From Botrytis cinerea B05.10 (taxonomy: Eukaryota; Ascomycota; Leotiomycetes; Helotiales; Sclerotiniaceae), in the NCBI RefSeq assembly GCF_000143535.2, contig NC_037313.1, positions 2,239,501 through 2,303,500 of the forward strand: a stretch of DNA of 64,000 bases, in the 5' to 3' direction. The notes below the pieces were generated by a model. It saw nothing but the letters and a program-made list of their open reading frames with translations, did not search any database and was not told where the DNA came from. Shown here piece by piece: positions 1 through 64,000 of this stretch. Each line of letters opens with the position of its first letter. Positions within the stretch are counted from its first letter, which is position 1. A program made the translations under genes and the position numbers.

Positions 1-722
1 GATACTCGAAACGCTCTTCGTTGAACCAAAGCCAGGATCTAGGAGCTCTAGTCAGAACTAACGGCACTAGACATGGAAAGTTGCTCAGGAATCTCGAAGA
101 ATAAATCATCCAATGGTATTCCTCGAGGCCTTTCCTGTAATACATATGGTGAATTCAGAGAATTTGCAGCAGTTGTATGAATCGCTGCGCGAAGAAATTC
201 GAATCGTTGAAGCCAGATAGTTATTTCGGCCTTGGCTTGGATGTCAGCTTGCTTCGATCAGTTGGGATCCCATTCTTGCGGAATCCGTAGAACACGTCGC
301 TGAATTCCAGAGTCACTTTGAAATGATAAGCCAATTACCCAATTGTAACTTCCTCCATTCATACGATCCATGGTTGATGGTACGCCAAGGCCCATATCAA
401 TACACAACTGATTAACTTTACAGCGGTATGTATCAAAAGGTTCTTGTTCGTGCATGTAGGTGGATGATTTGGTTAAGAATTGGGTAATTATAGAAGAATT
501 GTTGGGACTTGTGTCTTCATCAAGACAGTCATCGTCTGGGGGATCAAAATTCTCTGTGCCCACACTTCCAATGTGATTAGCATGGCCCTCATTTAGCTTG
601 GAATAGTTGCCGTCTTTATAACATTCCACGAGTGCATCGAGATATGGATCGGAAACGGATTCACGAAGTGTCATACTGTCGAATGTGATGCCCAAGGTTA
701 GGCTATAGGGATCAGAATCCAT
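1..722 (-). pseudogene. Aminoglycoside-phosphotransferase-like (APH family) gene, 5' part, interrupted
   Basis: The ATG at 722 opens a 154-codon frame. Its end (YRCKVNQLCIDMGLG, then GGSYNWVIGL, then RRVLRIPQEW) resembles the N-lobe of the large fungal APH/choline-kinase-like family, where a Gly-rich GGSYN loop precedes a VLRIP strand. The frame stops at TGA (258-260). The same frame then continues with family-like sequence (KQADIQAKAEITIWL, then SPYVLQERPRGIPLDD) down to a second stop near 50, at the window edge. No GT-AG intron would remove the first stop without deleting the conserved VLRIP strand. I therefore read it as a decayed gene; the rest lies outside the window. These proteins are ATP-dependent small-molecule kinases by homology, with unknown substrates. 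A sequencing error at the TGA is the main alternative. Confidence 0.6.
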
Positions 723-987
723 AGGGGACGAGGATCAGAATGATATATCGAGGGTAGCCCTGGATTGAAAATTTTCGGCTTATTATTTGTTGGATCGGCC
801 GCTAAGATTTGACTCAAGTTGTTTTCGAAAGACATGAATGGAAAATAAATGATAAAAAGATGGATAATAATAAATTCCGTGCATCATTTACCGCGTGTTG
901 AACCCCAATAACAAAGGAAATGAACACCACAGCGAATGCCATTTAATGAATAATTGATAGTGAAAAGAATATATCTCAACCGAATTG

Positions 988-2319
988 TTACTCCCAATCA
1001 TGTTCAACCATCCAAGCATCCTCTAATTGCAATCCAGTTTCTTTGAGATCGCAACCTATGTGCCCCCATTTTTCTGAATATATCTCATCCCCACTTCGGA
1101 TCAATATCTCGAGTGCTTGTTCAAAGCCTCGCGGATCGCGATGGAATGGTTCTCCTTGACCTCCTAATTGCCTTCGTTGCCAACTATTTCTTGCGCTTGG
1201 ATCATTGTTTTTCCACTCTGCTTCGGCTTGAACTAACTTTACCAGACGTTGGAAGCCTTCTTCTCCTATCTTGTCTTCTGCCAATTTGTTCATGTCAGCT
1301 GCCGTTTCAGGGGGCATGTCTGGGTTGTATTTTCGACGAAAGAGCAAGTTTAGATCAATTGTTCTTCCAACATCCATAACCCAGCCCGCCTCGGCAGTAT
1401 CTAGCATGATATCTGCCATTTGAAACCTTTGGTACATGTCGCAATCAGACGAGTAATAGCTGATCATTGGATCCCATCCCCCCATTTTTACAAAGCTTTG
1501 CACGTTATTCAGCGCAAGCCAATCGTACTCGAAGAAGCGAATTCCCCATCCATCATAACCTTCCGCGTAATCAGGCTCCGAGGTCCTCCGGAGTTCGTCG
1601 ACAGCTCGCATGTATAGGGACTTGTGAGATGTCGCAGGGCTTCGTTGTTGATTCAACGGTGCATGGGTTAAGTCTTCATCGGGTAATACGATTACATCCA
1701 TATGACTCCAGAAATAATTCTCCCAGTCGTTTTCGAGTGCTGTGTAAATATAAAAGTTCTGAAGTTGGGAAAAAGTAAGAAGGGTGGGCGTCGAAATCAC
1801 GTTTACTCCGAAAACGTGTCTGAGTCGATCAACATTCAAATAAGAAGGGTTTTGAAGTGTGATCTTTGGCTCAGAAGCAAAGTTTGACCTCATTGTACCA
1901 GTATTATCCACAACATATATGTCCTCTGCGGGCCAACCCGCAGTAATATATGATAAAACGCATTGCTGCAGTAAAGGCCAGTTTCGAGTGAAACCTATGA
2001 AGAGAGGAGTTTTCTCCGGAACATGTTCCTTGGGAGGTCTGTTCCACGATGGTATGTCTGGAAGGGTCTTGTACTGAAAGGTATCGACAACTTGGCGTGA
2101 AGCATGCGAGCTCTCGACATTCAAAAGTTGTTTGTGTACCGGTCCTGGTGGTCGAGCTCTCACGGCCGGAGGTGGAGCGAATGGTCCTGCTGCCTCGAAC
2201 ACGCCCTCCTGGAGAACTTCAACTCGTTGTGTTATCAAATCTGGTGTTTTCGTCCATAAATAGAATATCAGCACGATATACAGCAAGAAGAAGACAGAAG
2301 CGCCCTTGTATCTCGCCAT
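988..2319 (-). CDS. Type II membrane glycosyltransferase (GT-A-like)
   Basis: A single-exon 443-aa protein starting at the ATG at 2319. A short basic cytosolic tail (MARYKG) precedes one membrane segment (about residues 8-23) and a Pro-rich stem (about 46-62). This is the layout of a Golgi-resident signal-anchored glycosyltransferase. The lumenal domain begins near residue 105 (PLFIGFTRNWPLLQQ, then DIYVVDNTG), resembling the nucleotide-binding first strands of GT-A enzymes. The HMDVIVL segment (about 207-213) is a candidate metal/nucleotide-sugar acidic motif. A later Trp/Tyr-rich stretch (GWGIRFFEYDWLALNN, then SSDCDMYQRF) is typical of uncharacterised ascomycete glycosyltransferases. Donor and acceptor cannot be deduced. 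The gene is followed by the APH relic in the same orientation, and no functional link is implied. Confidence 0.8.
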   Translation of the reverse strand: MARYKGASVFFLLYIVLIFYLWTKTPDLITQRVEVLQEGVFEAAGPFAPPPAVRARPPGPVHKQLLNVESSHASRQVVDTFQYKTLPDIPSWNRPPKEHVPEKTPLFIGFTRNWPLLQQCVLSYITAGWPAEDIYVVDNTGTMRSNFASEPKITLQNPSYLNVDRLRHVFGVNVISTPTLLTFSQLQNFYIYTALENDWENYFWSHMDVIVLPDEDLTHAPLNQQRSPATSHKSLYMRAVDELRRTSEPDYAEGYDGWGIRFFEYDWLALNNVQSFVKMGGWDPMISYYSSDCDMYQRFQMADIMLDTAEAGWVMDVGRTIDLNLLFRRKYNPDMPPETAADMNKLAEDKIGEEGFQRLVKLVQAEAEWKNNDPSARNSWQRRQLGGQGEPFHRDPRGFEQALEILIRSGDEIYSEKWGHIGCDLKETGLQLEDAWMVEHDWE

Positions 2320-4212
2320 TTTCAGCTGTTTTCGAGGAGGTTAAAGAACATTATGCTCTGAAAGAGTATGCAGCTTTTGAGATACTCGTCAGTTTTATTT
2401 AAACTGCAAGTCCAACAGATTCGCATATGCTTACGACGATACTGTGGACAGGTATCAAAACAATTAAGCTTATATTGCGGGTATTGTACATGAAAGTCTC
2501 GCCCCTCTTTCTTCCCTTTAATCAAATACCTCCTGGATACTAAGTTGAGACTCTTTATTGTCTCAATCGTCTTGAAATGCGAGGGCTACAATGCGGAATG
2601 CCGCGATATTTCTTTTCAGACTTCGACACACCTCCAATTGTACCTGACGAAGTATATCAGCGACAGCTGTGGCTATTGGGAAGATCGCTGTCCCCTAATC
2701 TATCTGTGGAGACTATGCCAAGTCGGGATCATTACTGTGGGCCGATCCGTGTTAGCACTCCACCTGGTGACGAAGACTTTTTGTTTTGATCCGGTGAGGA
2801 CGTGAGAACGGTTTCATATCTCGCTGATTAAAGCAAACATTTCCGAAACGCGAAAGTTCACGAAACGGAAGCAATCATCTACTTTCACGTGACTGTATTC
2901 AGTGATCATATTTGGGATGACCTGTAGGGCTGAGATTGTAACGAAAGTCCCGACCAAACAGTAGAGCACAGAATATATGATTCCATTATCGCATCTTGTT
3001 TCACAGATCAACCCGCGTGTAGGTGTTTAATCACGTGGTGGGATGGAGACGGGCGTGCCCAAAATCTCAGCTCCGAAGTCTTATGGATACCGGACATAGA
3101 AACGCAACATTGTGCCAAGAACCATGATATTGAATCATGGGAGGTGTCGGAGAACTCCCTTCCCTAATCAAAGTTAGACGCAGACCCTTTTATCGAGACG
3201 AACACCTTCATTCCAACAGATCTTCGGGATAAATGCTGCATAGCCTACAGCCATCGCATGCTCCATCAGTTCATACGCACAAGATAAGAAGCAGACTCGG
3301 GGTACACATTGAGGCTCAATGATGTAACCGGAGCTTGAACTCTTCTTCTGCTCAGCTTAGTGTTCAAGGTTTTGAGCCTCAAAACGAGGCGTAGCTTTGA
3401 GATCACATGATTTTCCTTCCATTCCACCAATCATTCTCGTTCTCCTGAAGGATTGTGGCTCGTTCGATGAATCACAGCCCCGCTGCTTACTTCCACGACT
3501 TCGAAAGCTTGGCTTGCACTTGTGATTTACGAAATCTGCCTTGCGCCGAATATTGGCTCTATGCGACGTGCCATGCTTGCATTTTTTGGACATCTGCCTC
3601 TTCGTTTCGATGAACCAGCCAATGCAAGTTTGCGAATATCTGAGTGTTGAGTGATGCTTGGTTATCGTCATGACTCTACGCCTTCATTTCCCCTCATTTT
3701 GTACACGTTTACCCCCAGAAAATGAAATCACGGAGACGTACCAGTCACAATGCACACCATAATCTGTCCTTTTGGTTCTAGGCAATCATCGCTACTATTA
3801 GTTTCTAGCCCTACTGCTTCATTACTATTGGATAGGATCTGAGTCAAGTGAAAGTCATCGGCGAGCCAGTGGTAGGTACCCGCAATTGCATCCCCTGGTT
3901 TATTCAGAATGCGGATGTTATCATATGTGGCTGAGGCTTGGACTCACATTTCCCATGGTGATTGATGTGGTGAAGGGCCTCCGAGTTTTAGATTGTGTGA
4001 TCCATTGCGAATTTAAAACCAAGATGGATCCCATTCATTGATCAATACCTTTCTTCTCACTTCTTCAAACATTTCAGATTATACAAAGGTTGTTGTTTCA
4101 TTCGACACAGACCACAGTAGGGCTGCATATTAATTCGTCTATCCAGTCACAGAAGTAGTTTATCATCATCTATCACTACTTTTATTCATCAAGCACTTCC
4201 ACAAACGCAACT
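2320..4212. other. Intergenic, 1.9 kb; one weak small ORF
   Basis: No gene can be defended here. It contains the divergent upstream regions of the glycosyltransferase (-) and the 265-aa gene (+). A 70-codon ATG ORF at 2577-2789 (+) has protein-like composition (PRYFFSDFDTPPIVPDEVY) but matches no family I know and is very short. A second open stretch at 3357-3671 (-) is Arg/Lys/Ser-rich and unconvincing. CT-rich sequence at about 4030-4200 probably carries the promoter and leader of the next gene. Confidence 0.4.
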
Positions 4213-5010
4213 ATGTCTCCAACTGGAGTTGCCTTCCAAGCACAAGTCGACGCTCTTCTGAATGAGTTGTCAGACTGTATTGGATTTTGCCATCAGATCC
4301 GAGAAACTCGTCGACTAGGTACCAAGCACGAGAATTTCGACAAGCTTCAAGACACCCTCCTCCACTCACATACCACCCTTTCCGTTCAATATGATACCTT
4401 AAACCGATGTTTCGGGCACCGGATGGCTGTCGGCGATGAAATGTCCATTCAACCAATGAAAAAATGTCTCCGGGCAGTATCATCTGATATCAAAAGAAAA
4501 CTATACGAGATCGCCAATAAGACCACACAAACCTCCGGCTCTAGACAACTTCCCGGTTTCGGTACTCTTCTCCAGCACTGGAAAATCATTGAGGAGGATG
4601 CTTCCAACATCATAATCAAACTTTCACAACGTTTAATCATTACGCCGCCTGCCTCAACTCCTATCCCAGCTCCCACCGCATCATCGAAACAGGAACCAAA
4701 AGTCAGATCGGATCAACAAATTGTTTCTAAAAGCGATTTCAACTTCTTGGTGGAACATATGCAGAAATCTTGGACGGAGAATTGGAGCAACGAACAATTG
4801 ATTTACACCAACTACTATGATCAGAAAAACAAAGTTTACGAAAAGCCCGACGGATTCATCAAAGCGGCACCTACATCTTACAGACCTGCGAGGGCAGAAA
4901 CTGTATCTGGCTCAAGAACGAGGAACGAGGAATTCAATGAAAGAGAAAGGAGAGGCTATGCATCAGGGGGGGCGAATAGGCCTCAAAGGGAAGAGTTCTG
5001 GAGACAATGA
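4213..5010 (+). CDS. Hypothetical protein, 265 aa, helical N-terminal region
   Basis: A single-exon ORF from the ATG at 4213, preceded by a pyrimidine-rich leader. I do not recognise the family. The N-terminal 130 residues are rich in hydrophobic heptads (VDALLNELSDCIGFCHQI, then LLQHWKIIEEDASNIIIKL) and look like a helical bundle. A Pro/Thr/Ser/Ala linker (about 147-165) follows. The C-terminus is charged, disordered and Arg/Glu-rich (RNEEFNERERRGYASGG). No signal peptide, transmembrane segment or catalytic motif is visible. The N-terminal part could be a fungal adaptor-like helical domain of the kind found ahead of STAND or effector regions, but no such partner follows. The ordered frame, sensible start and domain-then-disorder layout support a real gene. 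Confidence 0.65.
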   Translation: MSPTGVAFQAQVDALLNELSDCIGFCHQIRETRRLGTKHENFDKLQDTLLHSHTTLSVQYDTLNRCFGHRMAVGDEMSIQPMKKCLRAVSSDIKRKLYEIANKTTQTSGSRQLPGFGTLLQHWKIIEEDASNIIIKLSQRLIITPPASTPIPAPTASSKQEPKVRSDQQIVSKSDFNFLVEHMQKSWTENWSNEQLIYTNYYDQKNKVYEKPDGFIKAAPTSYRPARAETVSGSRTRNEEFNERERRGYASGGANRPQREEFWRQ

Positions 5011-7590
5011 GACGCGTATTGTACAAGGAAAAAGGTGCGGTTTTCAGGCGTTGATGAGATAAGAATTTTTGGCACGGAATGAATATATGGGTATGGTCAC
5101 GATCAAGATGGGATGCTATTTGGAGTTTGATGCGGTACAAGGAGTTTTGGGATCTCGGGACTACAGGACCAAGTCGTCAGCGTGCGTTTGAAAGGGAATC
5201 TTGGATGATGAGCATTCTTGTATTTGAACGTTTATTACAGTATATGCTTTGCAATCATTATTTTTTAGAAGAACAATGAAAATTGAACCATTCTCTTCAT
5301 CTCACATTTCCCACCTGATTTCTGTACGTGAAAATGTTTCAGGTGCCTGAGTTCCCTAAGACTTCAAATGCACCTCACGCATGTACCCCGCCATACCCTA
5401 GAAATATTTAGGCACCACTAGGTACTCTATCCATGGATTTTTCTTAGCCCATGTATCTGTTCAGCAAGAGCATTTTTTCGAATTGCCATCATGTTGCATC
5501 AATCAAATTTTTGCGGATAAACATAGATAACACATATTTTACAACGTCAAATTTTTCGACTTATAGCGATGACGAATCCAAGCTTTTGGGGACACCGTGA
5601 CTTCCTAGATCGAACTGCAGGTTTTTGTTCAACTGTTTAGCGGAATTGCAAGAGGAAGGGCTTGAAAAAAGAGAAGCTCGCAGCGCCCTAGCTCGATATA
5701 GACAACGAGCTTTCATTGTTTCGATTCCGAATAAATATTTTGTTCTTATTGTTTCAATCCCAAGTAGACAACCAGCCCTGATTAGTTGGATTGAAAGTAG
5801 ACGAACAATCCTAGTTGTTTAGGTTGAAAGCAGAAGATGAGCCCTTATTGTTCCAGCTCAACATAGACAATAAACCATCGACCGCGAGATTCAAGGAAAG
5901 ATATTCACTCAAATACTTCCGTATCTAGTTCTATCGTGGAGCAAGCATATCGATCCCCGCCATATGAAACCAATATGGGTGACGCTAAGTTCTCGGTCTT
6001 TTGCACGGTGGCTAGAGGGTCTGGTGTGAGGTCATCGCCTATTAGTCCGCTCGGAAAAATGATATTATTGTTGTTAGGCTTCGCATGGATTCTGCAAACT
6101 CGTCATGAAATCGACGGCATGAGAGAGGAAACGGAGGGGTATCTTGAGGTTGTGGTTCGGTGCTCGACGGTAATTAGGGTTGGGGTTGTGATTTGGAGGC
6201 TAGAGTGTGAGCCATAGTGCTAATAACGGCTCCCAAAATATCAACGGCGATACTACCTACAACAAGTTTGTAGATCTAGACCAATTAAATTAGGCCTGAA
6301 TAGTCGAATCGTATATGGTGGACAGAGCAGTGAATCGCAACATGACCTTTTCGAAACGTGCGGGAAGGCCATCTCGAGAGCTGGTTGCTCAATTAGTACA
6401 GTCTCTGTACTGTTGTATACTGCTGGATATGAAGTTCTCGAATCAACGATAACTCTTATTTTCTTGTTCCTTTCTGCTATGCATCACATGTAGCTTACGG
6501 CAATATTTCACCGTGTTTGCGACCAAAGTATCTCGGAAACACAATGACGGGCTACTCATGTAAATTCAGCATAGCTATGGCCAGTGAACGAATGGTCGAA
6601 GAATTCCTCAATCCCGGATTCTCCATCAATTCTTGGGATCCAGATATGAGAGGGTATATCGATAATGGCTCCCACTATGTAATATAAGGTCCACAGCGGC
6701 GTACAACAGCTATTTTGACATAAATCGGTTGCGAATGTTTAAATCAGACCAACTATAGAAACTGGTTCGTGAATTGATATTGACAAGGCTGTGAGGAAGC
6801 TGGCAAAAGACTGGCAGCTCCTCTGGTCTGATTTCAAGTCCCAGTCCGTCAATACTCTATAAGCACCGCTGTTAGGGTCGGAATTGGGTGACTGGCAGGT
6901 AGGTTATCATGTATTTGTAGAACTTAATCAATCTCCTGTCGCTTAATCTCTTGTCATTTTTTTCAACGTCCATTCATTATGTATTCGGTATCTGGTTGAA
7001 CGATAGACGTGCATTGTTTTTAATATGCTAAACTTGGGGGTAGACGCGACGCGTTTGGCAGGCTTCGGGTGAGGTTCAATTTCGGTAGAAGAGCACGTTA
7101 TCTCCCCATTTGCTTTATTTATACTTTGTTCAAGCTCAAGCGACACAGCATACAACAGTTTAATTTCCAGATTTGTCTCTAATATACTGCTCATTAAAAA
7201 ACGAAATGAAATTCGTCTAGCTGCCACTCAGGCAAGTCTACATACATAATCTCTGGCCATACCCCACGTGGAATTGCTTCACAACTTGTCACTTTAATGG
7301 CCCCAGTCACTACAGCACTGTTGGACCTTACGAGACGTGCTTGAGGTAAGAAGGTTGGAAAACAAATGATTGTATGATCTTACCATAGTTTGCACACCAA
7401 TACAATTGACTATACGATATATTCAGAAGAAATACTTGGGGGATTTGAGGAATCGCCCACAAAACCAATAAGTGGGACCCACATATCAGAGAGGCTGAAA
7501 TACGTAGCACCAAAGTGCATCAGCATCTTAAGTGAACCAAATCAATGTCTTCTTCTCTGTTCCTCTTCTTATACTTCTCCGTCGTTCATT
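5011..7590. other. Intergenic, 2.6 kb, with decayed repeats and coding relics
   Basis: No intact gene. It contains the 33-bp degenerate tandem repeat (5694-5878, separate entry) and an ATG ORF at 5936-6217 (+, 93 codons) that I do not recognise. Two short coding-like stretches at about 6210-6285 and 6577-6770 resemble each other at the protein level (see findings). The last 200 bases are the upstream region of the HET gene. A frame open from 7390 joins the HET frame, but the ATG at 7591 is the better start because the HET-like sequence begins just after it. Confidence 0.45.
5694..5878. repeat. Degenerate 33-bp minisatellite, about 5.5 copies
   Basis: Successive 33-base units share the pattern AGTAGACAACGAGCC...TATTGTTTCGATT, with roughly one quarter to one half of positions changed between copies. 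The period of 33 is kept exactly through five units. Read on the + strand the unit is 11 codons (for example RYRQRAFIVSI, PNKYFVLIVSI, PSRQPALISWI). In-frame stops appear in the fourth and fifth units, so the present sequence is not coding there. Confidence 0.75.
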
Positions 7591-9552
7591 ATGTCGTCTC
7601 CTTACGCAGATATTCCGCTCCTGCGCCCTGATAAGCAAGTCAGATTGCTTAGGCTGGAGCAATCATCTTCTGATAGTGATTACTATTGCTTCAGCTTGAC
7701 GGTCCACGACTTTTGCGACGATGTATATCACCCAAAATACATTGCCATCTCGTACACGTGGGGAGACTTTGTCCCAGAAATGACGATAATTGTAAATGGT
7801 AAAAGGATGCGAGTGCGATTCAATTGCTGGTATGCTCTGTGGCAGATGAGACACCATGGCTTTACCGATTATTTGTGGATCGATTCATTGTGTATCAATC
7901 AAGACAATAATGAAGAGAAGAATTTTCAAGTGGCTATTATGGGCTCGATATACGAATCGGCATTATGGGTCGCAAGTTGTATTGGTACTGGTGACACAAT
8001 CGGTGCCATACAGCCCCCCTCAGCAACTGACGGCGGCGAAGAAGCTAAGATCGCTAGAGAGAAACTTCGAGGAAGGTTTGACCAAATCCCATACTTTGAT
8101 AGAGTATGGATCAAACAGGAAATTATTCTTGCGCGCGACATTACGCTTTTCTACGGATTGAATAGAGTCTCGTGGGAAGATTTTAGTATGTTAATGAGCA
8201 TTGAGCAGAGACTACCGGGGCAAATTTTGAACCCAGAAGAAAGTGCTGACAGTGGCATGTTTGATGCTCTTGAGAATACCGAAGATGTTTCAAGTAGTTT
8301 TTATAGATGGGGTCAGATACGGGAGTATTCCATTCAGGAAGCCGAAATGAATTCTACTTCTCTACAGCTTTGCAATCATCGCTCAAATTCAAAGTCTGGT
8401 ACATTCGTGGAATTGGTTCTCAGGTATAAAACAGCAAAGGCTACCAACCCTAGAGATAAAATATACGCACTCCTCTCTCTGCTTCCAAAAGAGGATCTCA
8501 TCCGACGAAACCTGGTGATTGATTACGAACAACCTACATTCCATCTGTTCCACGCCGTTGCAAGATTAGTGTATAGTGCATATGAAGATTTGGAAATTGG
8601 ACAGAAACATCAGGTCCTCGATTTGATTAGGGAATGGCTAGATGTCAACGAGCATAACATAGAAATGGATGAATATCTGAGATCAGTTCCACTTTCACCA
8701 TCAGACTGGCTACCTTCATCGGCATCAGATTTGAGTAATCCCTGGCTTAAGGGAATCGACCCTCATATCAGACTTGACATCAAGGAATTGTGCGAGATTC
8801 CTCAGCAGAATGAACTCCACGCCAATTTGAACATTCAATTCGAGGAGCACTCACCTTTAATATTACTCGAACATATAAATACATGGCGGCAGAACGATGA
8901 TAAATGGTCTAAGGAACATATCAATGAGCTTTTGCCTGCCAATCTTAAAACTTCAAGAGTTACCATTATGTGGCCAAACCTACAGACGGATATTTTCCCA
9001 GCTATGAAGGAGTTTCTGGTCAATGCAGATGTTCGAGACGGAGATTTCATTGCAAAAGTAGTTTGGGGCAGATCCGAAATTATATACAACGCCGCAGACC
9101 ATTGGACTGCGGCATATGCTGTTCTGCGAACGGTGAAAGATCAGGATAACGACAAAGAACTAGATAAAGCTGATGACTCTATCATGGATACTTCCGACGA
9201 CGTACTCGACGTCTCATCGATTCACGAGTCAGAGCAAGAGCACAGCGCGGATACTCTTCTCGCACTCCATAGCTGGGCCATTCCGGTGAGCCAAGATCTC
9301 AAAATACTGACCAAAGGCGAAAACTCAGATCTTTCTGACATATACCGGAACCAAAACCCGGGCGTATTAGTCCTACATCATCGAGACGCCTTGATACCGT
9401 TGATTTTGAACGATAGACCATTACACGCGTTGTTGTATCCTGCTCCCAATGGATCATATGTTTCAATTATTGAATTAGACAGCAATGCGGAATGTAAATC
9501 TGAGCCTCCCTTGAAACAATTGTCTGACTACATCAGTGATGTGTTTGGGTGA
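7591..9552 (+). CDS. HET-domain protein (heterokaryon incompatibility family)
   Basis: A single-exon 653-aa protein. The start at 7591 (MSSPYADIPLLRPDKQ) leads directly into the HET domain. Diagnostic blocks are visible: YIAISYTWGD (about 50-59), a central NCWYALWQMR, and LWIDSLCINQDNNEEKNFQV with MGSIYESALWV (about 95-128). Then come the FDQIPYFDRVWIKQEI block and the ATNPRDKIYALLSL block near residue 290. HET domains trigger a cell-death reaction after non-self recognition, or act as related innate-immunity-like effectors. The partner that controls this one cannot be read from the sequence. The C-terminal half is family-specific, acidic near 520-550, and has no visible NACHT, WD40 or ankyrin repeats. 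The frame is intact. Confidence 0.92.
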   Translation: MSSPYADIPLLRPDKQVRLLRLEQSSSDSDYYCFSLTVHDFCDDVYHPKYIAISYTWGDFVPEMTIIVNGKRMRVRFNCWYALWQMRHHGFTDYLWIDSLCINQDNNEEKNFQVAIMGSIYESALWVASCIGTGDTIGAIQPPSATDGGEEAKIAREKLRGRFDQIPYFDRVWIKQEIILARDITLFYGLNRVSWEDFSMLMSIEQRLPGQILNPEESADSGMFDALENTEDVSSSFYRWGQIREYSIQEAEMNSTSLQLCNHRSNSKSGTFVELVLRYKTAKATNPRDKIYALLSLLPKEDLIRRNLVIDYEQPTFHLFHAVARLVYSAYEDLEIGQKHQVLDLIREWLDVNEHNIEMDEYLRSVPLSPSDWLPSSASDLSNPWLKGIDPHIRLDIKELCEIPQQNELHANLNIQFEEHSPLILLEHINTWRQNDDKWSKEHINELLPANLKTSRVTIMWPNLQTDIFPAMKEFLVNADVRDGDFIAKVVWGRSEIIYNAADHWTAAYAVLRTVKDQDNDKELDKADDSIMDTSDDVLDVSSIHESEQEHSADTLLALHSWAIPVSQDLKILTKGENSDLSDIYRNQNPGVLVLHHRDALIPLILNDRPLHALLYPAPNGSYVSIIELDSNAECKSEPPLKQLSDYISDVFG

Positions 9553-12500
9553 AACTGGGAAGAGGGACTAAAATATGGGTGTTTTGAATCAATAGTGGCA
9601 AGAATTATATCTGGCAATACTTGAATTCCAATGAAGATTAAAATCGAGCAATAAAGCATTTCATTTTGTCAATTTTAAAGGATCCTGAAACGTGCATTAA
9701 ATATCGTTCTTGTTACATGTGCCAATTTCAAATTGTGGTGAACAGCTTTCGATTGGTTTACTCTTTCTTCATCATCGCAAGTGGTAGCCCGTTTAAATGA
9801 AACTCCTTTGATTTGGAAAACTAATGTGCCTCTTGAGTGTCTGTAGAATCTGCATCTTAACCACTGAATTATGTTACGACCACAGTCGGCCAACAAAAAC
9901 TCACCTAGGCATTTTTCATGACTCTTCCCGGCTACTAATCAGATACCTTCAAGTTTTTCAGCCTACTTTATGATTACATTGCAGTACAGTGTGGCATTAA
10001 CGGCTGTATCGTGGTGACGTTAGTGTTTTTAAGAAAATAGTAAGTTGGATTTGCGAAACGATAGTATGTAGAATAAGAGAGTTGGCGACAAAAGTTATTT
10101 GTTTTAGACGATATCTCCCTTGGGGTGCTTGTAAGCTGAAAAGTTTGCCTGCTTGCGCACTCTTCGAGCTGGCAATCTCTTGCAATTCTGGGCGAATTCT
10201 TAGACATACATTGCTAGGCATCCTCGGTGTTTCGAGTCTCCGCCATAGCTGGTTTATTTCCGAGGATTCGTTTCATGGTTCGAATTCCGGACATGGAATA
10301 TTTTTTATCATTCGTAACCGCCTCCATTGTTTGCTCATCGGATTTTCGGTCACTGCGCTTAAAACTTTCAATACATAAAAACCCATTTCCCTTGTAACGG
10401 TGTTCCTGGACATTAACTTCAAATTAGAAAGGTACAAAAGATATCGTATGATACGAATTCAGAAGCAGAACTCGCAGAATTGTTCACGCGCTCGAAGCCT
10501 TGACACTAGAACATGATATTGTGAGAGAACAGCCTCCTCTCTACTATTTCTCACCTGTTTTTTTCTAGAAGCGAAATCTAGAAGACACATGGTTGAGTTA
10601 AGTTTTTGACAGCGATTAAAGATTATATACGACAATTATGCCCATTGGAAGAAAATCATTCGCAGCAAAATAGATTGTGATACAACCCCGATATGCGTAA
10701 ATGGAGTTGGAGATCTACTAAATTGAGTTTCTAGTCAACTCGAGAAATGTGGCAACCATTCTTTCTTTCGCGTTCTGTCTTTTGTTGCTCGACGGAATAC
10801 TATACTGCTTCTGAGATAGTTTATATGTGTCATCTTTTCGAGTCCAAATGAGTGAGTCACATCATAGGGAGTAGAAATGTAGTTTGAGAGCCTTATGACA
10901 TATTCACCACGACAGTTGCGAAGCCCTCGGAATTGGAATTTCTCCTGAGTGTGAGGCCATATAAAAGGCTGATTTTCCTTCAAGGTTTCGCTTCTTTAAA
11001 AGTAGGATCGAGGAATGCATCAAACGCAGCCAGGGTTTCTTCCCTAATTCTAAGAATTCTTTAAAAGTAAAGTACTCAAGTGGGATGGTTCTCAGTAGTC
11101 TATATATCTAAGGGTGAGATGTGGTGAACAAGTGTATATGTGAAGTATATACCAAAATGCTCAACGACAAAAGAACAAATAGAGTGATAACGATGAGAAG
11201 TATTTCAGGCCACATGCATATTTATTGTCCGGATCCGGGAAAGAAATGTTTTGCTCAGATAGGACGAGAACCCTCGAGCAACTCATCAAAAGGTCGTATC
11301 TCTTTGTCAAAACCGAACATTTGTGCTAGCCATGCTTCGGTACATTGCTTGCAGCGTGCATGATGTGAAGAAAGCTTCGAGAAGAGATGCAGTGGTATTT
11401 TACATAGTCACTCTCGTCTACCTACCTGATTATACCACAGGGAAATTTCAAAGTGAATCATCAACACGGAATATCAATCCATTTATTCCCACCTACTATT
11501 CTCGTACACAAATGATATCAATATTCCCTTTATAGAAAACCATAAGATATCGATTTAAGCCACAGCCCGGATTCAGATTTCAGGTCCCCAGATAATGAAT
11601 CGTTGATCCTGCTATGACAAGTTCCATATTCTTCAACCGAGACTTATTCGAGACGACGTCCAATGTATCATCTCAAAACTCCAGTATTCCCATGGACCAA
11701 CTCCGATTATGTAGAAAGGCCCTGTTTCAATTCATAGTCATCAAAACAATATCTTACATTTCTAACAACAAGAAGCCATACGACGATTGATCATTCCATC
11801 AGCAGAGAATATTCAAGAGCCACAAACAAACATATCAAGTACATCATCTACAATCGCAGCTATTCTCCCTCACTGAAGGGATCAACCAACGATTCCCCAT
11901 TCTATTCATCGACCCATTTTACGCAACTAGAACTATCCTAATCGTAACAAATTTGCCTACAGGTACAGAATCCACACTCATCAGTGCTCCCAAACCGTCC
12001 ACTGAAGCCATTCTGTGTTGACGTTTGGTATGAATAACGATGAGCTTAAGTATGCCGATAATAGAGATGATATATATACCCTAAACTCGCTGTTCCCTAT
12101 AAAAAGAATCTCTCGGAAAGAGGATAATAAATACTCATTCACTCACGCGAATCTTCAATAAATCTCGATTCTTCACTAGAAGAAACTTCCCAACGGAATG
12201 TATAATTCAAGTATACAAACTCCCGCACCCCTCTATTGTCACTTCTATACAAAGCAGGAGATTCTAAATGAAAGTCTCGAACATGTGCAGTATTTGTTGC
12301 TATTGTTGTATAGTCCAGATCTATCCCAGTCTTTAGACGCGTAGAGATATACACAACTTTATAGATTATTGAAGACATGCAGAGATAAGTATGAGAGAAG
12401 GGAATATTGCTGTCACTGCTAGATGTATAAGAGTTGATAACTTAGATGGGACTATGACAGTGAACGTAAAATTGCACATATGACAGTGTGAATCGGAAGA

Positions 12501-13000
12501 GAGAAAGATAGATAAAAGATAGCTTTCTCTGGTGAAGATTAGGTTGTCGAGTCATACGGATTGATATCCAGAATTGAGGTATCTTGATGAAATGGAAAGG
12601 GAAATTGAATTCCCACAACCTACCTCGATTTATTCATGCTTGTATTCACGAAGAAAGAAAATCCGACGTGCCAAATGAAACTTTATATAAAGACAAGAGC
12701 CTATTCTATATGACAACTACACAGACAGTGAATCCACAGAGAAGAACATTCATCTAATGGACCTCACTGCACATTATAGAATAGAAGAATCGAAAGGCTT
12801 TCTACTTTCAAATGATGCATATATCACGATACTCCTCTCGTCAACCCACAGCAAACACAGATAGCCAAACAGCCCGCTGCAAAATCTCACTCCACAAACC
12901 ATCCCTCTAATGAACAAAAGTCCGCTAGCATCTCCATTTCCGCAGACTCGAGTCCCTAATCTCCAAATCTGGAAATCTTTTCCCCGTCCTGAACCTTCCA
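9553..13000. other. Gene-poor stretch, part 1
   Basis: AT-rich sequence downstream of the HET gene with no gene I can support. An open frame at 10735-10983 (-) has protein-like composition (RGLRNCRGEYVIRLSNYIS) but no ATG and an upstream in-frame stop. It could be a relic exon. ATG-led frames at 11121-11363 (+) and 12139-12378 (-) are short and unremarkable. No tRNA, transposase or reverse-transcriptase motif was noticed. Confidence 0.4.
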
Positions 13001-16000
13001 GCCAGCAGCTTCTGAAAGCACACCAGCGTCGATCTTCATTAATTACTCGCATGCCATTCCATGCCATACCATACAGACCGTGACTAAATCCCAAGAACCT
13101 CATCTCCGGGATGCGATCTACAATAACACTCCAAAAAAAAAAAAAAACACTCTCTTACCATTCCAACTTCCCGGCATCAAGCAATCCCGAGAAAACAATC
13201 AATCAATCAAAAAAAATAAAAAATATCAACGCCTGATCATCATTCCCCAAATTTCTTATCCCGTCCCAGGCAATCCCATCCAAAGCACCCATCCCATCCC
13301 GAAATTGCTTCCATGAACCCCATCACCGGGATGCGATCTGCGCTCGACGACACACCTCTGGCATGCCACCATGATGATCTCCATATCCATCTCCATATCT
13401 CATCTGCCGTCTTTCGATCCTGGCATTTCGCGTGGCGCAAACTATTTGGTGAGTATGAGAAGCCGATGTCTAGCCTCTTGTCAATATTTCTAGACTGTTC
13501 TCGCTCTCGTCTTCTTACGGACGAGATGTTTTGTGCTGCGGGGTCTAGAATGTACGGTTCGGCGTGGGTGCACTCGGGCTGAGATGGATATGGGTTGAGA
13601 TATGCGATAGATGGGTGATAAGATAAGGCTCTGTAGTTCAAGCACGCATGATTTAATAATAGTTATCCGAGTGGATTTTGATTGTTCTTTCTGTGGGCTC
13701 TGAAGATGAGATAGCGATCTCACTGCAGAACTGCCCACATGTACTCATCCCCATGATGTTGTGCATCCAACGCATGAATCTAGAAAACAGGGTTTCCTTG
13801 TTGATGCCCCAGTATTTTATCTCCTGGCTATTTGACGGGGAACTGAGAGATCTTTGTGAAGCATGTTTCTCTCTCTATTGCAAAAGAGATGGTTCTATGG
13901 AGCTCCACTGACATGTTATTGCAAATCCCAATAAGTCCATCGCACGCCATGGAAAACCGAAAGCCCGAGACTAAAGACTACAATTCGCATCTCGTAAAAC
14001 CGCGACTGAAATACAGATTTGGGTATAAGACAACAATACTTCGAATGGGCTTAAACACTGGGCGCAGAGCGTACTACTTTGAAGAAAGATTGATGGGTCC
14101 TACCCTACCCTACCAGTCCAGTCCAGTCCAGTCTTTACGGGTCAAGATACGACATCAGAGAAGAGAATCATACCTTTCGCCCGCCCATGTTCACGCGGCG
14201 ATCAAACCGCATCATCCACCTGATTCGGAAGCCCCGACGCGGCCCGGAAGAAAAATCCCGCTGCGGCTGGTGCTGTAGTCGCTCATGCATGCATGCAATG
14301 TGAATCACTTCCCCGCCGCCCCTTTTGTCATAATTCCCAATGCCAGCCTATCAAGCCTCCGATCGTCATAATATGCAAGTCACAAAATTTTGTGACGAGA
14401 ACTATTCCTGCGAAAACAAGGTATTGCACAAATACGTTTCCGCGCAACCTATTGCGGAAGAAGAGGTTAGATGATTATGCCAGACGGAAGACTTCTAGAC
14501 CTATATGTGAGGATCTTATAGCCGTGCATGGATAGAGTATAATTTTAGTTGTAGATCATGATGAGTCATCGATATCTCCTTGCAAACTACTGGATTGCGT
14601 TTACAATCTCAGATGGAGTGATGTGATATGGTTTGCTGTATGATGCGCTGGGAAGATATTTGACGTGTTTGGAATCTTGAAGAACTGTAATTCTGCAAAG
14701 GCACCTTTCACTGGAAAGTATTACGTAAATGATGGATGTATGAGTGCGGGTGAGAAGAAGACCTTTGCTTGGTATGCAGGAAGTTAAGCGGCGGAAGGAT
14801 CCGCGCGGAAGAGTAGGGCATGGAAATGAGGAATGACTCGTAGAAAATGCAGGAGAGTGGGGATTTCAATCGCTGTGCAACATGTGCAGCAAAAACCAGG
14901 ATGACATGGATTCCCATTCACCAATTACCTTTCCTCCGCAAACAAAAGAAAGGTAACTAAGATTTCGAGAGCCAGACTCGTCGTTTCGAGTGGGATTTGA
15001 CAGCTGGGAGGACCCCAATCCATTGCGCTTAGTGCGAAAGGGCGTCTGTCAAACAAAGACGCGGCTTGAGAAGAGATGAACGCCAGTATGGAATATTACA
15101 TAGATGAGCGTGCGTGCGTTCGTATATGCGCAACATGATTGGTTGAAGTAGCATTACGCACTGATGTGCAACAGCCATAGGGATATCGATTAGACTCTGA
15201 AGAATGATGGTGAAACGAGAAAATGCTCACGAGGGATTAAAAAAACGATATCATTACACGTAGAAAGGATGAAACAAAGACGATAGTATGATATAAATTC
15301 GCACCATGACTCTCATTCCCGATAACGGAATAAGGAAATGGAGATCGGGGCATTGAGACTGTTTCGTGTGGGTTTCAGACTGTGAAGATCCCTCTACAAA
15401 GAGCATCATAGATATACCCTTTTCTCTCTGCAAACAGCAACTTTAACCCAATGCCGTTCCGGCAGTTGTTGCAAGTTGTGGAGTTGTGGCTCATGAGTCA
15501 ATTTGTAAGACAAAACTCCTTTCATTGCCATCAGGAAAAGAATGCCTATGTGGGTAGCATGGCAGTGTCAATGGAGAAATAACAGATCGAATTCACTAGG
15601 AGAGGATGGAAATACCTCGGGATCATCTCGAACTGTGTGCCGTGTTTTTCTTGGACTTTGTGGTGGGAAACCAAGTGTTCGAAGATGTGTGTGGTATGTA
15701 TCTCTTCCTTGAAGACTAGGAGATTTTATCTTAGGAAGACCCCTACTACTCGAGTAGTGTTGACGATGATACATAGGAATCATAGACAAAAGGCTAGACA
15801 ACACAATAGCCACATGCTAATTGTTAACCTTCAATCCGAAAGAAGCACTTAGATACAAGACATCGAGACTAAGTGCCTTCGCCACTGAGCTAAAAGACGT
15901 ACTTCATCACTATTCACCAACAAGCGTGGGAAAAACGTGCCATTTAACTCGCGATGTGAATCTCGACGCCATAGTCAGAAGCTAACACGGCGATCGCACG

Positions 16001-17400
16001 GTAAGAGGAAACTTCTGCAGACAGCTCAATGGGTATCTGAGGCTTGAAAGACTAAATACGGGCGGGCTATAGTGATGCCTCTAGAAAAACCCATCCCTTG
16101 GGGCCTTAGCTTAGGGGTCCGCCTATCTCTTTAGTGGTGGTGCAAAGCACTAAATACACGCTATCAGTCTAACCCAGACCCTTGGAACGCGGAGCATTTG
16201 ATTTGAGATATGGAAATGTTAACGTGACAGACTTCTGCGCTTGAGTTTTTCGAAAAGCCATAACCTTCGCACCTTCGCTTTCGAATGCGATCGAGAAAGC
16301 GGGCGGGCTATAGAGTTTTTTTTCTTTCTTTTTTTTTTGTCCCAGAACATTCGTATTCGATGATGTATGTACAAATTTCAGACATCCTCCGGAGCCCCTG
16401 GCGATCCAATCAATAGAGGCAAACAAATACCCCATAAAAGCACTCTCACCCAGCCCGGCGTTGTTCCAGACATCCCCATAATATCTCGCGGTTGAAAGAT
16501 TCCGCTTTTCCATCTCGTATCAGTGATGAGTGACCCAACAAACTTCCCAGGAAAAATCGAGCAACAGAACTTTCTTTCTCGACTTGCTCTTCTATCATTC
16601 GGTCTCCAGTCTTTTCTTGCTTTGTTCGAAAAACGGTGTTTGCTTTTCGGGGTAGGCCGATGGGCCGACTGGGCGTTCATTCATTTGTTTTGGAACTGGG
16701 CAATTTCCAGAGCCAAAGTACTGGGTGAGACCTTTTGAGGCGGAGCATTTTCAGAATACTTGCATTAGAAATTATACTCCGTCGAAGTGACCTGATTTTA
16801 AAAGCTCTGGGACAATCCGAGGTAAAACGGGCTTGTGGCATGGCATCTGCGAAGAAGCTCCATCAGGTCCCAAGATGATGTTACAAACTGTGTGCTATTT
16901 CTGATACTCCTTGCAAAGGCAATCTCATCACAAGAGCGTCGTGTGAGGAACCATAAATTCGGTAGAGTCCCCATTATACATGCAGTAGTACCGTCGCATG
17001 TCTACTCCTGAGATTGATAGAAGGGGAATTTCCCGTTGATTCACCCATTTCGAATCCGATGTCTCTGTTCCGGCCAGAAAAAAAAAAAAAAAGAGAAGAA
17101 AAGGGGGATGGAACAAAATATCCAGTCCTTGAACATTCCATCCAGATTCCAGCAGTTCTCTGAACCCGATTCTCAAATCACAAGTGGTTCAGTCCCGTAT
17201 TCTTGGCGTGGTATGTTTCGCACTCCTTTATGCTCCAGCTCCAAAACGACCGGACAGACGAGGCACGCAAGGCAAGCGAGGCAAATACACACATACGGTA
17301 CCTACATTAGATCCGCTGCTGGTGTGCATGTATATTCATCCAAATAGACACATACGTACGATAGATACATGCTGGCACTGCTCACGCACGAAGCTTTCAC
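13001..17400. other. Gene-poor stretch, part 2
   Basis: No recognisable gene. Noted items: two stretches about 220 bp apart, near 13096-13120 and 13317-13341, share CATCNCCGGGATGCGATCT. There are short repeats (TACCC, then AGTCC) at about 14100-14132 and a palindromic GCATGCATGC at about 14284. Homopolymer T/A runs lie at 16315-16340 and 17080-17095. Small ORFs at 13313-13582 (+) and 13856-14278 (+) lack convincing composition and overlap the repeats. Confidence 0.4.
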
Positions 17401-17710
17401 GCTCTAAGAAACCCCCGCATGCTCCCCACCCCAAATCTTAAGACAATCACGACGAAACAAAAAGGAAAACCATTCGACATCATCATCATCATCATCATAA
17501 GATTAAGCATAATAAGCATTAAGGTAAACTTTGCCAACAGAGCGCGGGAGTGTGCATACTTTGCCGAATCCGGTCGCCTACAGATTTGGTTGATTTCTTA
17601 GTGGTGGGATGATGTTTGGTAGGGCTTGTAAGTAGGTGGCGTGGGGGTGAACTTCTAGTATCTAGGGGGGTATCTATGTGCTGGTTTGGGTTATAGAGTA
17701 TGTTTGAGAG

Positions 17711-17778
17711 TATGTATGTATGTATGCATGTATGTATGTATGCATGTATGTATGTATGTATGTAGGTAGGTAGGTAGA
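17711..17778. repeat. ATGT/AGGT tetranucleotide microsatellite
   Basis: About 17 tetranucleotide units, mostly ATGT with scattered ATGC, ending in four AGGT units. Confidence 0.9.
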
Positions 17779-18169
17779 TATGCTGTACTCCGGACCTACA
17801 GTACAAGTTACCCTTAATATGCACCAGTGATTAATTCTTACGGGCACGGAAAAAGTATAGGTAGGTCTATTTACAAGTCTGGAACGTCTAGAATCTCGTA
17901 TCATATTTTAGTCCTTCGATCAATGCATCCTAAATTCTAGAATGCTGAGAATACTCGAGTTTGTTTTCTAGAAAGTCATGATGTTCAGATGTGAGGTTGG
18001 ATGCGTGTTGGTGGCTTTTCATTTCCAGCGTCTCCTGAGGGCCAGGAGTAGTTCACGCCGAGCTGCTCGCATCCCAGGTTCTGGAAATCGTTCCATTCGT
18101 TCTCACGGTACAGTGTAGAAGCGGGAGAAAAGTCTCGAAAGGTATGTTAATTCGTATCTGTCTATGCGT

Positions 18170-18203
18170 GTATGTATGTATGTATGTATGTATGTATGTA
18201 TGT
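18170..18203. repeat. TATG tetranucleotide microsatellite
   Basis: Eight uninterrupted TATG units, the same motif as the larger array 400 bp upstream. Confidence 0.9.
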
Positions 18204-18313
18204 TGGTGGCGCTTCTGTTACAGATAAAGTAGGAGGGGAACCCCCAAATCTCCGTCCCATGTCCATCTCAATATAACTGTTTTCCTCCGAAAGGATTCGG
18301 AACATACCATAGC

Positions 18314-18352
<39 letters not shown>
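18314..18352. repeat. ATG trinucleotide microsatellite, 13 units
   Basis: Thirteen uninterrupted ATG units. They create artificial poly-Met and poly-His open frames that should not be taken as genes. Confidence 0.95.
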
Positions 18353-18353
<1 letters not shown>

Positions 18354-20600
18354 CTGCTTCTCGGACCTGGGAATGTTCTTTTGGCTACTTTCTCCTTTTC
18401 AAGAAGCTTGGCCGTGTTGTCAACACTGGAACCATTCCAGTCACATGCTTTTTGACTCTTCACGGCCTGATGCTGGTGGGCAGGCTCATGTTGTGCACTG
18501 TAGATGGCAGGTTAAGATATGCAAGGTGATAATGCTGCTCGACGATTACGGTTGATCAGATACCTGTTCGCGTGGGGTTTCATTGGTTTTGGACGGCATG
18601 ATCACGTATTGCGGGCCGCTGTGATGATAATGCGATAAAAATTGAAGAATGAGTGGATGTGAATGTTTTCATCGCGATGAGCATTATTAGATAGTAACGA
18701 TACAACGTCTCATCACATACACACGTCCATACATAACATAACGGGTGCAAATCTTAATGAATTTGGAGCCCCGGCGCTTGGATTCCCCCTGCTTATGATA
18801 ATTTTTGGTCAACAGTGAGGTTGCCCGTTTTTCTTGGCTCTGGCTTGCTTCGCATCACATCACATCATCATTTCTGTGGACAGATCGTCATGTTTCTGAC
18901 CCATTCTACACGCAAAACATTTCCAGTCGGACGTAACGGCGACTACCGTGAGAATGCCGGTGTAGGCCTACATGGGAATTTGTCTAAGCGCATAATTCAA
19001 GTCTCCATAATGCCCATTGAATAGAAATAAAGTCGTAGATGATCATGGAGATCCTATCCACATTGATCTCATAATTTTGCTCAGCATGAATAAGTGAGCA
19101 AGTGATGTGCTCTATTCAGAAGGCAGTCCAGCATATCAAGGCGTGATGATTTTGGTTTTCCGAACCGGTCAAGTCGTGACCGGAGCTGGGCTTGGTCCTC
19201 CATGCTAACATCTTACCCGCTGTCAGAAAGGAAGCTATTGGGGAGCTCGTCAACATGATAAATTAACGATTGTATGAACAACGCGTGCGGAAACCGATCA
19301 AGGGAAGAGTGGAATCGCACGTGTTTGATTCGCACTCGATCGCCTTGAGCTCCTTCACGCTCGAACCAGGGTAATGTGAGACAAAGACAAAGACACAGGC
19401 ACAGGCACAGCAAGACGTACAGACTCCAGATCATAAGGTTGTGCGACGGTCCGGACAATTATCAGCATCGGCACAGTCTCAGAATCTGCGAACGTTGTGT
19501 TGAAGATATCTGATAGTAACCCAAGCCAGTCGGAAGGACGTGGTTTGACGGATTGCAACCATAAGGTAGCAATCCCGAACAGTGAACCAACCATTTTCCA
19601 ATTTGGATTGGTACTTTCTGATCCGAGCCGTGTCGTTACTGGATCAAGAAAAGGTTGGCACTTTGAAAGGTGGATGTTGTTCCTCATATAGGACCGAACC
19701 CCGAAATAATCCTGGGGAACGTGCGCAGGTCCAAAATTGGCTGCAGTGAGGCTGCATGGAACGGCGATGGCTAGGATACGGAAATCCTGGAAAATCCTAG
19801 AAATGTCTCATGAACCTTGAAGAAGCCCCAAGCTCGAACTGACGAAAAGGGTCCCCGACTCCCCGCCTAGCTACTTGAAAGAGAAGCGAAGGGAAGAGAA
19901 TACGAAAAGAGACAGATCTAGCCGGTGGCAAAGGAATCCCCCAATTTTCGGCTATGGGCGAGAGTTGCGTGAACGTTGGCACGTTTGTTGGATGTTTCTT
20001 TTGTCGATTGATTGATTGATCGCTCGTATATCGAGGACGTCAATAATTTCACAGCAATGGATATGGCCGCGCACTTTTATCATAAATAGAATCCAATCCG
20101 TAAAATGAAAGGAATAGACGGTGGGGACGGAGCACAAAACCTCATGATAGCAATCAAAGTCCAGGGAAAAAGAATGGCGGCAACCACACACCATGACTGC
20201 ACTGCATGTAGATTGTATTCAATCGGATCGAGGTAAAAGAAGAGTTCTGATGGAAATACCCCACGTCGATCGATATATTGAATGCTAACTGCTGCTGTAA
20301 CCGTAACTTGTGGCTTGATTTGTTGGAGGGACGGAAAAATGGCCTCTTGGGCAGATACACTTCCGACCTCTAGATTATCGTGAGGCTGTCAAGGACACAC
20401 AGACAGGTGAGCCGTGAATGGCACCAGCCAAGGGTGTTGTTTAATTCACCTGCTACGACATCAATGTGTGTATATATATAAATACATACCAGGTATGTAG
20501 GGTCTGTGTGAGGTCTAGTCCATGGTTGAGCACCGTTTGTAGCTGAGGATGGGAGTTTGAAAGAAGAAGGGGGAAAGGTGTTTTCTGGTACCTGACAATA

Positions 20601-23600
20601 CACAACATGCGAAGCTGCGCAACTTCATTCTCTCTCGTTTCCAGGAATCAGGAAATATCGTCCCCATTTCTCAAAAGTTGTCTCAGTCTAGACGAGCAAC
20701 CATTGCTATTTTCATACGTTCGGTAATTGTCAGGAACTGATACTGCGCTGCGCCTTATGGACTTCAAGGGCATGATAGATATCAGAAAGGCGCGCAGGTT
20801 CTAAGGCTCGATTGAGGACAGTACGCCGTCACCTCGGGGTGTCCTTTCAAGGGGAGCCGTTAGACCCCCGAATATTACCCCAAATAGGACAGAAATGGGG
20901 GGGGGAGAGAATTTAAATTATTGCTGCCAATCAAGAGCCCCTGTGAATGAAATTCCTTCGATTATCCCTTTAGCATTGGCCTGAAAAGGAAGAATAGACG
21001 TGAAGCACATATGATTTCAATATCACACAATTGGACCTATAAAATACCTTGTCTTGTATATGCTCCTTGACCGTTCCTTGAACAGGCATGAAATGCAGTA
21101 CAGAGCTGAAGAATCGACGTCTTTCTTCGCATCACACGGAGGGGAACAGACATCAATATCATTCATGCCTTGCAGAAGAGTGCGAACGTGAGAATTGGTT
21201 GTTCATGGCCAGATGCTTCTGCTGCGCCAACCTATCGCAATGGCTGGCCTCTTGGATGCCCTCAATAATGCCACAGCTGGACTGATGGACCCCTCCCACC
21301 TGCGTGACTTTCTCAAACTGCAGCGAACTCTTCCCTGTCACACCTTTTACGAAACAGCAGAACTCGACCTCGCGACAAAATGCCATTGATATTGAATCTA
21401 TGTGAATCTTCCCAGTATCCAATTCGGTTGGTGTAAAGTGCCTTTCCATGCTCCTTCTTGCCTTTATTCATCGCCATCGCCATCGCCATCGCCATCACAT
21501 CACACTCATTCTCTAGCTCAGCAATCCGTGACCCCTTCATTGGCTCTTTGCACACCCGAGAATCCTACACCACCATCAATCAAGCAACGCGCAGCCCAGG
21601 CACAGCTCTTTAATTGGCGTGTGCGGCCGTTTCGTCACTCCCTCTTTCGGCGTTCTCTTGCTCCACTAAATCTCACGAGTAGCCCTTGCATCCTTCGTAG
21701 GTTATCGAATTGAATTAACAATTAACGTGCCGAGCGTGCGTCTCTCGAGAGGAAAAGAAGCAAAGAGCAGCGACAAGGTTTGAGCAGGTGCAGCTAGGGA
21801 ACATGGGAAAATAAAAATTAGTCGGTCGTCGAAGGAACAGCAATAAAAGCTAGAATCCTTGTTGGTGTGGCTACGGTGTACGTCCTTACTCTGTAGGACT
21901 GCTTCATTAAACCTTACTCTTCGCATCCTTACGGTTTGCGCTGTGGATGGAAAAGGCCATGTCATTGGAGGGGAAGGAGATAACAACGTGCTCTTGATGT
22001 GACTTGATAGGGGAAAGCTGTTTTGTGAATAAGATCTCACATACGAGTCCTACGGCATTACAACCGTCTCCTTGGACCGTCACCGTTACCGTTACCAGAA
22101 AATCGCCGGAAAATCAATTACAAATCCTAGTCAAGGTTTTTGCACAATAACAATACAATCACTAGAGTAAAAGACGACCCCGTAGCAGAGAAGAGGGAAA
22201 GGAGAGTACAATCAGTGCAAAGAGGTGAAGAGCGTGGAAAGTCCTGCGATTGCATTATTATATCACATCCACCATCATCCGTGTAGACTGTCAACACCAA
22301 ACGTCAAAAGGAATCATTGAATGAAAATCTCCAAAGTGACATCCACAACGACACGCACCAGAATCCAGAATTCCACATTTGCAACTACCTAGGTCGATTT
22401 TCTTGTTTGCACGGTGCACAATTTCCCAAATCTGGGGGACCCATTTTGCTGCAAGGGAAGAGAAGAAGGACAAACCTGGGAACTCCGCCAAAAGGAAGAT
22501 AGTGGTCCTTGAGTAATAGAAAACGCGAGTGACAGTGAGAGTGACAGTGAGAGTGAGAGTGTGATTGCGATTGCGATTGCGATTGAGCGATAGAGAGGGA
22601 GTGGGCGGAAAGGGACGAGGGCGAATTCTTTCCACCCGTTGGTTCTCTGGAGAGCGACATTCGCATTGACTACGAGCGTCTACAACTTCTACTAGAACGC
22701 CAGCTACATCGACCTTGACCTTGACCTTGACCTTGACATTGACATTGACATCGGCAGCGACATCGACATTTCCGACGCCAGCCACGTCTACTAAGAATAC
22801 CTCTCTCTCGCACACACACACCAACGTCCGATTACATCTTCACACAAAACAATCCGCGAATGAATGCGATTGCATCTCTCCCCATCAAGTGCGAAAGATT
22901 CCAAACAGCCAGACTCTCCCCACAAACTTCACCCCTCGAGTCAATTCACGTCACTTCACTTCACTTCACTTCACTTCACTTATTAATCATTATTATTAAA
23001 TCTTGCACACAAAAGAGCAGAAGGGAGGGTTGCGCATTCGAAGAAAAATCGATCGACCGAGCCAATTCCTGGAACCCTTGCATGATATCTGTGCATCAAC
23101 CATCAACCATACCGGTCCATACATACATAGGGTGCTATCCCATACCGGATCCCTCGCACCCCCAAGGACATACACCCAATACCCAACACCCACCACCACC
23201 AAAAGACACCATCCACTCGCCCACCGTAACAACCTTGAAGGGACCTTGTTTTAATCAATACAAGTACCTTCATAAGTACATCAGCAAGTACCTGACCTTG
23301 GGTTCTTATTACTCGCACCTCTCGAATCGATCCATTGGGATTTCCTGCATCTTCTGCATAGTCACATACACCCACACCCACACCCACATCCACATTCACA
23401 CCCGAACACACACACTACTCACATACTTGCACATCTATATCCTTCCTTCCTTCCTCGACACCTATACTCTTGCGGTGCCAGAGCTACAGGCAAAACTTAC
23501 TTACGACTGAGCAACGAGAGTGGGGTTTATTGTGTTGTATTGCCTGGCCGGTCTCGATCCGATTCCTCGATTTCCTTTTTTTGACAATTCAGGTTTCAAC

Positions 23601-24475
23601 GCATTGATTTCTCGCGTTTGGAGCATCACAAAAATCATAGCCACACAAGTGCATCCGAGACCCCCCAGTGGGATTGACAAATCGACGGCGCACATCAAGG
23701 GTTCTTAAATCTCTGGCCTGGATACACTAACTGCTTTGCTGTCAGCTGGGTTGAAATTCAAATACAGCCCCGACTTCAATAAACTTTTTCCCCGTGGCAT
23801 AAACTTTATTGCGATTCAGGGTCCTGCGGTCTTGTCAACTAAGCTTTTCTAGTCGACACCTCGCACCACAACGACGTCTGCATTCTTGAAGCTGGAGATC
23901 AAACATACACGACTCTTCTTCCTTAAATACGAAACATCACAAGGAAAGACGTCGGCCTTTTACTTTTTTTTTTCTTTCGAGTATTGCTAGTCTCTTACGA
24001 GAATCGTCTTTTTGACTCGTTCATTGGTAAGTCTCTCCCGAGACCAAGGTTCAGCCAATTTTGGTATGCACCTCTCTATCCCAGTCAAGCTTCAATCAAT
24101 GGCATGACATTCCACACATCCCCCACTCCTCATTCCTCATTCCTCTCCATAACCAAAACAACACTCAATCCTTATCCAAAGGGTTCTTGCTAATCTCCAC
24201 TATCATTATCAGATTGTGTTTACCGTCCGACGAGTATAGAGGTCGATTCTGCAAAGGAGGCATTGAGAAAAACAACATCAAAACAAAAAGCATTACAATC
24301 GCATTGCAACCCCTCCAGATTATTATCTCGTTGGGTCATATCGCATCCTAGGACTAAAAGTCTGGACGTCGTCTTGGGGCATTCGATATCATTGCGATTT
24401 GCAAATCTACCCCAAGCCATTCAACTGGGGTATTGATAGGAGAACACCCATGATATCTTTGATAGGCGGATCATC
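20601..24475. other. Long upstream region of the RasGEF gene, simple-sequence-rich
   Basis: About 3.9 kb with no defendable gene. Short tandem hexa- and pentanucleotides cluster here: CATCGC at about 21475-21496, GTGAGA/GATTGC at about 22531-22588, CTTGAC/ATTGAC at about 22711-22760, TTCAC at about 22950-22980 and CCACAC at about 23365-23405. The last 700 bases are pyrimidine-rich with long T and CT tracts (for example 23955-23975). They probably contain the promoter and 5' leader of the gene at 24476. Confidence 0.45.
22711..22760. repeat. CTTGAC/ATTGAC hexanucleotide microsatellite
   Basis: About seven hexamer units of CTTGAC grading into ATTGAC and then CATCGAC variants. Confidence 0.85.
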
Positions 24476-27400
24476 ATGGTGAACTCGCAGGAGTCTGAGC
24501 ATTCCAAGCGAACGAGTGCACAGGTAGCACCTCTCACAATACATAAGGGTCGACCGCGCGGAAACAGCAACGCATCATCCTCAAAACACAAAAGAAATAC
24601 TTCATCCAGAAGTAGTATACAGACAGCTTCAACAGGAAGTCAATCACAAATTACGCCCCCCGCCACCCCCAATGGTTCTCAAGAAAATCTGAATCAAATG
24701 GAGCCTCCTCCGCCGGTATTTCACAGCTTCCTAAGGGCATTTTACCCTTTCAACCCCGAATATGCCGTTTCGGATTCTACGGTCACGCTTCCACTAAACG
24801 AAGGGGATGTGGTTTTAGTGCATTCAATACACACCAATGGTTGGGCAGATGGGACACTACTTGTTTCTGGCGCGCGTGGTTGGTTGCCCACCAACTATTG
24901 CGAAGCTTACGATCCAGATTCCATGCGGAATTTACTAAAGGCATTGCTAAATTTTTGGGATCTCTTACGGAGTGGTTTAACTAGTGATAGTGAGATATTT
25001 GGCAACCAACAATTCATGCGAGGCATTATTGCCGGAGTCAGATATTTGCTGGTAAGATTCTTTTAACTTTTCTGAATCATGCTTGCTAATGTGGAAAAAG
25101 GAAAAATCGAATTGCCTCACTCGTGAATCACCGATTGTACAGAGCAACGATAACCTTCGAAAGAATAGAAAGGCCCTTTTGTCCGATCTATCGGCCCTGG
25201 TCAAAACCGCTAAACAATTGCAGGATTTTGCTACCTGTTCCTCAGTGGGGATAGAGGCGGAAACTGTGAACGATGTCATCGATGAGATGATTTTGAAAGC
25301 GTTCAAAATTGTTGTGAGAGGTATAAAGTTCTTGGACAATTTGGAGGAAGATGCGAAATTACGACAGGCCGTCCATAGAGTCATGACAACCGTTACTGAG
25401 GAAACATATGTACCACCTACTCCACCAGCGGACTCGACGTCATTTAGCGGGACACCGCATGCAGACCCTGCAGACGACACGGAATCTCACAGAAGCTCTA
25501 TCCGAAGTTCGACGAGCGGCGCTTCCAGTTCCCTGCAATCGGAAGAGCAGAACAAACGACAGTCATACAAACGGATGTCGACTGCGTACCCAGCTGTAAC
25601 ATCGCGTCCATTATCCGTTTCTTCGATCCAGGCTAAAAGGGCTTCCGTATCTCACCGTGTTTCACTTATAGCCTCTATACCCGCTGAGCAACGTCAAAAT
25701 CTTGTTTCTGAGAGATTAAACTCCAGTCATGATACATTTCTCTCATATTTGGGATCATTCATCGGAAGGCTTCATCTACAAAGCCAGTCTTCTCAAGATT
25801 TGCTGTCGTCGGTGAGGCAGTCAGTGACTGCTGGTCAAGGGTTATTAATCGTAGTTGAAGCAGTATGTGCTCACGACAGCCAAAGCGCCGACTCGTTGAA
25901 CAATGCTCGGAACGCAATGTATGACAAAATCAGTAAATTGGCGTTAGCAGCTCGGGACATAATCAGCTCATCCGCTGTTGATGAAGACGATGTTGTAATG
26001 GCTCAACAAAATGGGGGGTTACTAATGGCGGCCACAGGATGCGTTAAAGCTGCTGGAGAAGTGGTAGCAAAGACCAAGTTTGTAATTGAGCGAATTGGCG
26101 ACTTCGAATTCGAACCAGTCGAAGGTCTTGGAATCAATGTGGCCTCGATAGGTGTCACAGCCGAACAAACGGCACGAAGCCCGAACGTTAATGTTGCCGT
26201 AGCAGAACAGCCTTCATCGCGTCCACCTCCACCACCTCTAGTCATTCCAGATGTTTACGAGAAACCATTACCAGAGATACCCCTTGACTCTCCGCCAGCG
26301 GTAGAAGCCAACCGAATGTCGAATCGACTCTCAAAAAATTCCATTCTACCCCCACTGCCAAAAATGGGTGCTCCTTTGATGAGCCAAGAAGATTATAGTC
26401 CTTCCGATCGTAACTCGACAAGCGATGGAGAATTTCAATCATATAGATCGGGCAGTATCGCAGTTTCTAGCACAGGAGCTAGTAGCAGTTATACACGCGA
26501 TTCGGAGATAAGCATGGTCTCGCAGACTTCTACCAGGGCGACCACTCCAGATCTAACATCCTACCACCCAAGAAGTCAGCCATCTCTGTCAAGTATCAGC
26601 ATGACTGAAAGCCAATCAACATTTGCCGATGATCCATATGATCTCGAATCGAGAATGCTCGAGAAGACTTTCGCACACGAGTTACTACACAATAAAGAGG
26701 GTCAAATTACTGGAGGTTCACTAGCGGCATTGGTGGAACGACTTACCACACACGATTCAACTCCCGATTCAATGTTTGTTTCGACTTTTTATCTTACTTT
26801 CAGACTATTCGCGTCTCCCGTTGAGCTTGCCACAGCTCTGGTCGATCGCTTTGAATATGTTGTTGAAAGCCCTCACATCGCAGGGCCGGTAAGATTAAGA
26901 GTTTACAATGTTTTCAAGGGCTGGCTGGAGTCTCATTGGAGAAAGGTCTCTGATTATGCCGCACTCTCTATTATCGAAAGCTTTGCGAATGATAAACTTA
27001 AGGCTGCTCTTCCTGCAGCTGGCAAACGACTTTCAGAGCTGGCTCAGAGGGTTTCTTCTATGGATGGACCTTTGGTGCCAAGGCTCGTTTCCTCAATTGG
27101 AAAGACTAGCACATCTCTCGGTCAATATGTGCCAGCCGATGTACCGGTCCCTCCTGTCATTGTAACCAAAAGTCAAGCCGCAGTCTTAAGAAATTGGAAA
27201 ATGGGTGGTAGCAATCCCTCTATTCTTGAGTTTGATCCACTCGAATTGGCCCGTCAGTTGACCATCAAGGAGATGAATATCTTTTCCTCCATTACGCCAG
27301 ATGAACTTCTTGGAGCCGCATTTACTAAGGCCAGAAAGGGTGGTTCATGCGCGGTAAATGTTAGAGCTATGTCGACATTGTCAACAGACCTTTCTAATCT

Positions 27401-28091
27401 TGTCGCTGACACAATCTTGCAACACGACGACGTGAAGAAGAGAGCCATTATCATCAAGCACTGGATCAAAATTGCGCATGAATGCCTCAAGCTCAACAAT
27501 TATGATTCATTGATGGCGATTATTTGCTCGCTTAATTCATCTACCATTGGTAGATTGAAGAAAACTTGGGACTTGGTCTCTCAAAAGCGAAAGGAAACGC
27601 TCAAGGGCTTACAAGCAATTGTAGACCCAGAGAAGAATCACGCCTGCCTTCGACGTAGACTCCATGACCACGTTCCTCCATGCCTTCCATTCGTTGGTAC
27701 CTACCTCACAGATTTGACATTTGTTGATGCTGGCAACCCATCTACAAAGCAATTGGTTGATGGCACATCTGTCATTAACTTTGATAAACATACTCGCACG
27801 GCTAAGATCATTGGCGAGCTACAACGTTTCCAGATTCCTTATCGCCTGGCAGAATTTCCGGAACTTCAAGATTGGCTCCAAGCTCAAATTGTCCACGTCA
27901 AATCTGCCTCGGATAATGAGAACGTTCAGCAATATTACCGAAAGTCTTTACTTTTGGAGCCACGCGATGTCTCAGCTACAAAGCCCAGTCCTGTGGATTC
28001 AGCAGTTTCTTTCGGCTCTTTGCATGGAAAGGACAAGTTTGATCTTTTTTCATGGACTCATTCAAAGGATAAAACGCAAACACCTATTTAA
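24476..28091 (+). CDS. CDC25: Ras guanine-nucleotide exchange factor, Cdc25 type (SH3 + RasGEF_N + RasGEF)
   Basis: Two exons, 24476-25051 and 25101-28091, joined over a 49-nt intron (GTAAGA...TGCTAAT...AAAAAG) in phase 0, give 1188 aa. Residues 1-75 are Ser/Thr-rich and disordered. An SH3 domain follows (about 80-145: RAFYPFNPEYAVSDSTVTL, then GWADGTLLVSGARGWLPTNYCE). A long phosphorylatable linker carries Pro-rich patches (SSRPPPPPLVIPDVYEKPLP). RasGEF_N (about 715-850: TGGSLAALVERLTTHD, then STFYLTFRLF) leads to the catalytic RasGEF domain (about 900-1145: FDPLELARQLTIKEMNIF, KKRAIIIKHWIKIAHECL, LPFVGTYLTDLTF). By family knowledge it loads Ras with GTP and drives cAMP/PKA and MAPK signalling, with the SH3 domain for membrane or cytoskeletal targeting. 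The symbol is given by orthology to yeast CDC25. Confidence 0.93.
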
Positions 28092-29696
28092 ACATTCTTT
28101 GACATTATTCTCGACCTTCATCATTCGCACTTACTCCGGATCCGGAACACATTATACACACATCATCATGATATTCAGTTGATTTGATACCCCCGCACTT
28201 TGAATAGCGTTTTAGCGAATGATCTTTTTACCCCTAGGAGTTATACACGGCGTTCTTGACAGGTAGCTCATGGAAGCTATGGCCGTCACTTTCGAATTGT
28301 TTCACATCACACTTTTTACATACTTGAATACCATCACATTTGGGTATCAAGACTCGGCCCAGGGAAGGATAAAAAAGCTCTTTTTATACTTATAATTGTA
28401 TACTGGTCGAATGGGAATTGTACATCATATCTTTTTTCTAGCTCTTTTTCTTTTCTTTTCTTTTCTTTTTGATTCTATCTTGTATTGTTTTTACACAGCA
28501 AGCCCAAAGGAATGGGTGAGCAGTGAGGGTCATTAGGGTATGCCTGGCCTGGTATGGTTGGGAAAGACGGGGTGGATGGAGTTGTGGAATATGAAAAGCA
28601 AATCATGCATTTTGGTATGGGAACTCTAGGTGGTGCATTAAGATTATTGATAGGGGTTGTTTGTATGGCACCCAAAAGCAATTGGTATAGGGATGAGCTC
28701 GCGCTCGAGTTTGTCGTGGTTCTGATCAAGTCATACGTTGGAATTGGTATTTTGGCCGGTGGAATGAATGGGGAAGATTTTTTAGATGAGGATTCATGGA
28801 TATGATTACATGAGGATGGTGGGAATGGGTTGGAGAGGGATGGATGGATGAACGGACATTAGTTAGATACCAATACCAGGCGGAAATATCCAAGGCAAGA
28901 TAAGATATGGCCGGGAGAGAGAAATGTTAATGAAGATTATGACCAACATGTGGTGTTTCGTGTTTTGTATGCTTTTTGGTGATGAATTTGGGTGTTATGG
29001 TGACCATCAATCAACCAATCATTTAATCTATGTTCGTGTTCGTGTTCTGAAAAAACAAATGAACATGGAGTAATAGATAGGATAAACCTTGAATGGGAAA
29101 AGGTAGTAAGTAGCAGAAGAAACGGTAGAAAGAGAACACGGAGGGGGAAAAAAAGAGGAATGGATGAGTCCGAAGGATTGATGTTCCTGGTGTGCACGTA
29201 AGGTTGCAGTGCGTATTCGGAGGCCGATTTCCAGGGACCGACGGGGCTAGGGGGCCGAAGCGTTTTTCTTATGATTTTGGTGTTTTTGGAGAGTGGGGTT
29301 TGAGGTTTTTTTTTAGGTGGGGAGGGGAAGGTTGGGGGCGAATTGGAGGGAGGGGTGGTTGGTGGGTGGGTGTTGAGGGATGATGCAGGGAGGGATGGAG
29401 AGGGGGGGCGGAGGGGGGAATGAATTGGAGGGATGGAGGGATGGAGGGATGGAATTTGAGGTTTAGGTATGGTATGGTATGGGTTGTGCGTATGTGCGTA
29501 AATAGAATGAAGTGGGAGGCAGGTATCTGGAGGGGTCGTACTGGGTGGGATGGATGGGTTTGCTTGTGCTGTTTGGATATGGTTTGTACGAGCAGGTATT
29601 GATAAAGGATTGGCGTGGTTTGGTTCATGATCCAGACACCACATCATGTAGGTGAGTAGGTGCTTGGTATCCGGTGTTACTGCTGTACGTACATAC

Positions 29697-29790
29697 ATAG
29701 GTATACATACATACATACATACATACATACATACATACACATACACATACTCAGACATACATACATATATACACACACACACACTTGAGA
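29697..29790. repeat. CATA/CACA microsatellite
   Basis: About 16 CATA tetranucleotides with a few substitutions, ending in a run of CA dinucleotides. Confidence 0.9.
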
Positions 29791-30356
29791 TATGCTACAT
29801 GCATTCATCCATTGAGATTGAGGGATGGAAGAAACTGTGTATACCGGCGTCTACGTGTCTTTGCAGTTTGGTGTACCGTTATCGCTATCCATGGAGATCC
29901 TGACGAGAGGGAAAGAGAGGCTGAGAGGGGATGGATCTGAACGAAGGGTTGATATTGGAGAACAATACCGCTGGATGACATTGTTCTTTCTTGCTTTGCG
30001 TCTTAAGATGAAAGGGATCAAGTCGGTTAGGTTACCTAGTTCACGGTGGTGGTGGGATTGAGTGAGTGAATGAATGAACGAATGAATGAAAGAGTGAATG
30101 GAACGCAAGCAAGCCCATTTGCTAATTGATCGTCGACACGCTCCATGATCTTCAGTGGCAATCTAAAAAAGCATTGCCATTGCCAATAACGTCTTCAAAT
30201 ATCTACTACACATCTACGCCGTCGTCCAGTCACCAGCATCGTTGGGAGTTTGTTGCTGATTGCACCATTCCAGCTAGCAAGACTGATAACTCATCGACCC
30301 CACCAGCCCACCCGCACGGATCTCACAGGCGTCCGAGTGTCAGAAATCTCTGCAAA

Positions 30357-30363
30357 TCACGTG
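30357..30363. promoter_or_regulatory. Candidate TCACGTG (Cbf1-type E-box) upstream of MET6
   Basis: A perfect TCACGTG lies about 530 bp upstream of the MET6 ATG. In yeast, Cbf1 with Met4/Met28 binds this heptamer in sulfur-amino-acid gene promoters. A filamentous-fungal role here is inference, since CYS3/MetR sites differ. Confidence 0.35.
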
Positions 30364-30745
30364 CTGGCATTCTTATCTTGCACCTCAACTTTGGCGCCAT
30401 TCGCAGCGCTAGTCCTAGCCGGGGCTGCTCTTGCTCGCAGACAAGGGTAGGTAGTAAAAAAAAAGACGAAGGAAAGAGAGGGTGCGTGGTGAATGGTGGG
30501 AGGCGCACGGTGGGTGTTGCGTTTGTGAAAGACAATAATAAGAAAAGCTTCCTTCTCTCCGCTTCTCCCATCCATCTCTCTTCCTCTCTCATACACTTAT
30601 TATTACACACCGCTCCACATCCTCTCTTCTTTTCACTACAAATACCATCAAGAGCTCACGCCAAACGAGGGTTCATTTCAATTTGCTTCAATTTACTTTC
30701 CCCTCTTCTGTTCTCTCCATAGAATCGGATAGAAAAAGAGTTCGA

Positions 30746-30758
30746 CCAATCAACCAAT
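30746..30758 (+). promoter_or_regulatory. Two adjacent CCAAT boxes in the MET6 promoter/leader
   Basis: CCAAT at 30746-30750 and again at 30754-30758, about 130 bp before the ATG. They lie downstream of a long CT-rich tract (about 30546-30598) typical of strongly expressed fungal genes. Confidence 0.4.
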
Positions 30759-30885
30759 CAATCTCCGACTTCGCTGTCTAGTTTCATCTTCTAGCACGCC
30801 ATCCGCTCAGTGGTCGGTTTAAATACTTCGACTTCGCCCACCCTTTGTCTCTCGAACTCCATCATCACATTTCAATACCGCAAAT

Positions 30886-33365
30886 ATGGTTCAATCGTAA
30901 GTGCTGCCCATCTGCCATTGTCCTCGACAGCTATTAATCGTGTCAATGATAGATCCGTTCTTGGTTTCCCACGCATGGGAGCTCTCAGAGATCTCAAGAA
31001 AGCTACTGGTAAGATTTGTTACCTCGCACTGCTACCCCACATGGAGTACTAACAGATGTCAACAGAGGCATACTGGGGTCAAAAGATCTCTCAAGCTGAT
31101 CTCCTCGCTGAGGCAAAGAGACTTCGTCTTGCTCACTGGAAGATCCAAAAGGATGCCGGTGTCGATATCATCCCATCCAACGACTTTGCTCTCTACGATC
31201 AAGTTCTCACTCACATCCAAGACTTTGGTGTAAGCATTCCAATTGCATCTGCAGATTTATGTGTAACGTCGGTCTAACTCTTCTGTCTGCAGGCTACCCC
31301 AGAAAGATATACCAAGCATGGTCTCGACCCAATCGATCAATACTTTGCCATGGGACGTGGTCACCAACGTGATGGCGTCGATGTTCCATCCTTGGAGATG
31401 GTAAAGTGGTTCGACTCTAACTACCATTACGTCAAGCCAACTCTTCAAGACAACCAATCTTTCAAGCTCACTTCGGACCCAAAGGCTGTTCGTGAATTCA
31501 AGGAGGCCAAGGAGGCTGGTATCACCACCCGCCCAGTCTTGGTTGGTCCAGTTTCTTTCCTCCACCTCGGAAAGCCAGACCGTGGACAATCCGTTGACCC
31601 AATTGATCTTTTGGACAACCTTCTCCCAGTTTACATTGAGCTCCTTAAGCAACTTAAGGCTGCTGGTGCCGAGACTGTTCAAATTGATGAGCCAACCCTT
31701 GTCTTCGATCTTCCATCCAAGACCAAGGCTGCTTTCAAGCCAACCTACGAGAAGCTCGCCAGCTTAGGTGATGAGATCCCAAAGATTGTCTTCGCCACAT
31801 ACTTCGGTGATATCGTTCACAACATTGATGCTCTCCCAACTGACATCTATGCTGTTCACGTTGATTTGGTCCGCAACCCAGAGCAATTGGAGACTGTCAT
31901 CTCCGCTTTGGGATCCAAGACCATCTTGTCCGCCGGTGTTGTTGATGGACGTAACATCTGGAAGACCAACCTCAAGCGTGCTATTGAGACTGTTGAGTCT
32001 GCCATCCAAAAGCTCGGAAAGGACCGTGTCATTGTTGCCACTTCCTCCTCCCTCCTCCACACCCCACACACTCTTGCAAGCGAGAAGAAGCTTGACCCAG
32101 AAATTGCTGATTGGTTCTCTTTCGCTTCCGAGAAGGTTGTTGAAGTTGCCATCATCGCTAAGGCTGTCACTGAAGGACCAGCTTCCGTCAGTGCTGAGCT
32201 CGAGGCCAACGCCAAGTCCATTCAAGCTCGTGCTTCCTCCAAGAGAACCAACGACCCCAAGGTCAAGGAACGTCAATCCAAGATTGTCGAGAAGGATTAC
32301 AACAGAATCTCTGAATTCACCGAACGTATTGCTCAACAACAAAAGGCTTTGGGTCTTCCCCTCTTCCCAACCACCACCATCGGTTCTTTCCCACAAACCA
32401 AGGAGATCCGTATCCAACGTAACAAGTTCACCAAGGGTGAAATCACTGCTGAGGAATACGAGAAATTCATTGAGAAGGAGATTCAAGATGTTGTCAAGGT
32501 TCAAGAAGAACTTGACCTTGATGTCTACGTTCACGGTGAGCCAGAACGTAACGACATGGTTCAATACTTCGGTGAACGTCTCGATGGTTATGCCTTCACT
32601 ACCCACGCATGGGTTCAATCATATGGTTCCCGTTGTGTTCGTCCTCCTATCATCGTTGGTGACATCTCCCGTCCAGCACCAATGACTGTTAAGGAGTCCA
32701 AATACGCTGTCTCCATCTCCAAGAAGCCAATGAAGGGTATGTTGACTGGTCCAATCACCTGTTTGAGATGGTCTTTCCCTCGTGATGATGTTCATCAATC
32801 CGTCCAAGCTGAGCAACTTGCTTTGGCTCTCCGTGATGAGGTTGTTGATCTCGAGGCTGCTGGTGTCTACGTCATTCAAGTCGATGAGCCAGCTCTCCGT
32901 GAGGGTCTTCCTCTCCGTCGTGGAAAGGAGCGTGAGGCTTACCTTGACTGGGCTGTTAAGTCTTTCAGACTTTCCGTCTCTGGTGTTCAAGATTCCACTC
33001 AAATCCACTCTCACTTCTGTTACTCTGAGTTCCAGGATTTCTTCCACGCCATTGCTGCTCTTGATGCTGATGTTCTCTCCATTGAGAACTCCAAGTCTGA
33101 CGCTAAGCTCCTCAAGGTCTTTGTTGACGAGGCTTACCCACGTCACATTGGTCCAGGTGTTTATGACATTCACTCTCCTCGTGTTCCATCCGAGCAAGAG
33201 ATCAAGGACAGAATTGAGGAGATGTTGCAATTCCTCAAGCCAGAGCAACTTTGGATCGATCCTGATTGTGGTCTTAAGACTCGTCAATGGGCTGAGACTA
33301 AGGCTGCTTTGACCAACATGGTCAACGCTGCCAAGTTTTACCGTCAAAAGTATGCCAAGGCATAA
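30886..33365 (+). CDS. MET6: Cobalamin-independent methionine synthase
   Basis: Four coding exons: 30886-30896 (11 nt), 30953-31008, 31066-31229 and 31293-33365. All introns are GT-AG, and the spliced product is 767 aa, the usual length. The joined N-terminus reads MVQSSVLGFPRMGALRDLKK, the family signature. The enzyme transfers the methyl group of 5-methyltetrahydropteroyl-polyglutamate to homocysteine in the cytosol. The N-terminal barrel covers about 1-390. The catalytic barrel begins at LPLFPTTTIGSFPQTKEIR and carries the Zn/homocysteine segments IQVDEPALREGLPLR and QIHSHFCYSEFQD (His/Cys ligands), ENSKSD, and the final Cys ligand in IDPDCGLKTRQW. Codon use is strongly biased (AAG, CCA, GCT, TTC), unlike neighbouring genes, which suggests very high expression. 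Long minus-strand frames across it are antisense shadows. Confidence 0.97.
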
Positions 33366-36300
33366 ATTTCAATTCCCATCCATATTTTAATAGGGGATGT
33401 GATTTGAAGATGATGTTATGAGAATTTTTTTTTTTTTTTTTTTGATTATAATGTCTGCGGTTCTTTAACCAATGGGAACGACTTCAACATCGGCGTTTCT
33501 TGGTTGGGGCATTTAAGACAAAAGCGATTTGTTATTGTGAGCGTTGCTTGGGAGTTTTCAACAGCATAGGGCGGTAGTCCCTCGGTGGGTAACAGATGAT
33601 CCATCAACCGGACATCTTGGTGGCGTGGCGCATGAATGACATGAAATATGATGGGAAATGAAAAAAAGGGGATGAGGATTTTGGGACTCTTGTGACGTTA
33701 AACCAACTTTATTATCTTGATGATAGTCAAGGAGGACGACAATGAGTGGTTATTTGGTGGAGGATGGTAGATGTGATAAAAGTAGTAAAATATACCCTCT
33801 TCAACCGGGAAAAAAATTGTTCTATTTGCAATGATGTGTGATGTAAAGTGATATGTTTTTTGTATTATGTTGCATGTTGGGGAGTGGTGAACTTGCACCA
33901 ACTTTCCGGTGTATGAAATTGTGAGGATCTTTTGAATGTCTGGTATCAATAAAGCTGATGTATTAATGTATGCAGGAAAGTTAAAGGGCGAATAAATGAC
34001 ATTGCGTGTTGAGGTTTTAATGAATTGGAATCTTCCTGTCTTTATTATTAAGGATGTCCTTTGAGGTCTCATGTATTGGGTAGGGTGTAGGATGTAGGGT
34101 ATAGGGAGTGGAGAGGGCTATTTTGTGGTAATTTTGTGTAGGATTGGATTAATAGCTGATTGTTAGAGCTTTGATTTGAGGTGAATGGAGAGGGTAGGTA
34201 TATAAAGATCGAGGAGTTCTCAGATTCGAGATCTCTATGAGAAGGAGCCCTGATCTATCCTCACGAGACCAGGCCAGGAAGGGATTGGTGATTTTTTATT
34301 TTTTGGGGGGGGATTTGGAAATGTGGTGGTGGGTGGTGGAGAAAGAAATCGCAAGGCTAGATAGATAGGTAGATAGATAGATAGAGCGTGTGTTTTATTG
34401 GGGTTGTAATAATAATAATAATAAGGGTTCTTCCTTTTTTTTTTTTTTTTTTTTTATCTTGTTTTGCTGTTGTTGGCTTTGACTTTGGCTTTGGCTGCTG
34501 CTGTTTGTTTGTTTGTTTGTTTGTTTGTTTGTTTTTGGATCGGGAGATGTGGATGTGGATGTGGATGTGGATGTGGATGTGGATGTGGATGCGGAGAGTT
34601 GCTTGCGGGCTGTGGTCATCTATTCATATTGGATGAATGGGTTGTTGGATCGCGTCTCTTTACTTGAAGTGCGTGTTCTTGTTCTTGTTCTTGTTCTTGT
34701 TCTTGTTCTTGTTCTTGTTCTTGTTATGTATGGTAAGGTTACTCGTGTATCGGATGTTCTTCTTCTGCCTTGTTATCCATGTTTAGTAGTATATGGGATT
34801 GTGGTCTCTACGATATGTATATCAACACTCTCCTGGGTTGCTTTCTCGGTTCTTCTTTCTTTTTTAGATAGTAGGAGATTCGCTAGAGAGAGAGAGAGAG
34901 AGAGAGAGATCTCGAATTTACAAAAGTCAGTAGAATGATGGCGTGTATAAGAAGGGTACTTCGCGGTCTTGTTAGTCATTCAGAGAAATGGGATTCCAGG
35001 GAGACTGCGAGTAGAGTATGTATCATCACATGAACCTTTTTGCTTTCTCTTCCGGCACACATTCACATGTATGTTTACGTAGCACATGGGGTCTGTCTGT
35101 CCGAATTATAAACTGATGAAGGAATCTAGGGTGGGACGATGAGAGATGTCAGTATATACAGATCAAGACATGCTATGAATATTTGGTCACAACGGGTGTT
35201 TTACGTGGGTTCCAGGGTCCGGTATGTTTCTCCTGGTGGGACTTGTGAGCGAGAGTTTTGATTTTACAGATGCGATGTATAAAGGATGTTGATGGTGAGA
35301 GAGCCGAGATACGGGAGAGTGCAAGAGGTATGTGGAGAAAAGAATTGGAATTCTGGTTGGATGTTTGTTGTCGTCTTGGATTTTGTTGGATTTTAGCACC
35401 TTTTTTATTGTTGTCGGCTTATTAGTGCTCTGGAATTTGAATGCCATTGCTGCTGCTTTTCTATAATCAATCACCTACTGTTTTCGTTTGTCCGAATCGC
35501 TTACCTCCTTATTTCCCTTGTATCTTTGCGGAAATTGGTGCACCTCAGTATTTTGATCCTACCTAGCCCTGCATATCGGGGGTTCGTTCAAACCCCTATC
35601 GTGAAAGCGCGATTGACTATGTTTGTGTGTTTGAAAGTTAGAAGGAAGATGTGGTGTTGTTTATACATTAGCTTCGGAGTGATTGGGATATGAATGAGAA
35701 GTGAAAGAGTGCATGTTAAGCAGAGCGGGGTATGGCTTGGAGATGAGGGGTAGAAGAGGGGTCTGGTAGAAGAACTGACGAATACTAAGCCCCATTTCGT
35801 TTGCATATGTAGAAATTCATATCGAGTTGCGGATGGCCTAGTCTGAGTCACGGGGACGGAGAAATTGTCGTTGCGCAAAACGAGGTTATTTAAACCTTCG
35901 GGTGATTATTCTGTAGTTTTCTGAATATCGTGAATGATAATTAAGATGTGGGCAGCGTGGGATGGCTGTTCTTCCGCTTCCAGAACAGAGCTTTTGAAGT
36001 GATAAAGATGCCGATGTGTATTAAGAAGAAATAAGGGTAGGAGATGAAGAGAAGTAAAGATAGAACTAGGATTCTAGGGTGTCACATGTTGTCACTCTTT
36101 TTTTATTATGTCTTATTGTCCTTAATTTCAATTGTTCTATATTCACCAATTCACATCTAAACCTGTCTGATCTTTGCTGTTGTTTATTGTTATTTTTGAA
36201 ACGTAGAGGCATACGATGCAAAAGTGGAAACGGGTCGATATAAGAGAGCGAAGCTTTGATCGGATTTCTAGCCAAAATAACTTCAACACTTCGTTTTCAT

Positions 36301-37229
36301 TCTTGTGCCTGTGTATCCATATCTCTACGGAGTTCTGGTGTAGAGATTTCATTTGGTGCTCACGGGCAGAGAATCATGATTTGTATTGTCGTTAGTGAAG
36401 CTGCCGCGTTTGTCGATTCTGGTCTTATTTTTGATATACTATGAGATATTCAGGGGGGTTCCGAACATGTATTTCCGACTTGTTTAGTGCTTATGGAGAT
36501 TGAAGTCCTTCAAAGTGAACTCTTGACGAAACAAAACTTTCTATAACTCTTAGGGAGAGTGGCAATGTATCGTGTGAGATTTTGAACGTTTTCAGCTCGG
36601 GTAAAGAGAAGGGAGCTTGGCTTAATAAGACAAAATAAGCGGGGACATGTTGAGGAGATAGGCTCAAGGTGTCGAGGTGGATATAAGTGAATACGATGTA
36701 CCAGTGATTCGCGTCCTTTCTCTTCTTACACCCTCCTTTGGCCCCCTTCATTCGCGTTGATGAAAACACAGTCAGGAGCTCATACATTTTTTCAATCCAA
36801 ATGCAAGCATCCAAGTATAATTTGACAGAATCCATAATCGAGAATCAAAGGTGGTGGGCATGGAGTTCCATGATTAAGAAATGATTTAGAATAGAAGTAT
36901 GAGAATAGTGAAGGGATGGCCTCCCTTGATAGGCTTATATAGCCAGTTCCCAGAACGCAGCATTAAAAGTATTAGATCACTTCTCAAGGGGTAAAATGAA
37001 GGCCAAGAACTTTAGCAATGATCGCGTTTCATTACGATTGCAAAACGAATGGCTAGGATCTCTGATCCAAAGTCTCTCAGTCACCTATTCAAGCTAACCG
37101 TACCCCATTGCCTCCCCCAACGTTCATCCAATTCACCACGCTACCTATGAACTAAACAATCGGAACAAGGAGGCTTTTGATTGGTCTTGTGGATCAAAAA
37201 ATGATACTGGATGTCAATCTTGTTTCAGC
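33366..37229. other. Intergenic, 3.9 kb, with hexanucleotide and other microsatellites
   Basis: No gene supported. 33366-33700 is probably the MET6 3' UTR, including an 18-base T run (33426-33443). A dense simple-repeat cluster lies at 34360-34910 (separate entry). The remaining 35.0-37.2 kb holds only short open frames without recognisable motifs, for example 36491-36835 (-) and 35588-35878 (-). Confidence 0.45.
34360..34910. repeat. Microsatellite cluster: AGAT, poly-T, TTTG, GGATGT, TTCTTG, GA
   Basis: Within 550 bp there are AGAT units (about 34361-34385), AAT units, a T run of about 20, TTTG (34502-34533), GGATGT x7 (34548-34590), TTCTTG x9 (about 34675-34724) and GA x13 (34884-34909). 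Translated, they give repeated dipeptide-like runs that inflate the open frames here. Confidence 0.9.
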
Positions 37230-37522
37230 CTACTTCTTATCTGATCCAGCTTGACCGGCATTTCCGCCACCAGTACCTTGACCTGCTTTGTATCCGCCGG
37301 TATTTGCGTTACGATCTCCAGCTCCTTGAGCGCGCGCGGCAAATCCCGAAGAGGACATGTCTTTGCCACCCTGTGCCTGTTATAAACTGTGTTAGTTTGG
37401 GCTGCAGTCATATGCAACGGAGACTATTGAGTAGAATGGGAAGGCAGAGAGAAATAAAGGAAGAAACGCACTTGAGTGGATTGGATGCGTGAAGCATCAT
37501 CTTTGGTCATTTTGGTGGGCAT
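37230..37522 (-). CDS. Small SMP/LEA-like stress protein, two exons
   Basis: Exon 1 (37472-37522) encodes MPTKMTKDDASRIQSTQ. A 95-nt intron (GTGCGT...CAG, 37377-37471) is removed in phase 0. Exon 2 (37230-37376) adds 48 residues, including SSSGFAARAQGAGDRNAN, and ends GQAGSDKK, for 65 aa in total. The pattern (DASRIQS.QA..GKDMSS.GFAARAQ.A.D, then a Gly/Gln/Ala/Asn-rich disordered tail) matches fungal seed-maturation-protein (SMP) domain proteins. These are small hydrophilic LEA-like polypeptides linked to desiccation and stress tolerance. No signal peptide or membrane segment is present. The role in this organism is inferred from the family only. Neither exon is long enough to stand out as an ORF. 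Confidence 0.78.
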
Positions 37523-39121
37523 ATTTTTGAGTTTTGAGGTTTGTGATGATTTGAAGGTTGAGGCTTGACTGTTTCGTTGTGTGGTTAGTAATTCCCTATG
37601 AATACACAAGCACTTTTCAATGGGGATAGTAACATGATCTGCAAGATGGAAATGTTCAAAATGAATTAAAAAAAAATAGGAAATGCGAGAATGAGAAACT
37701 GATTACTTACAGTTTTGGCTGGCTGTGGGTGGGGGGATGTATTTACTTATGCGATTTGTGATGAAATGGCTTGATAAGGAAAAACATTTGAAAAGTGGAA
37801 GAACGGCCATCATATATTCTCAAACTCAACACTTGAGGAGCAAGAGCTCCGCGATCCACGTGCAAGAAAAGGAGCAAAGCGTATGAGATGTGTGTTGCCG
37901 ATGAGGCTCACTGACTGCATACATTTCAATTCGTGTATAGCCAGTGGATGTCATTGATTAAGCCCGCTGCTTCTCTTCAGAATTTTGTAGATTATTATAG
38001 CGTATGATTTCATCGGTGAATGTTGTAACCCGTTTCACATGATCAGCTTATTCATTGACGGGACACATTAGAAATGGCGGTGAGGATTGTTTGCTTTACT
38101 GTATACTTTACATTTTGAAATCTGGCAGAGCTATCGGTAAGTTGCAATACTTGTTGTTCATTTGATGTAGATCCTTGCGGCTACCTACTCTACGAGGCGT
38201 TGCTCGGAAGTTGAAATGATGAATTAACCGAATAATTGGCCAGTCAAACGAGTAAGCTCCGTTTGCAAACGCGAGACGTCCAGTGATCAATCATTTTAGC
38301 GAAGATCCTCCATTCTTCCCGTCACTATGCTTGAGTCTATCATCTGATCAAATTTCGACAAAAAAGCAATGGGCATAATGGTGGCATGATTTTTGATGAG
38401 TGCATATTCTGTGAGATGTTATTGATGACTATTAGTTATTACTACGACTGAGATCTGTAGGAGCGGGGTGTTCATGTGTCTTAAGATCGAGGTGACGACA
38501 GGAAATTTAATGAATGTGTCTCCACTAAGAACGGGTTACGCACATATTGCTAAAGGGAAATGTTTTGGACCAGGTGTCTTGGAGGTACATTCAAAAATGT
38601 GTGGATATTTGGATCCTGAAGCCTCTAAGTATCCGTTGTCATTTTGGGTCTACTCCCAAAACTCTATTCGCTCTCCGTATAGTTGGGAGGAATCCAGAGG
38701 AAGATGTGTGAAGGTCCAATGGTGCAATGCTGGAAAAGGGAAGGGTTTGCCTTTTGGAAAGACACATTATGATCAATTTCAATACATATTGTAGATACTT
38801 GGGCATATGAATGTAGATTATAACTTGTGAATAGAGAAGGCATTGGGTGGAATAAGAACAAATTGGTAATAGTAATGTGGAAATAAAAAACTTCATCCTG
38901 CAAGCCTTCATTCAACCTCAGAAACTTCAAACAGTAAGTAGTTCCACGGGATCAATCAGTATCTCTAGATTTGAATTCAATAATCTGCTAATTGCGTTTC
39001 TAAGTTTCTGTTCATGCTCTTGATTTCTCTCTTTGAATTTTTGTATGACTTGCGCTCGAAATTACGACGGGTTTTCAGATAAAACCATGCCACTCCATTA
39101 GTACAGTAAAAAGTAGAACCA
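37523..39121. other. Intergenic, 1.6 kb
   Basis: Contains the upstream region of the SMP-like gene and the 3' flank of the secreted-protein gene. An ATG ORF at 38468-38794 (+, 108 codons; WGTGV-like composition, Gly/Lys/Tyr-rich) has no recognisable motif. Minus-strand frames over the same bases are equally open, so I do not call it. Confidence 0.4.
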
Positions 39122-39966
39122 TTAAATCAATGCTACGATTAAACCCAAGACTCCCATGGCAGAGCCAGGCTTGACTTTCCCAACACCCGAATTTGCAGTT
39201 GGTGCAGTGGTGCTCTTTGATGAAGTTGGGGTAGCGGTGCCAGTAGCGATTCCGTTGACCCCGGCAGGCCTTGATGTTGAAGAACTTGGGGAAGACGTAG
39301 TTGTGGCAGTACGAGAGGTTGTTTGTGTGTCTATCGCGCTGTTGACAGAACTTGTAGTACTTGATGATGTTGGAGCTGCAGCCTCGACTGTTGTTTGAGA
39401 TCCATCTGGCCATGTATACTCTCCAGTATAGACATTACCAACACCTCCTTCATCATCTGAAAAGTCTCCTGTAAGATTCAGTTAGTTTTATTCGTCAACA
39501 CGAACCTTGCCGAACCTGGCATTTCCATATCAGAGAGCTTACCAGTGGCTTCATTCAAACAGAACAATGATCCATCTGTATATTCGTAGCATGTCTCACC
39601 GCTATCACACGAGAGAGTATCGCGCTTCCTAAGGATCAAATCCTCATAGTCATCGTAGTCCTCGTAGTCATCGTAGTCCTCGTAGTCATCGTAGTCGTCG
39701 CCGCCGCAAGCAGATCCTCCAACAGCATTGCATTCACCTTGGCTTTGGATTTCAAGGCATGCTTGTAAAGCCGTCGGATCGTCTGCATACTCGGAACAAG
39801 AGTTTGAAGAAGATGAGCCTGAAGAGCCTGAAGAGCCGTCTGTGGTCCCTCCTGTTGTACTACCACTTTCGACCCAAGAGATTGCGTTCGACGTTGTACA
39901 TGTGGATGAAGCGACCAGATTGAAAGGCGCGACGACAAATAATAGGGTGATCATAGATAGAAACAT
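39122..39966 (-). CDS. Secreted, probably GPI-anchored protein with acidic YDDYED repeats
   Basis: Exons 39543-39966 and 39122-39468, separated by a 74-nt GT-AG intron, give 256 aa. A signal peptide (about 1-19: MFLSMITLLFVVAPFNLVAS) is followed by a Gly/Ser/Thr spacer and a Cys-containing segment (CSEY, then ALQACLEIQSQGEC). Three tandem YDDYED hexapeptides (about 92-109) come next, with a KR dibasic site just after them (LILRKRDTL). A second Cys region (SCDSGETCYEYTDGSLFCLN), a Ser/Thr-rich stalk (about 165-235) and a hydrophobic C-terminus (GSAMGVLGLIVALI) complete it. The last two are typical of a GPI anchor signal with the omega site near NSG. It probably sits in the cell wall or plasma membrane. 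No enzymatic domain is visible. Kex2 processing at KR is possible. Confidence 0.82.
39641..39700 (-). repeat. In-frame 18-bp coding repeat (YDDYED), 3 copies
   Basis: Three near-perfect 18-bp units (TACGATGACTACGAGGAC on the coding strand) inside exon 1 of the secreted protein gene. Near-identity at synonymous positions suggests recent expansion and likely length polymorphism. Confidence 0.85.
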
Positions 39967-42135
39967 GTTGGTAAGCTGAAATTATGATGATCTTGATTTG
40001 AGAAGACGGAACTTGTTCCAAAAAGAAAGAATAACTCAAAGATAGAAGGCGAGAATATGAGAAATGTATAAGAATATGCTCTTCGAATTGAAGTTGCATT
40101 CCGTAGAGCTGGTGATGAGAACACACTCTTATATATCCATAATGGAGACCGATAACAATAATTCCACTCTTTCTGAACCACAGGAGAGCTATAGAAATCA
40201 GAACCTGATTGGTTTACTTACGAGAAAGCTTTTGTCCATGATCGTGCACGATAATCCCGTGGAAGAGCCTGTCAATATTGGGGAAGATGGTTCATAGTGA
40301 CAGCTTTTTTTTTCAGACTGAACTTTTCTCTGTCTATATCACGGTCTCCATATTGGAAATTCGCTTCTTGGCAATAGCTAGCTCGAGACTCTCGGAGTAG
40401 CCATTGGATTGAGATATCAAAAAGTTTCAGAATGTCCAGCTGTGCTTGTGCACTTGGCAATAGCGCAATGATTATTAGGCTTCCAAACCTACACATAGAG
40501 AAATATAAAAACTCGAGCCATAAATGTTCAGCAATAGCGCCTCTTTTTTTTATCGGCTGAATTGATTAGTTAGCGAGCTTCCACGAGCTACCGTCTGTGG
40601 TCTAGATCTGTCCCACACTAGTGAGGCTGAACAGTTTAAGCTCAATATTACTCCTTTTGGCCCGCTTCAAACTTGGCACTATACACTAAATCTTTGAGAA
40701 ACGAGAGCCTCGCGAACAAGAGAATATTCCCAAGAACGTGACTCGAAGAACCTCCAATAAATATTAGGCTGGGATGAAATGCACATGTGGTTTCTTTCGG
40801 CCGCTACTTAATGTGGCGGATACAATTGGGGGGCTTTTTGTGAAAGAACAGAATTGTGGCTATCAATATTGTATAAATAAGCAATTGCGATTGTGATGAT
40901 AGAAATGAGGTGAACGCGATTTCTACGCGAAATGTGAATTTTTGATGACTAAGCGACTTACATGAACACGACACTGATGTAGTTCCGTTGTTTTTGTTTA
41001 GAAAATTCGGCACTGTTATTCTTCATTGGCATTGTTCTAATCACAACAACAATCAGAATCGGTATTGGTATGCGATATGGCACAATTATAAAACCATAGC
41101 CCAACGGATTACATGATAGAAATCGACCAATCCGCCGCCGGACGGCGTCCGTTCCCCAAACATCGCCCACGTCGCGAGATCACCGAGACGAGCAAAATAA
41201 TTGAAAGAATTTCCTCTCTGCAGATCTGCTGAATGAGATCATCCGCCGGAATGAGAGAACCTCGAATGAATAAAATAAGGAGATGTAAGAATGGGCTAGA
41301 AGGAATTGATTGAGAGTCTTCTATAATTTATCATGAGAACTATTGTGAAAGGAAAGGGGCAAGCTCGAATGTGATATTGGACAGAGCTGTTACAAATCTA
41401 CACAAGAACTTTCTATCTATAAGCTAGTGCCAAAGTCCCCTATTGCGAAGTTGTCGAATCTTGAGAATGGGGAAGCAGCCTAGATTCCTCTCCTCAAATG
41501 GCCGAACTTTGCTACGAATGATTTTATCTTCCATCTTCCCTCGACCCTTCAAGCTCCATTACACCACAACATTACAATTGCCTGGCCAAACAAGGGAAAC
41601 CTGATTTCCTTCGCGACACTGGAAGTTCTACTACTGAAGCCTGTCCCACTTTCCTTGGAACACACCAAGCAAAGCTTTAAGCAAAAACATCTCATGTCTT
41701 GTTCTGTGCTCATTTTATCCCAGGGATAGGTCACTTCATTGTAAGTTATTCAGGTAGTTGAACTTTAGCCAAAATTGAACTCTCATTTCTTGTCACGTTC
41801 TGGTTCTACCAATCTTCAAATGGCTTGACGTGCCGTTCCTGTTATCCGCCATTTTGTCATGCTTTTATGTAGCCTAATCCGGCCCCAAGGACTCTTGTCT
41901 CATAGCTACCCACGAGGCCCAGGATCTTTAACTTTAGAGGCACTTTTAGCTGCCCGGCTGTCCAATGAGAGCTCCGATTTTCTCATCATAAATTCACACC
42001 GCAATGAAATATCGCGAGCTTTATTCCAGCAAAAAATAAACCAGGTTGGCTAGGGTGGTGCCATATCTACATCAAACATCAAAATTCCCATCCAAAACAA
42101 ATAAGTGAACCATCGCAATGCTATTACATCAGTTT
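39967..42135. other. Intergenic, 2.2 kb
   Basis: Upstream region of the secreted-protein gene and 3' flank of the permease gene. There is a TATA box on the - strand at 40128-40135. No other feature is supported. The small frames at 40272-40496, 40804-41013 and 40958-41170 (-) and 41549-41734 (-) look random. Confidence 0.45.
40128..40135 (-). promoter_or_regulatory. TATA box upstream of the secreted-protein gene
   Basis: TATATAAG on the minus strand, about 165 bp before the ATG at 39966. Confidence 0.5.
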
Positions 42136-43849
42136 TCACTCTTCGCCCTTTACCCTAACCAACCTTGTAACACTCGTTCCGTCTTCCAAAATCTCCACTT
42201 CTTCTTCAACTTTATACCCACTCCACCGTGGCAATCCCCAAAACACTACCGCCCACCAACCAACCCCAAAAAGAATGATCCCCACCCCAACAACAGCGTA
42301 AGTCGCATACCAAAACCCCACATCCGCGTTTCCCTTCGTCGGTTTAAAAAAGGGGCCTGCGATCAACGCCAAACAAATGGCTATCCTAATCCAAACAGCC
42401 GGCAGCCATGCTTTGAAAGGCCTTTTCAGGTCTGGTCGACTGTAGCGAAGACGGATTAGTCCTAAAGAGAGAGCTAATGCTGCGAATTGACCCGGATAAC
42501 CTTCAACGTCTAGGATGAAGTTGTAGACGTCGCCTCGAGGAGGTATAGCAATCACAAGGAAGGAGGGGATATAGTGGACTATTAAACCGCCAAAGGGTGC
42601 GCCGAATGGAGCCGAGGAGGAGAGGTGTTTAGAATAGGGGAGAAAACCTTGACGAGCTATTTCTTGGTTTACGCGGGCCTAGTGATGCAGGGGTTAATTC
42701 AAGTTCTGGAAAATGGTGGATGATAGATGGAGAGACGAAAGATCAGGAGCTCACGAGTGTAAAAGTTACGACCATAACATTTCCCGCCGCACTAACCGCC
42801 ACAGCCAATGGCAATAAAATCCTTCCTCCCACGTCGCCAAAAATCCTCTCGAAAAACAATGCAGCAATAAGTTGTCCACTTTCTTTCACTTCCTCCAGCG
42901 GAACCACAGATAGATACGCAAAATTAGCTAATAGATACAACGAACAGGCTGTAAACAAGGCAGCTGGCGCAACAGTTCTCAATGTTCTAACCGGATCCTT
43001 AACCTCGTTAAGGACATTGTTCAAATTAGACAGTCCTGCATAGGAATACGAAACTTTGAAAACAGCAGTTGTCAAAGTTCCCCAATGCCAATTTGAACCC
43101 GTCCAAAGTCGATCCCAGGAAAATCCTTCTCTGGACAATGTTGGGATCGGAGCTCCTGTTCCCGGAAGCTTTACCCCAAATATCACGACAAATATTCCGG
43201 TTAGGGCCATGAAGAGGATTAGACCTACTTTAATCCATCCTAAGAAATTTTGAATCCATATTCCAGTTTTGAGAAAACAACCATGAATGATTGTTATCCA
43301 AGTCAAGAGTCCCAACGCGATGGCTTTTTGCCCTAATTCCGTACCCTCAATTCCAAGAGCAAAGAGCACATATTCGCCAAAAACGATACAATTGCTTGCT
43401 GTAAAACCTAGCAGTACTGCTTGTACAGCTACAAGCGTACTGGCAAGAAATCGAGGTTTTGGATAGGTGAACTCAAGGTATACTTTTTCGCCTCCAGATC
43501 TAGGAAGCATGCAACCATATTCTAGAGAAATTTGAAGACCGAGCCAAGCAAGTATCGAACCAGCAACCCATAAAAGCAAGGCAAGACCGATGCTACCCGT
43601 TGTTTTTAGAATCGGTCCGGGGGTTGCAAAAATCCCGGAACCAATTACTCGGGATATGACGAGTATGTAGGCGCTTGACCACGACAGGTTACGACCTAAA
43701 GTGCTGGTTTCGGGGATGGTGTCGTCTTCTATTTGACGAGAGGGCTTGGATTGCGGAGAGGAGAGGGAGTTGTTGGAGGTTGAGCGGGATGAGAGAAGAG
43801 GCTCGGACTCGAGGGCTGATGAATCGGCGGAACCTGTTGATGTTGACAT
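42136..43849 (-). CDS. Amino-acid permease, LAT/MUP1-like (APC superfamily)
   Basis: Exon 1 is 42755-43849 (365 codons) and exon 2 is 42136-42678. A 76-nt intron (GTGAGC...CACTAG) is removed in phase 0, giving 545 aa. A cytosolic Ser-rich tail with an acidic dileucine-like ESEPLLSS precedes TM1, which carries the APC signature (ISRVIGSGIFATPGPIL, about 65-81). About 12 hydrophobic segments follow. Conserved blocks include FKVSYSYAGLSNLNNVLNEV and, across the splice junction, VTFTLARVNQEIARQGFLPYSK, which confirms the junction. This is the eukaryotic L-type transporter group that includes high-affinity methionine permeases. The substrate is inferred as a neutral amino acid, with methionine possible but unproven. 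It lies about 9 kb from MET6. That proximity may be coincidence. Confidence 0.9.
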
Positions 43850-44890
43850 TTTGGGGGATATTGAAGAACGCAGCTACGATCGCATGATTTTCAGACGTTA
43901 ACATTAAAAAATATACGGCTTTAGCATCACAGAGTCTGGTAACACTGCAGACCATTACATTGGATTGAAATTAAAGCCACGAGTCAAGTCGTTATTGCGT
44001 TGGAATGTGACGACCCGGAGCATAAAATTGCAATATCCGACGACAGAAGAATGGACTCTGTTATTAAAGAGCAAAGGAAACACTCCGGTAAGGGGGCACA
44101 GGTTTGGAGATAATTATCTTCTATAAAATCTGCATCTTTAGCAGTCGACTATTTTTAGATTGATAGCAGCTCAGCTCAACCACTATCATGTTTCGTCCTT
44201 TCCCAATCTCACCATCATCTCGTCATCGAAACCCAGCCATATCAATGATGCCATATGAACGATATAAGACATATGTTGAATCATAGCCATACAAGATAGC
44301 TTGCATGTAGATCCGCACCTATATATCATCTCATGCAACAATTGCGTGCTCCCTTATACACCCTTGTGATTCGTCGGAAAACGGCGGACCTTGTGATCCC
44401 TTGACATACGCTGCCTAATCTCTTATCTGATTTTTTCATGAGCTTTGAAATCAAATATTAGATGTTGGATGTTTTTCTCTAAAGATTGATGTGAGATTGG
44501 ACAGGATGTAGAGAATGGGGAAGAAAATTGACCCGACTCCTTTTCCGAGACTAACGGCGGATTGTGAGTAGACTTCTTTCTCATCTCACGAATTCTATTT
44601 AAAACATGACATTGCGTCATTTTCGTCAAACATGCACAAGACTGCGGGGTTGAAAAAAAAGCGACAAACAAACATCTGAATAATAGACGTGCTTTGAAAT
44701 CATACTGGATTAATAATTATATTAGTACTTTTGGTGCTTCATCGTCGGTTCATCTCGATGTGGAAAGAGTACTTATAGTTGCAAGTTCCGAAGTTCGTAG
44801 GAAAATATTTACGATTTCAAAAGACTCTGATCATACCATTAAAACAGACTTGACTGAAAATATTAAGCCCTAGTCAAATTCATTAGCACA
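43850..44890. other. Divergent intergenic region between permease and oxygenase genes
   Basis: About 1 kb shared by two divergent promoters. There are AT-rich stretches at about 44690-44870. No ORF is supported; the frame at 44423-44671 (-) has no recognisable feature. Confidence 0.45.
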
Positions 44891-45875
44891 ATGACCACCA
44901 CACTCACCGAACAAGCTCCCTCCGAGCACATCACCAAGCTCGAAACCAACCCCACTACACCTCACGATATTAAAGGAGTTCTGAATTATTACCTTGATCC
45001 AGAAGATGGAAGTCCCCCAGAGCCCAATTACGTGAACAAGCCTAACACTTATGATCGTCCCGTGCATTCAGTGGAGGTAACTGTTCACGATATCCGCGGC
45101 TCGGAAGACCAGTATACATTGGACACCACCGGTTTCCAGGTCGTGAAACATGTTAGTCGAGAGAAAGATTTCGTGGATGAGGAGAAGATCAAAAGTGATT
45201 ACTACAAAGAAACAGAAGAATTGTTAAAAAGAGAGTCAGTATTAGCATAGCTCCGCGTGCTCGCTTCCAAATTGGACAGACTACTAACAAGGAAATAGAA
45301 CCGGAGCATCCAAAATTTTCATCTTCGACCACACCATCCGACGCGAAGCTCTTGATACGAGAGCCCCAGCAGCTTCATCCACTGATACAATCAATAAGAA
45401 TCCCGCTCCAGTTGTTTTCCGCGGTCCTGTTCAACGCGTTCACATCGATCAATCCTATGCCGCCAGTCCCCGCCGCGTAACCCACCATCTTCCTGAAGAA
45501 GCTGAGAGACTCCTCAAAGGACGTTTCCAAATCATCAATGTTTGGCGACCCATCAAGACAATCCTTAAAGATCCCCTTGGTGTTGCGGCTGCCAACTCAG
45601 TTGATGAAAAAGATCTTGTTCCAATCAAACTTATTTATCCCGACCGCGAAGGAGAAACTTACTCAGTGCGTCATGCTCCGGGCCATAAATGGAACTATTT
45701 GTATAAGCAGACACCTGAGGAGGTGCTTTTGATCAAGTGTTTTGATAGTAAGACTGATGGAAGAGCGAGACGTGTTCCGCATAGTGCGTTTGTGAATCCC
45801 GAACATGAGGGAGAGAAGAAAAGAGAGAGTATTGAGGTTAGGGCATTGGTTTTCCACCCCGATGATACAGAATAG
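44891..45875 (+). CDS. CmcJ/NvfI (AsaB/GA4-desaturase-like) family oxygenase
   Basis: Exons 44891-45234 and 45299-45875. The 64-nt intron (GTCAGT...CTACTAAC...ATAG) restores the conserved junction LLKRETGASKIFIFDHTIRR, giving 306 aa. Family hallmarks are the N-terminal VLNYYLDPEDGSPPEPNYV, then FDHTIRR (about 124-130), PVQRVHIDQSY with the His-x-Asp iron-binding pair (about 163-165), NVWRPIK, and a distal His in RVPHSAF. Conserved Arg residues nearby may bind the cosubstrate. Proteins of this group act as, or resemble, Fe(II)/2-oxoglutarate-dependent oxygenases and desaturases. They often sit in secondary-metabolite clusters. The substrate is unknown. It converges on the UstYa-like gene 0.85 kb downstream, which makes a shared pathway plausible but unproven. 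Confidence 0.88.
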
Positions 45876-46728
45876 AGAGAAATCTGATGGACGTAGCAAG
45901 GAATTTTGGGAATGTAAGAAATATGGGAGGAAAGCATAAATCTAAATTGAACCAGTCTTATCCTATGAGAAATATTTTGAAATGCCGGATCGGCATATTT
46001 AAGCCAGTTTCATCTATTTTCAGAAACCATCTTAGTTAACAGGGTCAAATTCTGTAATCGTATCGTGCAACGAAATTCAAGAAGCTGAACAATTGACGCT
46101 GGGGCTGAGAAGCAAGTTGCAGTGGTTATCTCATTCAGGACGATTCTGACCTTGTCGAAGACCGTTCGGTCACCTGAGTTTAACCTCATCGAGTTTAGCA
46201 ATGAACATTAATTGATCTCATGAAATAACCACGGAAACGAATCTTGAACTACAGAGATCGAAACAAAGATATAGTAATAATGTTATTTTCTTGACACCTC
46301 TACAACATCAACAAATGCAGCTACATTCAACTGTCAGAGATAGTGATTTGAATGGCAAGTACTATATTTAAATATTACGTAATAGCTTCGATTTATCAAA
46401 ATACAGAATCTCGGCATTTAGTGATTCCGAAAAAATCTCTCAAAAATGATAATCAATGCAGAGAATCTGTCACATCCAGTGATTCTGCACAAGATCAGTG
46501 TGGAATATGTTATTGATAGGGTTATGGGAGTAACAGACTTGGAATCGACAGTGCCAAGTGGCATGAGAAACGATTGAAATAGATTCTTTTGTCTGGAACT
46601 CTGGCAGCAGGTCAAACTAGCTACATTTTCAGTATGGGTTAAATTACCGCAGAGATTTTTACGACCAGAGCGCATCTCCTAACCAGAGATGCCTTTCTGT
46701 GATAACTGCGCGGGTGTGCCATTTGCGC
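45876..46728. other. Convergent intergenic region, 0.85 kb
   Basis: Lies between the oxygenase (+) and UstYa-like (-) stop codons, so it holds both 3' ends. AT-rich, with no gene seen. The frame at 46418-46675 (-) is short and unremarkable. Confidence 0.5.
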
Positions 46729-47630
46729 TCAGAGTATTGGAGAAGAATAATTCATCCCCTCCGGACAAAACTTGTAACGCTCAATAGTGGGGAAATTTGG
46801 AGTGCTTTCATTAATAGCCCGGAAGCAGCCTGAATGTGCTACAGCCCAGCCTCTCAGCTTCCCCCAATCGTTACACATTCTGGTCTGACCAATCCCCGAT
46901 GTCGGATGCTCCTTTCCTTTCTCAGAGTTTAGTCGACCGGTATATCTTGGTGTGTCATCGGCATTACACATAACTTCTTCACGGAGTACATTGAGGCAAT
47001 GAGATACATGCTCGAGCGGATATGTTAGGGGCACATTATCGTATGCCTCGAGAACTAAGTTTCGAACAAGGTGCTACCAAGATGTGTCAGCGACATAAGA
47101 TTTGAAGTAATGATTATGCCTACAAGACAGTGAAGGTTGTGGAAGCCGTTCAGAATATAGATACCCTTCGAGTGATCCCAGGGCCAGCGCTGTGCCGGAA
47201 GTAGTCCTTTCGACTTGGCGTACTCGTTTGTCAAAGCAACGAGTCCGACTTCCGAATCAAGATCCGGAGAGCTCCAAGCTGCATCTGCGATTGTTCTATT
47301 CTCATTGGTAAACAATTTGTCTATGATAAAAGGAGTTGATACGTTTCGCACAAGACCAGCTGCCAGCTATGTTAGCATATTTTACCAGTATTTAATAGCT
47401 CTCAGCAACATACTGTATTTGGTCGGTGTTAATACGGGTATCGACATCAATTGTAAGGTCTGGTGAACCCATAGCGCATTGAACAACAGCGAGAAGAATA
47501 GGAAAATGCCGAGAGCAAAAGAAACTCCTTTGAAGAAACGAAGCTGTCGTTGTAGATTGAGATGCATCAAAGTCTCGGTATTATGATCTATATCGTCTTG
47601 TTGCACAAGTTTATACTCATGCAGAGCCAT
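46729..47630 (-). CDS. UstYa-family (DUF3328) oxidase, RiPP cyclisation/oxidation candidate
   Basis: Exons 47414-47630, 47124-47359 and 46729-47073, with introns of 54 and 50 nt, give 265 aa. A short cytosolic region is followed by one transmembrane anchor (about 36-58: VSFALGIFLFFSLLFNALWV). The lumenal domain has AAWSSPDLDSEVGLVALT and then both UstYa hallmark HxxHC motifs, in GFHNLHCL (ending exon 2) and EHVSHCLN (exon 3). CNADDTPRYTG and CNDWGKLRGWAVAH follow, as in the family. UstYa/UstYb-type proteins act in the secretory pathway on dikaritin RiPP precursors (ustiloxin, phomopsin, asperipin), forming oxidative crosslinks; others act on non-ribosomal metabolites. The putative precursor gene lies 1.7 kb away, transcribed divergently, so this is the best candidate tailoring enzyme. 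Confidence 0.92.
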
Positions 47631-48530
47631 TGTGGAAGGACGTGAGTAGGCTTCATCGCCCCATGAGTCAAGTGAAACTTATAGAGGGCCTCGAGAGGAC
47701 CTCCTTCTCTATGGCACACCTAATTCAAATACTTTTTTCCAAACATGTTGAAGGATGTGTTGAGTAGATAATGCATGGTTCTATTGATCCCTCACTTTTT
47801 CAAGGTTAAAGCGGCCAGCTCAATTTTTGTACCGCATTTCAAACCCCTACAGACAAGGCCCAACGCAAATATGTAAGCCGGAGAATAATTAAAGCGACCG
47901 CCAAAATGAAACCTATGCGTAAATACAAGTCCGCAACGGTATCTATATGTTGTCTTGCAGATCTTGCCCAGTTTGATGCAACTTGCCCATATGTATGTTG
48001 GTGGCGATGTCATGCAACATGTATGAATATCGGCCTAATAATCCTCGGTATACCCCTATCGATAGCCGAGAATGGCAGGTCAGATAAGAAGGATCTTAAT
48101 CTTACGTAGAATTAGCCCGACCCCAGTTGTTGGTGTGAACCGTGAGATAAGAATCTTCAAGTTGAATTAAGCCTTGTGGCCCGCTCTTGGAGAATAGACG
48201 AGCATTTTATCTGACACTAAACACGGTAAGTATTTCCCCTCTTACGTCGCATTTACCCCAGCTTGGAACTAGGATACCGAAAACACGGGTAGGAATTCCT
48301 TCAACACAACCAAGGAAACTACCGAGGCCTTGTTGGTACCCCTCACCCCCATATCTTATTTAAATGACACAAATCCTGAAAACTAATTCAACCTCTATAC
48401 AATCGTACGAAAAAAAAAAAGAACTCTATAGTACTCTATTTTTCTAGCCCATAGGCTTTGTTGTTCTAATGTTCTTACAAACACACATACTATAAGTTAT
48501 CTCGACTTCGACAATTAATTTAAATTTGCA
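47631..48530. other. Intergenic, 0.9 kb, promoter side of the UstYa-like gene
   Basis: Holds the UstYa upstream region and the leader of the frameshifted ORF (a poly-A run at about 48410-48420). Frames at 47792-48013 (-) and 47906-48109 (+) overlap each other antisense and match nothing. Confidence 0.45.
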
Positions 48531-48993
48531 ATGGCTTCGCACCACTCTGAACTTCCTTATCGGTTCATTACACCCTGAATACGCATTAGAATCTCATGCA
48601 ACAGTTAGAATCCTCGAGAGATCTTCTCCCTTTCAGGGTTCGTTTGACCGAGAGAATTGTCATGATTTGGTAGATGTTCAGTCATCCTACTTATCCAGGG
48701 GCTTGAAGAATGGTTCTCGCATCCATGCCTTTATCGATATGAGATTGTTAAGGAAGATGTATATCAAGGAGCAATATAGACATCTCATTCGACAGTCGTA
48801 TTTCGCACACTACCCCATGTTCGGGCTTAAGACGCGGACCCGAGTGTACGCGGGTTCAATTGGTACTCTCAGCAAGATATTTGTTGATCGCAATTGCTGC
48901 TTTACCAAACGACAGGGCATGTTTGGATTTTCCTATTTTTCTATTGCATCAGCGTTGACGTTGCTTAACAGCGAGTTATCACATTGCAGCTAG
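48531..48993 (+). pseudogene. Unknown ORF, probably frameshifted near its start
   Basis: The ATG at 48531 gives only 15 codons (MASHHSELPYRFITP) before TGA at 48576. Another frame is open through the same place and runs on for about 139 codons from PEYALESHATVRILERSS to the stop at 48993, without any usable ATG near its start. Skipping one base at about 48576 would join the two smoothly (...RFITP then EYALES...). I recognise no domain. The C-terminus is Cys/Phe/Ser-rich and hydrophobic (FGFSYFSIASALTLL). It could be a dead gene, a sequencing indel or a fortuitous frame. Its position between the UstYa-like gene and the peptide precursor makes it worth checking as a cluster component. Confidence 0.35.
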
Positions 48994-49320
48994 GATTCTC
49001 TTCAAAGTTAATTTTACTTTGCCTCCTTGTACCTTTCGTTTACTTTTTGGAGTTGCTGTGACGTGTTGGCTGCATCTTCTTTGATATTAGGCACACTCAC
49101 CTCCCTAGCGGCCGGTGACACAATTGCTCGATTGAGAAGCTCACAGAGTGTGCTGGAAGTGGCAATCAACATTTAAAGTTTCGAATAAAGATCTGCATAT
49201 ATAAGTAGATACGGGTACCAAGAGATTGGCACAGATGTATTCCATTGAAGCAAATCATACCATAAGTTTATCGGACGAAATCAAGCTGTTCAGCAACACG
49301 TTAGATTCAAACCAAGAATC
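48994..49320. other. Promoter region of the RiPP precursor-like gene
   Basis: 327 bp between the unknown ORF and the precursor ATG. It contains the TATA box at 49198-49204 and nothing else recognisable. Confidence 0.5.
49198..49204 (+). promoter_or_regulatory. TATA box of the RiPP precursor-like gene
   Basis: TATATAA about 120 bp upstream of the ATG at 49321, in the expected orientation and distance for a fungal core promoter. Confidence 0.55.
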
Positions 49321-49693
49321 ATGTTATTCTCCACACTTATTATTTCTTCTATGGCGGCCCTCGCAGTAGCAAGCCCCCTGAGAACCCGCTCTGGTACGTG
49401 CTCGTCCCTAGAAGATTATGGTCTACTCATGACTTCTTTTCATATCTATTCCGAATAACTCTTTCTAACATCACATTCTAGGAAATGATGTTGCTGTCGA
49501 TGAAAGCTCACCTGCCCCTTTAATTGAATGGTCAAACACAAAAAGAATTGCAAGGACGACTGCCGACGAAGAAGCTTCACTTGCCCCAATAATTGAGTGG
49601 GCTGATACGAAGAAGACCGCAAGAACTGTCTCCAACGAGGAAGAAATAGCACCTACGCCCCTTATTGAATGGTCAAACACGAGAAAGGCTTAG
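49321..49693 (+). CDS. Dikaritin-type RiPP precursor candidate: signal peptide plus three Kex2-bounded IEW repeats
   Basis: Exon 1 is 49321-49393. An 88-nt intron (GTACGT...TTCTAG) follows in phase 1, and exon 2 is 49482-49693, giving 94 aa. Residues 1-18 are a clear signal peptide (MLFSTLIISSMAALAVAS). Three repeats follow: APLIEWSNT-KR, APIIEWADT-KK and TPLIEWSNT-RK, beginning near residues 36, 59 and 83 (period 23-24). Each ends in a dibasic pair, and acidic/Thr-rich spacers (TTADEEASL, TVSNEEEIAP) separate them. Repetition of one core with dibasic ends in a secreted precursor is the design of UstA, PhomA and AprA and of other kexin-processed peptides, where Kex2 cuts in the Golgi. The UstYa-family gene nearby supports oxidative modification of the core. 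Trp replaces the Tyr/Phe of known cores. KK and RK are weaker Kex2 sites, so only some copies may be released. Product and modification are inference. Confidence 0.8.
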
Positions 49694-51057
49694 ATGACCG
49701 CCAATCTTAGCTTCAGTCAGTCCCTCAAGTTAATACCTTCAACTGATCGTTACACTACCTACACCGCATAGATGCTAATAGGGGCTTTGTGTGTAGATTG
49801 CCATGTCATCAAGGCTCGTACGCAACAATTCCATTGAAGTACATGCGGTTTTGAGGTTGATCTTACTATTTTGCCGGCTATTGGGATACAGGATGGACGG
49901 ACGTCGTTAGTCAGAAGGGCTTTCAATCAATGCATGGTCTATAACTATTGGTGTCACCTCGGTGGTGATTATGACGTCTTCATAATGAGTATGGTTTATT
50001 GTATTGTATTGTATTGTATTGCGTCTATCTTATTCTAGGTTCAGAGCTACCAGAGCTATATGCAATACATTCGTACGCTAGCGCGCTATTGCACTCACGT
50101 GTGTAAATTCACTCGTGTCGCAACAATCACCTTCTACCTTTCAAATATGTAAGGCTCAAGAATGCAACCACGATGCTTTCACTAGTCCTTGGGTCATCAC
50201 TCACTACTTTGATAGACTCCGTAGTTTCTTAAGCTACGCAATGGTATGTACAAAGCGAATCATGACTTTGGTGAATAACCCGGGGAGAATGCGTTCTCAG
50301 AGTGGATTGTTCGTATGCTCATCCTTCATTTCCCCCGCGCAGATATTGTTCAACAGATAGACTCGTTAAGACAGTGATCGAGTCCAAATCTTCTACGCAA
50401 GTTCTGGTGATTTTGTTCTTCATAATAGGTAACCTAGAATATGGTGATCTAGAGTGAGTATCATATGATTCACCAATAATCCATAGTGTACTATGCACTC
50501 TATCAGATGTGGTGCTGGGTACCAACTTAGAACTTGCAGTAAACGCTGGAAGTATCAGCTCCAGCGTAGTTCATCAGCATACCACACCAGCTAAAGGAAT
50601 CGTTCTTCTAGGTGTGGAAAGGTGCAGACTATTAATGCTATGGATCTAGATTATTTATCAATCCACTCAAGTCGCACTTTCCATATTCATCCCCAACACC
50701 GCCAAGAATACATTTCTACCCCCCCTCCCCCAACCCTCCTAAGTTTTCCTACAGTTTAGATTTCGAAACTTCAAAATACTATTCGAAAGTAAACTCTCAA
50801 GAACATCATTTCACAACGCAAAATACAACTAAGTAGATCTCCAAGATCGCGAGATGGATGTTCGATATGCACAAAACAGTACAGCATACTCCAATCCGAC
50901 TAGGATCATAATCGGACAAATAGACACAAGTGATTCAACCAGCACAATAGTAGCCATTCATCGCGGCCATACTAGTAAAATCATAAAAGAAAAACCACTC
51001 TTGGAGCTAAGTTAAAGTACATCCATCCCCCGCGTCTCCAAAAAGTAAAAAGCAAAA
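49694..51057. other. Intergenic, 1.4 kb
   Basis: Precursor 3' flank, then a GTATT pentanucleotide run (about 49993-50021). An ATG-less frame lies at 50115-50360 (+), and two poly-C/CT stretches at about 50700-50745. No gene is supported and no additional UstY-like or peptidase motif was found. Confidence 0.45.
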
Positions 51058-51058
51058 A
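51053..51058 (-). terminator. Pol III T-run terminator of the 5S rRNA gene
   Basis: Five T residues on the minus strand immediately after the 5S 3' end, the normal RNA polymerase III stop. Confidence 0.75.
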
Positions 51059-51176
51059 CATACAACAGCAGGGATTCGCTGGTGGTCACCCACCCAACTA
51101 CTAATCTGCCGATCTAAGGCTTGTGTATGGCAGAGCGGACGGGATGCCCAATTCTCCTTAGTCTATGGTCGTATGT
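51058..51176 (-). rRNA. 5S ribosomal RNA gene (single, dispersed)
   Basis: On the minus strand the sequence begins ACATACGACCATAGACTAAG and includes CATCCCGTCCGCTCTGCCAT, AAGCC, then TTAGTAGTTGGGTGGGTGACC. It ends ACCAGCGAATCCCTGCTGTT-GTATG, followed directly by five Ts. Length (about 119 nt), the internal promoter and loop sequences, and complementary 5'/3' ends (ACATAC/GTATGT) match ascomycete 5S rRNA. Dispersed single 5S genes are known in filamentous ascomycetes. The helix around ACTAAGGAGAATT pairs with AAGCCTTAG, so it may be functional. A diverged pseudogene copy cannot be excluded. Confidence 0.9.
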
Positions 51177-51321
51177 GACAGAGAGTTAACATTGTAGAGA
51201 TATATTATGTGTTACATGAGCTACAGGCTCGCTTGAGCTCATCGATGCGACTTATTACTCATAACCCAATTTGACGCATTTGAGCGAACTGCGGAAGAGA
51301 GTTGATAAGGGCGATCGGCGA

Positions 51322-51543
51322 ATGAAGTGCAACAAATGCCAAAGAACTTACAAGAATCGGGTTGCGTTGAAGCACCATCTGGTATCGGTGCAACATAAGC
51401 CGCTCAGCGGTATCACATACGTGGCGGATATGGAGTGCAAAAGGCATTTCAATTGCCTGTCGGCCCAGTTGCATCATTTGGAGGCTGGAAGATGTGTCTG
51501 GGATGACGAAGACGAAACTGAATGCAGCTATTGCAGCGAATGA
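51322..51543 (+). CDS. Small C2H2 zinc-finger protein or fragment
   Basis: The ATG at 51322 gives 73 aa. It begins with a well-formed C2H2 finger (MKCNKCQRTYKNRVALKHHL; Cys3, Cys6, His19 and His25, spacing C-x2-C-x12-H-x5-H). A second, degenerate finger-like stretch follows (MECKRHFNCLSAQLHHLEAG), and the C-terminus is acidic and Cys-containing (DEDETECSYCSE). The frame is open further upstream but without a better start. Fungal C2H2 proteins of this pattern usually carry several fingers, so this may be the remnant of a larger gene next to the 5S rRNA. Nucleic-acid binding is inferred from the finger only. Confidence 0.45.
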   Translation: MKCNKCQRTYKNRVALKHHLVSVQHKPLSGITYVADMECKRHFNCLSAQLHHLEAGRCVWDDEDETECSYCSE

Positions 51544-51628
51544 TACTGGAAGAATTATAACTTCAGGAAATTACAAAAACACACATATACATAGCGGTTT
51601 GGAAGATAGATAAATATCCATTTGATAA

Positions 51629-53146
51629 TCACGCCGCTGTTCTGGTTCGTTTATACACATTGCTATCAATTTCCGAGGTGTTCCTTTTCCTGGACAAGCC
51701 CTTACTGCTTTTCTCGTCAACCAATATTCGAAATTGACAATCAACTTTATAGTACGTATACTGCTCCTTATTACCTGCACGGGCAGCACTGCCTAGTTTT
51801 AGAAGATCGTCCATCAAAAAAGTCATTTCGGCTCCACGTTGCAATATGTTGATTGAATTGATGAGCCCAGCTATATCTGATACAAGCAATCGACGCGTTG
51901 AATCTTGCAACTCGGAGGTGCTGCTTGAATCTGTCGGGTCGTAGAACAACAGCGCAGAGCACCAGGGTCTAATGGCATCGAACTTTGCAACATTAGACTC
52001 ACGAACACTTTCACCAAGACTAAGTAACTTGGAAGTTAGTCCTCTATGTCCTAAGACATTTGGATTTAGTTTCGCTGCTGCATCCAACCACTCCTTAAAT
52101 TCTGACCCAAGAGCCTCCGATGTAGCGCGTTGTCTGAGTTGCTGGCTTACTTCTCGAATATCGGCAAGGTATTCTTCATCCAGTTCTCGAGCATTCGATT
52201 CCAATTGGTATTCGTTATCCAGTTGTCTAGCATTGGACTCGGCGAGGTATTCCTCATCCGAGTTCACCTCTATATCAAGATATGTTTCAACATGTCCTGA
52301 ATCCTTGTGATTATTGTCAAGGTGTGAGTCTCCTGATAGTTCTCCACGGTCAGGCGAGAAAATACTGTGGCGCGCCGGTATAGGATCTACATATGCGGTC
52401 AATGGCGAATGGAGAACCTGCACTTCCGTCGGCCTTTGTGCATCGTGCGCGGTGTATAGTGGCGGTGATTGATCCTGAGGTTCCTCATAGTTAAAATACG
52501 TCCAGTTCACTAGCATAATGCCTTGTTGAGAGTATATCTTCCTCATGTCAGATTCGGAGATCTCTGCACTTGTATCATACAAGCGCTCGCGAATCTCTTT
52601 CAGATGTTGTCGCGCATAATCGCTAGGTCTAACATATACCTCAAATTTCTTCATGAGAGATAAAGACCTGATTGCACGGATCAATTTGCTGGAGGTTTCA
52701 TTGAAGGGGCAGATAGTTGTAGATTCCTTCTCTTTTTGAACAACAAATCCTGTAAATCGAATATCAAATTTTAAAACAATTACACGCTCTAGATTGCTTA
52801 TACCGGCTTCGTGAAGGGCGGATGCATCAAGATGAGATAAACCATTGAGCTCTTGTATCGGAAGATCCTTCGAGGCATATTCAAAGTCAACATGTGGCGG
52901 GATAGCCAATAACATATATATATGATGACGCTTGCCAGAAATCTTGATAGCCACCTTAAGTGAGAACTGTATGTGAATATGTCGTTTAGAATCGCAGACC
53001 ACTTTCATGATAATGTCGACATTTTTTTTGTTGCGAGGCATACAAGAACCTAATGTCCAACAGCTGTCGTCCTCATCAATCCACTTTATATATACTCTCT
53101 CCGTAAGGAGACTTTTCAACCCAGGTATTTCGATCGGAACCGCCAT
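51629..53146 (-). CDS. Hypothetical 505-aa protein with short internal repeat and C-terminal basic signal
   Basis: A single-exon ORF starting at the ATG at 53146 (MAVPIEIPGLKSLLTERVYI). The N-terminal 200 residues look like a folded domain (ERVYIKWIDEDDSCWTLGSC, then IQFSLKVAIKISGKRHHIYM) that I cannot assign. A linker follows, then a short acidic tandem repeat (about 299-327: AESNARQLDNEYQ / LESNARELDEEYLA). A helical region (about 340-480) contains SEALGSEFKEWLDAAAKL. The C-terminus has basic clusters (SRKRNTSEIDSNVYKRTRT) that could serve as a bipartite nuclear localisation signal. No enzyme motif is visible. It lies just downstream of a minisatellite that occupies its promoter side. It could be a member of a lineage-specific expanded family. 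Confidence 0.65.
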   Translation of the reverse strand: MAVPIEIPGLKSLLTERVYIKWIDEDDSCWTLGSCMPRNKKNVDIIMKVVCDSKRHIHIQFSLKVAIKISGKRHHIYMLLAIPPHVDFEYASKDLPIQELNGLSHLDASALHEAGISNLERVIVLKFDIRFTGFVVQKEKESTTICPFNETSSKLIRAIRSLSLMKKFEVYVRPSDYARQHLKEIRERLYDTSAEISESDMRKIYSQQGIMLVNWTYFNYEEPQDQSPPLYTAHDAQRPTEVQVLHSPLTAYVDPIPARHSIFSPDRGELSGDSHLDNNHKDSGHVETYLDIEVNSDEEYLAESNARQLDNEYQLESNARELDEEYLADIREVSQQLRQRATSEALGSEFKEWLDAAAKLNPNVLGHRGLTSKLLSLGESVRESNVAKFDAIRPWCSALLFYDPTDSSSTSELQDSTRRLLVSDIAGLINSINILQRGAEMTFLMDDLLKLGSAARAGNKEQYTYYKVDCQFRILVDEKSSKGLSRKRNTSEIDSNVYKRTRTAA

Positions 53147-53155
53147 GTCGTGCAC

Positions 53156-55065
53156 TATACTTGTGATTAGCTATATAGAGATAAAGGACAATTGCATTGG
53201 GAAGAATGATCCCACGCTATGCGTGTATCCCACCCACCCAGGCTAATAAGAGAGCAGCCTTGACTCTATGGCACCGAAAGTATCAGGGCGTCCCCAAGCG
53301 GCAGATGCTGAGGAACCGTAACCACGGAGTAGTATATACTATCAGGGTGTCCCCAAGCGGCAGATGCTGAGGAACCGTAACCACGGACTCGGTGCAAACC
53401 GAGTCAGGGTGTCCCCAAGCAGCAAATACCGAGGAACCGTAACCACGGAGTTGTATATACTATCAGGGTGTCCCCAAGCAGCAAATACCGAGGAACTGTA
53501 ACCACCGAATTGTATGTACTATCAGGGTGTCCCCAAGCGGCAGATGCTGAGGAACCGCAACCACCGACTCGATGCAAACCAAGTCAGGGTGTCCCCAAGC
53601 AGCAAATACCGAGGAACCGTAACCACGGAGTTGTATATACTATCAGGGTGTCCCCAAGCGGCAAGTACCGAGGAACCGTAACCACCGACCTCTCTGCGAA
53701 GTTTGGAAAGACGCTAAAGGAGTTATTGTGCAAGAATAATACATATATAATAGTGCAATGACCGACATAGGTGGAGGTGATAGAAGTGAAGATAGAAATG
53801 ATGGAATAGAGAAAGACCCCAAAAAAAGTAGGTGGGAGGGCATCTATGTACAGAGTGTATACGATTTCAGGTGGAGCCGATCTTAGCCTTATTTCATATC
53901 CAACGCCCCTGTATGAAGGTTAAGGTAAATCTTCTAAAATCCTCTTTTAATAAAATCTTGCTGTTTTTAGAGATTTTACTGCTGCTTTGAGTTTTTCGAA
54001 TAGATATTGAGCTGTCCCCCTCCAAAATGCAATACTTGAAGCTTTTTCTTGCTTTCTATCAATTTTAATGATTTTATAGTATTTGAAGTATTTGAAGCTT
54101 TCCATAGGTTCTAAATAAGCGTTAGATAGGATTTCGAATTAAAACTCAGTGAAAAATAGTGATTGTAAATAAAATGTGAATAAAACATAACTTTTACAAT
54201 ACTTTCGCCAGCCGAATTTCACTATATAAATGTTCAACCAGCGTGGTGATTTGATTAGTCCAAAGCCTAAAAGTGGAGGAAACACGATCGCTTTTTCTTG
54301 TGTTTCACAATACTTATCTACCTTTCTATAAGTTGTGTTACATCAAGGCCCCACAGCAACTTCCTTCCGTCGGCTGAATTTGTAATCCGATTATACTCTT
54401 ACTGGTGTATTTGATTGGTGAGAAACAAGTGCTCTATGGTTGTATTCGATAGCAACGAGATGAAGCATTACTAGGTACTACTCGATTACCTATCATCCTC
54501 ATAACCATTGATCCCTCTGCTTGATCGCTTCAAACATGAACCTTATCTAATCCTCTGCCACTTCCACGTGACCAGAGAATCGACAACGTCACACAAAGCT
54601 ATTTGCAGTATTGAACGAGCAAGAGAATCTCTCAACTGGTGGCTTCCTTCCTCTGTATCCCTATTCTTTCTGAAGCATTGGGAATTGGTGAAATTGGACA
54701 AGCCGTGCCCTCTCACAGCATTCTACATTCCAGGGTCCAGCGAGCAAGATTGTGAACTAAGGGGAAACGCCTTCGTTGGGAACTAGAAGAATACGACACT
54801 ATAGTGAGGATGAATGGGAAGGCCTGTTCCTAGAAGGAGATCCAACATGCTCTTCCACATTGAACGCAGGCGGTGGTGTAGGTGCCGTATTTACGAAACT
54901 CAAAAAGTGACATATCTAAAGTTGCGTTTTTCGGAGTACTAACGCATTTTTTGTCACATTTAAATATCTCCAAGGGTGTCCATGAGCCGCGAGAGAATTA
55001 CGCATAAGATATCCAACATTACCTTCATTGGTACTTCCTTCCCATATCCTGCTTCCCAACTCCGG
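53156..55065. other. Intergenic, 1.9 kb, minisatellite then AT-rich sequence
   Basis: Contains the 60-bp minisatellite (separate entry). 53900-54500 is AT-rich with no gene. An ATG ORF at 54508-54786 (+, 92 codons, Leu/Cys-rich) is not recognised and not called. Confidence 0.45.
53283..53702. repeat. 60-bp minisatellite, 7 copies, two alternating unit types
   Basis: Units start at 53283, 53343, 53405, 53464, 53523, 53585 and 53644, each beginning CAGGGTGTCCCCAAGC and containing GAGGAACCGTAACCAC. Two tail types occur: a 59-60-bp type ending in GTATATACTAT and a 62-bp type ending CTCGGTGCAAACCGAGT, whose end is an inverted repeat. The order is short, long, short, short, long, short, variant. 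The array begins about 140 bp upstream of the 505-aa gene's ATG. Confidence 0.93.
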
Positions 55066-55479
55066 CTATTCGAGATCAAAAATCATTACTCGATCTTCAA
55101 CTTCGAAGATATTACACGGTTCAGGATCTCTATAAAACACTCCATACTCAGTCAATATTTTGAAATTTTCTTCCAATTTCGCCTCGAGAATGGGAACATC
55201 AGCTTCAGGTCGTGTATCAAAGTCGATATCGTGAAGGCTTTGTTCAAGGATCTTCGAGAGAACCAAAGCAGGAGATCCGTCATGGATTGCCTCTCCATAG
55301 AACTTCGGGATAAAGGTTCCTTGAAGAGGCTTCAAATGATGATGCATACATTTTTCTATTTTGAACTCATCATCCAAATCAAGCTTTCGCTTTTTCAAGA
55401 TAACAGTCGGAGGTAGATAGCTTTGACTGATGGGAAAACCCCGACGAGATAGATGGTTTGTGGCTTTAGATCGATTCGA
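55066..55479 (-). pseudogene. Protein-kinase-like gene relic, truncated at both ends
   Basis: An open stretch of about 137 codons without an initiating ATG. It contains a kinase-like N-lobe (TVILKKRKLDLDDEFKIEK, with a candidate ATP-binding Lys), PLQGTFIPKFYGEA, and SPALVLSKI. The lower lobe has a catalytic-loop-like VFYRDPEPCNIF and a VMIFDLE segment, then a TAG stop where family members continue. This matches the fungal group of small protein-kinase-like (PKD-like) proteins. The usual HxD is altered to YRDPEPCN. An upstream in-frame TAA and the lack of a splice-compatible ATG exon suggest a relic rather than an intact gene. An unseen distant 5' exon remains possible. Confidence 0.6.
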
Positions 55480-58400
55480 TTAGAACTTATTGCAGTGACA
55501 TGTCTACGACCCATGTAAAGCTCCTTTTTAAATCAGTTTATAATTTGTCGAATTTTGATCTCATGTATCTTACCAAAGGCCACTGGTCTTATAAGGCCTA
55601 AAAGTAAGAATTAGGTTGTAGGGTGTATTAGAGGGTGCATATTAAGATAGTATGGCTGGGGGTGGAAGTAAGGGTAGAGGCGATCGTAGAGGTGAGGGTG
55701 GATAACCTCCAGGAGGAGGTGGGAGAGGACCGGGTATAGTATTATTCATCGTAGAGACTAGATAACTTTTGCTTAAGCAAAAAAGATGATAGAGAGAAGA
55801 AAGTATGATTTTTTGCAAGAGCAGAACCCATAAAACCTGAATATCCTCCATTGCTACACAAACATGCAACTTCCCAACAGCGACCAAACATCGTGTAAAA
55901 TCAAATAGATAATAGAACAGCATCCAAAGCCACGAAATTTACATTTCCATCGTGCCAATACCATTGGCTACTCGCAAAATCAAACGCCCGATAATATCGA
56001 CCTAGATGATTGGCCAGTTTATGACCGTTTGCATCTGTCCAGAATAGCCGGCCCCGACCAATATTCGAACTCTCAAGCGAAACCACTAAGCCAGACTGTG
56101 GGGTTCTCCGCTTTAATAGCTATTAATCGCATCTAACCACGCTATACTAGCCAATACAGCCGATCGAGACAAATACCAAATATCAATCATACAGTCATTT
56201 GATCTAATACTCTCTCGATCTTTGGCATGGAACTGAACCATTAGAAGATAAACACTTGTGGGCAATGATGCGAGTACGCATATCTTTACATATCAGTTTT
56301 CTTGTATTGATTTCCACAGAAGATCAAACTTATGCGCTGGTTTCTTTTCCGAGTCGTATAATTATATCAGTTTTGCATATATTCCTTTCTATTCATCAAT
56401 AAAAATAACACCATATTACTTCAACACTCCTATCACTTCCCACCCCTCCCTCTCCCTCTCCATCGATCCAGCTATCTTCCCCGAATCCAAGTGGCCAACA
56501 GTCTTATTGTGATCTATTAGGTTTAGAGTACCTAACTCGAGTCTTTCCAAGAAGAAATCTCCATTCCAAGCAAGGGAAAAAACTTCCGAACTGTGTCGCC
56601 TTCTTGCCAGATATAGACCTTGCATAAATGATTTAATGGATGGATAAGTCGTTCGAGACGACCGCATTCGCTAGCATCCGTAGTATATAGTACTGAAATG
56701 GCTGGATTTGGAAGTAGATACTACTCCAGACCAAGAAATTTATTAACCGAACCATAAGTAGATATTCGATAATCGTAGAATAGGTATCAGCCCATTCCTT
56801 CTTGCTTCGACTAGCACTAGCAGCTAATCGACTATATGTAACAACACCTGATGCATGTTGCGACAAGACATCTCCCACCATGGTAAACATAGCAGGCAAC
56901 TACGCAGAGTGAAATCCTCTCAAGTAGAGTGCAGAAATAAGAGGAGAGTATGAGGAGAGTTAGACTTCGATGGCAATAGCTGATGACTGTGCAGATCAAG
57001 TGCTCTTATATTACTTTCTGTCTGTCGTGAGCATTCTTCTTCCATGCCAATATGTCGGTACATTTCCGTATATAACTTTACATATTTGCATTGATCAACA
57101 AAAAAAGCTAGGTACCTTACCAAATGATGAAAATAATGGTACGATGCTGCAACCATCCCTTCCATTCCTTCTCATATCAAGGCAGTACTTTACCCGCGCT
57201 CCCGGCGAGGCTAAGTAGTAACAGCGAACGAAATCAACATCGCCTTCATTTGCTGCTCACGGATGGATGAGAATCTTCTAGAACATACAAAATAGGTAAT
57301 TATGATCCGGTGCAGGATTCAGTACTCATGGAGTTATCAATCAGTATATCTTTCCTCGTTCTAATCGGGCTTTACATGGCTTAATGGCGGAAGTGACTGA
57401 AATTTTAATGCGTGGCATGTCAAGGGCAGACACCAGTGGAGTCTTCAGCCTGCAGGCCACAATAGTTGAATCAGAATCCCATCAGCAATTTCAAGAAGAT
57501 ACAAAGTCACAGAATACATATCCAATCCGAGGTTTGACTGAGCCCAGGCCAAAATAATGATCGTATTATAAGACATGACTGCCTAATTACACTGGCGGTC
57601 TTTTCAGGCTCTATCGGGCTGCTAAGCATATCGCGTGAGCATAAAGATCTACCTCACCTCTATTCTTGACAACATACTTCCTTCGACTTCATATCGAACA
57701 ATCATCCTTACCCCCAGCCGTTAACCCTTCGCGTCAACTTCATCTCGACCAGAAGGATCTGTAGAGTGGTACACATCTCCTCATATCTCCCCTAATAGCA
57801 CTAATTGCGCAATAACTAAATCAACCCCACTACGAGCTGCCAAACTTCGAGAAACGCAGAAAATTTAAGCGGATCAGGAGTACACATTATATATCAGCGG
57901 TACCCAGAGAAGCACAGGTGAAGTATGATCATAGTAGGTGGATCTAGTATCTCTTCAGCTCTAGGGAGTGCCAAGGTGATATCTCGCAAATTTTGAGTTC
58001 CGGACGGTACATGTACATATATTCTGTATCTCCAAGAATTTTCGAAATACCTTCCAACGATAACGTCCTTATGGATCTCTCATGTGACTGGTTTGAACGT
58101 ATTGTGAAATAAAACGTCGGGAATATCGCATCTATAGACATCATATCAACACTGTACGAGATCCTACGATTGCATATTGCTCTTTCCGAGGATTCCGGGG
58201 TCCAGAATCTGGGACTCCCTGTACAGATGAAGATGCTTTCTAACAAGCCATTTGCTTGCTCACTCGAAACCTATCACCGTATATTTCCCCCACTTCTGTC
58301 GTGTTTCGCATAATTTTTCTTAGGGAGACTCAACCCCGTATTCTGGGTGGGTCGCAATGATCGTGGGAATTCGTAGTAAAATACTTCCATGTCTTGTCAT

Positions 58401-58919
58401 CTAACAATGTCATCACAAGCATAAGACATCTTCACTTGCCGCGTTTCATTGTGTATCAGTCATACTCGAAGACAGGCCGCCTAACTCAAACTTCGAAAAA
58501 TGTTACAAACAGATTATCACCATAATCCTTGAGAAACAGATACCAATTTAATAATTCTGATATTGCATCTCATTGCGCGCTGGGATCAAATAATGGCACG
58601 ATAGCAAACCCGCTTCAGTAAACTCACGCGCTTGTGTTACCGTCACTATCGGCTCAGTAATATGACCATGTTATCCTCCAGGTCCCTGCGAGGAAGCTTC
58701 TGGGTCTTCTCGATGCATTCTATTGCGTTCCTTGATACTCTGGGGAAGGTGCCTGTTTGGGCGCCATTTCAACCCTGTATCTTAGCTCATCAATGAGTCC
58801 AAATCATTAATGGCAAACTCTAAAATCAGTGGAGGTGTTGCTATGTCCTGAATATAGTAACATCCCTCGTTGCAGGTTCTGCTATATCATGCTTCAAAAT
58901 CTCGATGAGAAAAAAACTT
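55480..58919. other. Gene-poor, AT-rich stretch, 3.4 kb
   Basis: No gene supported. Short frames at 55642-55923, 56633-56899 and 57944-58246 (all -) lack an ATG-led, family-like structure. A stretch near 56035-56105 has tRNA-like words on the minus strand (GGCTTAGTGGTTTCGC, GTTCGAAT) but does not fold as a tRNA. Confidence 0.4.
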
Positions 58920-59465
58920 TTAACGACTATGAAACATCTGGATGAAAAAATGATCAGCCGTGGATAATCTGTCTGAGAAGTATTCAACAGCATGATCGTT
59001 AAGATCTGCTTCCAAATAGTCTGCCTCCACGGCAGTGGCCCCCGGAGGGCTAGCGGAGCGTCTTTTTGAAATAACTATATTCATCAAGTCAAGCTGTTCG
59101 GAATACTCGAATTGCGTATTGGCTAACCTTATGTGAATAGAAATTGACCGTAGAATGGGCATCAAACATTTTTTGAGGTATTTCAACACTAAAATGAACA
59201 TTAGATCAAGAGTGAAAACTTGAAATTGATAGCAACACACCCAACTGAAATTTTGGAACTCATCAAGAGTAGAAAATATACAACTGTATATACGTAGCTC
59301 AACACTGGCAGAACCCCTAAACCTCTCATTCCATAACTGAAAAAACCCCCCGCAACTTTCGGCATAGCCTCGGGACCGAGGTTTTCCAATCCCGTATTCA
59401 TGTATATATATCCCAAAGAGTAAATTTGATGATTCATGATTGCCACTTGACACCATCACTTCCAT
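58920..59465 (-). CDS. Weak hypothetical ORF, possibly spliced
   Basis: An ATG-led frame of about 181 codons starting at 59465, with no recognisable domain. A plausible intron (GTGTGTTGCT...CATTTTAG, about 59187-59242) lies inside. Splicing would switch to a frame reading VEIPQKMFDAHSTVNFYSHK. The open frame after it reads ISKRRSASPPGATAVEADYLEA. The composition is protein-like in places, but no homolog comes to mind and the exon structure is undecided. Treat as provisional. Confidence 0.25.
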   Translation of the reverse strand: MEVMVSSGNHESSNLLFGIYIHEYGIGKPRSRGYAESCGGFFQLWNERFRGSASVELRIYSCIFSTLDEFQNFSWVCCYQFQVFTLDLMFILVLKYLKKCLMPILRSISIHIRLANTQFEYSEQLDLMNIVISKRRSASPPGATAVEADYLEADLNDHAVEYFSDRLSTADHFFIQMFHSR

Positions 59466-59468
59466 CAC

Positions 59469-60086
59469 ATCTTCGCGAGCGATGACTGCATCCGTCTACT
59501 TTAAGATCTCAAGTAGATTACCAGATCCCTAAAGCTTAAGTTAAAATAACCAACATCCATCCATTTCTCTCGCATCCAGAATGTTCTAATTCCTATAGGG
59601 CTTATTTCCCCATTCAGTCTCCATACTACATACTGCACCTTAGCAAGTAACCATCCATCCCAGCCAGCCTCAAACAACCATCTATTTTATCTGTAACCTA
59701 TCCGTATACCCGCATCAAACATCTTGTTTCCCTCTCCAAGCCATGAAGTTTAGATGTTTAGACGGGGTGTCGAGTAGATAAACAGATAGATAGATAGATA
59801 AAGCTAGTCTCCGTGCTTTTTCCAATTTAATAAAACGATATGAGATGGAGGAAACTGGTTTCCAGTTTCGTTTGTAGGCAGTGGATACACAATTATGAGC
59901 GCTACGAGATGAAGCGAAATGAGGATATATGAATTGGATGGAATAAGCAGTGACATCTCCAGGTTTGTCCTTGCTCTGGAATGGGGAAATATTGTCTAAG
60001 TCTCCACTGGCTTTGAGAGTGTACCAAAGATCTTGTATCCCGTTATGGAAAGGGAAGGAGAGGAAGGATTATTTGTGTTCAGTTGG

Positions 60087-60181
<95 letters not shown>

Positions 60182-63100
60182 CTGATGATTGATTGATTGA
60201 TTGACGGATTGACGGATTGACTGATGATTGATATTTGAGTTGTAGCTAGGTAGCATTGGATGGTGGAGTAGCCACAAAAAGTTTATGTTGAAGGAAGGAA
60301 AGACTATCGCAATGAATAAGCTGAAAATAAACCTGTCATCCAGCGTTTCGCCATACCGAGTCACGATTGCGATAGCTACATAAGAATACTTACTCATACT
60401 CGCACTCATACTATACACATCGTATACACAGACACACACACACACACACACACACTATCTCTAGTTTCCCATCTTTTAGCACTCCACTCCCTCCCTCCCT
60501 CCACCTAGCGCTTCCATCCCATCCATCCCATCCCATCCCGCCTTACCATATACAAGTGGAACCGACCAAACTTCACCCTCACTAACTATCGAAAGATAAA
60601 ATCAAAAACACCTACCAGAAACAGCCAGTGTAATCTCAACGGCCAGGAATTCCATTACCTTTTCTAGTTGTACATTCGTGAGGTTTAAAATGAACCAACG
60701 TTAACATGAAACACTTTTTGGCCTGTACTCGGGAAGGTTAATATAAAGTCATCTTTTAGAGCGCGACATGGGACTAATCTTGGCAAAACACGAGATTAGG
60801 TAAGGATGGATCATGGATGTTTGTGTGGATAAGAAAACTACTCCGTATAAGTAATCCGGGTAGAAGGCTAGAAGGAGATCGAAGGCTAATCTAATTTTGG
60901 GGACTTTCGCTCCAAAACTATTCTAGAGTGATGAGATGAAGGATACGCCGTTTGGAGATGTGAGGTGTGATGATATTTTATCTTGGAGGAATGGGAAGAG
61001 AGTGACTGAGGAATTGGAATCCATGGCCCGAGACACGAAATTTCTCCTTCCTTTCGATTTCGACCAATTCCCGAACTCTCATCTCATATTGGAGAAGTGG
61101 AGAGCGCGTAGCTGGGCGTTTACAAGAAGTGAAAAAAAAAAAAATCTAGAACAATCTTGTCGGTCGCGAAGGATATCCCAGAGATTTTATTCAATAATGC
61201 TCTTGGATTATGACTGATCAGTCCGGGGTGTTTGATAGGCGTTTGCATATTCAGGGGGAATATTTTTTTGGGTGCAGGGAAAAGGCCAGGACGGGTGAAG
61301 ATCGCCGTCGACGTGAGATTGCTTTTATGCAGGCACAGTTTCATGAACCGTTGTGCGATGCGCCATATGTTCAAGTGAAGAGCTGTGCTGTGTTGTGGGG
61401 ATCAGATTGGACGACGATTGTTATTTTGGTAGGTTGTAGGTTCAACCGTTTAGTCGGGCGTTTGAGTGACTGAACACTTTGGGCTGAAGAAGAAAGAAAA
61501 ATTAAAAGATCAAGGCGGTTGAAGAAAAAACAAATGCCGTGGCCTTATGATCGGACTATTTTATATCGATGATCAAGATTTGAGATTAGATTTGCTTTTA
61601 CCTTGCCCTATTGCCTTATGAGGTCGTGATGCATGATGCTAGAATGATTTTCTTAAAACACTGCGCCTCATGAACTTTACTTTGCATTTGGTACCGATGT
61701 CATTGATTCATTCATGGTTATTGATACACTCTTGAAGCTTCGGGTGTTGTGAATGATGATGGCTGAGCAAATACGATGTGAAAGTAAAAAAGGAGTCCGG
61801 TCCAAAACACCAGTGGAAGCTCCCGATGAAGGGGCTTGAATCGCTTGACAATTGACAAGCTTTAGCACTAATAGCAATAACACCACCCATCTATCAACCA
61901 ACCCTTTGACCGAGTAGACTCGAGGCTTTGTCATTCGACGACCATGAGTAAGTGAACAATATGGTACCAACCGGCATCATCTCAATGAGGGGTTTTTCGA
62001 GCTTCAGCATCTAGACTGGGGAAACTTGCACTGGATGCCGAAAGGAACCTTGACAGAAATTAAAGACGGTCAGATGAAATTGAAGGTCGGCCACTGAAAG
62101 CTTGGCCTTCTTGGAATATCAATTCCCTCAAAAAGTAAGTTACGAATCATGATTAATCAAAAGTAGAAGCACAAAGCACAAAGCAAGCACAACACATCGT
62201 ACAAAAAGAGAAAAAGGAAGTTTGCGAATTAAGAAAATCCTCTCTATCTAAGTTTCCCTCACCAATCATTCCCATCCCAGCCAACAGATAGATAATTAAT
62301 TTCCGAACATCTGTGGCTGCTGATATGTGAAAAGTCGTCATCGCCTCGACATAACGTTGACCAATTCTTCCAACTGTAATCTACTCAAGGAACACATACG
62401 TACGTGGTTTTAATAAATCGACAAGATGAATCCTGAACTTCTCCGTACGATGCAAGACTATCGCGGTATCGATAGTATATACGATGTACATAAATTGCGC
62501 GCATATATAGATTGCATTATCCACAATTTATGACACTTCCCATATCATATCATACGTATGATACACACATGCATATACACATACATACACATACATACAT
62601 ATCTAGACAAATAGATGATTCCACGCGATTCGACTCGCATTCACGAAGAGGAAGAAGAAACATCCAAAACGAAGAGGCTTAAACAAAATGTCGTAATCGG
62701 CCAACTACACCAACTAAAGGATGAACGATTCATTTTATCTGAATACCAACTGTATCATCCCAAGGTTCAAATTCATGCAGAAGACAAAAGGAGTAGGCAA
62801 GGTATGATTTGATATGATTTGATATGATGAATCACGATCTTTCAATTACCCTTTTTTTCTCTCCCCAAACTCAAAATTCCAAACTCACATTGTTAGTGTC
62901 CGTTTTGTTTGTTTAGGACTTTAGGTAGGTAGGTAGTTAAGTAGGTAGTAGCCGGTAAGCTGTTTGCACTACTCTGTAGGCAAAAATCGTAGTATAGGTT
63001 TCACCAGCCAACATCAAGATAGAAGAGAGCAAGCCAACCGAATCCCTTGAAACGAAGATTAGTGCCCTTCAATTTCTCAAGCTTGCTTGGACCGGTTTTG

Positions 63101-64000
63101 CTCCGACCAGTAGGAGACGCGTACGCGATGAGAATTATGGATCGATCAATACTCATCTAATCATCTACTCATCTAATCACCCACCTTATACCTTATACTT
63201 CGTTCGTACAGACGGGGGGACCGATAAACATTTTATATATCTAGCTCGCATGCATGCAGATACGGATAGACTTGTGTTCTTCGAGTAATGATTAATGATT
63301 AATGATCCCATCAGCACCCGCTGTCCATTCACGATTCTTACCCCTATCTTCGCTCTCATTGGAAGAGAAGCACGGAACGCGCAGAACGCTCTCGCACCTT
63401 CGTATGATCATTGGTTCCATCCGCACAAACGTGAGGATATTACTAACCCCTGAAGAGACAATAACATAGCCTCTCAAAAACGAGCAATCCATCCTCCAAG
63501 CTTTTGCGTTCCAAGGTTCCGATGACTTTGCAGGGTCAGTTGCGGTGAGATCCTCTTGGAGACCTGGGTTGTTAGCTCTGTACCTGCATAACACCCATGT
63601 GGTTTGGAACCGCGCCGCCTGGGTGTGAAATGTGGCAAGCAAAGCGAGAAGAAAAAAAAGACTTTTTTTCCCTTTTCTTTCCCGCAGCGTTATAATGGAG
63701 AATGGCACCATGCCATCGTAAGCCATACAAGACCCCTTCCCCATGGATCCATCCTTAACCCATTTTATTCTCCTTGGACCAAGTAGGTAGTAAACGAACC
63801 AGGAACCCCCCCTTCATCCATGTTCAATTCATAATTAATCCCACTTGTCCAGGGTTCCACTCATTTTTTTCTGTGCCCACCCTCCCCGTCCGTTTTGCCC
63901 ATTTCCTTTTAATTCTCCTATAGCGAGGAGCACCGCACCCTTCCTCATCCTTTCTTTAAAAGATTCCTCCACCCTCCTTTTCCAACACAAGATCTTCCTT
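59469..64000. other. Intergenic to window end, 4.5 kb
   Basis: No gene I can defend. It contains the GATT microsatellite (60087-60232), a CA run (about 60430-60455), and two adjoining ATG ORFs at 60936-61217 and 61210-61473 (+), overlapping by ATGACTGA, of unknown character. There is an AGGT run at about 62925-62945 and a GCATGCATGC palindrome at about 63248. The last 200 bases are C/T-rich with AAAAGATTCC just before the edge, resembling the promoter/leader of a + strand gene starting beyond the window. Confidence 0.4.
60087..60232. repeat. GATT tetranucleotide microsatellite
   Basis: About 23 perfect TGAT/GATT units (60087-60180), followed by a 50-bp interrupted tail with CTGATGAT and GACGGATT variants. 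Confidence 0.95.

Follow-up and report, generated by a model that had tools for sequence, protein, structure and literature searches.

The 64,000-nucleotide stretch of the Botrytis cinerea B05.10 genome analysed here (the window; C4:2239501-2303500) holds a two-exon gene for a repeat-containing peptide precursor and, divergently from it, a UstYa-family oxidase gene (Table 1). The UstYa gene has a second oxidase gene, of the CmcJ/NvfI type, as its direct neighbour, tail to tail at a distance of 853 bp. Farther out, Pfam recognised a methionine synthase frame, and a B. cinerea methionine synthase is listed as Bcin04g06570 in the accessible text of PMC7043344.

Table 1. Features of the locus and its surroundings, in window positions
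Feature	Position	Strand	Basis
Methionine synthase frame	31278-33365		Pfam
CmcJ/NvfI-type Fe/2-oxoglutarate oxygenase gene, two exons	44891-45875	+	Profile match, structure-relative search
UstYa exon 3, second motif HVSHC, stop	46729-47073	-	Splice model, motif check, PF11807
UstYa exon 2, first motif HNLHC	47124-47359	-	Splice model, motif check
UstYa exon 1, hydrophobic membrane stretch	47414-47630	-	Splice model
Intergenic region, divergent UstYa and precursor starts, 1,690 bp	47631-49320	.	Gap measured
Precursor exon 1, signal-peptide-like start, then PLRTRSG	49321-49393	+	Splice model, aligned relatives
Precursor intron, 88 bp, GTACGT...TTCTAG	49394-49481	+	Same junction-spanning sequence in annotated 94-aa relatives
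Precursor exon 2, APLIEWSNT-KR, APIIEWADT-KK, TPLIEWSNT-RKA, stop	49482-49693	+	Splice model, repeat scoring
Weak transporter match, below cut-off	63292-63813		
Farther neighbours: amino-acid permease, RasGEF, HET domain			Pfam

Splicing out 49394-49481 turns the precursor gene (49321-49693) into an open frame of 94 aa, just as an earlier sequence-only reading of this DNA had proposed; three alternative splices are likewise open and retain the repeats. The N-terminus, judged by eye, has a hydrophobic stretch followed by AVA-S. The three near-identical segments described in that reading also held up. A detector that requires three similar 9-mers with a basic pair after each (threshold 25) gave a weakest pairwise BLOSUM62 score of 36, a value that none of 20,000 shuffles of the mature-part residues attained (best 6). 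When the basic pair is not required the array scores 38, and 300 shuffles gave no score above 15. The array is far above residue-shuffle chance. A Pfam search with the precursor returned no match, and a search of the genome for paralogs matched only its own two exons and no second copy. Tyr is absent from the whole precursor sequence, and Trp is the sole aromatic residue of the core. Comparison with the alpha-pheromone core motif ruled out an ascomycete alpha-pheromone precursor, as there is no Cys and no pheromone-like core. Trimming by Ste13 was given no weight: X-P-X-P stands before [LI]IEW in most copies, and these X-P pairs sit well downstream of the cleavage sites, unlike Ste13 dipeptides, which directly follow a Kex2 site; dipeptide-wise removal from the predicted cuts cannot reach there.

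Two protein searches with the precursor gave lists of 10 and of 13 clusters, together 13 different ones, from Botrytis/Botryotinia species, Monilinia laxa, M. fructicola, M. fructigena and Ciborinia camelliae, and proteins named Botrytis cinerea matched at 99% (P0001) and 93% (P0003). The precursor is therefore conserved in Sclerotiniaceae. These relatives carry the names ‘hypothetical’ or ‘uncharacterized’ in several genomes, so annotators do find the gene, contrary to the suggestion that gene finders may miss it. Nor does the core copy number vary as had been anticipated, being three in each full-length relative seen. In a 14-row alignment the invariant positions include L20, R23, P35, L38, W41 and R49. 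Conservation by position class was calculated over 10 relatives after dropping P0009, P0095 and P0096, each of them cut short or passing into other sequence after copy 1 or 2. Mean identity was 0.86 for the core, 0.82 for the signal region and 0.73 for the spacer, and the core versus spacer difference (p = 0.004) is indicative only, since the rows are closely related.

Several relatives depart from the common form. The B. tulipae cores are degenerate (LIKW and INEW), the B. globosa precursor stops after copy 1, and copy 2 reads PLIEWRYA in Ciborinia and LLER in M. fructigena. The annotated precursors of B. fragariae and B. porri (P0006, P0007) break off immediately ahead of the third core's Trp, reflecting either an annotation effect or true loss of the last copy. 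Degeneration in B. tulipae, B. globosa, B. fragariae, B. porri and M. fructigena would suit a decaying or silent locus whose precursor or UstYa gene is out of use. In this genome, however, the precursor and UstYa genes are both intact, and most differences between the repeat copies are synonymous (copy-versus-copy pS 1.00, 0.58 and 0.97; pN 0.16, 0.05 and 0.16), a comparison over 8 codons only; we consider decay very improbable indeed.

The dibasic pairs said to follow each segment are present as KR, KK and RK, but they are unequal. The first pair alone is a canonical Kex2 site; KK and RK suit Kex2 poorly, and the KK after core 2 counts as weak. The accessible text of PMC6339444 gives KR or RR as Kex2 sites, KK less so. 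Among the relatives used, a basic pair follows core 1 in 9/10 and core 2 in 9/10, and of the 8 that extend to the pair after core 3, only 3 have RK there. Kept in all 10 are the LxxR after the signal region, a pattern used as an expanded Kex2 motif in PMC8528282, and the [KR]xxR after each inner core. At the sequence level LRTR↓S and KR match the Kex2 motif well. KKTAR↓T matches partially (its basic P4 and its Ala at P2 both lie outside the motif as set out in the available part of PMC8528282), yet its Arg is present in 10/10. The best-kept candidate Kex2 sites in the relatives are LxxR and [KR]xxR. After entry of the 94-aa precursor into the secretory pathway, a Kex2-type protease would cut after the conserved arginines of LRTR, KR or KRIAR, and KKTAR, and would thereby release three acidic peptides, each some 20 residues long and with the core, P-[LI]-I-E-W-[SA]-[ND]-T, at its end.

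The UstYa model runs from 47630 to 46729 on the minus strand with introns at 47413-47360 and 47123-47074. Its 265-aa product is longer than that of any other among the 19 open splice combinations and matches PF11807 (E 3.2e-25, 89.7 bits, cut-off 25). Both HxxHC motifs, HNLHC and HVSHC, are present, in agreement with the earlier description of a two-motif UstYa gene some 1.7 kb away in divergent orientation. No sequence relative was found among solved structures at E <= 1. The nearest paralog in the genome lies at C6:917949 (42% over one exon), and the 10-kb stretch around it (L036) contains no repeat array over threshold. Between the UstYa and precursor genes, a 165-codon open frame (48496-48993, plus strand) has no Pfam or NCBIfam match and is either a chance frame or a degraded gene. 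A sigma-70-type scan of the same intergenic region gave no excess over shuffles, the motif not being meaningful for a fungus.

From 722 candidates, the search for UstYa homologs listed 80 proteins. They include a cluster of 20 members, named by its representative B. deweyae (93%), and, further, B. paeoniae, Stromatinia cepivora, Lachnellula (60%), Glarea (51%) and others. The S. cepivora relative has 210 aa and an incomplete second motif, and the protein searches with the precursor found no precursor from that species. No named Monilinia, Ciborinia or Sclerotinia protein is among the 80 homologs listed, a negative weakened by cluster-representative names, unnamed matches, a length filter and possible missing annotation. 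The precursor is present in Monilinia and Ciborinia, and within these listing limits the absence of a named close UstYa relative there speaks against obligate pairing. It would fit a precursor that is an unmodified secreted Kex2-processed repeat protein (KEP), serving in signalling, surface coating or host interaction, from which Kex2 frees linear peptides and beside which UstYa lies by chance. The retention of the cores in those genera and the lack of Tyr in the precursor both fit such a protein, an alternative that we take seriously but hold to be rather unlikely in view of what recurs elsewhere in the genome.

We searched the whole genome (42,630,066 bases, 18 contigs) for PF11807 and obtained 44 exon-wise matches, grouped into 25 places: this locus, 23 others taken as 10-kb stretches, and C4:34647, which was left out. 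Repeat arrays over the threshold of 25 occur in 5 of the 23 other stretches (L016, L017, L018, L022 and L029), a count that covers the UstYa stretches and the window, has no random-region control and concerns open frames, not proven genes. Residue-shuffled frames exceeded the threshold in 0 of 14,080 cases, and the 64-kb window holds no array over threshold besides the precursor. Gaps between array and UstYa match at the five places are 949-2,929 bp, a range that includes the 1,690 bp seen here.

The arrays at these five places are diverse. At L017:6487-7074(-) (C15:681986-682573), 949 bp from a UstYa match, ten copies are built around [AS]TN/SN-x-FYAVQ and separated by KK or KR, which makes this a second, Tyr-rich candidate precursor. 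L016:8212-8619(+) (C7:406511-406918) lies 2.9 kb from the genome's strongest UstYa match and carries about nine copies of KREAELSYVNS, in which EA/EP dipeptides follow KR. Eight HHTEAQIAA copies without an aromatic residue lie at L018:8232-8894(+) (C16:742731-743393), 2.0 kb from UstYa matches, and an array of KRFVPTII[PQ]YKDY at L022:9402-9896(+) (C16:1142001-1142495), 2.6 kb from UstYa matches. At L029:2724-2939(-) (C3:652223-652438), 1.9 kb from a UstYa match, KESAAADDAGLAKRAEAAPWY occurs in three copies and includes a Trp-Tyr pair. Like the precursor, all five stand 0.9-2.9 kb from a UstYa match. By eye none resembles PLIEWSNT in sequence. Four have Tyr in the repeat, and the array without aromatics resembles the di-histidine type of PMC7329392.

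Published frequencies allow this adjacency to be put in context. According to the accessible text of PMC7329392, DUF3328 genes are found near 22% of 7,878 repeat precursors (n = 1,758), most often at the next gene, and for 78% the 15 nearest genes include none with DUF3328. Tyr occurs in 65.6% of repeats with DUF3328 and 38.2% of those without, an enrichment, whereas Trp occurs in 20.5% and 24.5% respectively and is not enriched. The large share of precursors without a DUF3328 neighbour, like the lack of Trp enrichment, suits an unmodified secreted peptide; the recurrence of UstYa adjacency with the same spacing at 5 of 23 other places tells against it. Taken with the 5/23 recurrence, these frequencies indicate that adjacency favours a functional link, and that the Trp core adds nothing to the case. 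Nor do they support the idea that a Trp core falls outside known UstYa-linked precursors: Trp repeats beside UstYa genes are a class already in print (PMC7329392).

The neighbouring oxygenase was modelled with an intron at 45235-45298, one of four open models. Against NF041278 its second-exon frame scores 193.4 bits (cut-off 80) and its first-exon frame 54 bits; its nearest solved relatives are 7eus, a 2-oxoglutarate-dependent dioxygenase (E 1.1e-46), and NvfI. It is a possible second tailoring enzyme of the peptide. Alternatively, it might tailor some other small molecule together with UstYa, with the precursor a bystander. The two oxidase genes do adjoin, and the CmcJ/NvfI family has five matches at three places only in the genome. 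Cyclochlorotine, a non-ribosomal product, offers a parallel. UstYa-family proteins act on it too, by hydroxylation and chlorination (PMC12048977). Against this, a Pfam scan of 50 window pieces (48 open frames and 2 spliced models; the window has 89 frames of at least 100 codons) recognised no PKS, NRPS or terpene synthase, and therefore no substrate source is in sight among the pieces scanned. We judge this explanation quite improbable. The same scan recognised no tyrosinase, peptidase or SAM methyltransferase. A 513-codon open frame at 51629-53170 on the minus strand has no Pfam or NCBIfam match.

On balance we lean, with modest confidence, towards a dikaritin-like RiPP locus: a small one, known in kind, whose core lacks Tyr. 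This is the best reading because a real repeat precursor stands beside a UstYa gene, the precursor is conserved in Sclerotiniaceae, and such adjacency recurs. The dikaritin assignment of the sequence-only reading is thus upheld as to the arrangement of the genes; that UstYa acts on the precursor peptide is a step we infer. The absence of a named Monilinia, Ciborinia or Sclerotinia UstYa homolog, the lack of Tyr, and the fact that no tyrosinase or peptidase was recognised nearby count against it. In this dikaritin-like reading the UstYa oxidase would modify the core through a cross-link or hydroxylation, Trp being the likeliest site because it is the sole aromatic residue, and the CmcJ/NvfI-type oxygenase may supply a second oxidation. 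A fuller version, in which UstYa oxidises the Trp in the Tyr-free P-L-I-E-W-[SA]-[ND]-T core of a Sclerotiniaceae RiPP and the Fe/2-oxoglutarate oxygenase oxidises that core further, giving a cross-link or oxidation new to dikaritins, with Kex2-type release at xxR and not at dibasic sites, seems to us doubtful.

Small and conserved, the locus offers a test of whether Tyr-free cores are substrates of UstYa oxidases, in a fungus, B. cinerea, that permits gene removal. A modified Trp would extend the chemistry of the UstYa family; an unmodified one would show that UstYa adjacency alone over-calls RiPPs. Such over-calling would be of consequence, since a published genome table for Botrytis cinerea contains many ‘fungal-RiPP-like’ regions, as far as the accessible part of PMC13290904 goes. 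The locus had been put forward as undescribed. We found no description of the peptide in the literature searched, mostly titles and abstract openings, a scope outside which lie the supplementary lists of PMC7329392 and PMC6339444 that may hold the precursor.

Among known systems, KEPs (PMC7329392, PMC6339444) share with the precursor a signal-peptide-like start, short repeats and, as candidates here, basic cleavage sites; they differ in that only the first pair here, KR, is canonical, and LxxR and [KR]xxR are the best-kept sites. Kex2-processed pro-domain (K2PP) effectors, as described in the available text of PMC8528282, also have LxxR shortly after the signal peptide, but in the precursor short repeats follow and not one protein domain. 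The dikaritins ustiloxin, phomopsin and asperipin-2a have a secreted multi-core precursor, Kex2-type sites and an adjacent UstYa/DUF3328 gene, an arrangement that the locus appears to share; in asperipin-2a that gene is single, as it is here (PMC7329392). The working definition of PMC9632046 is a DUF3328/UstYa gene close to a signal-peptide and repeat precursor, and here the PF11807 gene lies 1,690 bp from a repeat precursor whose putative signal peptide was judged by eye. Unlike these dikaritins, the locus has only three copies and a core with Trp and Glu but without Tyr, the residue cross-linked in ustiloxin, phomopsin and asperipin; the scan of 50 pieces, moreover, recognised no tyrosinase, peptidase or methyltransferase nearby. 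Victorin is cyclised at Phe (PMC9233826), and this analogy suggests that Tyr is not universal in dikaritins.
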